DNA of 64,000 nt, taken from positions 19,223,354-19,287,353 of the forward strand of contig NC_045142.1 of NCBI RefSeq assembly GCF_008831285.2, read 5' to 3'. The position numbers and the translations under genes are program-made. The notes beneath the pieces were generated by a model. It was given only the letters and a program-made list of their open reading frames with translations. It was not told the origin of the DNA and searched no databases. Below are positions 1 through 64,000 of the stretch, piece by piece (within the stretch, counting starts at the first letter, position 1; the number at the start of each line of letters is the position of its first letter). The stretch comes from Nymphaea colorata (taxonomy: Eukaryota; Streptophyta; Magnoliopsida; Nymphaeales; Nymphaeaceae).

Positions 1-822
1 AGTACAGTATCAAGCCCAAGATCGACTCAATGGGCTCAATAAACTTGTTTCTGCTTGAGATCGACTCAATGGGCTCAATAAACTTGTTTCTGTCTAATTG
101 TTCTCATCTTCTTGTTCGTTAACCTCATTGAGCTCGTTTGAAGGTCATTGAAATGAGCTTAATGAAGCTCGTTAACACAATGAATTTACTTTTTTTTTTC
201 CTGTATAACTTTTTAAAGTTATGATTTGTTTTGATGCCATTGCAAGATAAAGAATAATTTGAAGTCCGTATCTCATTGTAGAGCTCCACATGTCTATTGT
301 CCAAAAACTAATAAAACTGGTACATCCATACATGGATTTTGGATTGAAGTTTAAAATAAATAAGAATTCAACAAACAACTGGTTGAATATCACTACACCA
401 GTTGTTTCTCCAGTAAAAGACATCCATTGCCAGGGGCTTGGGGTCAGCAGAATAGCAAACAAACTTAATTTACATATCTCAGGTAACATATCAAAAACAA
501 ACAAATGAATGAAAAACAGAGAACATATGATGGTACGTGGTAGAGCAACATGCAGTGAAGCTATAAGGGTTGGTAGTTCTCAAGGCAATGCTGAAGAGAA
601 CACCAATGAAATGTACAGAGAGAAGAAGAAGAACCACCTGAACAGCCTACAGAACAGGGGAAAGAGTGTCAAAAGCTGTGTAACACTTGGATTAAAAGAT
701 TGCTCTAGTATTCAAATATTTCCAGCTTCATGCGGGGACTGGAACAACAATCAAACCCATCCCTTTGGAAAAAGAAAACAATTTATCATCCACTAATAAT
801 ATATTCTTTCTAATTCCTTATT
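1..822. other. Non-coding left edge with a 39-bp tandem duplication
   Basis: I see no supported gene here. The short open frames have no recognisable motif. Positions 20-53 and 59-92 are near-identical copies of one sequence (both contain ACTCAATGGGCTCAATAAAC), giving a 39-bp tandem duplication. The rest is ordinary AT-rich sequence, possibly intron or intergenic. Confidence 0.5.
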
Positions 823-830
823 GTTTCAAC

Positions 831-1568
831 CAATGTTATAAAAGGCGTAGCGTATCGCGTATCGGTCGGGCCGACCTATACGCCGTATCGTAACGTATCG
901 TAAACGTAGCGTAACGTATCGTAAAATTAATTTTTTAATTTTAAAAAATATTTAAAAATCAGAAAAAATAGACAAAAATTCTCAAAAATCTGAAAACAAT
1001 GAACAAAAAATCAGAAATCAAGAAAAATAAAAAATGTATTCAAATATAAAAAAGATCATCATACATAAGGAACATTCATGTGTATACTATCAACAACACA
1101 TTCAAAAATAAGAAATCAAATATTCAAATTAACATAATAAGCATCTATCACAATTTTAAACTTGAAAATTTTATAAAATTTGAGGACTTAGAGTCTTAAG
1201 TCTTGGAGTTTTAGGACTTAGATTACATCAGAATTTTATAAGTTCAAACATACAGTTATCATATTTCATGATTCAACGATGATATCTCTCAAATCGATAA
1301 ATCATCGGTTAATTTTTATGAAAATACGCAAAATTTCTCCCTCCTATGTCTATTGGAGTCTTTAAATACAAGAAGAGAGAGAGGAATGAGTGTTTAAACT
1401 TTTAAAAAATAAAGAATTTTATGTTTTCTCCCGTATCGTACGATACGGCCGATACGGGTACGATACGCACGCGTATCGTGTATTGAACATGTATCGTATA
1501 GGTTTCTTCGACCTATACGATCCGTATCGTACGATACGCGTGCGTATCGTACGATACGGATAACATTG
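831..1568. mobile_element. hAT-type miniature inverted-repeat element (CGTATCG family, copy 1)
   Basis: This 738-bp element begins CAATGTTAT and ends with its perfect inverse ATAACATTG. It is flanked by an exact 8-bp direct repeat, GTTTCAAC, at 823-830 and 1569-1576. An 8-bp target duplication and a terminus beginning CA(A/G)NG are characteristic of hAT transposons. Both ends carry dense clusters of CGTATCG and its inverse CGATACG (about 845-930 and 1430-1560), likely subterminal transposase-binding repeats. The centre is AT-rich with no transposase reading frame, so the element would be non-autonomous. The open frame crossing its right end is produced by the repeats and is not a gene. Confidence 0.88.
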
Positions 1569-1576
1569 GTTTCAAC

Positions 1577-3300
1577 TGCTTTTTTAGTCTTCCTCCTCTC
1601 ATTGTGGAGATACAATGTCTCAACATTAATCATACACTGGAAGTTTGAAAGCATGCATCACCCAATTAAGCACCAAAAACCTTCATGGGAGTCATGCAGC
1701 AACAACTTGGTATAAATTAGGCTTAGACTACATAACTACATTATCTGGCATGAAACTGTGAAAGCTGAAAAGATCACGCAACCCAATAAACAGACTAAGA
1801 ATCATTTTCTGAAAGCAAATTCTTAGCATCCATTTAGTGCATATTCCACACTATGCTTTTCTGTTTAAACTTTAGCTTTAAGTGAACTTGGATGAACAAT
1901 CATTTTCTTGAAAACAGAATGGCTCATGATGACATAACGCATACATATACATAAGAGCATAAGAGCTCAGAAGCACATAACCACATAGATAATTTGACCC
2001 AGACATGCATCCAAATTCATAAAGCATCATACGGTAGTAATACAATATTTAAAATAAAAAAATCACTAGACGTGTATGCCTGATCAGAATGACCTCAGGA
2101 GTCAAATAAGCTACTTTTCTGATGCTTTTAATTTCTACAGCATGCATTTGAACGTTAATTAGCACACTATGCTGCCTGTCTCTGATGAAAGGTATTTTTC
2201 TTACAAAATACATATTCAACAAAAAGATTCAGTAAAAAGTAAAGTTCAGCCTTCAAGCCAAATGAAACTAACAAAATGGAACAATTACCTAACCAAAGAG
2301 AACTTAGGGAACTTGAACTAAAAACAGAGAGAAAATAACCACAAGCAATGTGAAGGAAAGAGAACATCAAAAGTCAAGAAATCAGTTTCTTTTATCTGAA
2401 ACGTCTCCCTTAGATAATTCAACCGAGAAAGCAGAATCCTGAAAATGCAGATGCAAAAAGGGCCCTTAACATGGAATGCAACAACCTTAAGTCTTAGCCA
2501 CTACTACTCCACTTAGTCCAAAGTATCACAGAGAAAAACAAAAAGAAAATATTAGCCATTTTCACATTAATATAACAAGGTTAAAACTTAAGCATGTTGA
2601 ATACATGAAGGGGCTAGCCTTGACTTCCTAATACGCTCTATGGGGAAAACACTTTACAGACCAACCTGCTTTGTGAATCTGAAATGGAATCCCAAATATG
2701 ATTATAAGCCTCCCAAAGTGAACAAAATCGATACCATCCTTATCTTTTTTCCATCGACAGACATCGTAACAGTGATGCGCCGATGGGCGATGGTTGCCGG
2801 TGAAAGAGAAAAGGGATCAATACCTTCTTTATTTTTTCCATCGGAAGCCATCGTAAACAGTGACGGGCCCATGGGCAATGGCTGCTGGTGGAATAGAAAA
2901 GGGAGCACGAGGCGGCGAGAGACTCTTCGCAGTTCGTCTACCGCCTACCCCTCATCAGAGAGAGAAAGAGGGAATTTAAGAGAGATACCTGATGCTTCAC
3001 GGAGTGACGACCGACCGGGGATGCTAGAGGAGTCACTGGAGCTGCTAAGCTAAGGACGCCAAACTGGAGGTCGACCGTCAGAGACTCGGGAGCAGCGGCA
3101 GTCAGGGACAACGGGAGTGATGGACTCGAAAGAGGTTGGAGCGACGGGGCGTTTGAGTTCCCGCCGTCAACCCGATGAGTCTTTTTTTCTTTTTAATTTT
3201 TTTTTACTAATTTGAAAATCAGTTTAGTATTAAAAAACGAGTCGATACGAACCAGAAAATCACAACAATTAGAACCATTCGACCGAGTTCAGGGAACTCA
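1577..3300. other. Non-coding interval upstream of the aprataxin gene
   Basis: I recognise no gene. The sequence is AT-rich to about 2.7 kb and then GC-richer to 3.2 kb. An open frame at 2640-3053 (+) has no motif and runs through a local tandem duplication, so I do not call it a gene. The GC-rich part may be a promoter or 5' leader, possibly of a neighbour to the left, but no signal proves that. Confidence 0.4.
2724..2910. repeat. Diverged ~88-bp tandem duplication
   Basis: Two adjacent copies share TTTTTTCCATCG, CATCGTAA, CAGTGA, CGATGG/CCATGG, GCAATGG-like and GAAAAGGGA blocks in the same order. The T-runs start at about 2745 and 2832. The copies differ at many positions, so the duplication is old. 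Confidence 0.7.
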
Positions 3301-3313
3301 AACTCGACGCGGC

Positions 3314-3323
3314 TATATAAATA
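3314..3323 (+). promoter_or_regulatory. Probable TATA box of the aprataxin gene
   Basis: TATATAAATA lies about 270 bp upstream of the proposed start codon at 3595. A transcript starting about 30 bp downstream would have a leader of roughly 250 nt. No experimental support is available from sequence. Confidence 0.5.
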
Positions 3324-3594
3324 AGTCGAGTCATGAACAATGACCCGGCTCGAGCTCTAGTCCAAGCTTGACGAGTCAAGGTTGAGCGTCGTTCCGGCAT
3401 TCTTTTCGGCTCTTTCATTTTTCCCCACTCTCTCTTCCGATCTGGTTCAACTATCCGGGGCCGCAGTATTTTAGCACATCCATGAGATGAATCAAGTGTG
3501 GCGTAAGCGTCGGCCTTGTGCATTGGCTGAAAGAGCCCCAGCCATAATCGCGGTGTGGTTGGCTGCACGGATGTTTGTTTAGACCTTGCCCATA

Positions 3595-6500
3595 ATGGCT
3601 GCAGAGCAATCCGGCGTTTGGCAAGGTTGGTCATGGAATGCCTTCTCGTGCATCTTCTTGATGTTCGCGTTTATGGCCTGCCATTCCGTTCTTTCTTTAT
3701 CATTTTGGTAATTGATGGGGAAGAGATTCTGCAGGAAATTGTGAGGGTGGCAAACCCATCGTCCTGATCCTAGTGGGAGCTCCCGGTAGCGGGAAGTCTA
3801 CCTTCTGCAATAACGTCATGAAGGGTGCTTTGAGGCAATGGGTTCGCGTCTGTCAGGTAAGTACATCCCCTTTTTCTTATTTTTCCTTGTTGCCCATGGT
3901 GGGATTTGGCGGCTCTTCCGACAGGTGGATTTGATCATCTTTATGTTTGTGGGTTTTTCTTGAACTTTCGTGTTTGATGGATTTTGTTGGGTTTTGTTTG
4001 TGGTTAAATGTTTGTTCTTTCATTGAACACTTGAATTCGAGGTCTGCCGTTTCTGCAGAGGCCCAGAGGTTTTATTTCTTTATTGGGCTATCGTCTCTGA
4101 TCGATTTTGGTGTGCTTTCCAAGCTAAGCAGTTGCCCAGTTAGTGGATTAGATGAGGAATAACTATTCTTTGTTCAGAGATGCTACGTGCTACTTATTGA
4201 CCATATGTCCCGAGTTGATGGTGAACTACTAGTTTTTTACTTTATATTGCTGATTGGAACATGCCTGTTGTACGAAAAGCCGTTTACAGTTTTTCCACAA
4301 TATTTTTAAGCAACCTGAGTTTTTTTCCCCAAGCTGTGGATTTAATGGGTCAACTTCATGCGAGCATGCCAATTTCATGGATGTACTATCATCTTTAGAA
4401 CTCCGTGTCCATCATATTTGGCTTCAACAAATTATTGTGGAACTTGGCTGATAGACATGAGTGGCTGATATGGGCTAATAATACATGTGTGGAGACTAAA
4501 AAGGTCTCAAGGATGAAAGTAATGTGCCAAGTCTATCATACGATGCTCTAGCCACTTGTTTCAAAGTCAAACTGTAGAGAGCTTTATTGATCTTACAAAT
4601 ATGATGTGGCTTGGTTTGATCTAGAAAGTCTACTGGTTTTTATGATGAAACTGCCTCTTGGAGACATCCACATAAGAAGGTTGTTTAACACCGAGTTGAT
4701 GAATATCCCAATTATAATGTAGAGCAAGAGACAACATAATTCCACCGACAGTGGGCTTAACAATGGATGAGAAAAGTTCAACAAAGTCAATTTCAAGTAT
4801 TCTATCAAACAATTAGGCAACTAATATAGTTTTTGTCTTTCAAGAGAGCCATTGCTCTTCAATTTTATTTTTAAAAACTCATTTACTTCCGCATGGTTCA
4901 TCTCTTTAGTATGGGGAACCGAAAAGCTAAGGATTGTTAATTGGAAGGGTCTCACTCATAGTGTTGACCCATCCAATGTGTGAAAGAGCAACCTTAAGAG
5001 CCTGTGGTTCACTAGGAATGGAGGGTACCATAAGGGATTGGGCTTAGCAATTCTGGCCTTAAATTAGTCCTATTGACCATGTAATCCATATTCAAACCAG
5101 TACGCACATTTTTCTATAATAGACCCTTCAGTAGTATCTTCATTAATATTTTGACTTGCATCATGCATTTGGTTAGCTTCCTTTGTTGGTCATCAACTCA
5201 TCATAATCATTTTTGCTGATTTGATGATGAGATACTTGAACTGATTTAAGTGTAGGTTCACTAGTCATAAGATGGTTGGAAACATAGTGATTTGCCTTAA
5301 TCATATTACTTAGCCATGATATAATTCACTGTACCAGTGTCCATGAACCATGCCTGATCTGTTCCTCCTGAAACTCTCATAGTGGCCAAAACTTTTGCAA
5401 TATCGTCAGCTTGAAAGGCTTGACTAAAATGGTAACAGTATAAGGTGTTGGTATGTTCCTCCCCTTACAGGGATTCTGATTCTGCTGCTTTTAGTTTCCT
5501 TGTCTTTGATATGATCCATTCTGATTATTTTTGTCATTGTTATCAGCTTGAGTAAAAAAATCACAACCAGTAGAATTAAATTGTTCTCTGTGATTGTTGA
5601 ATCTGAATTTTTGGTTTCTCTCCCACTAAGCAATGAGGGAAATGTTATAAATGACGCACATTAGCAGAATATAATGACCTCATAGTCTCATGGCTTTGGG
5701 GTAAGGCTACGACTGCTTTGTGACTGGGTTTGGTGGTTTCAGCATTGTTGTTACAATACCTCATATCCACTTTTGTGACCATTTGAGATCTATGTCACAC
5801 AAACTCTTCAAAAAAGGAGTTGCACCAGTGTCGACACGAGGCTGGTGCTGGTGCTGATATGGGTGCAGCTCCAACACACACCGCAACTGCATCATTTCTT
5901 ATGCATGTTCAAAATATTTTCTATTTATTTTTTTTTCTTCTCTCTGTCCTTTTTTTATGTACTGTAATAAAAGTAAAAAGAAAGGACAGATTAAGCTAAG
6001 AAACAAACTAAAATTATATACATTATGAATACATATATATATATGTATATATAATAAATGTATTATATACATACACCTCGCTGCACCCTCGCACTGTGCC
6101 GGCACCTGCATCTGCACCCGCGCCCTGCACTCATGTGACATAGTTTGAGATCAAAATGCTTTGTTATGATGAGTAACTGGTTGTGGGTAGGGGGTCGACC
6201 TCCTTGCTGTTGGGTAAGGAATCTGCCCCTTTTGCCTGCACCCACGTCTTGCAGGTTACCTCCACGCATGATAACCGACTGTCTGGCAGCTAACGGCACC
6301 AATGGAGGTCAGGGTAGCATAGGAAAAGGTACCCAAGGCGTCAATGCTTCTTCACATGGTCCCTAGGAATAGGATAGTCGATGTTGAACACTATGAACAA
6401 CAAAAGAAAGGCGTTTTTTTGGCTATTTCACCTGTCATCGGTAAGATGATTTGAATCTCCAGTTGAAGCTGCTCACTTCCAGCATTGGGCATACCTCTCC

Positions 6501-9500
6501 ATGGGTTTCTAACATCAGTTCTGTGCAAATGACCATCTTCAGTTGGTACGCGCAATGTAACATCCAGCTTCTTAGCATCAGAAACAGTTTATGAGTTACA
6601 ATTTTTGCCCTAAAAGTTCTTGAACCCTACTGTGTTTCTGTGTGAGTATTGCTAAGACATTACATCAGAATTTGAAACTAATAATACATATAAAAAGTGT
6701 ACAACTTAGAACCAGATGGAAAATGGATGTCTGATGGTTACAAAATTTGCAGTCAAACTAGAGTTTAAGACTCTAAAATAGTTCAAGACCTAGTAAGAGG
6801 GGGTATTATGGTCATTGGTCAGTGGCAAACTTGTAATTTTCAACCATGACCAGGGGTAGATTAGTAATTGGCTAATCAAGATTAAATTATGGTAATCATG
6901 ATTAAGTTTAGTTACTGATAGTTTAAGAGCTTAAGTACCCAATTAATGAGGGATTAGATCTCTTAAACTAAGATTAGACATTAAGCTAAACCTGAAACTA
7001 ATCATTTAAATCTAATTAAACAAAATATATTATTGTTTTTTCTAAACCTCCTCAAGATAGGATAATATAAAGTATAATACATTGTCACAGAAAACGCGTA
7101 TTAATAAAAAAAAAAACGCGTTAAATTCACCAAAAAGCAGTCCTGCGAATTAAACGGCAATTAGACACATTAAAAAAAAACATTAAAAAATAAAAAATAC
7201 GTATTATACCCGTTTTTTATGTTTTTTAAACTATCGCACAATTTTTTTTTAAAGTGCGAGATGTATTTTAAAATAATGGCACCGCATGTAATATTGAAGA
7301 AAAGTTGGTTTATTTTAAACTTGATCACCCCTTTTAATGACAAAAATGTACTTTTAGGTAGAAAAAGAGGGCTTAGGTTAAAATCGAAATCCTCATTCTC
7401 GTTTTCTCATTCGGATGGAACTTGAAAGTGGACTTTGAAGTTGAGAGGAGAGTCGCCGGACGGATGAACGCTGAGAGGGGTCGACGGGAGTCGCCGGAGG
7501 CTAACGGGAGTCGAGTATCGACAGTTGTCACATGGGTGCGGGTACGGTACGGGTACGGGTATGGCGATTTTGTAAATTATGGGTACGCGGATACGGCAAA
7601 TTTTTAAATTCTAAAAAATGATCAAATAAAAAAAAACATTAATAGTCTTATAATCTACAAAAAATCTCAAAATTAAAGAAAAATGAGAGGAAAATATAGA
7701 ATCTTATTGGAAGGGAAATATAAAAGAAGGAAAATAAAAAATTAGAGAAAAAATTAAGTTTGAAAATATAATTTTAAAAATTTTAAAATGCAGCCGTACC
7801 CGTACCCGTGTCACCGTACCCACTTACCCGACACGGGTACCTGAGCAAAACAGACATACCTGTGTCACACAGATCGACGGGAGTCGCCGGAGGCTGACGG
7901 TAATCGCCAGAGGCTGATGAGAGTCAAGCATCAACGGTTTGTCTCTTCATTTTATGGGACCTAAGCTAGCTTGTTATAAACTTATAATCTGTTTGTTGGT
8001 TAGTCGAGCATCAATGGTGTTGGGACGTAAGTTAGCTCTTTTTTATACTTTTATTATGTTAGAAACTTAGAATCGTGCAGTAATAGGCTGTAACAGCTAG
8101 GAAAAGTAATTGTGCAGTGTTCAGCTCTGTTTTATTCATCTTTATCTTTTTTTGCAAGCTGTAACATGATTTCAGCTGTAGATTTATAGATAATTAGATA
8201 TATATACTTCATAATTGCAAGTCCTTTGAACGAAGTTCTTTAATTCTTTCTTAATTTGTTAACTTGTTGAATGGTTTAGGTGGTGTATTTTTAATCATCC
8301 CTAAAGGCAAAGATATATTCTGGAAACATGGAGAATTAAATGAAGAATGAAAATTGGTTTGCAATTTTTGTGGAGAACAATATGCAGGAGAAATCACCCT
8401 GGTTAAGTATCATTTATCAGGCCTTCAATGTCATGATGTTGTCATATGTCAGAATTTGCTAGAAAGTATCAAACAAATGGCACTAAACGCTTGTCAAGAT
8501 ATTAACGAGAGGCCTACAAAAAAGGGAAAAATGCAAAGCTACCTAATAAGTTCAAGTGGAAGTGGAGCATACTTAGGTTCTTCCAGTTCAAACTCATTTA
8601 CTAAAGGATGAGGACAACACCAAACAATTTCAATCATGTTCAAAAAACAAGAAAAAGATGATATTGATAGGCTCCTTTTTAAAGCTATGACTATGAACAA
8701 TCTACCAATCAACTTACTTCAATCGAATGATTTTAAGAATTTTGTTGTTGCTGTTTCACAGCATGGCCCAGGATATTTCCCACCAAGTAGTGAAACAGCG
8801 AGAAGTCTACTAGATGATGCAAGGAAAGAGGTTGAAGCATATATTGAAGAAACAAAAGCTACATGGGCACAATTTAGGTGTACTATTATGTCAAATATTT
8901 AGAAGGATACAATAGAAGCAGATCATACATAAATTTGTTGGTAAGTTGTCCAATAGGTACGATATTTTGGTTGTAGAAGGTTCCTAAAAGTGCATAACTT
9001 ATAACTGAATTTTTATCTTCAGCTATTGAAGAAATGGGGCCAAAAAATGTTATATAGATTATGACAGACAATGGAAGCAATTACAAAAAGGCAAAACTTG
9101 TCCTTGAAGAAAGGTATTCAAATATTTTTACTACATCATGTGCTGCTCATTGCATTGATTTAATGCTTGAAGATATTGATACTTTGGAAAATGTAGCATC
9201 TAACATGACAAAAGCTAGACAAATTGTCAAATTCATATACAATAAGCAGCAAGCTTTAGATATAATGAGAATTTACACAAAGGGAAAAGAGTTGAAAAGG
9301 TCAAGTGCAACAAGGTTTGCTTCTCATTTCATTTGTTTACATTCTATTTTAAAACAAGAAGAAAATTTGAGGTTTATGCTTGCCTCCAATGGTTGGAGCC
9401 TTGTAGAAGAAGAAGTGGAAAAAGATCATCCAAGAGAGATTACATATCTTATTCAAAATGAAGATTTTTGGAATATGGGAAAAGAATTAATCATGTTTGT

Positions 9501-12500
9501 TGAACCGTTGGTGAAAGTATTGAAAATGGTAGATGGAGAAGGAGCCACTATGGGATATTTGTATGAGGCACTTGATAGAGCTAAAGAAGTTGTAAAGACT
9601 GCAAGTAAGGACAACAAGGAAAAATATATGCCATATTGAAAAATAATTAATAGGAGATGAAATCGTAACTTGCGCAATCCAATACATGCTACAACTGCTT
9701 TTTTAAGTCCTCATTTATTTTGGAATAAAATGGAAAAAATGGATGAAGAAGTTCATGAGGGTTTGGACATAGTGACAAAAAAACTTGTTCGTCGTGAAGA
9801 TTATTCTGAACTAGCTAATGAGTTGGTCAAATATCATAATAAAAATCCTACATTGTTTAGCGGGGGATTAGCCATGACTGTTATTCATACTGCGCATCTA
9901 CGTGTCTCAGACTCTCATTTTATTGGTTTTTCTTTCTATGTTTTCAACATTGATGATTGGTTATGCACTTATAATTTTAAATTTTGTTTTGTTTTTTAAT
10001 TATGTTAGGGATTTAGTGGGAGATGTTCGGTTCTTTTGTTCTTGTGTTTCAAGGTATAGCAATCAAAATTTTAAGCCAATGTTGTAAAAAGCGTATCGTA
10101 AGCCGTATCGGTCTGGCTTTAAGATACGCTGTATCGTAACATATCGTATTTAAAAAAAAATCAGAAAAAATATAAGAAATTCTCAAAAAATAATAAAAAA
10201 TCAATAAAAATTACCGTATCGTACAGAATCGTAACCATATCGTAATGTATCATAACCGTATCGTACGTATCGTAACCGTATCGTAGCCGTATCGTATCGC
10301 ATTGTACGATACGGCCCCGCATCGTATCGCATTTTTGAAACGCGACGATACGTATGTATCGTATCGCATTTTTGAAACGCGACGATACGTATTGTACGAT
10401 ACGGCCCCGTATCGTACGATACGGCCCCGTATCGTACGATACGGCCCCGTATCGTACGATACGGCCCCGTATCGTACGATACGTACAACACTGCATGCAG
10501 TGCATCAGCCTGTGAAAGAAATTGGAGTGCATTTGATGCTGCTAACACGAAGAAAAGAAACAATCTTGCTCCATCAAGATTAACAAATTTGGTCTGAAGA
10601 AGAAAATTTAAATATTGATATGGCAAACTTATCTTAAGATTCAGAAGACGAAAATATTGATGAAAGTGAAAGACAAAGAACTTCAAGGTGTACAAGAAAT
10701 GAAGAAAATGACTCCACTTCTTGGGATGAAGACTAGGACATGTTTTTTTCATTTTCTAAGTGAATAATGACTTCATTTGTGTTATAAAGCCATGAAGGCA
10801 ATAAACTTTTGTTAGTTATGTATTTGACAGACTGTTAGTTTTTATTTTCTAATTTTAATTTGTTGCTTATTTAGTCATTTTTCAATGTTTTTTTAATTTC
10901 TCATTTATTTTATTTTTATATAATTGTCAGGATTTTTTATTTATTTTTTAAGGATTTGCTGAGATTTTCCCAAGATATTCTCGAGATATACAACTTTGCT
11001 GTATTATACCCGAGAAATTCCTCGCCGTATAATACTTTACACGCTTTTTGTGACAATGGTATAATATAATAAATGATATATTAATGATTTTTTTCATTTT
11101 ATTATTTTTGAGAATATAAAATTGGTCGTACCCGCGTACCCACAATTTTCAAAATTGTTGTATCCGAACCCGTACCGCCATACCCAAACCCGTACCGTAC
11201 CCGCACCCATGTGACATAGTTGAGACAATTATAATTGATATCAGGATCATATATTAACAAGAGGAAACAGGAAAAACAAAATTCTGCTGGCCTCTGTAAG
11301 CCTAAGTCCTCCATGTTTAGTTACACTTTTGTCTCTTATTGTCTGCACTCTGCAGCATTCTTTCCACCAGTCAGTTTCTGGTCCTATGCTGGATTTTTAG
11401 GTGAGGAATGTCTAATGTGGTAAGTTTTGATTCCCTTTCAAAGACATATATCTTCAAATCTAGTTCACCATCTTGTTAAAGTTTGTTTCTTTTCTTGTTT
11501 GATGTAATATTAAAAACCTATTGCCTCGAGACCTGACTCATCCGTTCTTGACTCATGACTTGGTGGGTAAAGCCGATGACTCAAGTATAGATATACACCA
11601 AATTATTTCCAACTCTATTGAAGTAGTGAGTATGGTTCGATCCACAGGGAACATGATTAAAGATATGAAATAACTCCCACACTTAACTTTATTCATCAAC
11701 TAGTGTGTATCCTAATAGAATAAATCAAAGTAACTCTTACAAATCAAAACATCAAAGATAGGTCCATACACTAGAAAATCAAAGATAATCCTAAGCTACT
11801 TCTTCTTAATGACCCCATGCTAATGTTTCATGCACTAGTTGTGCACCACGCATGCCAGAGCATCAACAAAGCCTGAAGAATAAAGAAAGTAATGTTAGTT
11901 AGGGCATAACCTAGGTCAATAAAAAACAAAATAATAACAAATGCTATAAATTTCTTTCTAAACCATCACTAAACTTTCCTAATCCTAAGTATAAAGAAAT
12001 GAACTAGCACTAACACATACTATCAATGAAAAAGGTGCCATATGATAGCTGACACTTCGAGGAATCAACCCAGAATATGCATGAGAATTGCCATAAAAAG
12101 AACGTAAAGTTATTAATTATATGATATGATGCATGATTCATACATAAACCATACATATCAACATGCATAGCATATGATGGTATCCATGTATATGCATGTT
12201 TCTACATGTATTTCTATGCATAAAATATGTTAAATGGCATGCGTGAATCCCTAACTAATAATGGTATAATGATGTGAGATGATGTCACCTACTATATGCA
12301 TGAGGATGGCATATGTGTGTTTAATATGATATGTCTAACATGGAATGGCATGCTTATGAATGCATTTATATGTATATGCATGCACATGGAATAAGATGGA
12401 TGAATGATGTTATGTATATGACATGGTGCGATGACATGTCATGCCATGCTCACATGATCGGAATATGAGATATTGAGATGTATGTATGTTATATGTGATG

Positions 12501-15500
12501 TAGCTGAACATGATAGTTGATACTATCATTTGATGTGTATATGTTTATGAGTCATGGCACGGCATGCATGAAACACATGGGCTATACATGGATGGGGGGA
12601 TGAGATGTTGACCTCTATGTGACCTAATGATGTATGCATGAAGTCAATTGCCAACCTATATATGTTAGTAAACTAGTTAACTAAGTGCATGCATATCGTG
12701 TATGTTAATATTAATTAGTTAAATATTTAGCTATGTTAATTAAGATAAGAATTAAAAAATTGGATGCCGGGTGGACACTAGGGCATCCAACATGGCAGCC
12801 ACATCAGCCATGGTGGAGCTCAACCACCATGGATGTCCTATCTCAGTTGTCATAGGTCAAAGAAATTAAAATCCTAAAATATATAATTTTTATGTTAACT
12901 GCCTAATTAATCAGGTCAGCAGCTTTTAAAAGTTAAAGTCTTTCCTAATGTTGATGCCATTTAGGAGCTGCCTAAATTGACATCAACCCTAGTTAGCCTC
13001 TCCGACTAATTAGGGGAGTTACCTGTTTTAAGGAGTTTCCTTTTTTCTAATTTGACTTTCTAATTCTCATATTTTGACAAATCTAACTTACCTAATTAAT
13101 CACTTAAAGGTTAGAAAACAACCAATGGGGAAAGTGATCCATAGCACGCATGATTTAGAGAGAAGTCTCTAGACCACATCATCTAGAGGATCTCTCTAAA
13201 GCCCACATAAAAAAAAAAATACAAACTTATGCACTTTCTAAAAATATGTTATCTGACATAGACTAGAAAAAAATGCAACGTGGCGCATTCCTTGACTTTC
13301 TAAAATTGGAAATATTAAAATGTGTTAGTTTCCCAAATCCTCACTAATCGCATTAGGAAATTGCCATGTAACTTATTTCTGTAGTACCCCTAATCTTTCA
13401 CCTAATCACACACATACCCTTACTGTCCAGCCAGTATTAGCCATGAATGAGGAAGTTATTGCAGGAAATCATGATGGTCTGCTGGAAAATGCAGAAATTT
13501 CAGCCAAGTGCAAAATGATCATGCAGCCTGAAAATCTATATGCGATGAAAATCAAAATGCAGCAAGACCATACTCTAAATCAGGTTCTGATATGCAACTC
13601 TATATATGTAAATGAATATAAGAAAAAATGCATGCTAGTGCGGCCAACTGAATGTGGACTCTAATCACACGCAGAAACCTAAAGCACATTAACTCCAACC
13701 AGCAACTACACATGCTGTTGGAACTAAAACAAAACAGATCAGAGATAAAATAAATAAAACAGATCCTAATATAACTAAAACTCAATAGAAACAGACCCTA
13801 GATCTACCCTAGAGACCACAACACTACTCTAAATAAAAAAAAATCATTACATATTTATGTACAAGAAAATTAGCAGATCATTATCTTGGAAGGAAGAGAG
13901 CTAAGCAACAGTCACAGGGCTGCTGCCGGCATCTCCCTCTTCTCTATCAATTAGTATGTGAAATATATATACGAAAAATACAGATTATATAAATTATATA
14001 GTATTATACATATGTTAGAAGGAAAATCTGATCATCCTACTTCACGCAACCTATCGGCCATTGACATTAAAGCATATATATAAAAGAATATTAGTCCGGC
14101 ACAAGCCATTGATCAGTCTTCCATCCATAATTCGACCAAAGGTTTGGAGATTTAGCAAGACAATCGAACGATAACAAAAAGAAATAATGCAGAACATGAT
14201 AAAATAGATATGCAATGTCCTAGAAGAAAAGGGAAGACAAGAAACACCAACCTTTGTTGATGCTCCGATGAAGGGGATGAGATGACACGTGACTCCTACG
14301 GTCTCTGGCTGCATAGTTCTATACTCTTCACACACCCCATATCATGGATGATATTATTCTTGCAGTCTCCAATAAGTTACGGGCAAAAGGAGAGGTGGAA
14401 GGAAGGAGGTGGAGTGCCGGCAGTGTGAACCCAAATTTTGCTTACACAAAAGGTGATGTCAACCTGACTTTCGCCCAAGGATCTCCTCCCAACCTGTTGC
14501 AACCTTTAAAAACAACACCCAAGTTGGGCGAAAAACACAAGAGAGATGGAAAACAAAGAAGAAGAAGAAGAGGAATGACTAACTGGGATGAGAACCCTAC
14601 TTTCCTTGGTGGAGGAACAGCTTGATAATGAAAACTCTCTTGGACAAGCTTGAGGAATGAATAAGGAAGACTTAGAACTCCACTAACCAAAAAGGCAAAA
14701 CATTCCTCTAGGACTTATTCTATTTGTGAAGGAAAATATGGAACTACTTTTCCCTCTTTCCAAAAGCCTCATAAACATTTGAAAATTGCTCAAAACATCA
14801 AAATTTCATTATATATCAAACTTCTATCCTATATTAAGCTACGTTTTGAGCTATTCTACATATGAATTCTTCAATATATATGCTTCTAGTGCTTGGTTTG
14901 ACTTGGATCCGAATTTAAACCCATTTGACTCCTTAGATTTGGATCCGGATCTCTTGCAATGTTGCGATTCAACAAATATGTGATATTTGTCCGCATTTAC
15001 CCCTATTTCACATGAAATTTAAAGCATAAACTCTTATCAATAGAAACAATGTTTAACATGATTTCTTAGTAATTAAAACATGGATGAATGCATGCCAAAT
15101 TGTATAAAATTATGATGCATCATTAACTATTATATTTATATATAACTTGTCATTTAAATATAAGGAGATTATAGAATGATTTGATTACATGTGTAACTCA
15201 GAAATAAGTCAATGTAACAACAAGTATAACTATGTCGTATTTATTCATGTGATGAGAAGAAACTACATAATTAAGCTTAATCAATTTTACTTTCCATTTG
15301 CAAAATGCAAATTTAATAAATGAACAATAATTCTAAAGTTTTGTATTCACTATGTTAGAAGATTCATGTTAAAATTAAGTAATTGACCTAGTTAGTAAAC
15401 AATCACCTCGTTGATTACAAAATGCAAAGTTCATCACCTCTTTGCACCTTGTCAAACAAGTCTCAACCAAGTCAATTGAGTTTTAACCCAATCGAACCGA

Positions 15501-18500
15501 GTTTTGGCCGATTCCGAGTTGTGGCCAAGTCAAGTGGAATCATGACCGAGTTAGGCTGAGTTTCAGTCATAAATGAGTCTGCTACTGGGTTGACCATGTA
15601 GTGGGCTGAGTTGACCTTAGTCAACTGAGTCAGCAAGTTGACTTGGTGAGTTTTAGGACACCAGTTCGATGTGCATTCCTCTATATGATCCTTCTGTTGT
15701 TATTTTGTAAAACCAATTTCAACATTGTATTTCTATGTAACAATCAAGGCAGACTTCTATGAGTAGTACATTGGTCATCTTTGACAAGAGAATGAGCTTT
15801 TTGGCAAGCAACGTCATAATGGAATGACATATTATAAGTCCTTGAATGACATATTATAAAGTCTTTCTCTTCTATTTTCTTAGGAGGGATGATACTCAAA
15901 ATAGAAGAACGTTTCATGTTTACATCCTGCAGATTATATTTTGTGAGAGTCTAACCTAGGGGAAAATCTTTACTAGAGTCCATTGGACAGGCATGGCTTT
16001 TTCCTCATGTCCAACTTCTGGATATGGATAAGTTTTTTGTGTAGCTTTTTTTCTGTTTGGTAGATGTAATAGATTATTTAAAGTTTACTTGTTTTCCACG
16101 TTTTCTGTTTGTTCTATGTGGTTCTTACATATTTTTTGTGCTTTATGCAACTTCTTGTTATCCTTCAGGACATTATTGCTAATGGAAAAGCTGGGACGAA
16201 AGTCCAGTGCTTAAAAAAAGCATCTGATGCATTAAAGGAAAGAAAAAATGTGTTTATTGATAGGTGCAATTTAGAAAGAGGGCAAAGAGCTGAGTTCATT
16301 CAGCTTGGCAAGCAGCAAGCAGATGTGCACGCAGTAGTCCTTGATCTTCCTGCTCAACTGTGCATTGCACGGTCAGTAAAGCGTACTGAACATGAAGGAG
16401 GTCTGAAAGGTGGCAGTGCTGCGGCAGTTGTAAACCGGATGCTCCAGAAGAAAGAGATGCCAAAATTAAATGAAGGATTCTCTCGCATTAGTTTTTGCCA
16501 TACCGAAGCTGATGTTGAAGATTCTGTTGATACATATAGGAAATTGGGCCCATCAGATAGCCTTACACCTGGATGTTTTGGTCAGAGAAGCTCTGATGCC
16601 AAAGTTCAAGTTGGTATAATGAAGTTTCTAAAGAAGTTACAGCCATCTGAAAATGCCGATGTTTGTCAGGTTTCCGATTTTGAAAAAGATAAAGAAGCAA
16701 AAGAGGGTCCCAGTGGAGAAGAACTGAAAGAACCTATTCCATCCTCTGGCCTTTTGGATACACGTGTTAAAGGGAGACATAATTTGTCTAAGGATGTCTT
16801 TGTTGCTGATTACTATACACTAGCATTTCCATCAATATCAACCTCTGATTTCCAATTTAGTCTTGAGAAAGCATCTGAAATTATCGTTGAGGAGGTCAGT
16901 GAATTCTTGAGCAAGACAGAGAATTTGAGATTGGTTCTCGTTGACTTAACAGAACAGTCAAGGATTTTGGCTATGGTCAATGCTAAAGCTGTCCAGAGGA
17001 AGATTGATAAAAAAAGATTCTGTACATTTGTTGGTGACATTACTCGTCTCTATTCTGGTGAATGTTTAAGGTGTAATGTAATTGCAAATGCTGCCAACTG
17101 GTCAGTTTTCTTTTTTATCTTTTACATACATTGGTTCAATTTGTCTACAAAATTAATGCAGAAATGGATATTTTATCCCATCTAAAGTACATAGTTCAAG
17201 GCAGTCTAATCTATACTTTACAAATGACGGGCTTGTGTAGATTGTATTCTTAAAAATATATATTGAATTTTTTATATCTTATGCATTTATGTGTGTATTC
17301 CTTAGTATATAATTACTGCTTCTTAGTATATAATTACCATTCACTTGAAAAATTCTGTGTACTTATTCTTCTGCAACTAAATGGCTAAGGTGTTCTATCT
17401 CTAAGCAAGTACCTCTAACATTCATTCGAGCTGCATCACATGGACACTGTGTGGCACCTGGATTTTATGTAAATATACTACTTTTTCATTAAAATTATAC
17501 GTGTTGATATGTTACACAGTCAATTGGAGTGTTCACGGTACAGGCTACAGGCTACGTGTTGTAAGATTTTGTTGATTTCTTTGGCCTCATGTGAGTGGCT
17601 TCTCTATGAAGTTCTTGCTGAAGCAACAATTTTAATCTGCACTGTCTTTGTGCATCAGACTACCCAAGAATATGTGCTTTTTGGAGGTAGGATTCAGGAA
17701 GTGGATGAAAGTAAGGACTAACAATACAGATGTATATTTACACGTGCATTACAACAATAAAATACATGACATGAGGTTGGCTCAGAACTTTGACTACCGG
17801 CTATCCCAAATTCCCATTGTTAGCATATGCCAATGCGTCAGAGCCTATGGACAGACCTAACCAGTATTTCTGCAGGAGGCATGGCTGGTCCACAACAATG
17901 CAAGAGTGTAGAAGGATAATCATTGTCCGATATGGTCGGCATGCCATTGGATGTGTTTTATTACAATCTTTTCCCGATAAACCCTTTAGTTATGAGACAG
18001 TCAATCTTTTGGCTATGTCTCGTGGGTGCGAGGTGCAGGTGCGGATACGGGTGTCAATGTGGCACATCTCAGAAAAAATGGGTGTGGGGATGCTGCTATA
18101 TATATTGTATATGTATACATATATATAAGTAATAGTGTCATATATTTTTGTTGTGATAATTAATTTTATTCAAATGTCATTTTAGTTTTTTTCAAAATTA
18201 GACATTTAACAATAAGTTTTTTCAAGATATTGGCAGTCTGGCTATCCTTTTTGAAGGATGACAGACTGGTCTCATCCTTTAAAAAAGGGCAACCACGTGC
18301 TTTCATCCTTTTAAAAGGATGAGGAGAGAGAGTGATGCAAAAAAAACTGAAAGAGAGAGAGAAGGAAAAAATAGGAGGGAAAGAAAAAGTGAGAGATTAA
18401 AGGAAAAGGACAGAAAGAGAGAAAAAGAGGAGAAAAAATAGGAAAGGAAAAATGTGACAGAAAAGCCCAATGTGGTCCCAGTTGTGTGTCGGAGTTGTAC

Positions 18501-20903
18501 CATGTTCACACCCACACCCATGTTGTGTCGAAGATGATGCCAAACTCTATGCTACATTTTATAGGTGATGCATGTGTCAAACTGATATGTTCTTTATTTT
18601 ATGTCAAGGTACCAGGAACATAATGTAACATCCCAAGTATCCAATGGCAGACTGTCTTCTCTTTGAAGCAGTGCAATATAAACCTAAATTTCATGTGCTC
18701 AAGTTGCTAGACTAGAGTATCTCTTAATTCTTTCAGGTTGTATGTTTTGAGCAGGACTTGTTGAAGCCGTAGTCACAACTATTGTTTTCACATTTTAAAT
18801 GGTGAGGTTTTTCTCGGGTATAATATGCCAAGTTTGAAAAAAAGACGAGAAAGTACAGTAAATTAAAAAAATATATAAAAAATCTTAAAAATTAGGGAAA
18901 AATAAAATAAATGAGAAACTAATAAGACAACATAAAAAAATAAGTATTTAAATAACAAATAAAAATTAGGAAATAGAAACAAAGTAGTTTGGTGTTAAAA
19001 TAACCTGAAAAAATGTCTAAAATGGAAAAAAGGGGAAAAATGCGAAGTAAACACCTTTTTTTTGCGTGTTCTTTTACCTTTTTTTTTTGGCCGACCTATT
19101 TTTCACGTTTTTAATGTTTTTAAAAAAGTGTGTTTTTTGCGACTATAGTTGAAGCTAGTTGGTGCTTCTGTTGTATCCTTCCATCAGGCAATATTGAACG
19201 AAGAAAACACTGAGAATCTACTGCGGCACTTCTGCTCTCTACCCATCCGAAGACTGTTTGATTTTAATTTTTAATGAATAACAACACAAATGAAAAATAG
19301 CGCAATGTGAATATTTGTCATTGAAGCTGTATTGACAGTTTTCCCTGCATGGTTGTAATATTGTTGGTTTATCATGCAATGTAAAAATGTTTTTGTAAAA
19401 CAAGGTTCTCATGTTTGCATTCTTTCTGGCACATCATCCTAGTATGTTACTTTCTTGGTTCGCAGGCGCTTGAAACCTGGTGGAGGTGGGGTTAATGCTG
19501 CCATATTTAATGCTGCTGGTGAAGATTTTGAGCGTGCAACCAAGAGTCAGGCTCAAACCCTGAATCCTGGGAATGCTGTTGCTGTACCTCTACCTGCAGA
19601 TTCCCTTCTCTTTAGAAGAGAAGGCATCAGTCATGTCATTCATGTCCTTGGGCCAAATATGAACCCAAATAGGCCAAACTATCTTGGAAAGGACTATGTG
19701 AAAGGATGTGATGTTCTTCGAAGAGCTTACTCATCTCTTTTTTGTTCTTTTGCATCTATTGCTCAGACTGCTAAGTTACCAGTGGAGCACAGTCAGAAAT
19801 GTATCACAGGACCAATAGGAGAAAACCATATTCAGGAAAATCTCAATGATCACTCCATAAAGGATGCAGAACAGAAAGTCAAAAGGGAGGGACTAAGAGA
19901 ACTAGATACTGAAAGTAACAAGAAGTGCAAAGGAGAGTCTCCTGTACTTCCTAAAGGTGACTTGTCCCATAGTTCTTTTGGTTGCAAACGTTATAGCACT
20001 GGTTCTTCTGTAGATGGACCACTTGAGGATATGCCTGCACGTGCAGAGACAAATGTTGAAAGGAAGGAAAAGAGCATTAATGAGTATAACAAGTCATGGG
20101 CTTCATGGGCACAATGCCTATATCACATTGCTATGCATCCTGATGAGCACAGAGAGGAAGTTATTGAACTATCGGAGTCCACTGTCACGATTTACGATCT
20201 ATACCCTAAGGTACTTCTTACCTTCAGTTGAAAAGAAGCATCCTTATTTCATTGTGTAGCCCGTAAGTGCTTTCTTGTATTGCCTATCATGCAGGCAAAA
20301 AAGCACTTGCTGATAGTTGCTAGACTGCATGGACTGGATAGCCTTGCTGATGTGTGCAAAGAGCACATTCAATTGTTAAAAGAAATGCAATCCGTGGGGC
20401 TGAGGTGGGTGAAGAAATTTACATCTGAAGATCCATCAACTGGGTTCAGGCTTGGATATCATTCGGTATTATCACTTAGCAACTAGACTGGGGGCTATAA
20501 TTTTCTGCAATGCTGAATAGTTTCAGAGATATTATAGTTGTCCATATTTGTGGTTTTGATTCAGGTCCCTTCGATGCGTCAGCTGCATCTTCATGTCATC
20601 AGCCAGGACTTTGAGTCTACATATTTAAAACACAAGAAGCATTGGAACTCCTTCAACACTCCGTTCTTCCGTGACTCGGTTGATGTGATTGAGGAATTAG
20701 AAAACCATGGTAAGGTCAGCATCAAGGAAGAGAGCTTCTTATCTATGGAATTACGTTGTCACAGGTGCCGAAGTGCACATCCTAATATCCCCCATCTCAA
20801 GTGCCATATCCAAAAGTGCAGTGCATCCTTCCCTGCAAGTCTGTTAACTCATGGGCGACTATACTATACGCTTCCCCAAAATTTAGGAAGTGATGGAGTA
20901 TGA
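3595..20903 (+). CDS. APTX: Plant aprataxin-type DNA repair protein (kinase-like + macro + HIT + zinc finger), six coding exons
   Basis: The CDS joins 3595-3625, 3735-3856, 16169-17100, 19466-20210, 20295-20465 and 20565-20903, giving 779 residues with every intron GT..AG and in phase. Residues 25-32 are a Walker A motif, GAPGSGKS, heading a polynucleotide-kinase-like domain. A macro (ADP-ribose-binding) domain starts near 325 and includes NVIANAANW and the PGGGGVNAAI loop at the exon 3/4 junction. The HIT core RQLHLHVISQDF is at 672-683 and the zinc finger has C732, C735, H748 and C752. Known aprataxins remove AMP from abortive DNA-ligation 5' ends in the nucleus; the plant orthologue is often annotated bHLH140. 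The first position of the HxHxH triad is Gln here. Exon 1 (MAAEQSGVWQ) is my choice from splice-phase fit and is the least certain part. Intron 2 is about 12.3 kb and full of transposons. Confidence 0.88.
3857..5780 (+). other. Left part of the giant aprataxin intron 2
   Basis: The intron starts with GTAAGT at 3857. Open frames here carry no recognisable motif. I see no coding sequence or identifiable element up to the miniature transposon at 5790. Confidence 0.6.
5790..6143. mobile_element. Miniature inverted-repeat element, CTATGTCACA family (copy 1)
   Basis: The left end is CTATGTCACA and the right end TGTGACATAG, a perfect 10-bp inverted repeat. It is flanked by the 8-bp direct repeat TTTGAGAT at 5782-5789 and 6144-6151 (a 9-bp reading is possible because of an adjacent C). 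GC-rich blocks with GGTGCTGGTGCTG on the left and GCACCTGCATCTGCACC on the right form longer subterminal inverted repeats around an AT-rich centre. It has no coding capacity. The 8-bp duplication suggests a hAT-mobilised, non-autonomous element. Confidence 0.85.
6152..7524 (+). other. Intron sequence, no gene seen
   Basis: AT-rich intronic DNA. Around 7090-7220 there are A-runs separated by ACGCG and ATACGTATTATACCCG, possibly the edge of another small decayed element. Positions 7430-7520 are GC-rich and contain CGACGGGAGTCGCCGGAGGC, which recurs at about 7875-7894 on the other side of the next miniature element. Confidence 0.45.
7525..7872. mobile_element. Miniature inverted-repeat element with GGTACG subterminal repeats (copy 2)
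   Basis: The left end reads TTGTCACATGGGTGCGGGTA followed by GGGTACGGGTAT, and the right end contains GCCGTACCCGTACCCGTGTC and terminates TGTGTCACACAG. The flanks are ATCGACAG (7517-7524) and ATCGACGG (7873-7880), an 8-bp duplication with one mismatch. The centre is AT-rich and non-coding. The ends resemble the element at 5790-6143 and the solo end at 11115-11217, so these look like one hAT-type family. Caution: the flanks lie in a locally duplicated sequence, which could imitate a target duplication. Confidence 0.65.
8300..10740 (+). pseudogene. Decayed hAT-family transposase (BED finger, DUF659-like core, hAT dimerisation domain)
   Basis: Pieces of a hAT transposase lie in order on the + strand. 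A BED-type finger starts VCNFCGEQYAG at 8357 and continues to a histidine-containing helix. A DUF659/RNase-H-like part begins TDNGSNYKKAK (9064) and includes CAAHCIDLMLEDI. A segment RNPIHATTAFLSPHLFW follows at 9670. Then come WWEMFGS and IAIKIL just before 10077, and the C-terminal dimerisation motif SASACERNWSAFDAANTKKR after 10500. Stops and frame changes (for example around 8610, 8900-9060 and 9640) make it non-functional. The stretch between 10077 and 10493 is a separate element inserted between two halves of the dimerisation domain. It lies inside aprataxin intron 2, in the same orientation. Confidence 0.88.
10077..10493. mobile_element. CGTATCG-family miniature element nested in the hAT transposase (copy 2)
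   Basis: The ends are CAATGTTGTA on the left and TACAACACTG on the right, an inverted repeat with one mismatch and close to the ends of the 831-1568 element. The right half holds about five tandem copies of a 20-bp palindromic unit containing GTATCGTACGATACGGCCCC (about 10387-10485). The element separates the WWEMFGS/IAIKIL and CERNWSAFD parts of the transposase, so it inserted after that gene arrived. I do not see a matching 8-bp duplication (TTTTAAGC left, CATGCAGT right), so the flanks have changed since insertion. Confidence 0.78.
11115..11217. mobile_element. Solo end of a CTATGTCACA/GGTACG-family element
   Basis: Read on the - strand this starts CTATGTCACATGGGTGCGGG, continues with GGTACGG repeats and GGGTATGGCGG, and includes GTGGGTACGCGGGTACG. 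This matches the left ~100 bp of the element at 7525 over most of its length. No partner end is visible close by. It may be a truncated miniature element, or the right terminus of a larger hAT element whose transposase is the 8.3-10.7 kb pseudogene and whose left terminus is at 7525. Confidence 0.6.
11218..16168 (+). other. Right part of aprataxin intron 2: non-coding, transposon-like and low-complexity DNA
   Basis: No gene is supported over these 5 kb. Positions 12060-12700 are unusually rich in ATGCAT/CATATG words. GACTCA/GAGTCAAC-type words cluster at 11525-11585 and 15440-15660 (for example TTGACTTGGTGAGTTTTAGG at the right), suggesting two pieces of one old repeat split by a later insertion. 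Small open frames at 13443, 14344 and 14786 show no family motif. The intron ends TTATCCTTCAG before 16169. Confidence 0.45.
12060..12720. repeat. ATGCAT/CATATG-rich low-complexity tract
   Basis: This stretch is dominated by overlapping words such as ATGCATG, CATATG, ATATGCATG and GATGATG, without a fixed repeat period that I can define by eye. It is not coding. Such tracts often belong to large retrotransposon non-coding regions, but I cannot assign it. Confidence 0.4.
17101..18012 (+). other. Aprataxin intron 3, left part
   Basis: This intron sequence begins GTCAGTTT after exon 3. The short open frames have no motif. I see no identifiable element before the putative miniature element at 18013. 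Confidence 0.5.
18013..18532. mobile_element. Possible third CTATGTCACA-family miniature element
   Basis: The left end is CTATGTCTCGTGGGTGCGAG followed by GTGCAGGTGCGGATACGGGT. The right end contains TTCACACCCACACCCATGTT and ends GTGTCGAAG, roughly the inverse. Between them lie an AT-rich part and a GAGAGA-rich tract at 18320-18440. I find no matching target duplication, so this is a family-resemblance call only. Confidence 0.45.
18533..19465 (+). other. Aprataxin intron 3, right part
   Basis: AT-rich intron. Positions 18800-19145 carry A-runs with GGTTTTTCTCGGGTATAATA on the left and TTTTTTGCGTGTTC / GTGTGTTTTTTGCGACTATA on the right, possibly one more decayed small element. The intron closes at TTGGTTCGCAG before 19466. 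Confidence 0.4.
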
Positions 20904-20930
20904 TAGCTACATCTGCTGCTTCTTTTTATG

Positions 20931-21404
20931 TAAAGAATGTTTGCAATTATGAGAGAGAGAGAGTGAGAGTGTGTGTGTGTCTTAGCTATATATGCAACTC
21001 TACAACAATTTTGTTTGCAACCATAAAATGTATGTGGAGAGAGAGAGAGAGATGAATATGTTAGCTATATATGCAACTCTAGAATAATTTTGTTCTACTG
21101 AATTTTACAGTCGAAAAATGTATGTGGGGAGAGAGCTAGATGGGAATAATGTATTAAAGTCTAGAGGTTGACGGCAGCATTGGTAGGATCGTATGGGGAG
21201 GAGGAAGGTGGTCAAGTGAGATTCTATATAATTGTATTTAGGGGAACTTGGCGGTGGGAAGCAACAAAATGTGATAGACAATCCAATCTAAATTCTTTTT
21301 AGGTAAAGAATGTTTGCAATCATGAGAGAGAGAAAGAGTGTGTGTGTGTGTGTTAGCTATATATGCAACTCTACAACAATTTTGTTTGCAACTATAAAAT
21401 GTAT

Positions 21405-21450
<46 letters not shown>

Positions 21451-22354
21451 TGTGTGTGTTAGCTATGTATGAGCATCTACAACATTTTTGTTTGTAGTTA
21501 TGAAATGTATGCGGAGACAGAGATAGGGATTAGAGAGAGAGAGAGTACGTTAGCTATATATGCAACTCTGGAACAATTTTGTTCAATTGAATTTTACAAT
21601 CGAAAAATGTACGTGGGTTGTTGCATTGAACTATTTAACTGTTAAATGTATGTGGGGAGAGAGAGCTAGATGGGAAGAATGTATTAAAGTCTAGAGGTTG
21701 ACTGCAGCATAGGTAGGATCGTATGGGGAGGAGGAAGGCGGTCAAGTGAGATTTTATGTAGTTGTATTTAGGGGAAGTTGGCGGAGGGAAGCAGCAAAAT
21801 GTGATAGGCAATCTAATCTAAATTCTTTTCAGGTAAAGAATGTTTGCAATTATGAGAGAGAGAGTGTGTGTTAGCTATAAATGCAACTCTACGACGATTT
21901 TGTTTGCAACTATAAAATGTATGTAGAGAGAGAGAGAGAGTGTGTGTGTGTGTGTGAGCTATATATGAAAATTTACAACATTTTTGTTTGCAGTTATGAA
22001 ATGTATGTAGAGACAGAGATGGGGATTAGTTTGAGAGAGAGAGAGAGAGGAGTATGTTAGCTATATATGCAACTCTGGAACAATTTTGTTCTACCGAATT
22101 TTACAATAAAAAAATGTATGTGGGTTGTTGCACTGAAGTATGTAATTGTTAAATGTATGTGGGCAGAGAGCTAGATGGGAAGAATGTATTAAAGTCTAGC
22201 GGTTGACCGCAACATAGGTAAGATCATATGGGGAGGAGGAAGGCAGTCAAGTAAGATTCTATATAATTGTATTTAGGGGAAGTTGGCACTGGGAAGCAAC
22301 AAAATGTGATGGGCAATCCAATCGAAATTCGTTTTAGGTAAAGAATGTTTGCAA

Positions 22355-22401
<47 letters not shown>

Positions 22402-22875
22402 AGCTATGTATGTAACTCTACAACAATTTTGTTTGCAACTATAAAATGTATGTAGAGAGAGAGAGAGAGAGAGAGAGAAAGTGTGTGTTAGATATATATG
22501 AAAATTTACAACTTTTTTTGTTTGCAGTTATGAAATGTATGTGGAGAGAGATAGGGATTAGATTGAGAGAGAAAGGGAGAGGGAGAGAGAGATGATTATC
22601 TTAGCTATATATGCAACTCTAGAACAATTTTGTTGTACTGAATTTTACAATAAAAAAATGTATGTGGGTTGTTGCACCGAACCATTTAACTGTTAAATGT
22701 ATGTGGGGAGAGAGCTAGATGGGAATAATGTATTAAAGTCTAGAGGTTGACTGCAGCATAGGTAGGAATATGGGGAGGAGGAAAGCAGTCAAGTGAGATT
22801 CTATAAAATTATATTTAGGAGAAGTTGGCGGTGGGAAGCAGCAAAATGTGATAGGCAATCTAATCTAAATTCTCT
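20931..22875 (+). repeat. Four tandem copies of a 0.37-0.54 kb unit derived from the aprataxin 3' UTR
   Basis: Copies start at TAAAGAATGTTTGCAAT at about 20931, 21304, 21834 and 22339. Each proceeds through a GA or GT microsatellite, TTAGCTATATATGCAACTCT, AACAATTTTGTTTGCAACTA, ATGTATGTGGGGAGAGAG, TATTAAAGTCTAGAGGTTGA and GGGGAGGAGGAA to AATCTAAATTCTTTT. The first copy begins about 28 bp after the aprataxin stop codon, so the array includes or grew from the 3' UTR. Length differences come from variable GA/GT tracts and lost internal pieces. No coding frame runs through it. Confidence 0.85.
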
Positions 22876-23157
22876 CGAAACTAAGTTCCTCACCACTTTA
22901 ATATGAGCTGCATGCCATTGCCAGCCTGGCCACAAGAGAAGGGTTACCTTTCGTGAGGGCCTGAGGAAGGAAGGAAAAGTTATGATTAGGACTCCGTAAT
23001 GAAGCTGCAACAAGTACGGCTGTGTTTGGGTGACACCTGTAAACCGGGTTTGAAGCCGAAACTTCGTTTTGGCTCAAAAACCTAGTTTCAGTGGCGTTTG
23101 GAAGACGACGAAACTGGGTTATGCAGAAACGCAGTTTTGCTCAAAACCTGGTTGAAA
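22876..23157. other. Short non-coding spacer before the LTR element
   Basis: Unique-looking sequence. From about 23020 it contains GTGTTTGGGTGACACC, AAACCTAGTTTCAGTGG and AAACCTGGTTGAAACC, probably part of an older small element into which the retrotransposon inserted. No gene is seen. Confidence 0.4.
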
Positions 23158-23162
23158 CCAAG

Positions 23163-25234
23163 TGGTGGGGAGTCCCTGGCTGAGGTGCTGCCGAGGCCCC
23201 GCCGAGGGTCGCCCGACCGTTCCCCCAGATCACGCGGACGGTGGGTGGCAGCGGAGGGGAAACCCGCCTTGCGGAGGGGACAACCTCCCTCGAGCGCTGG
23301 GACGGGTGCGGGGAGCGCGTCGGCTCCTGGAGTCCGCCGAGGTCGTTCGAAGACGAAGTGAGGCTAATGTGGGGACGAGGCGTCGGCGGCAGGCGGGGGG
23401 GTAACCAACCTTGCGCTGGGAGGCGGACGGTCGGGTGCGAGGGACGCCTTGTGGCCGCCCGAGGTACCACGAAAGCCTGGGGAGGTTAACGATGGGTTCT
23501 ACGTCGGGGAGCGACGGAGGCGAGCTGGCTGCTGTCCTACCGTGGAGATATGCGTGCCGTGGGGAGGGTGCGCCTTGCCATCGGGGAGGGCTGGTCCGGC
23601 TGTGGCCGGGGCTGGCTCGTTGAATTGTTCTTCGACCGGAGAGCATGTCGACGGTAGGGAGGCCCTTGGAGGGGCCGGTCTGCCGAAGGGGGCCGGTGTG
23701 GATGGAGTAGCCGAGTAGGGCCTACACACGGACAAGTCCGGTGTTGACCTCACCCCTTCACCGCAAAGAACCACGTCACGGTGGCTTGTCCGTGTTTGTG
23801 GAGGAAGAGAGAACCACGCCCAACCTTCACAAGGGACCAAGGAATCTACTGCTAGCAACGAAGAACCACGTCGAAGCTAGGAGGCGAGAAATGTACCTTG
23901 ATACCGAAGAACCACGTCAATACCAAAGAGGCCTTCCTTACGTCGAGACCTTGACAACAAAGGCCGAAGACCAAGGGTGCTGCTACGCAGCTCTACACTA
24001 CTATCTACTATAAACTACTTTGATATTTTTCTTCTTCCATATCCAAAACAAAACACAACCCACCTATTTATACTAGCTGAAGTGGATCCGGGGCAAAAAC
24101 GGCCGTTGGACCCGACCCGAGCGACGTGAGTCGCTGAGGCGGGCGGCGCAGGCGGTGAATGGCCGAGCTGGGCGGTGGCGCGTGGATCCCTTCCCTGTCG
24201 TGTAGCCTTGGACAAGATCCCTCAGGATCTCGCGCACTTGAGTGCGGAATCCGGGTGGGATGTCGCTCCTCGGCGGGCGCGTGACGCCTTGCGTGCGGCG
24301 GTGGACAAAATCACTCGGTCGGATGCACACTCGAGTGCGGAATCTCCTAGCTGAGCGCGGGTCTGGCCTTGGCGCGGGCCGCGTGCGCTTGCGTGTGGTG
24401 CCGGCGGGATCTCCTCGGGAAGGCGCGAGATCCTGGTCGGCCTTCGCCGTGAGCCTTTCCGATTGCGTGTGGCGCTGGGGGAATCTTCCTAGGGAAGGCG
24501 CGTACTCGAGTGTACGATATTCCCTCGGTGTCGGTTGTTCCCCTTGCTTCGCTTGCTCCCCTTGCGTGGGGTTCCGGACAACCTTCCCTGGTTGTGTGTT
24601 GGCGCTGGTGCGTGCTTCGGAGCTTCCTATTGTGCGTGAGCCACCGTGCGGATGGCGTCCTTTCTGGGTCAACACCAGGTGCTAGTGGGTCGGTGGTCTG
24701 GGTGCTAACCGACCCCTCCCTACCCGAACTTTCTAGAGGTTCGGATCCACTGTAGGCAAGCTGGGCGGCCACCAAAGTTCCTCGGGCGGCCCGTTCTAGC
24801 CTGTATGGTATGGGCATGGCTCGACAGGTGCGGCGTGCAGCTCGACGCCAATTAGGGCCTGATTTAGGCATGTCGGGTCTAGTCCGCCGACAACCTCACT
24901 TTGATTGGCCTCTCGCCGACGGGGTCGCCTGGGCTTGAGTTTGGCCCGGACCCTTTGGTGCTCGGCTGCTGGCCTCGTGATGTCTACTTCAGTCGGCACA
25001 TCTTTTTTTTGGGCGGACAGGCCGTCAACGTCTCTAGCTTGTTCGAGTAGGTGTAATGCTGTACCGCCCTTAATCCTGCCTCGACCCTTTCGTCTGGGCC
25101 GATCCCGTCGGTCTGCGGTCCATGCCTAATACCGCCTGGGCTGAAGTCATCTCCGCCCAGCTGGGGAGCGGTTAGGCCAGCCGCTGGTCCTCCGTCTGCT
25201 GGCATCTGGCTCGACAGAAGGTGGGGTCGTATCA
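23163..25234 (-). repeat. LTR 1 (3' LTR of the tandem element)
   Basis: This 2072-bp LTR lies at the 3' end of the element as read on the - strand. It is GC-rich outside a short AT-rich core near 24010-24075 that holds the promoter. Its many long open frames follow from GC richness and overlap each other, so I do not call them genes. It is very similar to LTR 2 and LTR 3 but differs by scattered substitutions and small indels, and it lacks about 25 bp present in the other two near 24170. Confidence 0.9.
24065..24072 (-). promoter_or_regulatory. LTR 1 TATA box
   Basis: TATAAATA on the - strand, in the AT-rich core of the LTR, followed downstream by a CAAAACAAAAC-type leader (on the complementary strand). 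The same box occurs at the matching place in the other LTRs. Its orientation agrees with the primer-binding site and polypurine tract. Confidence 0.65.
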
Positions 25235-25247
25235 GTCCACCCCCCTT
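25235..25247 (-). promoter_or_regulatory. Polypurine tract, internal region A
   Basis: On the - strand AAGGGGGGTGGAC directly precedes the LTR start TGATACGACC. The second unit has the weakened form AAGGGAGATGGAC at 28647-28659. Confidence 0.8.
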
Positions 25248-25513
25248 ATCAAGAGCTTGTCCCCAAGCTCTTGGCTCCTCTTCCCGTAGATGGCCTAATC
25301 CTTCTGACGCCGGGTCGTAGGCCTTCGGGCTTTTGGGAGGGGTGTCCAACCAATCCCTTCCGGGTAGGAATATCTTCCGGATCCCCGCCGGTAGGTTTGG
25401 GTGGTCCGGACTTCCTCTTCCGACTGTGGTGGGCCAACCTCGAAGGCAATGGAAGTCCTCCATTACTCATGTAGGACTGCGATGACCGGTATATCTTGCG
25501 GCCGCTCTGGCTC

Positions 25514-26504
25514 CTACTTGTGAGCAAGCTCCTCCTTGGCTACCTGGGCTAGATCTTCTAGTCGAGGCAGTTGCTCAGGTTTCGGGGTGAGTGACACTTC
25601 CATCTCCCAATTGCTACATGGGTAGATCTGGTCCTGCCGCTGCATCTCTTCCTTGAATGTCTCTAGGAAGGACTTGTCCGGCACGGGGGGCATGTTTCTC
25701 TGCGAGGGCTGCAGGCGTCGGAGTACGTCTGGCAGGTTCTGTCGATGAAGCAGTTGTCCGGCAAGTAGGGGTAGTGGGTGGGTCCCCACCCGTTGCTGTC
25801 CCTTGCTTGCCGGGCGGCGCTGGCCGACTCTTGAGGGAAGGTGGCGGCAACCGTCCTTCCTCTGGATGTCGTCGGAAGGGTGCTGAAACAGCGGTTTGGG
25901 GGTTCCCGAGTTCCTTCCTGGACACGGTCGGCGTTGGGCCAGGGTGCTTCGGTGGCCCAGTAGTAGTCGTACCTCAGATTTTCGATGTGGATAGGTTCTC
26001 CTGGTTCGACCGTGGCGTATTGCCATGGCTTGATGATCTTTCTGGAGTCTCCTAACCATCCATTGTAGGAGACGTTTTTGAGGTACATGATGTGGTGTAG
26101 CGGGTCCCAGCACAACTGGAAATGGAAGTCCTCGATACCGGGTCCTTGGATGCGTATCTTGCAGTCCCGGTGCGTTCCTCCCAGTGCTAGGGGCCACGGA
26201 ACATCGCCGTCCATGGGCAGCCCCTTCCAAAGGACTCACTTAAACAGGTATTGATCCTCATCATATGCTGGAGGACCACCCATATTGGGACGGATGGTGG
26301 AAGTGGCATCTGCTCCTCCTTGGGTGAGTTCGGATGCCGGTGGCATACCCCGTAGGGTGAGCATCTTTCATCTCCGCTGACATAGGTCCTGTCGGTTCCA
26401 CTAGAAGAGCATCCTTCCGTGTCATATTCACTGGATGCCCTGGAGGTTTCGGGGGTCAAGACCGAGCTGTTGTTGCTCCTCGGAGATCGGAGCATTTTGG
26501 CCAT
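25514..26504 (-). pseudogene. Internal-region protein A of the LTR element, with an FHA-like domain; frames broken
   Basis: Coding traces run along the - strand in three frames. From 26504 a Ser/Thr-rich segment starts MAKMLRSPRSNN and contains SSVLTPETSR, EYDTEGCSSS and TDRTYVSGDE. A second frame, preceded by an in-frame TGA at 26236-26238, is open from 26235 to 25663. It contains DCKIRIQGPGIEDFHFQL, MYLKNVSYNGWLGD and EPGEPIHIENLRYDYYW. This order matches the forkhead-associated fold: a GR-like start, S/I-x-x-H, then S-x-N-G, then a G-E/D-x-I strand. A third frame ends with KSFLETFKEEMQRQDQIY and LPRLEDLAQVAKEELAH before the stop at 25514. It occupies the gag position but shows no CCHC knuckle or enzyme motif. 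The FHA assignment is mine by eye; an unrelated capsid-like protein remains possible. Confidence 0.55.
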
Positions 26505-26530
26505 TCCTGGAAGCTGCTGGCGTCCGCGTC

Positions 26531-26543
26531 GGCTCTGATACCA
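26531..26543 (-). promoter_or_regulatory. Primer-binding site, internal region A
   Basis: On the - strand this reads TGGTATCAGAGCC, complementary to the 3' end of plant initiator methionine tRNA, four bases inside the LTR. It sets the element's orientation. Confidence 0.9.
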
Positions 26544-26547
26544 CCAT

Positions 26548-28646
26548 TGGTGGGGAGTCCCTGGCCGAGGTGCTGCCGAAGCCCCGCCGAGGGTCGCCCG
26601 ACCGTTCCCCCGGATCACACGGACGGTGGGTAGCGGTGGAGGGGACAACCTCCCTCGACGCGGACTGGTGCGGGGAGCGCGTCGGCTCCTGGAGTCCGCC
26701 GAGGTCGTCCGAAGACGGAGTGAGGCTAATGTCGGGACGAGGCGTCGGCGGCAGGCGGGGGGGGGGGGGGGGCGGGGGGCGGATGGGGTAACCTCCCTTG
26801 CGCTGGGAGGCGGACGGTCGGGTGCGAGGGATGCCTTGCGACCTCCCGAGGTACCATGAAAGCCCCGAGAGGTTAACGCTGGGTCCTACGTTGGGGAGTG
26901 ACGGAGGCGAGCTGGCTGTTGTCCTACTGCGGAGATAGGCGCGCCGTGGGGAGGGTGAGCCTTGCCGTCAGGGAGGGCTGGTCCAGCTGTGGCTGGGGCT
27001 GGCTCGTTGAATTGTTCTTCGGCCAGGGAGTGTGCCGACGGTAGGGAGGCCTTTGGAGGGTCCGGTCTGCCGAAGGGGGCCGGTGTGGATGGAGTAGCTG
27101 AGTAGGGCCTACACATGGACAAGTCCAGTGTTGACCTCACCCCTTCACCGCAAAGAACCACGTTACGGTGGCTTGTCCGCGTTTGTCGAGGAAGAGAGAA
27201 CCATGCCCAACCTCCATAAGAGACCAAGGAATCTACGGCTAGCGACGAAGAACCACGTCGAAGCTAGGAGGCGAGAAAGGTACTTTGATACCGAAAAGCC
27301 ACGTCAATACCAAAGAGGCATTCATTACGTCGAAACCTTGACAACAAAGGCCGAAGCCCAAGGGTGCTGCTACGCATCTCTACACTATTATCTACTATAA
27401 ACTACTTTAATATTTTTCTTCTTCGATATCCAAAACAAAATACAAAACACTTATTTATACTAGCCGAAGTGGATTCAGGGCAAAAACGGCCGTTGAACCC
27501 GACCCGAGCGACGTGAGTGGCTGAGGCGGGCGGCGCGGGCGGTGAATGGCCAAGCTGGGTGGTGGCGTGGGCTAGGATTGGCCGAACGAGCGGTGGCGCG
27601 TGGATCCTTTCCCTGCCGTGTAGCCTTGGACAAGATCCCTCGGGATCTCGCGCAATTGAGTGTAGAATTTGAGCGAGATGTCACTCCTCGGCGGGCGCGT
27701 GATGCCTTGCGTGCGGCAGTGGACAAAATCACTCGGTCGGATGCGCACTCGAGTGCGGAATCTCCTGGCTTAGCGCGGGTCTGGCCTTGGCGCGAGCCGC
27801 GTGCGCTTGCGTGTGCTGCCGACGGGATCTCCTCGGGAAGGTACGAGATTCTGGTCGACCTTCGCCGTGAGCCTTTCCGGTTGCGTGTGGCGCTGGGGGA
27901 TCTTCCTAGGGAAGGCACGTACTCGAGTGTACAATATTCCCTCGGTGTCGGTCGTTCCCCTTGCCTCTTTTGCTCCCCCTGCGTGGGGTTCCGGACAACC
28001 TTCCCTGGTTTTGTGATGGTGCGTGCTCTGGAGCTTCCTATTGTGTGGGAGCCTCCGTGCAGATGGCGTCCTTTCCGCGTCAACACCAGGTGCTAGTGGG
28101 TCAGTGGTCTGGGTGCTGACCGACCCCTCCCTACCCGAACCTTCTACAGGTTCGGATCGGCTGTAGGCAAGCTGGGCGGCCACCAAAGTTCATCGGGCGG
28201 CCCGTTCTGGCATGTATGGTATGGGCATGGCTCGGCAGGTGCAGCGTGCAGCTCGACGCCAGCTAGGTCCTGATTGAGGCATGTCGGGTCTAGTCTGCCG
28301 ACAACCTCACTTTGATTGGCCTCTCGCCGACGGGGTCGCCTGGGCTTGAGTTTGGCCCGGACCCTTTGGTGCTCGACAGCTGGCCTCGTGATGTCTGCTT
28401 CAGCCGGCACATCTTTTTTTTGGGCGGACAGGCCGTCAACCTCTCTAGCTTGTTCGGGTAGGTGTAATGTTGTACCGCCCTTAATCTTGCCTCGACCCTT
28501 TCGTCTGGGCCAATCCTGTCGGTCTGCGGTCCATCGCCTAATACCGCCTGGGCTTAAGTCATCTCCGCCCAGCTGGGGAGCGGTTAGGCCAGCCGCTGGT
28601 CCTCCGTCTGCTGGCATCTGGCTCGGCACAAGGTGGGGTCGTATCA
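26548..28646 (-). repeat. LTR 2 (shared middle LTR)
   Basis: This 2.1-kb LTR serves as the 3' LTR of the upstream unit and the 5' LTR of the downstream unit. It contains an exceptional run of 16 G residues at about 26757-26772, followed by C and six more G. The corresponding positions of LTR 1 and LTR 3 have only 7 and 4 G. Confidence 0.9.
27452..27459 (-). promoter_or_regulatory. LTR 2 TATA box
   Basis: TATAAATA on the - strand at the position homologous to the LTR 1 box. Confidence 0.65.
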
Positions 28647-28926
28647 GTCCATCTCCCTTATCAAGAGCTTGTCCCCAAGCTCTTGGCTCCTCTTCCCGTA
28701 GGCGGCCTAATCCTTCTGACGTCGGGTCGTAGGCCTCCGGGCTTTCGGGAGGGGTGTCCAACCAGTCGCTTCCGGGTAGGAATATCTTTCGGAGTCCCCG
28801 CCGGTAGGTTTGGGTGGTCTGGTCTTCCTCTTCCGACTGTGGTGGGCCAACCTCGAAGGCAATGGAAGTCCTCCATTGCTCATGTAGGACTGCGAGGACC
28901 GGTATATTTTGTGGCCGCTCTAGCTC

Positions 28927-29932
28927 CTACTTGTGAGCAAGCTCCTCCTCGGCTACCTGGGCTAAATCTTCTAGTCGAGGCAGTTGCTCAGGTTGCGGGG
29001 TGAGTGGCGCTTCCATCTCCCAGTTGCTACACGGGTAGATCTGGTCCTGCCGCTGCATCTCTTCCTTGAATGTCTCTAGGAATGACTTTTTCGGCCCGAG
29101 GGGCCTGTTTCTCTGCGAGGGCTGGCCGTGCGGGTGACGGTAGGGCTGCAGGCGTCGGAGTACGTCTGGCAGGTCCCGTCGATGAAGCAGTTATCCGGCA
29201 AGTAGGGGTAGTGGGTGGGTCCCCACCCGTTGTTGTCTCTTGCTTGTCGGGCGGCGCTGGCCGACTCTTGAGGGAAGGTGGCAGCAACCGTCCGTCCTCT
29301 GGATGTCGTCGGAAGGGTGCTGACACAGTGGTTTGAGGGTTCCCGAGTTCATTCCCGGACACGGTCGGCGTTGGGCTAGGGTGCTTCGGTGGCCCAGTAG
29401 TAGTCGTACCTCAGATTTCCGACGTGGATAGGTTCTCCTGGTTCGGCCGTGGCGTATTGCCATGACTTGATGATCGTTTCAGAGTCTCCTAACCATCCAT
29501 TGTAGGAGACGTTTTTAAGGTACATGATGTGGTGTAGCGGGTCCCAGCACAACTGGAAATGGAAGTCCTCGATACCTGGTCCTTGGATGCGTATCTTACA
29601 GTCCCGGTGCATTCCTCCCAGTAATAGGGGCCACGGAGCATCGCCGTTCGTGGGCAGCCCCTTCCAAAGGACTCACTTAAACAGCTATTGGTCCCCATCG
29701 TATGCTGGAGGACCACCCATATTGGGACGGATGGTGGAAGTGGCGTCTGCTACTCCTTCGGTGAGTTCGGACGCTGGTGGCATACCCCGTATGGTGAGCA
29801 TCCTTCATCTCCGCTGACATAGGTCCTGCCGGTTCCGCTAGAGGAGCATCCTTTCGTGTCATATTCACTAGATGCCCTGAAGGTTTCGGGGGTCAAGACC
29901 GAGCTGTTGTCGCTTCTAGGAGATCGGAGCAT
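28927..29932 (-). pseudogene. Internal-region protein B of the LTR element (second copy)
   Basis: This is homologous to the 25514-26504 copy. The first Met codon has become ACG, so the N-terminal frame begins MLRSPRSDNSSVLTPET at 29932. The FHA-like part (29612-29376) keeps DCKIRIQGPGIEDFHFQL and VSYNGWLGD, with changes such as SETIIKSW and IHVGNLRYDYYW. The same in-frame TGA is present (29673-29675). About 20 extra bases lie near 29125-29145 compared with copy A. The C-terminal frame retains KSFLETFKEEMQRQDQIY and LPRLEDLAQVAEEELAH. Conservation of the peptide with scattered substitutions suggests an ancestor that coded for it, but neither copy is intact. Confidence 0.55.
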
Positions 29933-29967
29933 TTTGGCCGTTCCTGGAAGCTGCTGGCGTCCGCGTC

Positions 29968-29980
29968 GGCTCTGATACCA
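29968..29980 (-). promoter_or_regulatory. Primer-binding site, internal region B
   Basis: On the - strand this reads TGGTATCAGAGCC, intact, again four bases from the 5' LTR. Confidence 0.9.
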
Positions 29981-29984
29981 CTAT

Positions 29985-32087
29985 TGGTGGGGAGTCCCCG
30001 GCCGAGGTGCTGCCGAAGCCCCGCCGAGGGTCACCCGACCATTCCCCCAGATCACGCGGACGGTGGGTAGCGGCGGGGGGGGGAACCCGCCTTGCGGAGG
30101 GGACAACCTCCCTCAAGCGCGGACGGGTGCGGGGAGCGCGTCGGCTCCTGGAGTCCGCCGAGGTCGTCCGAAGACGGAGTGAGGCTAATGTGGGCACGAG
30201 GCATCGGCGGCAGGCGGCGGGGTAACCTCCCTTGCGTTGGGAGGCGGACAGTCTGGTGTGAGGGACTTCTTGCGGCCACCTGAGGTACAACGAAAGCCCG
30301 AGGAGGTTAACGCTGGGTCCTATGTCGGGGAGTGACGGAGGCGAGCTGGTTGTTGTCCTACAGCGGAGATAGGCGCGTCGTGGGGGGGGTGCGCCTTGCC
30401 GTCGGGGAGGGCTGGTCCGGCTATGGCCGGGGCTGGCTGGTTGAATTGTTCTTCGGCCGAGGAGCGTGCCGACGATAGGGAATCCCTTGGAGGGGCCGGT
30501 CTGCCGAAGGGGGCCGGTGTGGATTGAGTAGCCGAGTAGGGCGTACACACGAACAAGTCCGGTGTTGACCTCACCCCTTCACCACAAAGAACCACGTCAC
30601 GGTGGCTTGTCCGCGTTTGTGGAGGAAGAAAGAACCACGCCCAACCTTCACAAGGGACCAAGGAATCTACGGCTAGCAACGAAGAGCCACGTGGAAGCTA
30701 GGAGGCAAGAAAGGTACCTTGATACCGAAGAACCACGTCAATACCAAAGAGGTCTTCCTTATGTCTTGACCTTGACAACAAAGGCTGAAGCCCAAGGGTG
30801 CTGTTACGCAGCTCTACACTACTATCTACTATAAACTACTTTGATATTTTTCTTCTTCGATATCCAAAACAAAACACAAAACACCTATTTATACTAGTCG
30901 AAGTGGATTCAGGGCAAAAACGGCCGTTGGACCCGACCCGAGCAACGTGAGTGGATGAGGCGGGCGGCACGGGCGGTGAATGGCCGAGCTTGGCGGTGGC
31001 GCGGGCTAGGATTGGCCGAACGAGCGGTGGCGCGTGGATCCCTTCCCTGCCGTGTAGCCTTGAACAAGATCCCTCGGGATCTCACGCACTTGAGTGCGGA
31101 ATCCGGGCGGGATGCCGCTCCTTGGCGGGCACATGGCGCCTTGCGTACGGCGGTGGACAAAATCGCTCGGTCGGATGCGCACTCGAGTGCGGAATCTCCT
31201 AGTTGAGCGCGGGTCTAGCCTTGGTGCGGGCCCCGTGGGATTTCGTGTGGTGCCGGCGGGATCTCCTCGGGAAGGCGCGAGATCCTGGTCGGCCTTCGCT
31301 GTGAGCCTTTCCGGTTGCGTGTGGCGCTGGGGGAATCTTCCTAGGGAAGGCGCGTACTCGAGTGTACGATATTCCCTTGGTGTCGGTCGTTCCCCTTGCT
31401 TCGCTTGCTCCCTTTGCGTGGTATTCCGGACAACCTTCCTTGGTTGTGTGCTGGCGCTGTTGCGTGCTCTGGAGCTTCCTGTTGTGCGGGAGCCACCGTG
31501 TGGATGGCATCCTTTCCGGGTCAACACTAGGTGCTAGTGGGTCGGTGGTCTGGGTGCTGACCGACCCCTCCCTACCCGAACCTTCTAGAGGTTCGGATCG
31601 ACTGTAGGCAAGCTGGGCGGCCACCAAAGTTCCTCGGGCGGCCCGTTCTGGCCTATATGGTATGGGCATGGCTCGGCAGGTGCGGCGTGCAGCTCGACGC
31701 CAATTAGGGCCTGATTGAGGCATGTTGGGTCTAGTCCGCCGACAGTCTCACTTTGATTGGCCTCTCACCGACGGGGTCGCCTGGGCTTGAGTTTGGCCCG
31801 GACCCTTTGGTGCTCAGCTGCTGGCCTCGTGATGTCTGCTTCAGCCGGCACGTCTTCTTTTGGGGCGGACAGGCCGTCAACCTCCCTAGCTTGTTCGGGT
31901 AGGTGTAATGCTGTACCGCCCTTAATCCTGCCTCGACCCTTTCATCTGGGTTGATCCCGTCGTTCTGCGGTCCATCGCCTAATACCGCCTGGGCTGAAGT
32001 CATCTCCGCCCAGCCGGGGAGCGGTTAGGCCAGCCGTTGGTCCTCCGTCTGCCGGCACATGGCTCGGCACAAGGTGGGGTCATATCA
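29985..32087 (-). repeat. LTR 3 (5' LTR of the tandem element)
   Basis: This 2.1-kb LTR, at the high-coordinate edge, is the 5' LTR on the - strand. Its outer boundary ATATCA is followed by CTAAG, the degraded partner of the CCAAG target duplication at the other edge. Confidence 0.9.
30886..30893 (-). promoter_or_regulatory. LTR 3 TATA box (promoter of the full-length element)
   Basis: TATAAATA on the - strand. As LTR 3 is the 5' LTR, this box would drive the genomic RNA. Confidence 0.65.
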
Positions 32088-32800
32088 CTAAGTTTTAGGA
32101 AACTTGCCCTCCCTCGCTTTTTTCATATAAAAAATAGGTTTTCAGTGAGCAGGAGCATCTGGTGGTGGTGTCTTGTCCAACGGCATGGGTATTCTATCCA
32201 ACGGCATGGGCTCAAAGGTTTTGGTGTTGCTTTGTAGAAGCATGGTCAGAAACGGGTGCATCTTATCGCAATCAGTAGGGGAAAATTGCTAGGCATTTGT
32301 TCTTATGTTCACTTGCAAGTCCGTCAATCGATTTCTGCTATTTATACAAATCAGCCCTTCATTGTGAAGCCATTGCAAGGGATTGAAGCAGAAACAAAGG
32401 TGGTTGTTGCAGGTAATCCCCCTTTTCAATTCAGTCCCTCTTTTTTGTGGTAGATAGGAATGTCGTTCTACAACTTACTTCAGTCCCCCTATTTTTGCTT
32501 TATATTTTCATGTCTTCTCTGCATTCTTGGATAATATGCTTGAGCTATGCAATCTTTAGTGTCATGGCCCAAAACACGATGAAATTAACAGTATTGGTCT
32601 TTTCTTTTCCCCTTCATTTTTAGGGGATCTGACACACGCCACAAGTGTCAGAGTTCTTTAGTCAAGAGGTACTCCAGAATCTCCTCCTTTTCTCCTCTGG
32701 AGGAGTAAATTTCTATCAATGCTTTCGTATTGTTTCCTTTGCCTTTATAATTCTATTGTTGATTTCACTATTTTCATTCTACATTAGCTTATTTCTTGTT
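32088..32800. other. Unassigned sequence right of the LTR element
   Basis: An open frame at 32256-32453 (+) includes VRQSISAIYTNQPFIVKPLQ and is followed at AGCAGAAACA..GTTGCAG by GTAATC, which could be a splice donor. I do not recognise it. The remainder is pyrimidine-rich and non-coding. Confidence 0.3.
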
Positions 32801-32814
32801 CACAAATAGAGTAT

Positions 32815-33447
32815 GTGCCTTAGCCTTGTTGGATTTTTCGAAATCTTCCTTGTTGCCACCTCTCTTCTGTTCGAATATAGTTCTTGATGATTGTCTCTAT
32901 ATGCTCTGCCTTTTTAGTCAGACCATAAAAATTCTCATATTCATGTTGTATGAGGTGGTGATGGATGTGCTCTCCCAAGAATTATGGTTAAGACATGCTC
33001 TTCTGGCATTGGAGTGCGAAGTTTTAAGCTCGATATCCACCACCTCTGAATATACTCACAAGCTGTCTCTCCTAACTCCTGACAGAGATTAAGGGTGTCG
33101 ATGGTCGGCACCATAAAAAGATTTGGCTCATACTTTTCGATGAAAGCATTGAGTACCTCATTGTAATATCACATTTTGGTGGGATCAATGGTTCTTAAGT
33201 ACCATTGTGCTGCCTTGCCTTCCAAATTTCGAGGAAAATAGATTAATAATGGCTTGTTATTATTGCAAAAGCTCTCAAATTTAGCAAAGAATATTGACAA
33301 ATGAGTATGCAGGTTTTTGTCCCCTGAGCTTGCTGAATTTTCTTGGAAGTTCCTCGACAACTTCATCATCAAGCACCTCACAAAAATCTCATCTGAAATA
33401 TGTCTTCTTGCCCTTGCTTTTGAATCCGATGGGACTGCTCTCTCCAT
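32815..33447 (-). pseudogene. Ty3/gypsy-type gag remnant
   Basis: The - strand reads as a retrotransposon gag. It contains FFAKFESFCNNNKPLLIYFP and LEGKAAQWYLRTIDPTKM, then a TGA, then YYNEVLNAFIEKYEPNLF, QELGETACEYIQRWW and, after a frameshift, GEHIHHHLIQHEYENFYGL and RTEERWQQGRF. The order (capsid-like core with AxxWY, E-x-YIQRW, pmPEE) fits plant gypsy gag. One stop and one frameshift show it is dead. No zinc knuckle or pol follows; the element is truncated towards 32.8 kb. Confidence 0.75.
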
Positions 33448-34290
33448 TTCATCAATGCAAGACTGAATAAGATATACAATGCACCCAGTGGAGACCTTAA
33501 GTTCCTAGATTTGAGTGGAGCATTCTGAAATCTTGTAACATGGCCTAACTATTGCTCCTTGATTCATCGTTTGCTAAATCACCTTTTGAATGGCTAGCAT
33601 AAAGGTGAGACCTACCTGATGTAGATTCTCCACCTCCTTTTGAACTTTAAACTCTTTTCCTTTTTCAGCTTGTAATCTCGTGCAAGGAGTCATAGAAAAT
33701 CTTTTTCAAATTTATACACTCTAGACCTAGCTGATTCCTCATATAAAGAAAGATCAATCCTAAGACCACCACTTAATAACCAAACTGCAGATGCCCTGCC
33801 ATTTTTTACTGTCCATATCAAAATCCATGACTGTATTGAAGTCTCCTCTAATTGTATGGAAATCCATCTACCTCTTGGAGAACTTTGTAATGCAGCATTC
33901 TAGATGAAACAAAAAAAAGAATTGGCCAAGTATAAGAATGTTTGTCCTCTTGTTGTGCTAGATGTAGAGGACTAGCTGCTCATTCCTTTAGAAAATGTCT
34001 CATACAAATACACTCCTCGTCTAGCTTATTTATCATTTGTTTGTAATGCATGTAATGACAAGAAGTTGTCTCCGGTGTGCCTCAAAGCTCAACCATCTTG
34101 AACAACATGCCTGTAAAACCACTCTTGTAGAAACCAAAGGTAGCCCTCGATCGTGTCAGAATCTCCAATGCCGAATCGGGTAAGACCCCTATAGAGAAAT
34201 GCAAGACCATCCAAAGCAAGTGAAGGGGTGTTGAGTCTTGATCTTTCCCCACATCCTAAATAGCTCTAAAACGTGTAGATCCATCATATT

Positions 34291-34677
34291 TTATCCGTTG
34301 GGCAAGACCAAGAGTCTTATAGTGCAGATCATCATCACCTCACTAGTTAGGTACTGTTGATTAAGTGACTTGGCCCTTGTATCCTCTATTGTACCTCCAA
34401 AGTATGCATGAAAATCTACGAGTCTGAGGAAACTACAATCTCCCTCCTTCTTGAGATCCCAACTCTTGATGTTTGTAATTCTATACAATAGATCCTTGTA
34501 GTGGACGACTTTAAATTTCATAACTAATTGATGATCGATTGTGTCTCTATGATGTCCCACTTGCTCTAACAGACCCAAAATATGGGTGAATTTGTCTAGA
34601 AGGGGTGTTATCTCTCTAAAGGTGAACCAAAATGTGGACATGTATAGGTTCCACCTCTCATCCAATGCATGAACCAA
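34291..34677 (-). pseudogene. DUF7745 / plant-mobile-domain-like ORF fragment
   Basis: This 128-residue open frame contains ALDERWNLYMSTFWFTFREI then TPLLDKFTHILGLLEQ. The pattern (L-x-x-RW...TF.F.xxE.TP.L..F..ILGL) recalls the DUF7745 and aminotransferase-like mobile domains often found beside or inside plant retrotransposons. No intact start context or partner exons are seen. It lies about 850 bp upstream of the gag remnant on the same strand, so both may belong to one element. Family assignment is tentative. Confidence 0.4.
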
Positions 34678-36589
34678 ATAACTATTGATCTAACTTCCTA
34701 CTTACTAATAATGCTACTGTTTCGAGACCACAGTCATCCAGGTGATAGGGGAACACCTCTACAAACTGCTCAGAATACCAGCCTAATACAAGTCCATTTG
34801 GGAAATAGGTCTAGTGTCTGGGTCAACTCTAATAATAGAGTGCATAATGTGCCCCTAAAGAAACATCCTGATCATGGTGACTGACAAAAATGACATTGCA
34901 GGGGGTCAAGACAGGCATACACATGAATATACAAATACAGAATATTCAGAGTAGGTGATGAGACTTTGCCTATCAAGATTGACATAATAGGAGGTCCCAA
35001 TTGAAACGGCAATTTTGACCTTGACAGGCTGCGGAGACTCTACAAGATCACATTGAAAAGAAAATTTATAGACGATTTTGACACAGAAAAACAAGGGCTC
35101 TTTTGAAATCTGTCTAGTTTTTGTATGGATAATTTGATGCACACTATTAAATGAAGTGTAGAGAATAAACATATAATCAAACAAGATACACACCATTGTT
35201 TAAAACAACACCCCCAAATGACATAGCTCTATCATGCGAATGATTAAAATCAACTTGGTCACATAGAATTAGATATCTCAGGATTTCCAATCCTCAGTTA
35301 TTCCATATAACAGGTATGTCTAGATACATGGACAAGAAGTCCATAGTATGTGGCACAGACTCCTTCAAATGGAGTTTTAAAAGGGCAAGTGTCTTCGATC
35401 TCCTTGATCACTCACCAATATATCGAGCTAGTGCCTTAGTATGGGTGAGGGAAGGGCCAATACCCATCTCTAGTATGTTGGTCCAACTATTGAACCACCC
35501 TAAGCTAATGCACACAAGGAGTGTTCGTGACGTGATGATTGGTACATATAGGTAAGGAGAAATTTAAATATATCATCACATACATAAACAATTGGCTCTA
35601 ATGCAATGTGGCCTAAAATGGGGGTTAAAAGCACAAAAAGAAGCAAACATTGTATCAAACAACTCTTAAATTTAGAGAGATGATATGTAATCCTATATCT
35701 ATGTGAGTATAGTAAATTTCTCTCAATTCTAATTGTTAAACGTCAAAAATATATACATACATCAAATGAGGGTACCTAGATGACTCTAAGGGTGAGATGA
35801 CATTTAAAACTTAAAAAAGTGGCACATTTTTGTTAGTCAGATAGTGACAGTCCTATCACAGTCACTACTTTGTTTACATGTAAAATTTTCATTCTTACAT
35901 GCAAACCATATAAATAAAACTTGTTACCTATACTCAACTTCGTTCCTTGTGTGAGATCTTGAGAAATGGGACCCTACCTGTCAGTACAAGGTCTGATAGT
36001 TCTTAGCGCCTTGACTAGGGATAATCAGACCAATGACTAGACTAAAATGGTTCATTTCTAAAGTGTAAATGTCATCCAAAATCTAAGAAAGCAAACTTAC
36101 CCTACTTATGAAATCATGCATATTTAAAAATATAAGCATATCTCATAAATGGACTAGTGAACAAGAAGAAATTAATCTAAAGTCTATTCATGTTCAGATC
36201 ATCGTACATCAATGCAAATCGATGTCCTAAATCTAATATAATGCATGCAAAAACTAAGTCATGTAGACATCTAGTTTACTCTCTACTGGAACTTGGACCT
36301 ATCAGGAGAAATCTGGATCTAAATCCAAGTCTTGTAATCATGATTTGAGAAATTTTGTATAATTCTTGTCATAAATTTGAAATAGGAGATGTAAAAGTCA
36401 AAATATCAATTCATGTGATTGAGACTCATGGTCCAAAATCAAGGTCAAAAATCTAGTAAATTTGTTCTTGTATTCCTAATTAGATCCTTTAAAATCTAAA
36501 TTCTAAAAAGGATAGATCCAAATATGATTATTATAGGGTCTAAAATCTTGTATTTGGATCTGATTCTATGGCGATTGAATCTAGGTTTA

Positions 36590-36840
36590 TGATCAAATAC
36601 TCATTTGCTTTGAAATTCAATCCAAGATCAAAGATCTGAAATCTAAGATCCAAGATCTGAAATTCAAGATCTGAAATTTAGAGTCTGAAATGCAAAATCC
36701 ATAATCCATAATATGAGATTTATGATTTGAGACTTGTATGTGAAATCTGATTCAAAATCCAAGATCCAAAATCTAAGACTTGAGATAAAAAATTTGAGAT
36801 CCAAAATCCATAACCCAAGATCCAAATTTTAATATTTGTG
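36590..36840. repeat. Degenerate short repeats of GATC-CAAAATC type
   Basis: Words such as AAGATCCAAGATCTGAAAT, CAAAATCCATAATCCATAA and CAAGATCCAAAATCTAAGAC follow each other with a period of roughly 10-12 bp. The tract is not coding. Confidence 0.6.
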
Positions 36841-37928
36841 CAAGTAGATTGGACTTGAATTAATGTCATGGTTTAGATCAACATAAGGTTTATTATTTGA
36901 ATCCAATACTTTCAATTGAGATCCAAGATCCAAATGAGCCAGGGGTAAGTTGGTCAATGTGACTAAGTTCGGCCTTTCTACACTAGGTTTGAATCTACTT
37001 GGGTTTGACTGTAGCAAGTGCATTTGGTCTTAGTCAAATCATATGATATATGATATACACTTCATTCATTTTGTATGAATGAGTGTTTACAAAAGTTTGA
37101 CTAAACCTAAGCTGTGGCACTAGGTTTACAATTTGTAAGCTCTAAAACCGGTGTGAATTAGGTTTAAGAGAAATGAGCTAAGTTTGGATTATGTGCTTAA
37201 AAGAGATTGTTTTTTTTTTTTAACACTCTAGAGAAAACTATGGTTTGAAAATGATTATTGTATGAGGACCAGGCTAAATTCAGGTTTTACATACATGGGC
37301 TACTTTGCTGACCCACTATGGTTTCAAACAAGAGGTATATGTGGGTACATGGTGGTGCTTGTCAAAATAAAAGTGAAATGCATGATTAGAAAAAACATGA
37401 AATAGAATTATATTCTACATGCATGGTTCAAGTAAAGCTACATATGCAAAAACTTGACATTAAAAGAAAGAGACAAAGAATAGAGGGGCATACCTAACCC
37501 CTATGCCAACAGTAAAGACATTAAAATAAATCTAATCTGGAAAATAAATATTCCAAACTAACCAAAAAATAAAATAAACTAAACATGCTAGAAACACAAG
37601 AAAACTAAACATGTTAAAAGCAAAACCTACACAAAGCATGCATAAAGAAAAGGAACTAAATTGCAAATAAGAAAAGAAATAAAAGGGAAAACCAAATTAC
37701 CTAAAGCTAACACCCTGGTTGAGCCCACTCCAATGAACCCCACATTGAGTCTGGTTGAGTCTAGTTACAGTGCTAATGCAGAACACACCAAAACTTAGAT
37801 CAAGACTCTTAAAAATATAACTTGTTTTGAGCTAGACCTTTTTTTGACTACCCTGTTAAAATTTTACCAACTCTTTGGGCTTCTCAAAGAATAGCTCAAA
37901 GTGTGTTGTGTCAAATGGGAGGGAGGAG

Positions 37929-37942
37929 GCCTATTTATAGGG
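37929..37942 (-). promoter_or_regulatory. TATA box candidate on the - strand
   Basis: Reads CCTATAAATAGGCC on the - strand. No host gene starts downstream, so it most likely belongs to the LTR of the decayed - strand retroelement. Confidence 0.4.
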
Positions 37943-40685
37943 GAGATAAGGGGCAAACACCTTTGGAATTTTCAATCTAGGACTAAACTTTTGGCACACT
38001 CACTCTTCTTCAACGCTCCAAACCATAGGTTGAAATTATATTTTCAATTGTATTTTGCTCGTTGTTATCTCGTTTGGACTCCGAATTCGATTCCATAAAA
38101 AGCCACGCAAGTACAAAAAAGTACTGATCGATTCATGATAAAGTATTTGGTGAGAATGGAGGACGAACAACATGGAAATATGAAGAGGAGAAAACAAACT
38201 TTTAAACCTTATTCTAAAACTTGATACAAATAAAAAAAATGTTTGTCTGGACCACATATGGATACCGATTTCAATTTCATATGCATTGAAGTGCCCAACA
38301 ATGAATTTTGCGTGTTTCAAGTGCTTACTTGTGAATTGACATTAAGCATGGAATGAAAAAATCATGATACATTTTTGGGATATAATGTGCATTAAGCTCA
38401 CATTGGATCATGGATCTACGTTTGATGCTGAGAAACTAATCCAGGTCCAGATCCAAGGAAAATTTAAGAAGATCCTGATATTTTATGGGAATTTGGATTG
38501 TGATTTGATATCCAGGATCTGAAATGATAATAATGGATCTTGATCTATATAAAGATAGATATTAGTTCAAAGACTTGGATATGAGATCCATACATGGAAA
38601 TAAAACTTGAGTATATGATCTGAATCATAAATATGAAATGGATATCTTAACCTGAGCTCGAGCTGGGTTAGGTGGGCTCAAGCTACATAGCATAGGTTGG
38701 ACCTGAGTTGGGTTTAGTTTCTGAAAAATTGGGTTCAAACCAAGGCTTCGCGTAGGCTCAACCTAGGTGTTGTCTTTTGAAAATTCAGTTTTAATGAAAA
38801 ATTTGATGAAATTGAGCCTCGGCACAGGCCTATCAGATCCATGAAATTTATGAAAAGCTAACTTAAGTTTATGTGGCTCATAAGTTAGGTTTTATAAAAA
38901 AAAACCTGCATGGTGGCAAATGACCAAAATACCATTGTATGTGATTTTGGGCTGAAACATGTTCAAAGAAAGGGATGGGATTGAACTAAAGTTCTAGAAT
39001 CAAAGAAAATCATAAACCAATGTATATGTAACCTATACCCTATGTTTATACAGAAGAATATGGCTCAAAAATAAAATAACCATTTTGCCTTTATTTGTAT
39101 TTTTGGAGTTTCGGATTAATTTTTTTGATCTGGCTAAACCAGCCTATGGTTAGACTCCTAATTAAGCTCTGGTTAAAATCTTGTTGAAAAATTCCTTCAG
39201 ATTGCATTAAAAAACAAAAACAAATTTTTATCAAGTCGTGTGCAACACATTTATGAAGAGAAATCAATGAAGGCCAAAATATCAGATTTCATAGGTGGCA
39301 AAATGGCAATTTTTTGGACGACCTAATGACTTGAGTCTGGTGTTCAATGCTAGTGTAAAAAGTGCTTGTTTGGCTCAAAGATAGTCTTTTGTTCATGAAA
39401 TTTGGCCTTTGAAAATTCAATTGAAAATCTCATGGTGAAAAGTAAAATGGTCACTTGAAATTGTGATAATTTTGAGTGTTCACATTTTGTAAGATCTTGA
39501 AATGTGTTAATGTAATGAATGGTTACTTTTCAAACCTTTCGAGGTTTATTCATGTTAAGGAACATAAAGCTTCAAGACTCAAGTCATGATTGACATGTGT
39601 TCATGCATCAACTTTTTCCATTAGCAGTAAGAAAATGTTTGATAAAATGGTCAATTTAGTGCTTATCTAGTTTCATGGATTGTTCAAAAAATCATGTTCA
39701 AAGATTGGAAATGATGGCAGCTTCAAAAACATAGAAAAGTATATAGCACTTATAGTATGTCATTGGAAGAGGATATTTTCAAACTTTTTCTTATATTATA
39801 GTGCACCTGCCCATTCATTTAGCATCGAAGGCAAGGCTCGTTGGATCAATACAATAGGGGTAGATGTATCCTATTGAAAGATATGTGGAATTTCTGATAA
39901 TGGTTATATAAAAATTTATAGTAATTCATTTTATGTGTCGCATGTGTAGGTGCTCCCTCAATTTGAAAACTTATGTATGTAACAAAAGTCAATCAAAAGG
40001 CTCTATTGTGGACGGATATTTGTTTGAAAAATGTCTCACATTTTGTTTGTGGTATTTGGATGTCATTGAGATAAAGTTTAATCATATTGAATAAAATTAT
40101 GAACAACTTGATGATGATTTGTTGAGAAAAGGCTGCCTAGAGTTAGATCTTATTCATGTTTATGTACTTTTCAGATGACTAACTATTCACATTTTTAATC
40201 TTTATAAATATGCCATTTGTAGGCAACACCTTTGCTTGCTGAAATCACAACATTGAATACCTCAAGAAGTTGAACAAATTCATAAGGACAAGTTTCCTTA
40301 TTGGTTTCAAAATAATGTAATTTCCTAATCACCTTTAAAAATATTCATGTACTTATACTTAATAATGAATATATATATATTGAATTACTTTTATTCATAT
40401 TATAGGTTTGTCTACTTCATGAATAGATGCTACTGAAAGCATCACCAAAGAACTCATATGGTCATCGCAGAAACCTTAAAAGATAGTAAGAGTGTTCAAA
40501 GGTTTCAGTGAAAATGGGTATCACAAGCTGAAAAACAGTTGGGAGATCCCTCAGGAGAAAAAAACCACATACCATGTTTGATGCTCATTTCAAACTCTCA
40601 GCTTGTATGATTGTAAGCTATAATATTATGTATGTTGGAATTTTGTTGCCTACATATTGATTTATTTTGTTTTCTTCTCTTATAG

Positions 40686-41803
40686 CTTATGACCTACTAA
40701 ATTCCAATAGATTTGACTTCAATGTGATGGTTTGCACGATTCTTCTTAAAGAAATGGTGGTAAATGCCCAAGATTACTATGGATACCAAGACCTACACAT
40801 GGTATGTATGATATCTTACAAATGATTGTTATTTTTTGTAGTACCACTGCCTTGAACATACAAGTTTTTTATGGCTTACATCTTCATCTCGAGTAGAATA
40901 TTTGTTCTCTTTGTATTTAAACTAAATAAGCAGAACTTACTAGTACTACTAAAATTATAAGAAAGTGAAGCATCCTCATAGTTCTCATTTGCAGCTATCA
41001 AATGTTTTCCTCCAACTCTTGGGAGAAGCGGTTCCATGCACATATATTTTGTACACTTTTGACATAGTAATTTAGAGCTTTTCTAGTTGAATTAACTTTT
41101 CAAAACTGAAACCTTTTCAAATTTTGCTTCATGTTTGAATTGTCTATCATGTTTTTTGTTGTTACTCTAAATTGGTTTTGTTTCTGCAAACTGTTCTGTA
41201 GCTTGTGTGCATACAGTGTAAAAGACTTACAACAAAATCTTAGTGCTTTATGTTGTTTTCCATTAATTAGCTAAAAGTTGCATGTTTTTTTGCATGCAAG
41301 GATGGCCTTCATAGAGGCTTTGTGGTTCCATCACTAATCATTACGATGTTTCTCAAATCTGCAATACATAAAGGCAAAGAACTTGACGTCTCAAGGTCTT
41401 ATATACTTTTATCACAACCATGGTAGCAACTGTTTGTAGAAATTGTTCATGAACCAACATAGCTTCTTATACCAATTCAGCTTCTATTATCTGAGTGATT
41501 ATCTTGTATTTTGAAATTCATTTTGTTTGTAAAGATGAGCTTCTTTGACAAATATATGCTAGATTTATGGCTTTCATTTGTGTCCTTCAATTCAATTATG
41601 GAATAGGTTGATTTGCAAATTGTTTTTTTATGTTTGAACAGGCAAGTGGTATGAACTGGACTGTTGACAAATTTACTGATCAGTCTCTTCTAAATGCAGT
41701 TGGTTGGGGATTTGTTGTTCATCACCTGTACAAAAGGTATCCAAATGATAAAATAGAATTGGACATCACTGCTACATCTCCACCCTGTGAGGGAGTTGAA
41801 TGA
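40686..41803 (+). pseudogene. Unrecognised three-exon coding fragment
   Basis: Three stretches look like exons with good splice borders. The first (about 40686-40800) encodes DLLNSNRFDFNVMVCTILL and DYYGYQDLHM, followed by GTATGT. The second (about 41302-41396), preceded by TGCAAG, encodes DGLHRGFVVPSLITMFLKSA and KGKELDVS. The last (about 41642-41803), preceded by TTTGAACAG, encodes ASGMNWTVDKFTDQSLLNAV, GWGFVVHHLYKRYPNDKIEL and ends PPCEGVE-stop. I do not recognise the family. The middle exon faintly resembles the PF20167-type plant transposon protein (PSLIT...). No start exon is found. A CACTA-like transposon end lies just downstream, so it may be transposon-borne. Confidence 0.4.
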
Positions 41804-42029
41804 AGTTGATGATGATACCAGGGCACAATGTTTTGTTGTACATATAAAAGAATGAACAATATTTTGCGGATATTGAGTAATGGCTCTTTTTTATGTGAAT
41901 GGCATTTTAGTATAGTACATGACATTTTTTGGATGTGTTCATTAATGTGTATAGCTACAAATTCTGATGTAAAATTTGATATATTTTTTTGTGTACTCAA
42001 TAATGGGATTATGTGTAAGACATACCGTA

Positions 42030-42470
42030 GTTTAGGAGAAAAAAAACATTTATTGATGGTCAGTAAATAGTTGTTTCTGACGTAAATAAACTTCAGTAAT
42101 GATCAGCATCTGCTGATGCTAACTAGAGTCAATAAAAAGAGAAATATTTGTTGACATTAACGAACATCAGTGGTGGTTTAGCATCAGTAAATAAAGGATG
42201 TCTACTGACATTCACTTGCATCAATAAATCCTTTGCTAGAGACTTGCCAACAGGCCTGCCGACATGAGGAACACCAGTAATTAGTCATTATGTACTGATG
42301 CATATGTAATGTTACAAATAAGATATTTTGCCTGAGATGTTGCAAAACGTTAGTAAAACCTTTAGCTAACAGTCTTTACTGACATTTGGTTTTGTATCAA
42401 TAAGAAAATCAGTAAATAGTTTTATTAACACTTTTTTTTTTTACTTTTACTGACGTTTTTTAAGTGTAGA
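42030..42470. mobile_element. Probable CACTA transposon end with subterminal repeats
   Basis: Words of the type (T)CAGTAAATA and CTGACGT/CTGACATT recur in both orientations at about 42060, 42110, 42165, 42184, 42218, 42380 and 42405. The stretch ends TTTTACTGACGTTTTTTAAG then TGTAGA. Its inverse, TCTACACTTAAAAAACGTCA, is close to a CACTACAAAAAACGTCA-type CACTA terminus. The other end was not found. Confidence 0.4.
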
Positions 42471-44002
42471 TAAAAGTGTTTTTTTTTTGGTGCCTTGAGG
42501 TCATGGTTTTGCAACATGCATGAAAGCCATTCGACTTCTCAGTCATTGGAAGAAGTGGTTTTGTGCTGCAGGCAATGTTAGCGTCAGGGTAGATGGGGCA
42601 GGGGACTGAGGCAAGAAAAGATTTAAGCTTGAAAGACACGGCAATGCCTAGTATTTGGACACAGCCTTGTCGCTTCTCCATTAAAATATAGGTGCGATTA
42701 TCCGTACGAACATGTCGCTGGAAGAAGCTCAATCTTCAACCAGATATTGCAACAAATATGTTCCAGTTTCAGGAGACTCATTTATCGCCTTTTTGTTTAT
42801 GGCATATACATTAATTCAACCGGCTAAATACAACAAATATTGTAACGCTGCCGTGTTTTAATTTATTATTTTTTTGAGGGAAGAAGCCATAAATTTTTCA
42901 TGAGGAGGACTGACTTAAAGTTTCTAAATTTTGATTAAGGTTGAAATATCATTTTTTAAAATTCTTATATAAAAAAAGTGAAATTTTCTAAAATTTACAT
43001 GTGAATTTTTGAAAGATTTTTTGTTGAGGTAGAGCCACGGCCCATGCAGGCCCTACCTTGGCTTCGCGCCTATTCCTTCAAACGTCCAGTCGGTTTCCTT
43101 TTAATCCAAGGGTGGCAAAATAAACCAATTTCTGCATTAATTATAAAAATCCATATCCATTTATGTTCTCATGAAGGATATTCGATTCTCCCACCATGAG
43201 ATATACCGAAAGAAAGCCGAAGGATCGAATTTTTTTTAATTTTGTTATAGCCAAAGAGCAGTTCTTATTTTAAATTTTAAATTAGAGAGGCCATGCAGAA
43301 GTAGACGCCTGATGTCAGGGGCACTAGCGTACGCTGCGTACCCATTCAAGTTGCGGCCCGAGAAGGAAAAGCAAATTAATATAGAATTCCCACCCAGTGG
43401 ACTCTGTCGGCATTCAGAGGTTGGGAAGAATCCTCTTTCACGCGATCTTTTGGAAAAAGAAAAAAAAACCAACAAAGTGCAGTTGGTAAATCCAACGATC
43501 AAGGGTGCAAGGACGATCGTCAAATTGCCACAACTGGAAGATATTTATTGTCCGAAGTCCATAGTACAAAAAATATCAAACAATTAGTCAAAAGTCATGC
43601 AGCAATTTGTATGTTTATTTTTATATATGACAACTAGAGTCACTAGACACGATGGATCAGCAGCTTGACACATTATATATTGCAGATATTTCCGGACCCC
43701 CATTATATGTAAACTTACTCCAATGTTGGTGGTTCTTATCTTGTGCATATATGGATGTGCTGATCATTACTTGTTCATGACGCCGCAATTTCAATTATTT
43801 TTTTTTCCAAAACATAAGATTTTGGCCAATAAGTTGTTGACATTTCGCTAATCGCTTGAAAAATGCAATGAACCAAAATGTCAAGTTTAACATATTTTAC
43901 TACCAAATTTGATATAAAACCTAATCTACAATGTCAAAATTTTGTAAAAAATTAAGTTTGAAAAACCATAGAAAAAATGTATTTTGTTTGCCTGTACATC
44001 TT

Positions 44003-44087
<85 letters not shown>
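44003..44087. repeat. Compound microsatellite (CT)n(AT)n
   Basis: About 20 CT dinucleotides followed directly by about 20 TA dinucleotides. The open frame reading SLSLSL...YIYIYI across it is a repeat artefact. Confidence 0.9.
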
Positions 44088-44094
<7 letters not shown>

Positions 44095-45104
44095 GTATTG
44101 TGTGCATTGTGTGCGTGTTAGACCCTGACAACCAATTGTTGGAATAACTCAGGCAGCCTTTTCTTATTTCTCTCTATTAAGTGCAAACTAATGAATAGTG
44201 ATTATTCAACTATGAGAAAAAGTATTTGAATTGTTTAAATATTAACTGCCAAGATTATATATATATATATACACTACATTGCTTAAAGTGTCAAGTTTAT
44301 GGGCCCTTGCAGAATGGCAACTCTACCTTTGCTTATTGTGCCTACCATGTCGACTTCTTTATACTGTACACTCTCTGTAACTTTGTCCTGTTCAAACAAA
44401 AAACTGAACATATAAAATAAATCAAGACATAAATATTGTCTTTCTTAATAAAGGACCCCGTTTTCGGGCTTATGTTTCAAAGTTTCTGTTCCTCCTTAAG
44501 ATCCCCCACTTTGAGGGTGTAGAAAATAATCGTGAGAATTAAAAGGGCAGAGAGAAAAAAATGCATCATAGAAGGGAAAGTGATCAGAAAAAGATGCAGT
44601 TAGAAAACAACCACTCTAAAAATGCTAAAGTAGTAGTAATAGTTGAACACACAAGCACACATGTTGTCGAATAGTTATTAAAGAAAGTGGATATCTAATA
44701 ATGAGAAAAAGGGAAATTAAGTTGTCCCAACATGCCGGTACCTAATATCTTTCTTTATATGAAGGGATATTAGAGCTTATATGTTAAGGCGCCCCATGGC
44801 TCCTATATCTCTTACAAAATCAAGGCAAACAAAAAAAATATTTGATTTAGAATTGACAAGACCAAGTGTAGAAAAATCATATCTAACACCCCATTATTAG
44901 TACAACCCAACCAAGTGGAATATCTCCATGTTCAAAAACTTAAGAATGGAACACGAGATCATCTGTTTTTAATCGCACACTAAATAGTTGAAAATCCTGA
45001 CCTTCAAATACTCGTGAAATAATGGCTATAGATTGAAAAGAGTGATATCCTTTTTGTTTCTTGATTCACACATGTAACAAGAGCGTCAATAGGGACTTTT
45101 TCTT

Positions 45105-45228
<124 letters not shown>

Positions 45229-46907
45229 CTAAGTGTATGGAGAAGCAACCCACACAAACAATGAAAATGATCTGAGAGAAAGTTGGTATATAAAATAATC
45301 GACAATATTATAACTCGGTGGTCCGGTCCCATGATGTGGATCTAAATGACCAATTAATGTTAAACAAAGGGAAGCAGAAGCAACATGATTGCAGGAACAG
45401 GTAACGTCACGTCAATAATATGCAATAAGCCGACGGAGACAGAGACGCCCGTTCTTCGCTTTCGTAATTTTATGGTTGTAAGAAAATGAAATGGAAAGCG
45501 ACATCATTTTGTAGAATCCCTTTCATCATCCCAACCCTCTCCCGAACCTTGGGTTGGTTTGTCTTAGGCGTATGGCTTTAGGGAAACAAAAAAGAAAAAA
45601 AAAAGGAACATCTGTTGGAATTAAGGCCCTGTGGTTAATAGTATAATGATTCAGAGGGAATATTTAAAAGTAGAATGATTGAAGAACACCACTATATAAA
45701 TAAACTTGGAGCCAGCTTAATATATAAACAGGAGGAACATTACATTAGATTTCCTAGCTTTTCAAGAACAACCGAACAAGTGGATCTGCTCTCTAATTTT
45801 ATAAAACAGAAATTTATATGGAAACCCTCAACTTTCTATATACTTGGGAAAAAGCGACAAAAACATTTACACAATTACAAAATACAGCTGCTTAAATTCG
45901 CAGAGAAGGTTATATGGAGTAACGTAAAAAGGGTGTTCCCCTGACCGGATGGCCCTGACAAGTCCTTGGGATAAAAGGGAAAAAGGTTAAACGCATCAAA
46001 ATGGAACCGTCATTTCTACTGTCAGCCTTTAAGTAAAGGAAAACGAGGTCCTCGGCTTTCTCTGTTTCCGAAAACAATAAATAGTCCGAAAAGAGAGTGA
46101 AGAATTTTTTACTCGCCCCCACATACTACGATTCCCCTCACCTACCACAAGCCGAGAGAAATGCAACCATTTAAGAGGAGCTTTGGGTGCATTTCCAGCC
46201 CACCCTGAGGACTCTGTCATTCATTCAAACAATCGCCCTACTCTTTATGTGCAGCAAGAACGTATTAAACACTCTGAGTCTCCCCGGTCATTCAAACACC
46301 CGCCAGCCCAACCTTGGGATCGTGGTGAGAGATAAAGAAAGCAAGCACGTGAATGTCTTGACAAAAATAGAATTCCCCTTTTTTTTTTCTGTTTTGCAAC
46401 ACTTTCTTGCTTCATTCTAGGCAAAATGGAGAACCATGAGAGGCTGTATCTCTAACGATAGAATCACCGAGGGACCAACAGCCACCTCCCTGTACAACGT
46501 TTCAGAAAGAACAGATATGGAGCACCAACTTAAGATCATGACCGCATCATTATAAGCATCTTTTGATGTGGCGCGGTCAGAAAACACAACTGAGCCAAAA
46601 AGGTAAAGGGAAAACTACCAACACAGGAACTAGGGATCAGGAGAGCATGTGAAAGATTTCTATTTGAAGCAAACCCAACGACACATAAGCGCGTAGCATT
46701 GCCCACTAAAAATATGGAAAAAAAAAAAAAAAAAAAACACATAAGCTGTGACCGCAAACAAAGTTCCTTTCGTTTTTCTAGGACTTCCCATTGGAAATCG
46801 AAGCAATACATGCAGCTGTTATTTACCATCGGCGGTTTTAGATCTCGTCACGCTCTCTGGAAACCGAATAGAAGACAAAACTTGGGGGGCGCTAAGCAGG
46901 GGCTAAG

Positions 46908-49769
46908 TTATTGAGGGTTGGGGGGTCTGCTGTTTGCAGCAGAGACGCGAGACCCCCATTCCAAGAGCTCCTTGCTGGTGTCATCTTTGTGAACAATCAC
47001 CTCAATGAAGCAGAAACAATCCTTCTTTGTGCCGGTTGCTGTTGCTATTGCCTCTTTCAGCTCCTCCTCTGTGTGCACCTGCAAAAACAGAACACTTTTG
47101 AGGAAAGCTTCTCCAATACTCTAATCAATGAAAGGATTTCTCATACGAGAAAACGAATTTCCGTTGAAAAACAAAAGAAGGAAGAAGAAAAGCACCTTGG
47201 TAGTCCAACATTTTCCTTCTCCGTTGTATATGGCGTCAATAAGACCTGTGTAGTTCCAATTCTTTATCACATTGTAAGGTCCGTCATGGATCTCCACTTC
47301 TATCGTGTAGCCTCCGTTGTTGATGAGGAAGATGATGCTCTTCTGATTGCACCGCAGCATGGTTGACACATCCTGTGCTGTCATCTGCATTTACAGAAAC
47401 CATAGAGGTGCAGCTGATTAATCTCACCAGCCTCGCTTAAGCTCCCTGCAACTTCTCGAAATGGATTCCATATGGATATAGGGATGGAGGTTTTCATTTC
47501 TTGTCAGGCTTACCTGGAAGCTTCCGTCGCCGATGCACGCAATCACACGCTTGTCCTTTGCAGCTTGTGCATATCCGAGCGTTGCACCAACAGACCAACC
47601 GATTGAACCGTACTGCATCTGGAACTCATACCTGTTCGGAGGCCAATGCGAACAACCCTGCCTCAGAAAAAGAAGACACACAACAGAAAATTTTGGAAGA
47701 GAGAAGAAAGATTGCCGGTTCTCACCCGCACCCTTTTGGCAGTTTAAGCTTCTGGCAGTTAAACCAGGAGTCCCCTGTTTCAGAGATCACGGCAGTGTCG
47801 CTGGACAACATTTCCTGAAACACCCAAATGTCAGTGCCCGCGAAAGATCTCAAAGAAGCAGCGAAGGAAGAACTCTGATCTTTTTAAGCACCTGTACGTG
47901 TTTGAAAAGGATATTGACCCTCAAAGGCTCATTAGGAGAAGCCTTCGGAGGAGCGCCTTCAGGAACGTAGATCCGATAATAGTTCTCGTAGGCGGTTGTG
48001 TTCCGCTTCAACCTCTTTGCCAAGGCGTTCAAGAAATCTTTCATGAGGATGCAGCCGAAAGCGGGGCCATTGGCGACCACTACCCTGTCTGGTTGAACGA
48101 TGATCGCCTTCTCCTTCTTCAGCAGCAATGAGTAACCGACGGAGCTGTAGTCATTGAATATTGGTCCTGCGAAGAGGTAAGCGTCTGCCGACTCCACAAT
48201 CTCAGCGCAGAACCCAGTGCTCACAGCACCCCAGTAAGTGCCAATGAAGTGAGGGATGTGCTCCGGCACCAACCCCTTGGCAGACGGCATCACTGCCACC
48301 GGATATCCACAGGCATCGGCCAGCTCCACGAACGCCTTCCCGGCCTTGGCAACTCTCAGTTTCGGGCCGCCCACCATGACCGGCTTCACAGCCTTGTTCA
48401 GGAATTCCACCGTCGCTTCCACTGCAGCTTCCAATCCCATCTGGTTGCTCAATCTAAGAACCCAAAACCGTGATCAGAGAAACAGATGCAACGCAACCAC
48501 AGGTTGTGGTTTTTGTCTTCTTCTACCAAAAAACCAAAAGAGAAGCTCAACAGGGGAAAACTAAAACGTACTTTGGAGCGAGGAAGAAAGGAACCGGCTC
48601 TCGACTGAAAGTCGGATGTGGAATGTGCGACAAATTGCAGCCTATGCTGATGTAAACCGGTTTGCTTTCTTTCAAAGCAGTGGAGACCGCAGTATCGATC
48701 AGTTCGTGGGCATCGTCCAAATTGTTCACAACCGCCTAAAACAATTGAAACAGAGAACCTCATGAGTATAAATCAACAAGCTCTACAAGGAAGACATGCA
48801 CTGACTTTTGTTTTTTATAATCATCATCTGCGCTTTAGACACGCGCAGGCTGTGAACAAATTCAATTGTACCGCCCCTTGGACCAACTTTTTCCCTTTGC
48901 ATGCTGTACTTGAGATCTCCATAGATCTCATGGTTGTGAATTCCCTCACACACACCATGCAGAAATCTAAACCGATGGATGAATGAATTAACACCAGATC
49001 TATTTCGAACAAACCTTGAGAGATAAAAGCAAAAGAATACACACAACCATCTCTAGGAAAATCGTTTGTGTTCTGTTTTTTGTAGCATCTCAAATTTCGG
49101 CAGTAACAGTGGCCAAACCAGTTAGTAGACGTAATAGTCAAGCAAGAATGACATGCTTATAACGGTAGAAGATCCACTGTGAGACCACAGGGATGTCTTC
49201 GTTTCGGACTAGACGGCAAAAGGTTGGGAATCGTGAAAAAAGGATGATACCTGAAAGCAGGTGACCGTCTGAAAGCAGCGCAGTTCCTGGGTGAAGTCCG
49301 GAAGGCCGATGGTGTGGTGGAGGATGCGGTTGGTGCCGTAGTCGTTGGAGTTCGGCCCACCGACGATGCAGATGACCGGCAGGTTCTCGCTGTAGGCTCC
49401 GGCGATGGCGTTAAGGACGCTAAGCCCGCCGACGGTGAACGTAACAACGCAGGCGCCCACGCCCTTCGCCCTAGCGTAACCGTCCGCGGCGTACCCGGCA
49501 TTGAGCTCGTTACAGCATCCGATGACGTTGAGCGCTGGCTCGGCGATGAGGTGGTCGAGCAGCGTGAGGTTGAAATCACCGGGAACGGAGAAGACGTCGG
49601 AGACGCCGACCTGAACGAGGCGTCGGGCAAGATGGCGGCCGAGGGTAGAATCGGAGGAGACGGGGCACACGGAGTTCTGCACCACCGCCACGGAGTTGGA
49701 ACAGGGCGGCGCGCCCACGTCGTTACTCATGGGCCTGGACACGTCCACCTGCCCGATCTTGGTATCCAT
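46908..49769 (-). CDS. PDC: Pyruvate decarboxylase, seven exons, complete
   Basis: Exons are 49769-49251, 48735-48572, 48453-47892, 47814-47726, 47631-47514, 47384-47196 and 47078-46908. All introns are GT..AG and the joined frame codes for 603 residues, the usual plant length. The enzyme decarboxylates pyruvate to acetaldehyde in the cytosol, the first step of ethanol fermentation under oxygen shortage, using thiamine diphosphate and Mg2+. Visible features are the N-terminal cofactor-activating Glu88 in [16 protein letters not shown], the His-His pair at 151-152 (ILHHTIG), the thiamine-diphosphate motif GDG (479-481)...NN (506-507), and Glu513 in [12 protein letters not shown]. The C-terminus [16 protein letters not shown] is typical of plants. 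The start is the only upstream Met in frame with MDTKIG. No damage is seen, so the gene is probably active. Confidence 0.97.
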
Positions 49770-49970
49770 TTCCCTCCTTGTCTCAAAAAGAGAGAGTACA
49801 AAGCGAGAGATGCGGAGGAAGAGGCTCGAGAGAGAAACTTGCGTTTGGTATGGTTGCTATGAGATGAGAGGGAGGAAAGGAGAGCGGAGAAAGAAGGTAG
49901 GAAGACGAATGTCTCCGGAATCTAATTGGCGGCTTTGTTGGGACGAAAGAGAAAGAACGGATTCATCTGC

Positions 49971-49977
49971 ATTTAAA
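49971..49977 (-). promoter_or_regulatory. TATA-like box of pyruvate decarboxylase
   Basis: TTTAAAT on the - strand, about 200 bp upstream of the start codon and about 25 bp downstream of the anaerobic-response-like motif. Confidence 0.45.
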
Positions 49978-50001
49978 GGGAGTGGAGGTTTCCGTCTTCA
50001 G

Positions 50002-50012
50002 AAACCAGGGGC
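50002..50012 (-). promoter_or_regulatory. Bipartite anaerobic-response-like element
   Basis: On the - strand this reads GCCCCTGGTTT, a GC motif (GCCCC) directly beside a GT motif (TGGTTT). That combination is described for anaerobically induced Adh1-type promoters. Its position just upstream of the TATA-like box of a fermentation gene makes a role in low-oxygen induction plausible, though the motif is short. Confidence 0.5.
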
Positions 50013-50049
50013 TGGCTCCCCGCTCCCCACCGTCCTTGACGGTGGTCTA

Positions 50050-52278
50050 GAAACGGGGCTCACCGCAGATTTGGAGGGCAGGTGGGGACGTCCGAATCAA
50101 ACAGGGACGCAGAGAGCGCGCAGGATGGACCCATTGTTGACCCTGCATGACGTTGGTTTCTCTCCGAGAAGAGGATATTTGTTTGCGCAGATTCTTTTGT
50201 TTCTTTTTTTTTTTTTTTCCCCTTCTCCCCCTTTCATGATTTTCTTATTAATTCCGCCATTTCCGTGATTGGTTTGGCCTCCGTGTCCTTTCCTGGACTT
50301 CACCCTGCCGCCTGGTGGAACGTGGTGTTGCAGAGGCGGCCTTTTCCGAGCAGCAGCAAAAGGAAAAGGAAGCAAAACCAAAAACCTGTGGCCCGCCCTA
50401 GGGATTGAAAAACCCCAACACGCGTACCAAGTTTCGCTGCGTCTTCCATGGCTCGCACCAATGGGCACCGCGCAGAGCGCCGCTCATGGTTTTGGCTCTT
50501 TCTTCTAATTTGGTTGACGCTTTGCTTGGTACTTGGTAGTGCCAATCTCTCACCAAATCCTATAGATATAGGATTCTGGCAGGCATCGTGTAATGCCCTA
50601 AGTGTAAATGTTTACTTAGATATTTACTTAGATATCTAGTTCAAACATGACCTTGGGTCACTATTTAATTGAATAGTATCCAAATTCGAGCCCTTGACAT
50701 TTGCAGCTTTAAAAAATGCACAAAGTATGCGTGAAATGTAACAATTCCACTCAACTTGTCTTTTACTAGTTTCAGTTTCAACTTAAAAAAAAATAATCAA
50801 TCATCTCATTAATTATCCTCTTCTTAAAGTTTTTTCATAATCGAGACTAAATTTATAGTGTTACAATTTACCTTCCTCAAGTCACATCGTGTGTGTGAGA
50901 CTCTAGGTTCGAGTGTTGTTAACAACCTGAACCACTCTTGGGTTCGGACTCCTGATTGGGTAGATCTCAATCCACCTCCTAGTAGTTTCGGGTTCAACAA
51001 AAAAAAATTAAGAATCAGAACCATTATTTCATTAATGACCTTCATTATAAGTTCTTGAAAATCTCTCATAATATTTAATACGAGACTAAATTTTTAAAAT
51101 GTTAAATGAAATAGACACAAACTTCTTTAACTTGTAAGCAAAGCAAGTTATTTCTGCATAACTTAAATTCTAACGTGTTTCTTCAACAGAGTAAGTAATT
51201 TCTGCGTAACCTAAATTCTAACATGTTTTTTAAAAGGGAGAAAGCCAGGAAAGTGTTAAGTTTGCTTTGTCGTTTCCATTCAGGAAAAAAAAAAAAAAAG
51301 GGAGTTGAAAACAAGTGAGTTGATTGAGCTGGCGTTCCGGGTGCTGGAACATGAGCCGCGGGATTGGTTTTAGCTGGTTTTTCTTGACCCACTGGTGCCG
51401 CTGCCTTGCCTGTCCATTGTTTCATGTTTGGACTCAAGTGGGAGAACCCACTTTGGACGACATTGGGTTGGGAGTCCACACTGTGGACTGAATGTCATCA
51501 TGAGGCCGAATTGAGAATATCCAAAGCCACACTACGGAATCCTAAGATGCGATTCTCATTTTCTATAAAAGGAAAAATAATATTTAACTCCGAACGTTGC
51601 GCATATTAAGACAAACGCGAGTGGACGGGTCGGTGTCGGTCAAAAGGTTCTCTCAATCGAACATGTACAGAGCCTGGTCAGTTTAGTTGAGCAATGGCAA
51701 CGAAAATATCTTGGCTTCCTACAATACTCAGACGCCTTTGGATATATTTCCTTTATATTGTTAAGTTAGTTTTGACATTCTCACATATAATCTTATAGTT
51801 GTTCAAGCGAAAAAAAAAAAAAAAAACTTTTTTGGATTTGGCAATTTTGTACTATAATGTATCAAAAATAATATTCAATAGGTCATATGAGGCAAAAGCA
51901 TTTATCGTCAACAACGAAGTTTTTTTTTTTCATTGCATCTATTAAATTTATAAAATGATTCGTAACAAACAACTAATCAATAACAAACGCATAACTATAT
52001 GTGTATTCAATTTACTGAAGATGGTAAATGTGGATAAACATTTTTACAAATATATATAAATATATATATAGAAGAATGGAATGTCGAACTTTTTAGAATC
52101 ACCAAGATCCAATAATGAACAGTTAAGAGAAAAATAAGAAGATAAAGGTGATAGACATTTTCATTATCTAATATTAATTTACACATTTTTCTTTTTCTTT
52201 TTCTGTCAATCCGTTTTAAACAAATAGCATTGGTTAGATAGCTGGGTGACTTTAAATAACCAGAGTTATCGTTTCTCA

Positions 52279-52280
<2 letters not shown>
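50050..52280. other. Region upstream of pyruvate decarboxylase
   Basis: No gene is supported. Positions 50270-50510 are GC-richer and could be a promoter of an undetected transcript. Diverged duplicates flank the SINE-like element: a block with TTCATAATCGAGACTAAAT (about 50830) recurs in altered form near 51085, and CTAAATTCTAAC-type blocks occur at about 51163 and 51210. Confidence 0.4.
50866..51008 (+). mobile_element. tRNA-derived SINE-like element
   Basis: A Pol III B-box-like AGGTTCGAGTG lies at about 50907, preceded by a poor A-box region (CTTCCTCAAGTCACATCG). The body continues through GAACCACTCTTGGGTTCGGA to GGGTTCAACAAAAAAAAA, an A-rich 3' tail. Length and layout fit a plant SINE. 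Clear target duplications are not visible. Confidence 0.5.

Positions 52281-52281
<1 letters not shown>

Positions 52282-52319
<38 letters not shown>
52282..52319. repeat. (TA)n microsatellite
   Basis: About 18 uninterrupted TA units immediately left of the first copy of a longer diverged direct repeat. Confidence 0.9.
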
Positions 52320-52322
<3 letters not shown>

Positions 52323-52374
52323 AAAAACCAAACACTTAGATCAGGAATTAAAACTACAGTCTTTAATTCTTTTT

Positions 52375-52690
52375 CTAAAAATTATTTTATAGAACATAAA
52401 GCCCATTTTGATATAAAACATGTTTTGAATAAGGTTGTTTTTAATGAAAATTTGTTGATTTTTTTATTATCAAAATGTTGATTCTATGAGAGCCATTCAT
52501 TTTTTGTTATTATAAAAGCACTATTAAACCCCAAAAAATGATCAACTTAACATAGATCTTGCATCAACCTAACTTTAGGATTACATTGTTAATGTTAGGT
52601 TAAAAAAACAATTTAAATATCATATTTAATGGGTCTGGTTTTTGTCTTGACCATTAGGTCTGGATTTTACCAATCACTTTATATATTACA
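52375..52690 (+). repeat. Diverged direct repeat, copy 1
   Basis: Contains, in order, ATTATCAAAATGTTGAT, GCCATTCATTTTTTGTTAT, AAAAAATGATCAACTTAA, TTGCATCAAC, TTTAAATATCATATTTAA and GGTCTGGTTTTTGTC. All recur in copy 2 about 1.27 kb to the right. It is non-coding. Confidence 0.7.
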
Positions 52691-52699
52691 CACACTATA

Positions 52700-53640
52700 C
52701 TGTGAAGGACAAAAACCAGACCCTTTAACCAACCTTTGGATGGTACACTGAAAAATGGTTTTTGTGAAAACTTGGTTTTATAAAAAACAATTTTTTTTAG
52801 TGTGCTTTGAAAACTTGGTTTGTGTGCTTGGGTACCAAGACAAAACTAGGTTTTTACTTCTTGAAATCTAGTTTTTGCTTGGATGACAAAAAAATGAGTT
52901 TTCAAAAGTGTCTTTTAAAAATTGATTTCAATTGAATGTTAATTAGTTAATAGCAAGTAATTACACTGCACAGCTACTTATCTTTTTCAAATATCCAAAC
53001 AAATTATATTTACATAAAAAAGATGAGGTTCTCTTACTCTTAGTAGGGGTTGATGCCTTGTAATTTTAATTATAGAACCAAAATGTTAAAAGCAAAGTTC
53101 CACCTCAACATGGAATTGAAATGAAATTCCAATTACAATTTCCTTGTGGTTTCACAGTATAGAATATTAATTTCAAAATTTAAAATGACTTGGTTGATGG
53201 AAACAACATTAATATTCTATAATTTTAGTAAATAAGGCCTCTATATTTTAAATCTTTTAATAGGTTACAAATACAACCGATAACCCATGTGTTCAAACAC
53301 AAAATGTAAATAGATCTCAATAACATTAAAATGCAAGCTAAGTGGATGTAGATCTTATTTCAGTCAAAAGAGGAAGTATTAAATGTAATTCATTCTATGA
53401 ACCTTCATCAATATATTTGCAAGATTAAGTTACATGTCCCATAAAAGCCGATTAACTACAAATTGGATAAAAACTTTAGAGAGATGAAAACAAGTTTTTG
53501 AACCTGTCCCCCTGGTTTTTCGCTCAAATGTAAAAACCACGTTTTCAAAAAAAAAAAATCTAGAAACGTTGTTTACTGCCCCATCCAAACACGCCCAAAA
53601 AGGCAATTTAGAGCAAAACAAAAATAGTTTGTTGTCTTGC
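52700..53640. other. Interval between the direct repeats
   Basis: No gene is seen. It contains AAACTTGGTTTT / CTAGGTTTTTAC words on the left and CATCCAAACACGCCCAAAAA on the right, which resemble ends of the small repeat seen at 23.03-23.16 kb. Confidence 0.35.
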
Positions 53641-53664
53641 CTCCACACTGCCTTTTTTGGTAAA

Positions 53665-53962
53665 AATTATTTTAAATAAAGTTTACACATCCTAATATAT
53701 TTATAAAAATTATTTCTTTTATTTAAGTTGTTTTTATGAAATATGTGGATTTTCTTATTATCAAAATGTTGATATTATGGGGGCATTCATTTTTTGTTTG
53801 TTATACAAATACCATTAAAATAAAAAAATGATCAATTTAATATATGTTTTGCATCAACTTATTTTTAATATCATGCCAGTAAGGTTAAATTGCAAAAATT
53901 GCAAAGCAAACATTTTAAATATCATGATCTAGTTTTTGTCGCTGACTGAATGATCTGGTTTC

Positions 53963-53965
<3 letters not shown>
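53665..53965 (+). repeat. Diverged direct repeat, copy 2
   Basis: Shares with copy 1 ATTATCAAAATGTTGATATT, GGCATTCATTTTTTGTTTG, AAAAAATGATCAATTTAA, TTGCATCAACTTA, TTTAAATATCATGATCTA and TCTGGTTTCTA. It is followed directly by a long TA tract, whereas copy 1 is preceded by one. Confidence 0.7.

Positions 53966-54037
<72 letters not shown>
53966..54037. repeat. (TA)n microsatellite, about 36 units
   Basis: An uninterrupted alternating AT tract at the right edge of direct-repeat copy 2. Confidence 0.9.
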
Positions 54038-54039
<2 letters not shown>

Positions 54040-57000
54040 ATTCCTCAGTTGGGTTTCTCCTGCCTCTCGCATGTTTGAAAGGAGACCACTTGATGAAAAG
54101 CGTTAGGCGGCCTTAATAAGAAAGTATATAGATACTTAGGTACCAAACCTTGAGAGAGAAAAAGAATTATAGGTACCAAACCTTTAGGTGATAGACTCAT
54201 ATGGAATGGTCATGGCAATTGATTTGTTAGGATGCACGGCTATAAGGAAAAGAAGACAAAACATTTTAATAATATAGTACAAATTTATACCTCCACATAT
54301 AAATAAATAAATAAATATAAATATATATATATATATATTTGTGTGTGTGTGAATGGTTTACTCATGAGGGCCAACCAAACCAATCTATTGTGATGAACCA
54401 TTGTGAGTAAAACAAGGGAAAAAGGTAATGAACATTTTCATTATCTAGTATTAGTTCGCATATTGTTTTTATTTTTCTCTCAATCATCTATCACCAGTGA
54501 GCTCACCTCTCTCTCTTTTTAATATATATATATCAGCATCAATTCCCGTGAATGTGGGGAGAGACATATCTCATGATGGCTTATGAGTTGCCTTCTCTTT
54601 CTTTGTCTCTGCTCAGACCTCTCCTTGCTCAACACACTCTTTTGATGCTCCTCTCCATACTCTCACTAGCTAAAGGCAATGAAGAGCAATCTTCCAGCCG
54701 GCGGCCTACTTCTATGAACTCTCTCTTTCTCCACATCCGCCTGAGGGATAGCATGTTTGGACATCCTCCTTCCAATTGATGATTGGGGATATTACTAGCT
54801 TTGATTGCTTCCCTGTCATTGGTGGTTAACTATATGTGGTCTTCATGACTCTAGATTTTCATTGTCATGTGTTCATTGTGGCTGTTCCAGGTCCTCTGGT
54901 TTTGAAAAACTTAGCTGTCCCCAATACTGCCTCATTACAGTGGCTCCAGCTTTGCCTTGCTCCATACAAATGGTCTATCTTCACCTTTTCCCTTCTTGGG
55001 TATTTGTTCCTTCCCTTCCTAGGTACGTTGCTTGTCTGGTCACTTGGGTTGCCTCTAGGTGCCTCATCCATCAATATTGATGCTTTTGTCGGGATACTCC
55101 ACTCATTGGTATGTTCCACTATTTCTCATGCCCCAGTCTTCTCCTCTTCACATTCTATTACTCCTCTTCCCTCCTATCCTTGCTCTTCCCCTTTGTCTTT
55201 GACATCTCCCTCTTTCACTCCTTCCTCTTTGCCTTCTTGTATTGCTTATTTTGTTAGTGTTCCTTTTCATCTTTCTTTTCCTATCTTCATCTTTTGACCT
55301 TTTTCTTTGCCTTCTATAATATTTTTTTTCTATCCTTTTCTTTGCATTCTTTTCTGCACGTTCTCTGTCCTTTTGAAATCTCTATCTTCTCTATTATCAT
55401 AATCTTCTTTTCTTTTTTGGCTTTCTTCAATTGTGTTGATTACCATCAATGTTTCCCTTCTGCTTACTTCCCCATCTTGCATTCCTCATTCAATCTCATC
55501 CTCTTTCATTTTTGTCCCGCTTCTCTATGTTATCTTTCTATTGCCTCTGACAAACTGACTTCCTTCCAGCACCATTGCTTGTTCTGTGAAGACAACATTT
55601 CTACGGATTTGGTTTTTTCTGTGCATACTTCCTTGTCTGCCCTACAAGTAATTCTTCCTATGACATAGATTCCAGATCTCACTTATTTTCTGTTTGATCA
55701 TAATGCTTGTATTTTAGTCTTGGCTTCCTCTATAATCCTCCTTAACCTCATGTCACTGCCTTTCACTAATCAGTCTTCTCGAAGGTGATATTGATTATTC
55801 ATGTACTACTTAGCTCGAAGACCTTTCTTTGTTTGCAACCCGATGCAACTAGCTAACTTGTTGTTAATTTTGTAGTTTTGAGATGCAAGCTCGCTGTTAC
55901 AGTCTTCTCTCTCTTTCTCTGTATTATAAGCTAGTACTGGGCCCTTTTCTTTCATTGTTGCTATTGTACTGTGGTTTTCTCATGTTCAATCATCTTTTGC
56001 AATGACATAGTAATGTTATAATGGTCTCTCTCTCTCTCTCTCACTATATATATATATCAATCTGATGTTTTTTTTCCTTTTAGATGTTATTGGAGAGCAG
56101 CTCTTACATTGCATGGCTTCTTGTTGATAGGTTGCAGTTTGGCTTGTCCCCTCTTCATGTTGATGGGCTGGTGGAGAAACCTTCTCTTCTAGGATGCAAT
56201 TTGCTCAATTCTATTGGGGGTTCCCTTCGATTTTTGTTTTTCAATAACATCAGGAATCAATTGACATTGTTGTGTTGATGTAGTTTTGTGCATGTGATTG
56301 TGCTCCATAATCACCCATACCTTTTCACTTAGTGAGTTGGAGTTGATGTGAGAGGTATAACACTATGAACTTACTATATTAGCACCAAAGCAATTTCTCT
56401 AAGTCAAAACCTGCTTCTTTTTATATATAATATTTGCAACCATGTATATTGTGGCGTAAAACATATGCATCTATTCAAATATGAATATTTCAATGACAAT
56501 TGTATTAATAACATTAATTAATATGACTTGGATGTTTGTCTGGCTTTTATAAACATCCCAAATGACCACTTAAAACTTTTTAATTGTTTAATAATATTTA
56601 AACCTGTTATTAAATGTATAATATTATGTGTGATCATTCATCATAACAAACTACATGAAGAACCCACTACAATAAATATTGGATTTGGAAATGGGTCCTC
56701 TGGATTGGCTTTTGGACTCGTTCTAAATCTAGATTTTTTCCTTAAAACATCATATAAAATGCAGTTCAAGTGCTCGTCTGTCTCTATGTGCAGGGCGACT
56801 ATGGTTACCCACCCTTCCATTACCATTACCACCACATGTGTAACCTATTTGCTAGTCCACCACATCCGGCTCAATATTTTCATGAGATGGAGGAAGAAGG
56901 CATGGTTCTCATGGTTTATCCACCAAAATTGCTCTAGTGCTGCCATAAGAAGGCAGAAGAAGAGGAGAAGAAGAAGCCTATATTCCACATGATAAGACTC

Positions 57001-57400
57001 TCTATCCCTGATTCTATAGTGTTATAGAGACCTAGTAATATTTAGCAAACAACTTAGACTATTGGTACCCATGTCCCTCTTTATCCTTATCTCTCTCACA
57101 CAATATACATGAAGTGTCTTTTAAAGACCTAGTAATATTTTGTTCATGATTTCATGAGCTAAGGCATGATGTTTAGGTACATCTCATATTTGCTGTTAAT
57201 GTTCCAACCAATTGATCCATGGATGTGTATTACTAGTTCAATAGGTGGCTGTCCTAATCTGCATGTCGTTTAGAGAAAATAAAACTTATCATAGAAGGTA
57301 AATTCAACCTCATCGTTGTCAATCAGTTGATAAGAATTTCTAGCCAAACTATCTTTATGAATAATGCTCACCCCAATTTCGGGCGCATTTCCCACGAGGA
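54040..57400. other. Non-coding region, pyrimidine-rich in part
   Basis: I recognise no gene. Open frames at 54552, 54836, 55294 and 56528 (+) contain no family motif, and 55120-55560 is C/T-rich, which produces long Ser/Phe/Leu-rich frames. Part of this stretch may be non-coding flank of the Ty3/gypsy remnant to the right. Confidence 0.4.
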
Positions 57401-60400
57401 TGATACTTTCATGGGATGGTTGATCTCAACATTAGCTAATTGATTTGAAGCTCTACTTGATTACTGACTTAACATAATGTCAGACTACCCTTTGCTGATA
57501 TGCTTCTATGTGTTCCACTGCTGACAATCTTTTTGTTGTCGAGCAGGACCAACTGTAGCATCTACTGCATTTGATATCGGTCCATGCATAGTTCAATAAT
57601 GGATGCAAACTTGTAAACTTGTTTCTGCACATGTAAAGGGAGGACTATGTCTGTGATTATACTAGTTTTGTTGGGGTGGCATTGGTGGGAGTTCTAATTG
57701 TAGTCCAGTAGGTCCATAATGCATCATGTAGATTTTCAATCTTGACTAGTTCCCATTGTCCTTTTCATGATTCAGATTAGAATTTTTTTAGTTGCTTTTG
57801 CTTGGCCATTTCCTTGTGATAAGAGGGTGCCCAAAAATTATGCTTGATCTTGAATTTTGAGCAAAAACCATGTATCCTCCCATTTTTGAAATATGTTCTA
57901 TTGTCGGTTACATTGTCATGTGGGACACTGAACATGCATAAAATATTCTTGTGAATGAAAGAGGCAACATGCTTGCCATCCACAGTTTTTAGAGTGATGG
58001 TCAACACCCACTTGGTAAAATATTATGTTGCTGCAACAAATATTTGTGTCTATTTAACGCAAGAGGATTAATGAGGCCTAACTACATGAAACAACTACAT
58101 TTAAAAAGGGCAAGGCGATACAATGTAATATAGATAGGCCGTGAGAGCATGCATCGTAACCACATGGATTTGACATTTCAAACATCTTCTAACGAACTTG
58201 TGCCAATCTTATTGCAAAGTTGGCCAATAGTAGCCTACCATAATTAATTGTTTGATCAGGGTTTGATATCCAGCGTGTCTTTCACAAATTTTTTTGTGAT
58301 ATTCTTGGATCATTTCCTGAGCTTTATGTTTGTCAATGCATGATAAATATTCTGAGCTGAATTCGCACCTATATAATATCTATCTTAAACTGAAATATTG
58401 ACCTGACATATTTTGTATTGCTCTTTGTTATTTTTTGGACACATTTGGAGGAAATTCATCCACTTCCAATTAATACTTGATATTCTAATACCAATGAACT
58501 TCTTCTGAATCTACTTAGTTGATTTATTCTAGAGGGTGGCATGCTGGTTGAGTCAGTCCTCCCACCTTAAAAGCTTTGCATGGTTCATTCTTATTAAAAG
58601 TGATAATGAATCCAAGGCTAGCCAAACTATCTACCAATTGGTTAAACTCCCTCTTGACATGGAATAGATAGAATTCTTCAAAATGCTACACCAAGGCTCG
58701 AGTGACTTTTGTAAGGTGCCAATTTAAGACTTTTCACATTCCATTCTTCATTAATTAGTTTACAATACACAAGGAATCATCATAGGCATGAACTTTTCTA
58801 ACATTGAAACTAAGCAACATGCAATGTATATTAATGTTTCATATTCAGCCACATTGTGAATGCATGTAAATTCCAACTTGAGAGAATAAGTGATCATCTC
58901 CTTTTCAGGAGAAAATAAGAGCATTCTAATACTTGTTCCAGCCATGTTCTTGGGGCCATCAAAGAACATCATTGAGGTCTAACTCACATTCAATGTGTAA
59001 GACTTGTTTGTTTGGAAAACCATCATTGATGTTTAGCTTTCCAGCCAATGAAAAGTCTTCTAGCTTATCAGCTAATACTTGTCATTTGATAGATTTATGA
59101 GAAATGAACTCCAAGTCATACAACATGGCACCTACCACTTGGCAATTATTCATGTGAGAAATGGATGTGTAGGATATATTTGAGATGTTTTCATAAGAGA
59201 GCATATAATCTCTCCATTTTTTGCACGTCTAGACAAGGGAGAGACATGTATTCTTCATCATGGAATGGTTTTTCTCATACTAAATAAACATTTTGCTGGC
59301 ATAGTATATGGTGTGTTCTATCTCGCACTCTTTCTTCATATTGTGGTAACAATTAGCTGCAAGCAGAGTTGTTAACTCACATGTATAGTAAGGGGCCCAA
59401 AATACTGGTGGTTTAGAATTGGAGGATTCAGAAAATATTGTTTGATATGCTTGAAAGATTCATCACATTGTGTACTCCACTCCAACTTGATACCTTTTAT
59501 GAGCAACTAATTGCATGGCTCACATCTGAGGGCCAATTTGAAAATAAATCATTGGATAGCTTGCATCTTGTCTTGTAAGATACATAATTCAATCAAAGTG
59601 GTTGGATCTGGCATGTCAATGATGGCTTTGACCTTGGTGGATCTACTTCAATGCCTTACTGGCTCACCATATATCCCAAGAGTTTGCTTGATTCGATACC
59701 AAACAAGCATTTCTAAGGATTTAGTCTCAACCTGTACTAGAGCAACCTATCAAAAACTTGAGTCAAAACCTCAATATAATCCTGGCATGTCTTCAAGTAG
59801 ACCAAAATATCATTTACATATGTGTCCATAAACTTGTGCATTTGATCATGGAATATAATTGCCATGACTCTCCTCTGACATTTTTCAGTTCAAATGGCAC
59901 TACTTATAGCATAAAGTGCCCCATGGAGTGGTGAATGATGTATTGGGTTAATCTTTTAGAACCAACTTGATCAAATTGTTGCCTAAACATCCTTTCATGA
60001 AGGAGAACATAGCATGGTCTGTTGTATTGTCCACCACTAGATTGATGTTGGGCAAAGAATAGTTATCCTTGGGCATGGCCTTGTTAAGGTTTTAAAAATC
60101 AATGCAGATCCAAACCTTCCAACTTTTCGTCGGTATGACCAGTATGTTGGCAAGCCATTCAGGATAGTAAATGGTTTTTTATAAACTTAGACCTAAGTAG
60201 ATCTTCTAGTCCTTCTTTGACCTTGTTTTCGACATGGTGATCTAATTTCCTTAGTTTCTACTAGACTGGATGGCTTCTTGGTTTGAGAATTAACCTGTGA
60301 AGTATTAACGTTGGATCCAACTTGGACATGTCTTCATATGTCCATGCAAAAACCTTTCTCTCTTGAGAAATTGAACTAGATTTTCTTCTTTTTCTAGATC

Positions 60401-60430
60401 CAAGTTAACATCATTATATATCGTCTTGGC
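57400..60430 (-). pseudogene. Decayed Ty3/gypsy pol: reverse transcriptase, RNase H, integrase
   Basis: Read on the - strand, the order is reverse transcriptase, RNase H, integrase, as in Ty3/gypsy elements. Reverse transcriptase traces include VWICIDFK near 60.1 kb and the YxDD-box variant YVNDILVY at 59797-59820, where the first Asp is Asn. RNase H is seen at 58972-58760 with MMFFDGPKNMAG, LEFTCIHNVAEYETLIYIA. Integrase is seen around 57925-57777 with TDNRTYFKNGRIHGFCSKFK and IKHNFWAPSYHKEMAKQK. Many stops and frameshifts interrupt all three. I see no LTR or gag next to it; a satellite array begins immediately to the right. Confidence 0.82.
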
Positions 60431-60439
60431 ATCTTTTGT

Positions 60440-62500
60440 GGTTCCTTATCAACATAACATTTACGTAGACAATACCAAGTTTTATGTTTATAATCAAACC
60501 AATCGAACCAAACTTTATTAATAAATGTTTTTAAGACAATTGATGATAAGTAACAACAATAATTATGTACATAGACAATACCATGTTACATGTTTGTAAT
60601 CAAGTTAATCGAAACAATATTCATTAACGAGTCTGTTTAAGATGATCAATGGTATATAACATCGCCATAACATTTATGTAGACAATACGAAGTTATACAT
60701 TCATAATCAAATCAATCGCATTGATCTTCATGGATGAATGTATATAAGATGATCGATGATAAATAACATCAACATAACATTTACATAGGCAATACCAAGT
60801 TATATGTTCATAATCAAATCAACCTTTATTAACGAATGTGCATAAGACAATCAATTATAAAGAGCACAACTTTTAAGAAGTCAAATACCTAGTTATATGT
60901 TTGTAAACAATTCAATTGAACCAACCTACATTAACAAATCCCTTTAAGTCGATTGATGATAGATGATAAATTGCATCAACATAATATTTAAGCAGACAAT
61001 ACCAAGTTATATGTTCATCATCTAATGAATTGAATCAATCTTCATTAACAAATGTGTATAAGATAATCAATGATAAAAAACATCAACGTAACATTTACAT
61101 AGACAATATCAAGTTATATGTTATAATCAAATCAATTGAATCAATCTTTATTAGCAAATGTGTTTAAGATGATCGATGACAAATAACATCAATGTAACAT
61201 TTACGTAGACAAAATACCAATTATATATATGTAATCAGTTCAATCAAACCATTCTTAATTAACAAATGTATTTAAGTCGAATGTTGATAAACAACATCAA
61301 CACAAATTTGCATAGAAAATACAAAGTTATATATTTGTGATCAAATCAATTGAATAAATCTTTATTAACGAATGTCTTCAAGATGATTAATGATAAGTAA
61401 CATCAATATAACATTTACGAGGACAATAACAAGTTATGTGTTCGTAATCAAATCAATCAAACATATCTTCATTTATGATGTTTAAGATAATTGATGATAA
61501 AAAAACATCAACATGGGATTTACATAGACAATACGAAGTTATATGTTCATAATCAAATTAATCGAACCAAAGATTATTAACGAATGTGTTTAACATGATC
61601 GATGATAAATAACATCAACAAAGTATTTACGTATACAACACAAAGTCATATGTTTGTTATAAAGTCAATCCAACAAATCTTCATTAACAAATGTGTTTAC
61701 GACGATCGATAATAAATAACATTTAGACAATACCAAGTTATGGGTTCATGACCAAATCAATCATACCAATTTTGATTAATGAATAACATAACATCAAGAT
61801 AATATTTTCATAATGATAAATAACATTAACATAACATTTATGAAGGCAATACAAAGTTATATATTTATAATCAAATCAATGGAACTAATTTTCATTAACA
61901 AATGTGTTTTACATGGTCAATGATAAATAACATCAACATGACATTTACATAGACAATACCAAGTTATATGTTCATAGTCAAGTCAATCAAATCAATTTTA
62001 TTTAACAACAACAACATAACATTTACATAGACATCATCAAGTTACATGTTTGTAAGCAAATCAAATTTCGTTATCGAATGTGTTTGAGATGATAGTTGAT
62101 AAGTAATATCAACATATCGTTTACGTAAATAATCTCAAGTTATATGTTGATAATTGAATCAATCTATATTAGTGCATGTGTTTAAGACGATTGTCGATAA
62201 AATAACATTAGCATGACATTTATGTAGACAATAAGAAGTTCTGAGTTTGAAATCAAATCAATCAATTAATTTTCATTGACGAAACTTTAAGGTAATTGAT
62301 GATAAATGATATCAATATCACATTTACGTAGACAATCTTAAGTTATATGCTCATAAACAAATCAATTGATCCAATTTTTACCAACGAATTTGTTTGAGAC
62401 GTTAAATAATAAATAACATGAACATAAGATTTACATAGACGATACCTTGTTATATATTCACAATCAAATAAGTCAAGTTAAACTTCATGAATGTCTTAAA
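60440..62500 (+). repeat. Satellite array, ~106-bp monomer, forward orientation
   Basis: About 19 degenerate monomers, each reading roughly ACATCAACATAACATTTA, AGACAATACCAAGTTATATG, TTCATAATCAAATCAATC, CTTCATTAACGAATGTGTTT and AAGATGATCGATGATAAAT. ACCAAGT-type anchors at about 60474, 60580, 60687, 60794, 61001 and 61107 give a period of 106-107 bp with occasional deletions. No coding frame is maintained. Such arrays are typical of satellite or heterochromatic DNA. Confidence 0.9.
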
Positions 62501-64000
62501 CTTAAACACATTTGTTAAAGAAGATTGATTTGATTAACTTGATTGTGAACATATAACTTGGTATATAGTCTGCGTAAATGTGATGTAGTTGTTATTTATC
62601 ATTGATCGTCTTAAAGACATTCGTTAATGTACATCGATTGGTTGATTTGATTACAGATACATAATTTATGTAACATGTTATGTTGATGTTATTTATTATC
62701 GATCAATAATAGCATAATTGTTAATGAAAATTGGTTCGTTTGAATTGATTATGAACATATTACTTGGTATTGTCTATGCAATTGTTATATTGGTGTTATT
62801 TATTATTGACCATTTTAACGCATTTGTTAGTGAAGATTGATATGATTGATTAGATTATGAACATATAACTTGGTAATATGTATGTAAATGTTTTGTTGAT
62901 GTTATTTATCATCAATCGGCTTAACCACACTTATGAATAAAAATTGGTTCAATTGATTTGATTATGAATATATAACACGGTATTGTTTACGTAAATTTTA
63001 TGTTGATATTTTATATCATCGATCGTCTTAAATACATTCATTAATAAAGATTTGTTCCATTGATTTGATTACAAACACATAACTGGTTACTGTCTTTGTA
63101 GATATTATGTTGACATTATCTATCATTGATCGACAACGTGTTCGTTAATAAAGATTGGTTGGACTGAATTGGTTACAAATATATAACTTGTTATTGTCTG
63201 TGTAAATGTCATGTTAGTGTTATTCATCATCGATCGTCTTAACTATATTTGTTAATGATGATAAGTTTGACTGATTTGATTACGAACATATAACTTGTAT
63301 TGTTGGCATAAATATTATGTTGATGTTATTTATCGTCGACCGCCTTAAACACATTTTTTAATGAATTTTGATTTGATTTATTTGATTACAAACATATAAC
63401 TTGGTTTTGTCTATGTAAATGTTATGTTGATATCATTTACCATCGATCGTCTTAAATACATTCGTTAATGAAGATTGATTTGATTGTAAACATATAACTT
63501 TGTATTGTCTATGTAAATGTTATGTTGATGTTATTTATCAATGATCATCTTAAACACATTTGTTAATAAAAATTAGCTCAACTAACTTAATTATAAACAT
63601 ATAACTACGTATTGTCTGCATAAATGTTATGTTGATCATATTTATCCTCAATTGCATTAAACATATTCGTTAATGAATATTGGCTTGATTTTAAACGTAT
63701 AACTTGGTATTGTCAACATAAATGTGATGTCAATATTATTTATCATTGGTCATCTCAAACACATTATCAAATGAAAATTGGTTTGATTTACTTGATTACA
63801 AACATGTAACATGATATTTTATAGGTAAATGTTACCTTGATGTTATTTATGATCGGTTGTCCCAAACACATTTGTTAATGAAGATTGATTCAATTGATTT
63901 GATTATGAACATGTAACTTGTTACTGTCTATGTAAATGTTATATTGATGTTATTTATGGTCTTTCTAATGACATTAGTGAACGAAGATTGATTCGATTGA
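62501..64000 (-). repeat. Satellite array, ~106-bp monomer, inverted orientation, continuing past the window
   Basis: About 14 monomers of the same satellite as at 60.44-62.50 kb but on the opposite strand (ATAACTTGGTATTGTCTATG, TAAATGTTATGTTGATGTTA, TTTATCATCGATCGTCTTAA, ACACATTCGTTAATGAAGAT). The array runs to the window edge. Confidence 0.9.

What the first reader, a model, noticed from the sequence alone, without database searches (positions are those of the whole stretch)
25663..26235. FHA-like phosphothreonine-binding domain encoded by a non-autonomous LTR retrotransposon
Seen: both internal regions (25663-26235 and 29376-29672, - strand) code for the same motif order: DCKIRI, GIEDFHFQL, MYLKNVSYNGWLGD, EPGEPIHIENLRYDYYW. 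Known: FHA domains have GR near the first strand, S-x-x-H, then S-x-N-G and a following G-D/E-x-I strand, and bind phosphothreonine. Inference: the element has captured or evolved an FHA-fold protein in the position normally held by gag. I know of no described plant LTR element with one. Here GG replaces GR and I/E replaces the Ser of SxxH, so binding may be altered.
Basis: partly seen in the sequence, partly recalled or inferred. Interest (0 to 1): 0.78.

Follow-up and report, generated by a model that had tools for sequence, protein, structure and literature searches.

The report
FHA-domain protein in plant retrotransposons
The two decayed jumping-gene copies in this plant DNA belong to a large, partly recent group of retrotransposons whose own protein begins with an FHA domain, a module normally found in cell-signalling and DNA-repair proteins.

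The parts
29985..32087 (-). LTR 1 (upstream-most in element orientation), 2,103 bp, starts TGATATGACC, ends CCCCACCA
26548..28646 (-). LTR 2 (middle), 2,099 bp, TGATACGACC...CCCCACCA
23163..25234 (-). LTR 3, 2,072 bp, TGATACGACC...CCCCACCA
   Evidence: K2P between the three LTRs 0.078-0.098
29970..29980 (-). Primer binding site TGGTATCAGAG of internal region B (complement of the initiator Met tRNA 3' end, recalled)
   Evidence: same string in 11 of 12 loci
26533..26543 (-). Primer binding site TGGTATCAGAG of internal region A
28652..28659 (-). Polypurine tract before LTR 2 (AAGGGAGA), just after GAGCTTGGGGACAAGCTC
25240..25247 (-). Polypurine tract before LTR 3 (AAGGGGGG), just after GAGCTTGGGGACAAGCTC
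   Evidence: the core GGGGACAAGC occurs in 7 of 12 loci
32088..32092 (-). One half of a probable 5-bp target site duplication (CTTAG)
   Evidence: 4 of 5 bases match the other flank
23158..23162 (-). Other half of the probable target site duplication (CTTGG)
25663..26235 (-). Copy A reading frame with the FHA-like domain (190 aa)
   Evidence: Pfam FHA E 0.0016; 20.7 bits, equal to the cut-off, when 118 aa are given
25984..26178 (-). Copy A FHA-like domain (residues 20-84, Pfam model 4-66 of 67)
29376..29672 (-). Copy B reading frame with the FHA-like domain (98 aa)
29418..29615 (-). Copy B FHA-like domain (residues 20-85, Pfam model 4-67 of 67)
   Evidence: E 0.0044
26280..26504 (-). Ser-rich stretch upstream of the FHA stretch, copy A, another frame; no Pfam family
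25517..25684 (-). Charged C-terminal stretch conserved between the copies, copy A, another frame; no Pfam family
28648..28926 (-). Open stretch running to the purine tract, copy B; its RAWGQA motif recurs in 5 of 7 relatives' ORFs; no Pfam family

Best explanation
The window holds a decayed tandem of a non-autonomous LTR retrotransposon. It belongs to a large, diversified group in this genome whose best-kept members carry one main ORF of about 650-900 aa between PBS and purine tract. That ORF encodes an N-terminal FHA-fold domain, a long charged linker without known domains and a short recurrent C-terminal motif near the purine tract. Shown here: the FHA homology, the element anatomy, no recognised gag or pol domain in the ORFs scanned and no room for pol in the well-bounded loci, recent copies with intact ORFs, and signs of purifying selection in the family. 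Inferred: the element is mobilised in trans by an autonomous element, and the FHA protein works as an adaptor that binds a host or helper protein and so favours packaging, targeting or escape from silencing of its own RNA. Given the degenerate phosphate pocket, it probably binds independently of phosphothreonine, or with changed specificity, in most subfamilies.
Confidence: 0.72

Rival explanations
1. Passive capture: an LTR element picked up a host FHA gene fragment (transduplication), and the ORF does nothing.
For: The window copies are broken and drift neutrally. Gene capture by plant LTR elements is well known (recalled).
Against: The domain is kept across subfamilies with 16-28% identity to the window copy, in many long open ORFs (about 44 of 150 matches lie in stop-free frames of 600 aa or more) with family dN/dS about 0.4. 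A dead passenger would not be expected to stay open.
Confidence: 0.08
2. The ORF is a highly diverged gag: the FHA-like part is a matrix-like domain and the rest an unrecognised capsid, so the elements are ordinary TR-GAG elements.
For: It is the main ORF, in the gag position, 658-916 aa long and charged in six loci.
Against: No gag, capsid or zinc-knuckle family in the pieces and ORFs scanned; no CCHC motif in 7 of 7 ORFs; the six-ORF profile finds no capsid in the PDB. The FHA similarity would still need explaining. A divergent capsid cannot be excluded by sequence.
Confidence: 0.2
3. Autonomous elements with FHA plus gag-pol exist in this genome, and the short ones seen here are deletion derivatives that kept an accessory ORF.
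For: Shared PBS, PPT and LTR-start signals suggest one lineage. One 3,917-aa open frame is listed next to a match (C321) and was not read. L039, L044 and L045 have longer internal regions (4.9-7.6 kb by bounds that I set loosely).
Against: None of 20 ORFs scanned from 11 loci holds a recognised pol domain; not every ORF of those loci was scanned, and L043 was not. The 3,917-aa frame may only cross masked N, as seen in L034 and L038.
Confidence: 0.3
4. The FHA match is a chance resemblance of a beta-rich stretch.
For: Window scores lie at or just below the Pfam cut-off; the window protein alone or as a two-row profile finds no FHA chain in the PDB; the single-sequence model was poor (pLDDT 45.9).
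Against: The same family is hit in 24 of 25 members; the 25-row profile finds FHA chains; the fold searches list FHA chains; controls are negative for FHA.
Confidence: 0.03

Closest known systems
FHA domain (Pfam PF00498)
   Same: Profile, PDB-sequence and fold matches; the order G, C-D-L, H-P-S-I..H, N-x-T/S-x-N/T-G, P-G-E-x-I-x-V-G.
   Different: The SxxH serine is missing in 25 of 25, the GR arginine present in 8 of 25, the NG asparagine in 4 of 25; carried by LTR retrotransposons.
TR-GAG non-autonomous plant LTR retrotransposons (PMC6022998, passages read)
   Same: LTRs, PBS, PPT, one main ORF, no RT or IN recognised.
   Different: No GAG domain is recognised; the ORF begins with an FHA domain.
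LARD elements (PMC6022998, passages read)
   Same: Over 2 kb with no gag or pol domain; a classifier working as described there would probably file these here (inference).
   Different: Not without coding: a conserved ORF with signs of selection.
LTR elements with additional ORFs in bdelloid rotifers (PMC5408684, title and start of abstract seen)
   Same: A further protein carried by LTR elements.
   Different: There the ORFs come in addition to conserved ones; here no gag or pol was recognised beside the FHA ORF.

Membership tests
FHA domain (PF00498) | Profile match above the curated cut-off | tested here: met
   Relatives L034, L035, L036, L040 and L041 above 20.7 bits; L037, L038 and L039 below it; the two L044 ORFs no hit. 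24 of 25 members at E <= 0.1. Window copies 17.9-20.7 bits, at or just below the cut-off.
FHA domain (PF00498) | Beta-sandwich FHA fold (11 strands, PMC4238996, passages read) | tested here: inconclusive
FHA domain (PF00498) | Conserved blocks GR, SxxH, NG (PMC4238996) | tested here: not met
   G of GR 23 of 25; R 8 of 25 (6 G-R, 2 V-R, read off the rows); Ser 0 of 25; His 25 of 25; Asn 4 of 25 (both window copies included); Gly 24 of 25. The profile match is kept, the canonical signature is not.
FHA domain (PF00498) | Phosphothreonine peptide binding | not testable with these tools
   Pocket residues are mostly lost; no binding data.
LTR retrotransposon | LTRs with TG..CA ends, PBS, PPT, target site duplication | tested here: met
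   the TSD in the window matches in 4 of 5 bases and was not looked for in the relatives.
LTR retrotransposon, autonomous | gag and pol (RT, RNase H, integrase, protease) | tested here: not met
   No such Pfam family in the six window pieces of the array or in 20 ORFs from 11 relatives' loci; internal regions 2.6-3.7 kb in 8 of 11 loci, 4.9-7.6 kb with loose bounds in L039, L044 and L045.
TR-GAG | GAG domain present, no RT or IN | tested here: not met
   No gag family, no CCHC in 7 of 7 ORFs, no capsid in the profile search. A diverged capsid stays possible.
LARD | Long element with no coding domain | tested here: not met
   FHA-bearing ORFs to 916 aa; FHA dN/dS about 0.4.

The most novel reading that the evidence does not exclude
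A whole group of plant LTR retrotransposons has replaced, or built, its only protein around an FHA domain. It uses this as a modular hook on host or helper proteins, possibly phospho-regulated in the subfamilies that keep the GR arginine, and lives without gag or pol of its own. This would be a new, non-gag strategy of retrotransposon parasitism.
Probability: 0.35. Interest if true: 0.82.

Novelty: new variant of a known kind. Interest (0 to 1): 0.64.

Why it matters
Non-autonomous LTR elements are usually treated as coding-empty or gag-only. Here a conserved, partly recently amplified group carries a signalling-type domain at the start of its main protein. If it binds host or helper proteins, it offers a direct handle on how non-autonomous elements compete for mobilisation. 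It also suggests that FHA gene counts in plant genomes may be inflated by transposons, and that classifiers would file these elements as LARD and miss the protein (both inferences).

Tried and rejected
Chance resemblance: rejected after the controls (no FHA in 10 of 10) and the family results. Dead passenger: disfavoured by selection in the family. Ordinary gag: no gag, capsid or zinc knuckle found, but a diverged capsid is not excluded. Relatives elsewhere: two pattern matches but no confirmed relative in IMG/VR with P0002, one insignificant plasmid hit (E 4), nothing in PHROGs or NCBIfam. Single-sequence model of P0002: too poor to use. PDB search with P0002 alone gave two unrelated weak hits and with the two-row alignment none; only the 25-row profile found FHA chains. 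Weak Pfam matches of other kinds (ASPP2-like, PMD, XET_C, DivIC, PAZ_3 and the like) were taken as chance. Pfam also lists Yop-YscD_cpl beside FHA in 20 of 25 members, to my recall an FHA-fold family. Literature: six searches joined FHA or forkhead-associated terms with retroelement terms; one search returned none and the listings of the other five showed no paper that by title or shown abstract describes an FHA-bearing LTR element. Two more asked for FHA residues and two for extra ORFs and TR-GAG (32, 110). Only open PMC papers are held; only PMC4238996 and PMC6022998 were opened, passages only. Not done because the genome server did not answer: helper search by the PPT block, host FHA gene list (PF00498), reading of C321.

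Full report
WHAT IS THERE. The stretches 25663-26235 and 29376-29672 on the minus strand translate to 190 and 98 residues that are 89% identical over 98 positions. They lie in an array LTR-internal-LTR-internal-LTR: LTRs at 29985-32087, 26548-28646 and 23163-25234, all TG..CA. Each internal region of about 1.3 kb carries, four bases after the LTR, TGGTATCAGAG, the primer binding site for initiator Met tRNA (tRNA identity recalled), and ends in a purine tract. The flanks carry CTTAG and CTTGG, a 4-of-5 target site duplication, so the array probably grew from one insertion. LTR pairs differ by K2P 0.078-0.098 and the internal regions by 0.067: an old, decaying insertion. Both FHA frames are bounded by stops, some shared by the copies.

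IS IT FHA. Pfam-A gives FHA alone: E 0.0016, 19.3 bits for copy A and E 0.0044, 17.9 bits for copy B, cut-off 20.7, covering 4-66 and 4-67 of 67 model positions. With a 118-residue piece copy A reaches 20.7 bits. The reverse and nine shuffles of 98 residues of copy A gave no FHA; one gave an unrelated match at E 0.16. The window protein alone, or as a two-row profile, found no FHA structure in the PDB.

ELEMENT ANATOMY. Twelve loci of 9-9.4 kb were fetched. The PBS string is present in 11 of 12 and GGGGACAAGC, which precedes the purine tract in the window, in 7 of 12. Direct-repeat pairs were found in 11 of 12, L044 being the exception; identity of the best piece: 99.8% (L034), 99.7% (L040), 99.0% (L038), 98.9% (L037), 96.8% (L036), 95.3% (L041), 94.8% (L035), 90.4% (L043), 84.0% (L042), 79.1% (L045), and 95.8% over only 407 bases in L039. 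Several slices end inside an LTR, so these are partial lengths. In seven ORFs examined the start lies 0.6-1.0 kb after the PBS. Internal lengths are 2.6-3.7 kb in 8 of 11 loci; L039, L044 and L045 come out at 4.9-7.6 kb with bounds that I set loosely, so room for pol is not excluded there. One ORF of 658-916 aa fills the internal region in L034, L035, L036, L037, L038 and L040; in L041 it is split into 423 and 384 aa, and L042 and L045 have no long ORF. No gag, protease, RT or integrase family was seen in the window pieces or in 20 ORFs from 11 loci; not every ORF was scanned. RAWGQA recurs near the C-terminal end in 5 of 7 ORFs and AHDRG in 3 of 7; RAWGQA is also in both window copies.

SELECTION. 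Nei-Gojobori on the FHA columns: 43 of 300 pairs had dS between 0.03 and 0.9, the other 257 being dropped; median dN/dS 0.40, range 0.23-0.97, the highest being the window pair. Rows had been chosen free of stops, which biases downward, and pairs are not independent. Between the window copies 4 synonymous and 13 non-synonymous changes give no overall constraint, although codons 22-64 hold only synonymous ones (p about 0.006 and 0.013 in post hoc tests). In four full-ORF pairs the first 125 columns had pN/pS 0.34-0.48 and later segments 0.45-0.73; in one of the four (L035/L040) there was no real difference.

BINDING SITE. The canonical blocks are GR, SxxH and NG (PMC4238996, passages). In the family alignment the glycine of GR is kept in 23 of 25, the arginine in 8 of 25, the serine in 0 of 25, the histidine in 25 of 25, the asparagine in 4 of 25 and the glycine of NG in 24 of 25. 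Structural residues are kept and phosphate-contacting ones mostly lost (roles partly recalled), so canonical phosphothreonine binding is unlikely for the window copies (T or M at the arginine position, E at the serine) and open for the GR subfamilies.

MECHANISM. Shown: an LTR retrotransposon group with an FHA-led ORF, recent copies, and no recognised gag or pol. Inferred: mobilisation in trans by an unidentified element; the protein acts as an adaptor to helper or host proteins. I hold the adaptor role likelier than a structural gag role because FHA domains are interaction modules and no capsid or zinc knuckle was found, but the 500-800 residues after the FHA are unexplained.

NOVELTY. Six searches of open papers listed nothing that by title or shown abstract describes such an element. 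Subscription papers and repeat libraries were not searched, so these repeats may already be catalogued without the FHA being noted.

Noticed in passing
L037 3547 and 3707; L039 (reverse strand) 1326, 1473, 1620; L045 2553, 2699, 2846; L044 3788, 3875: Leaders of several FHA elements carry two or three tandem copies of the PBS-like TGGTATCA string about 90-160 bp apart, often with an inverted GATACCA just before the later copies.
   Followed up: no
L036:2928-3437: A 255-bp (85-codon) tandem duplication, 99% identical, inside the 867-aa ORF.
   Followed up: no
G000:C321:3284-3625: A match listed in a 3,917-aa open frame; it may only cross masked N. Not read, as the server did not answer.
   Followed up: partly
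window 32941-33504 (-): Reading frames that look to me like a diverged Ty3-type gag fragment (recalled impression); Pfam found no gag there.
   Followed up: partly
window 20920-22873: Degenerate direct repeats, four copies about 500 bp apart, rich in GA and GT runs.
   Followed up: no
window 19443-20231 (+): Reading frame that resembles a macro-domain/aprataxin-like plant gene exon (recalled impression, not searched).
   Followed up: no
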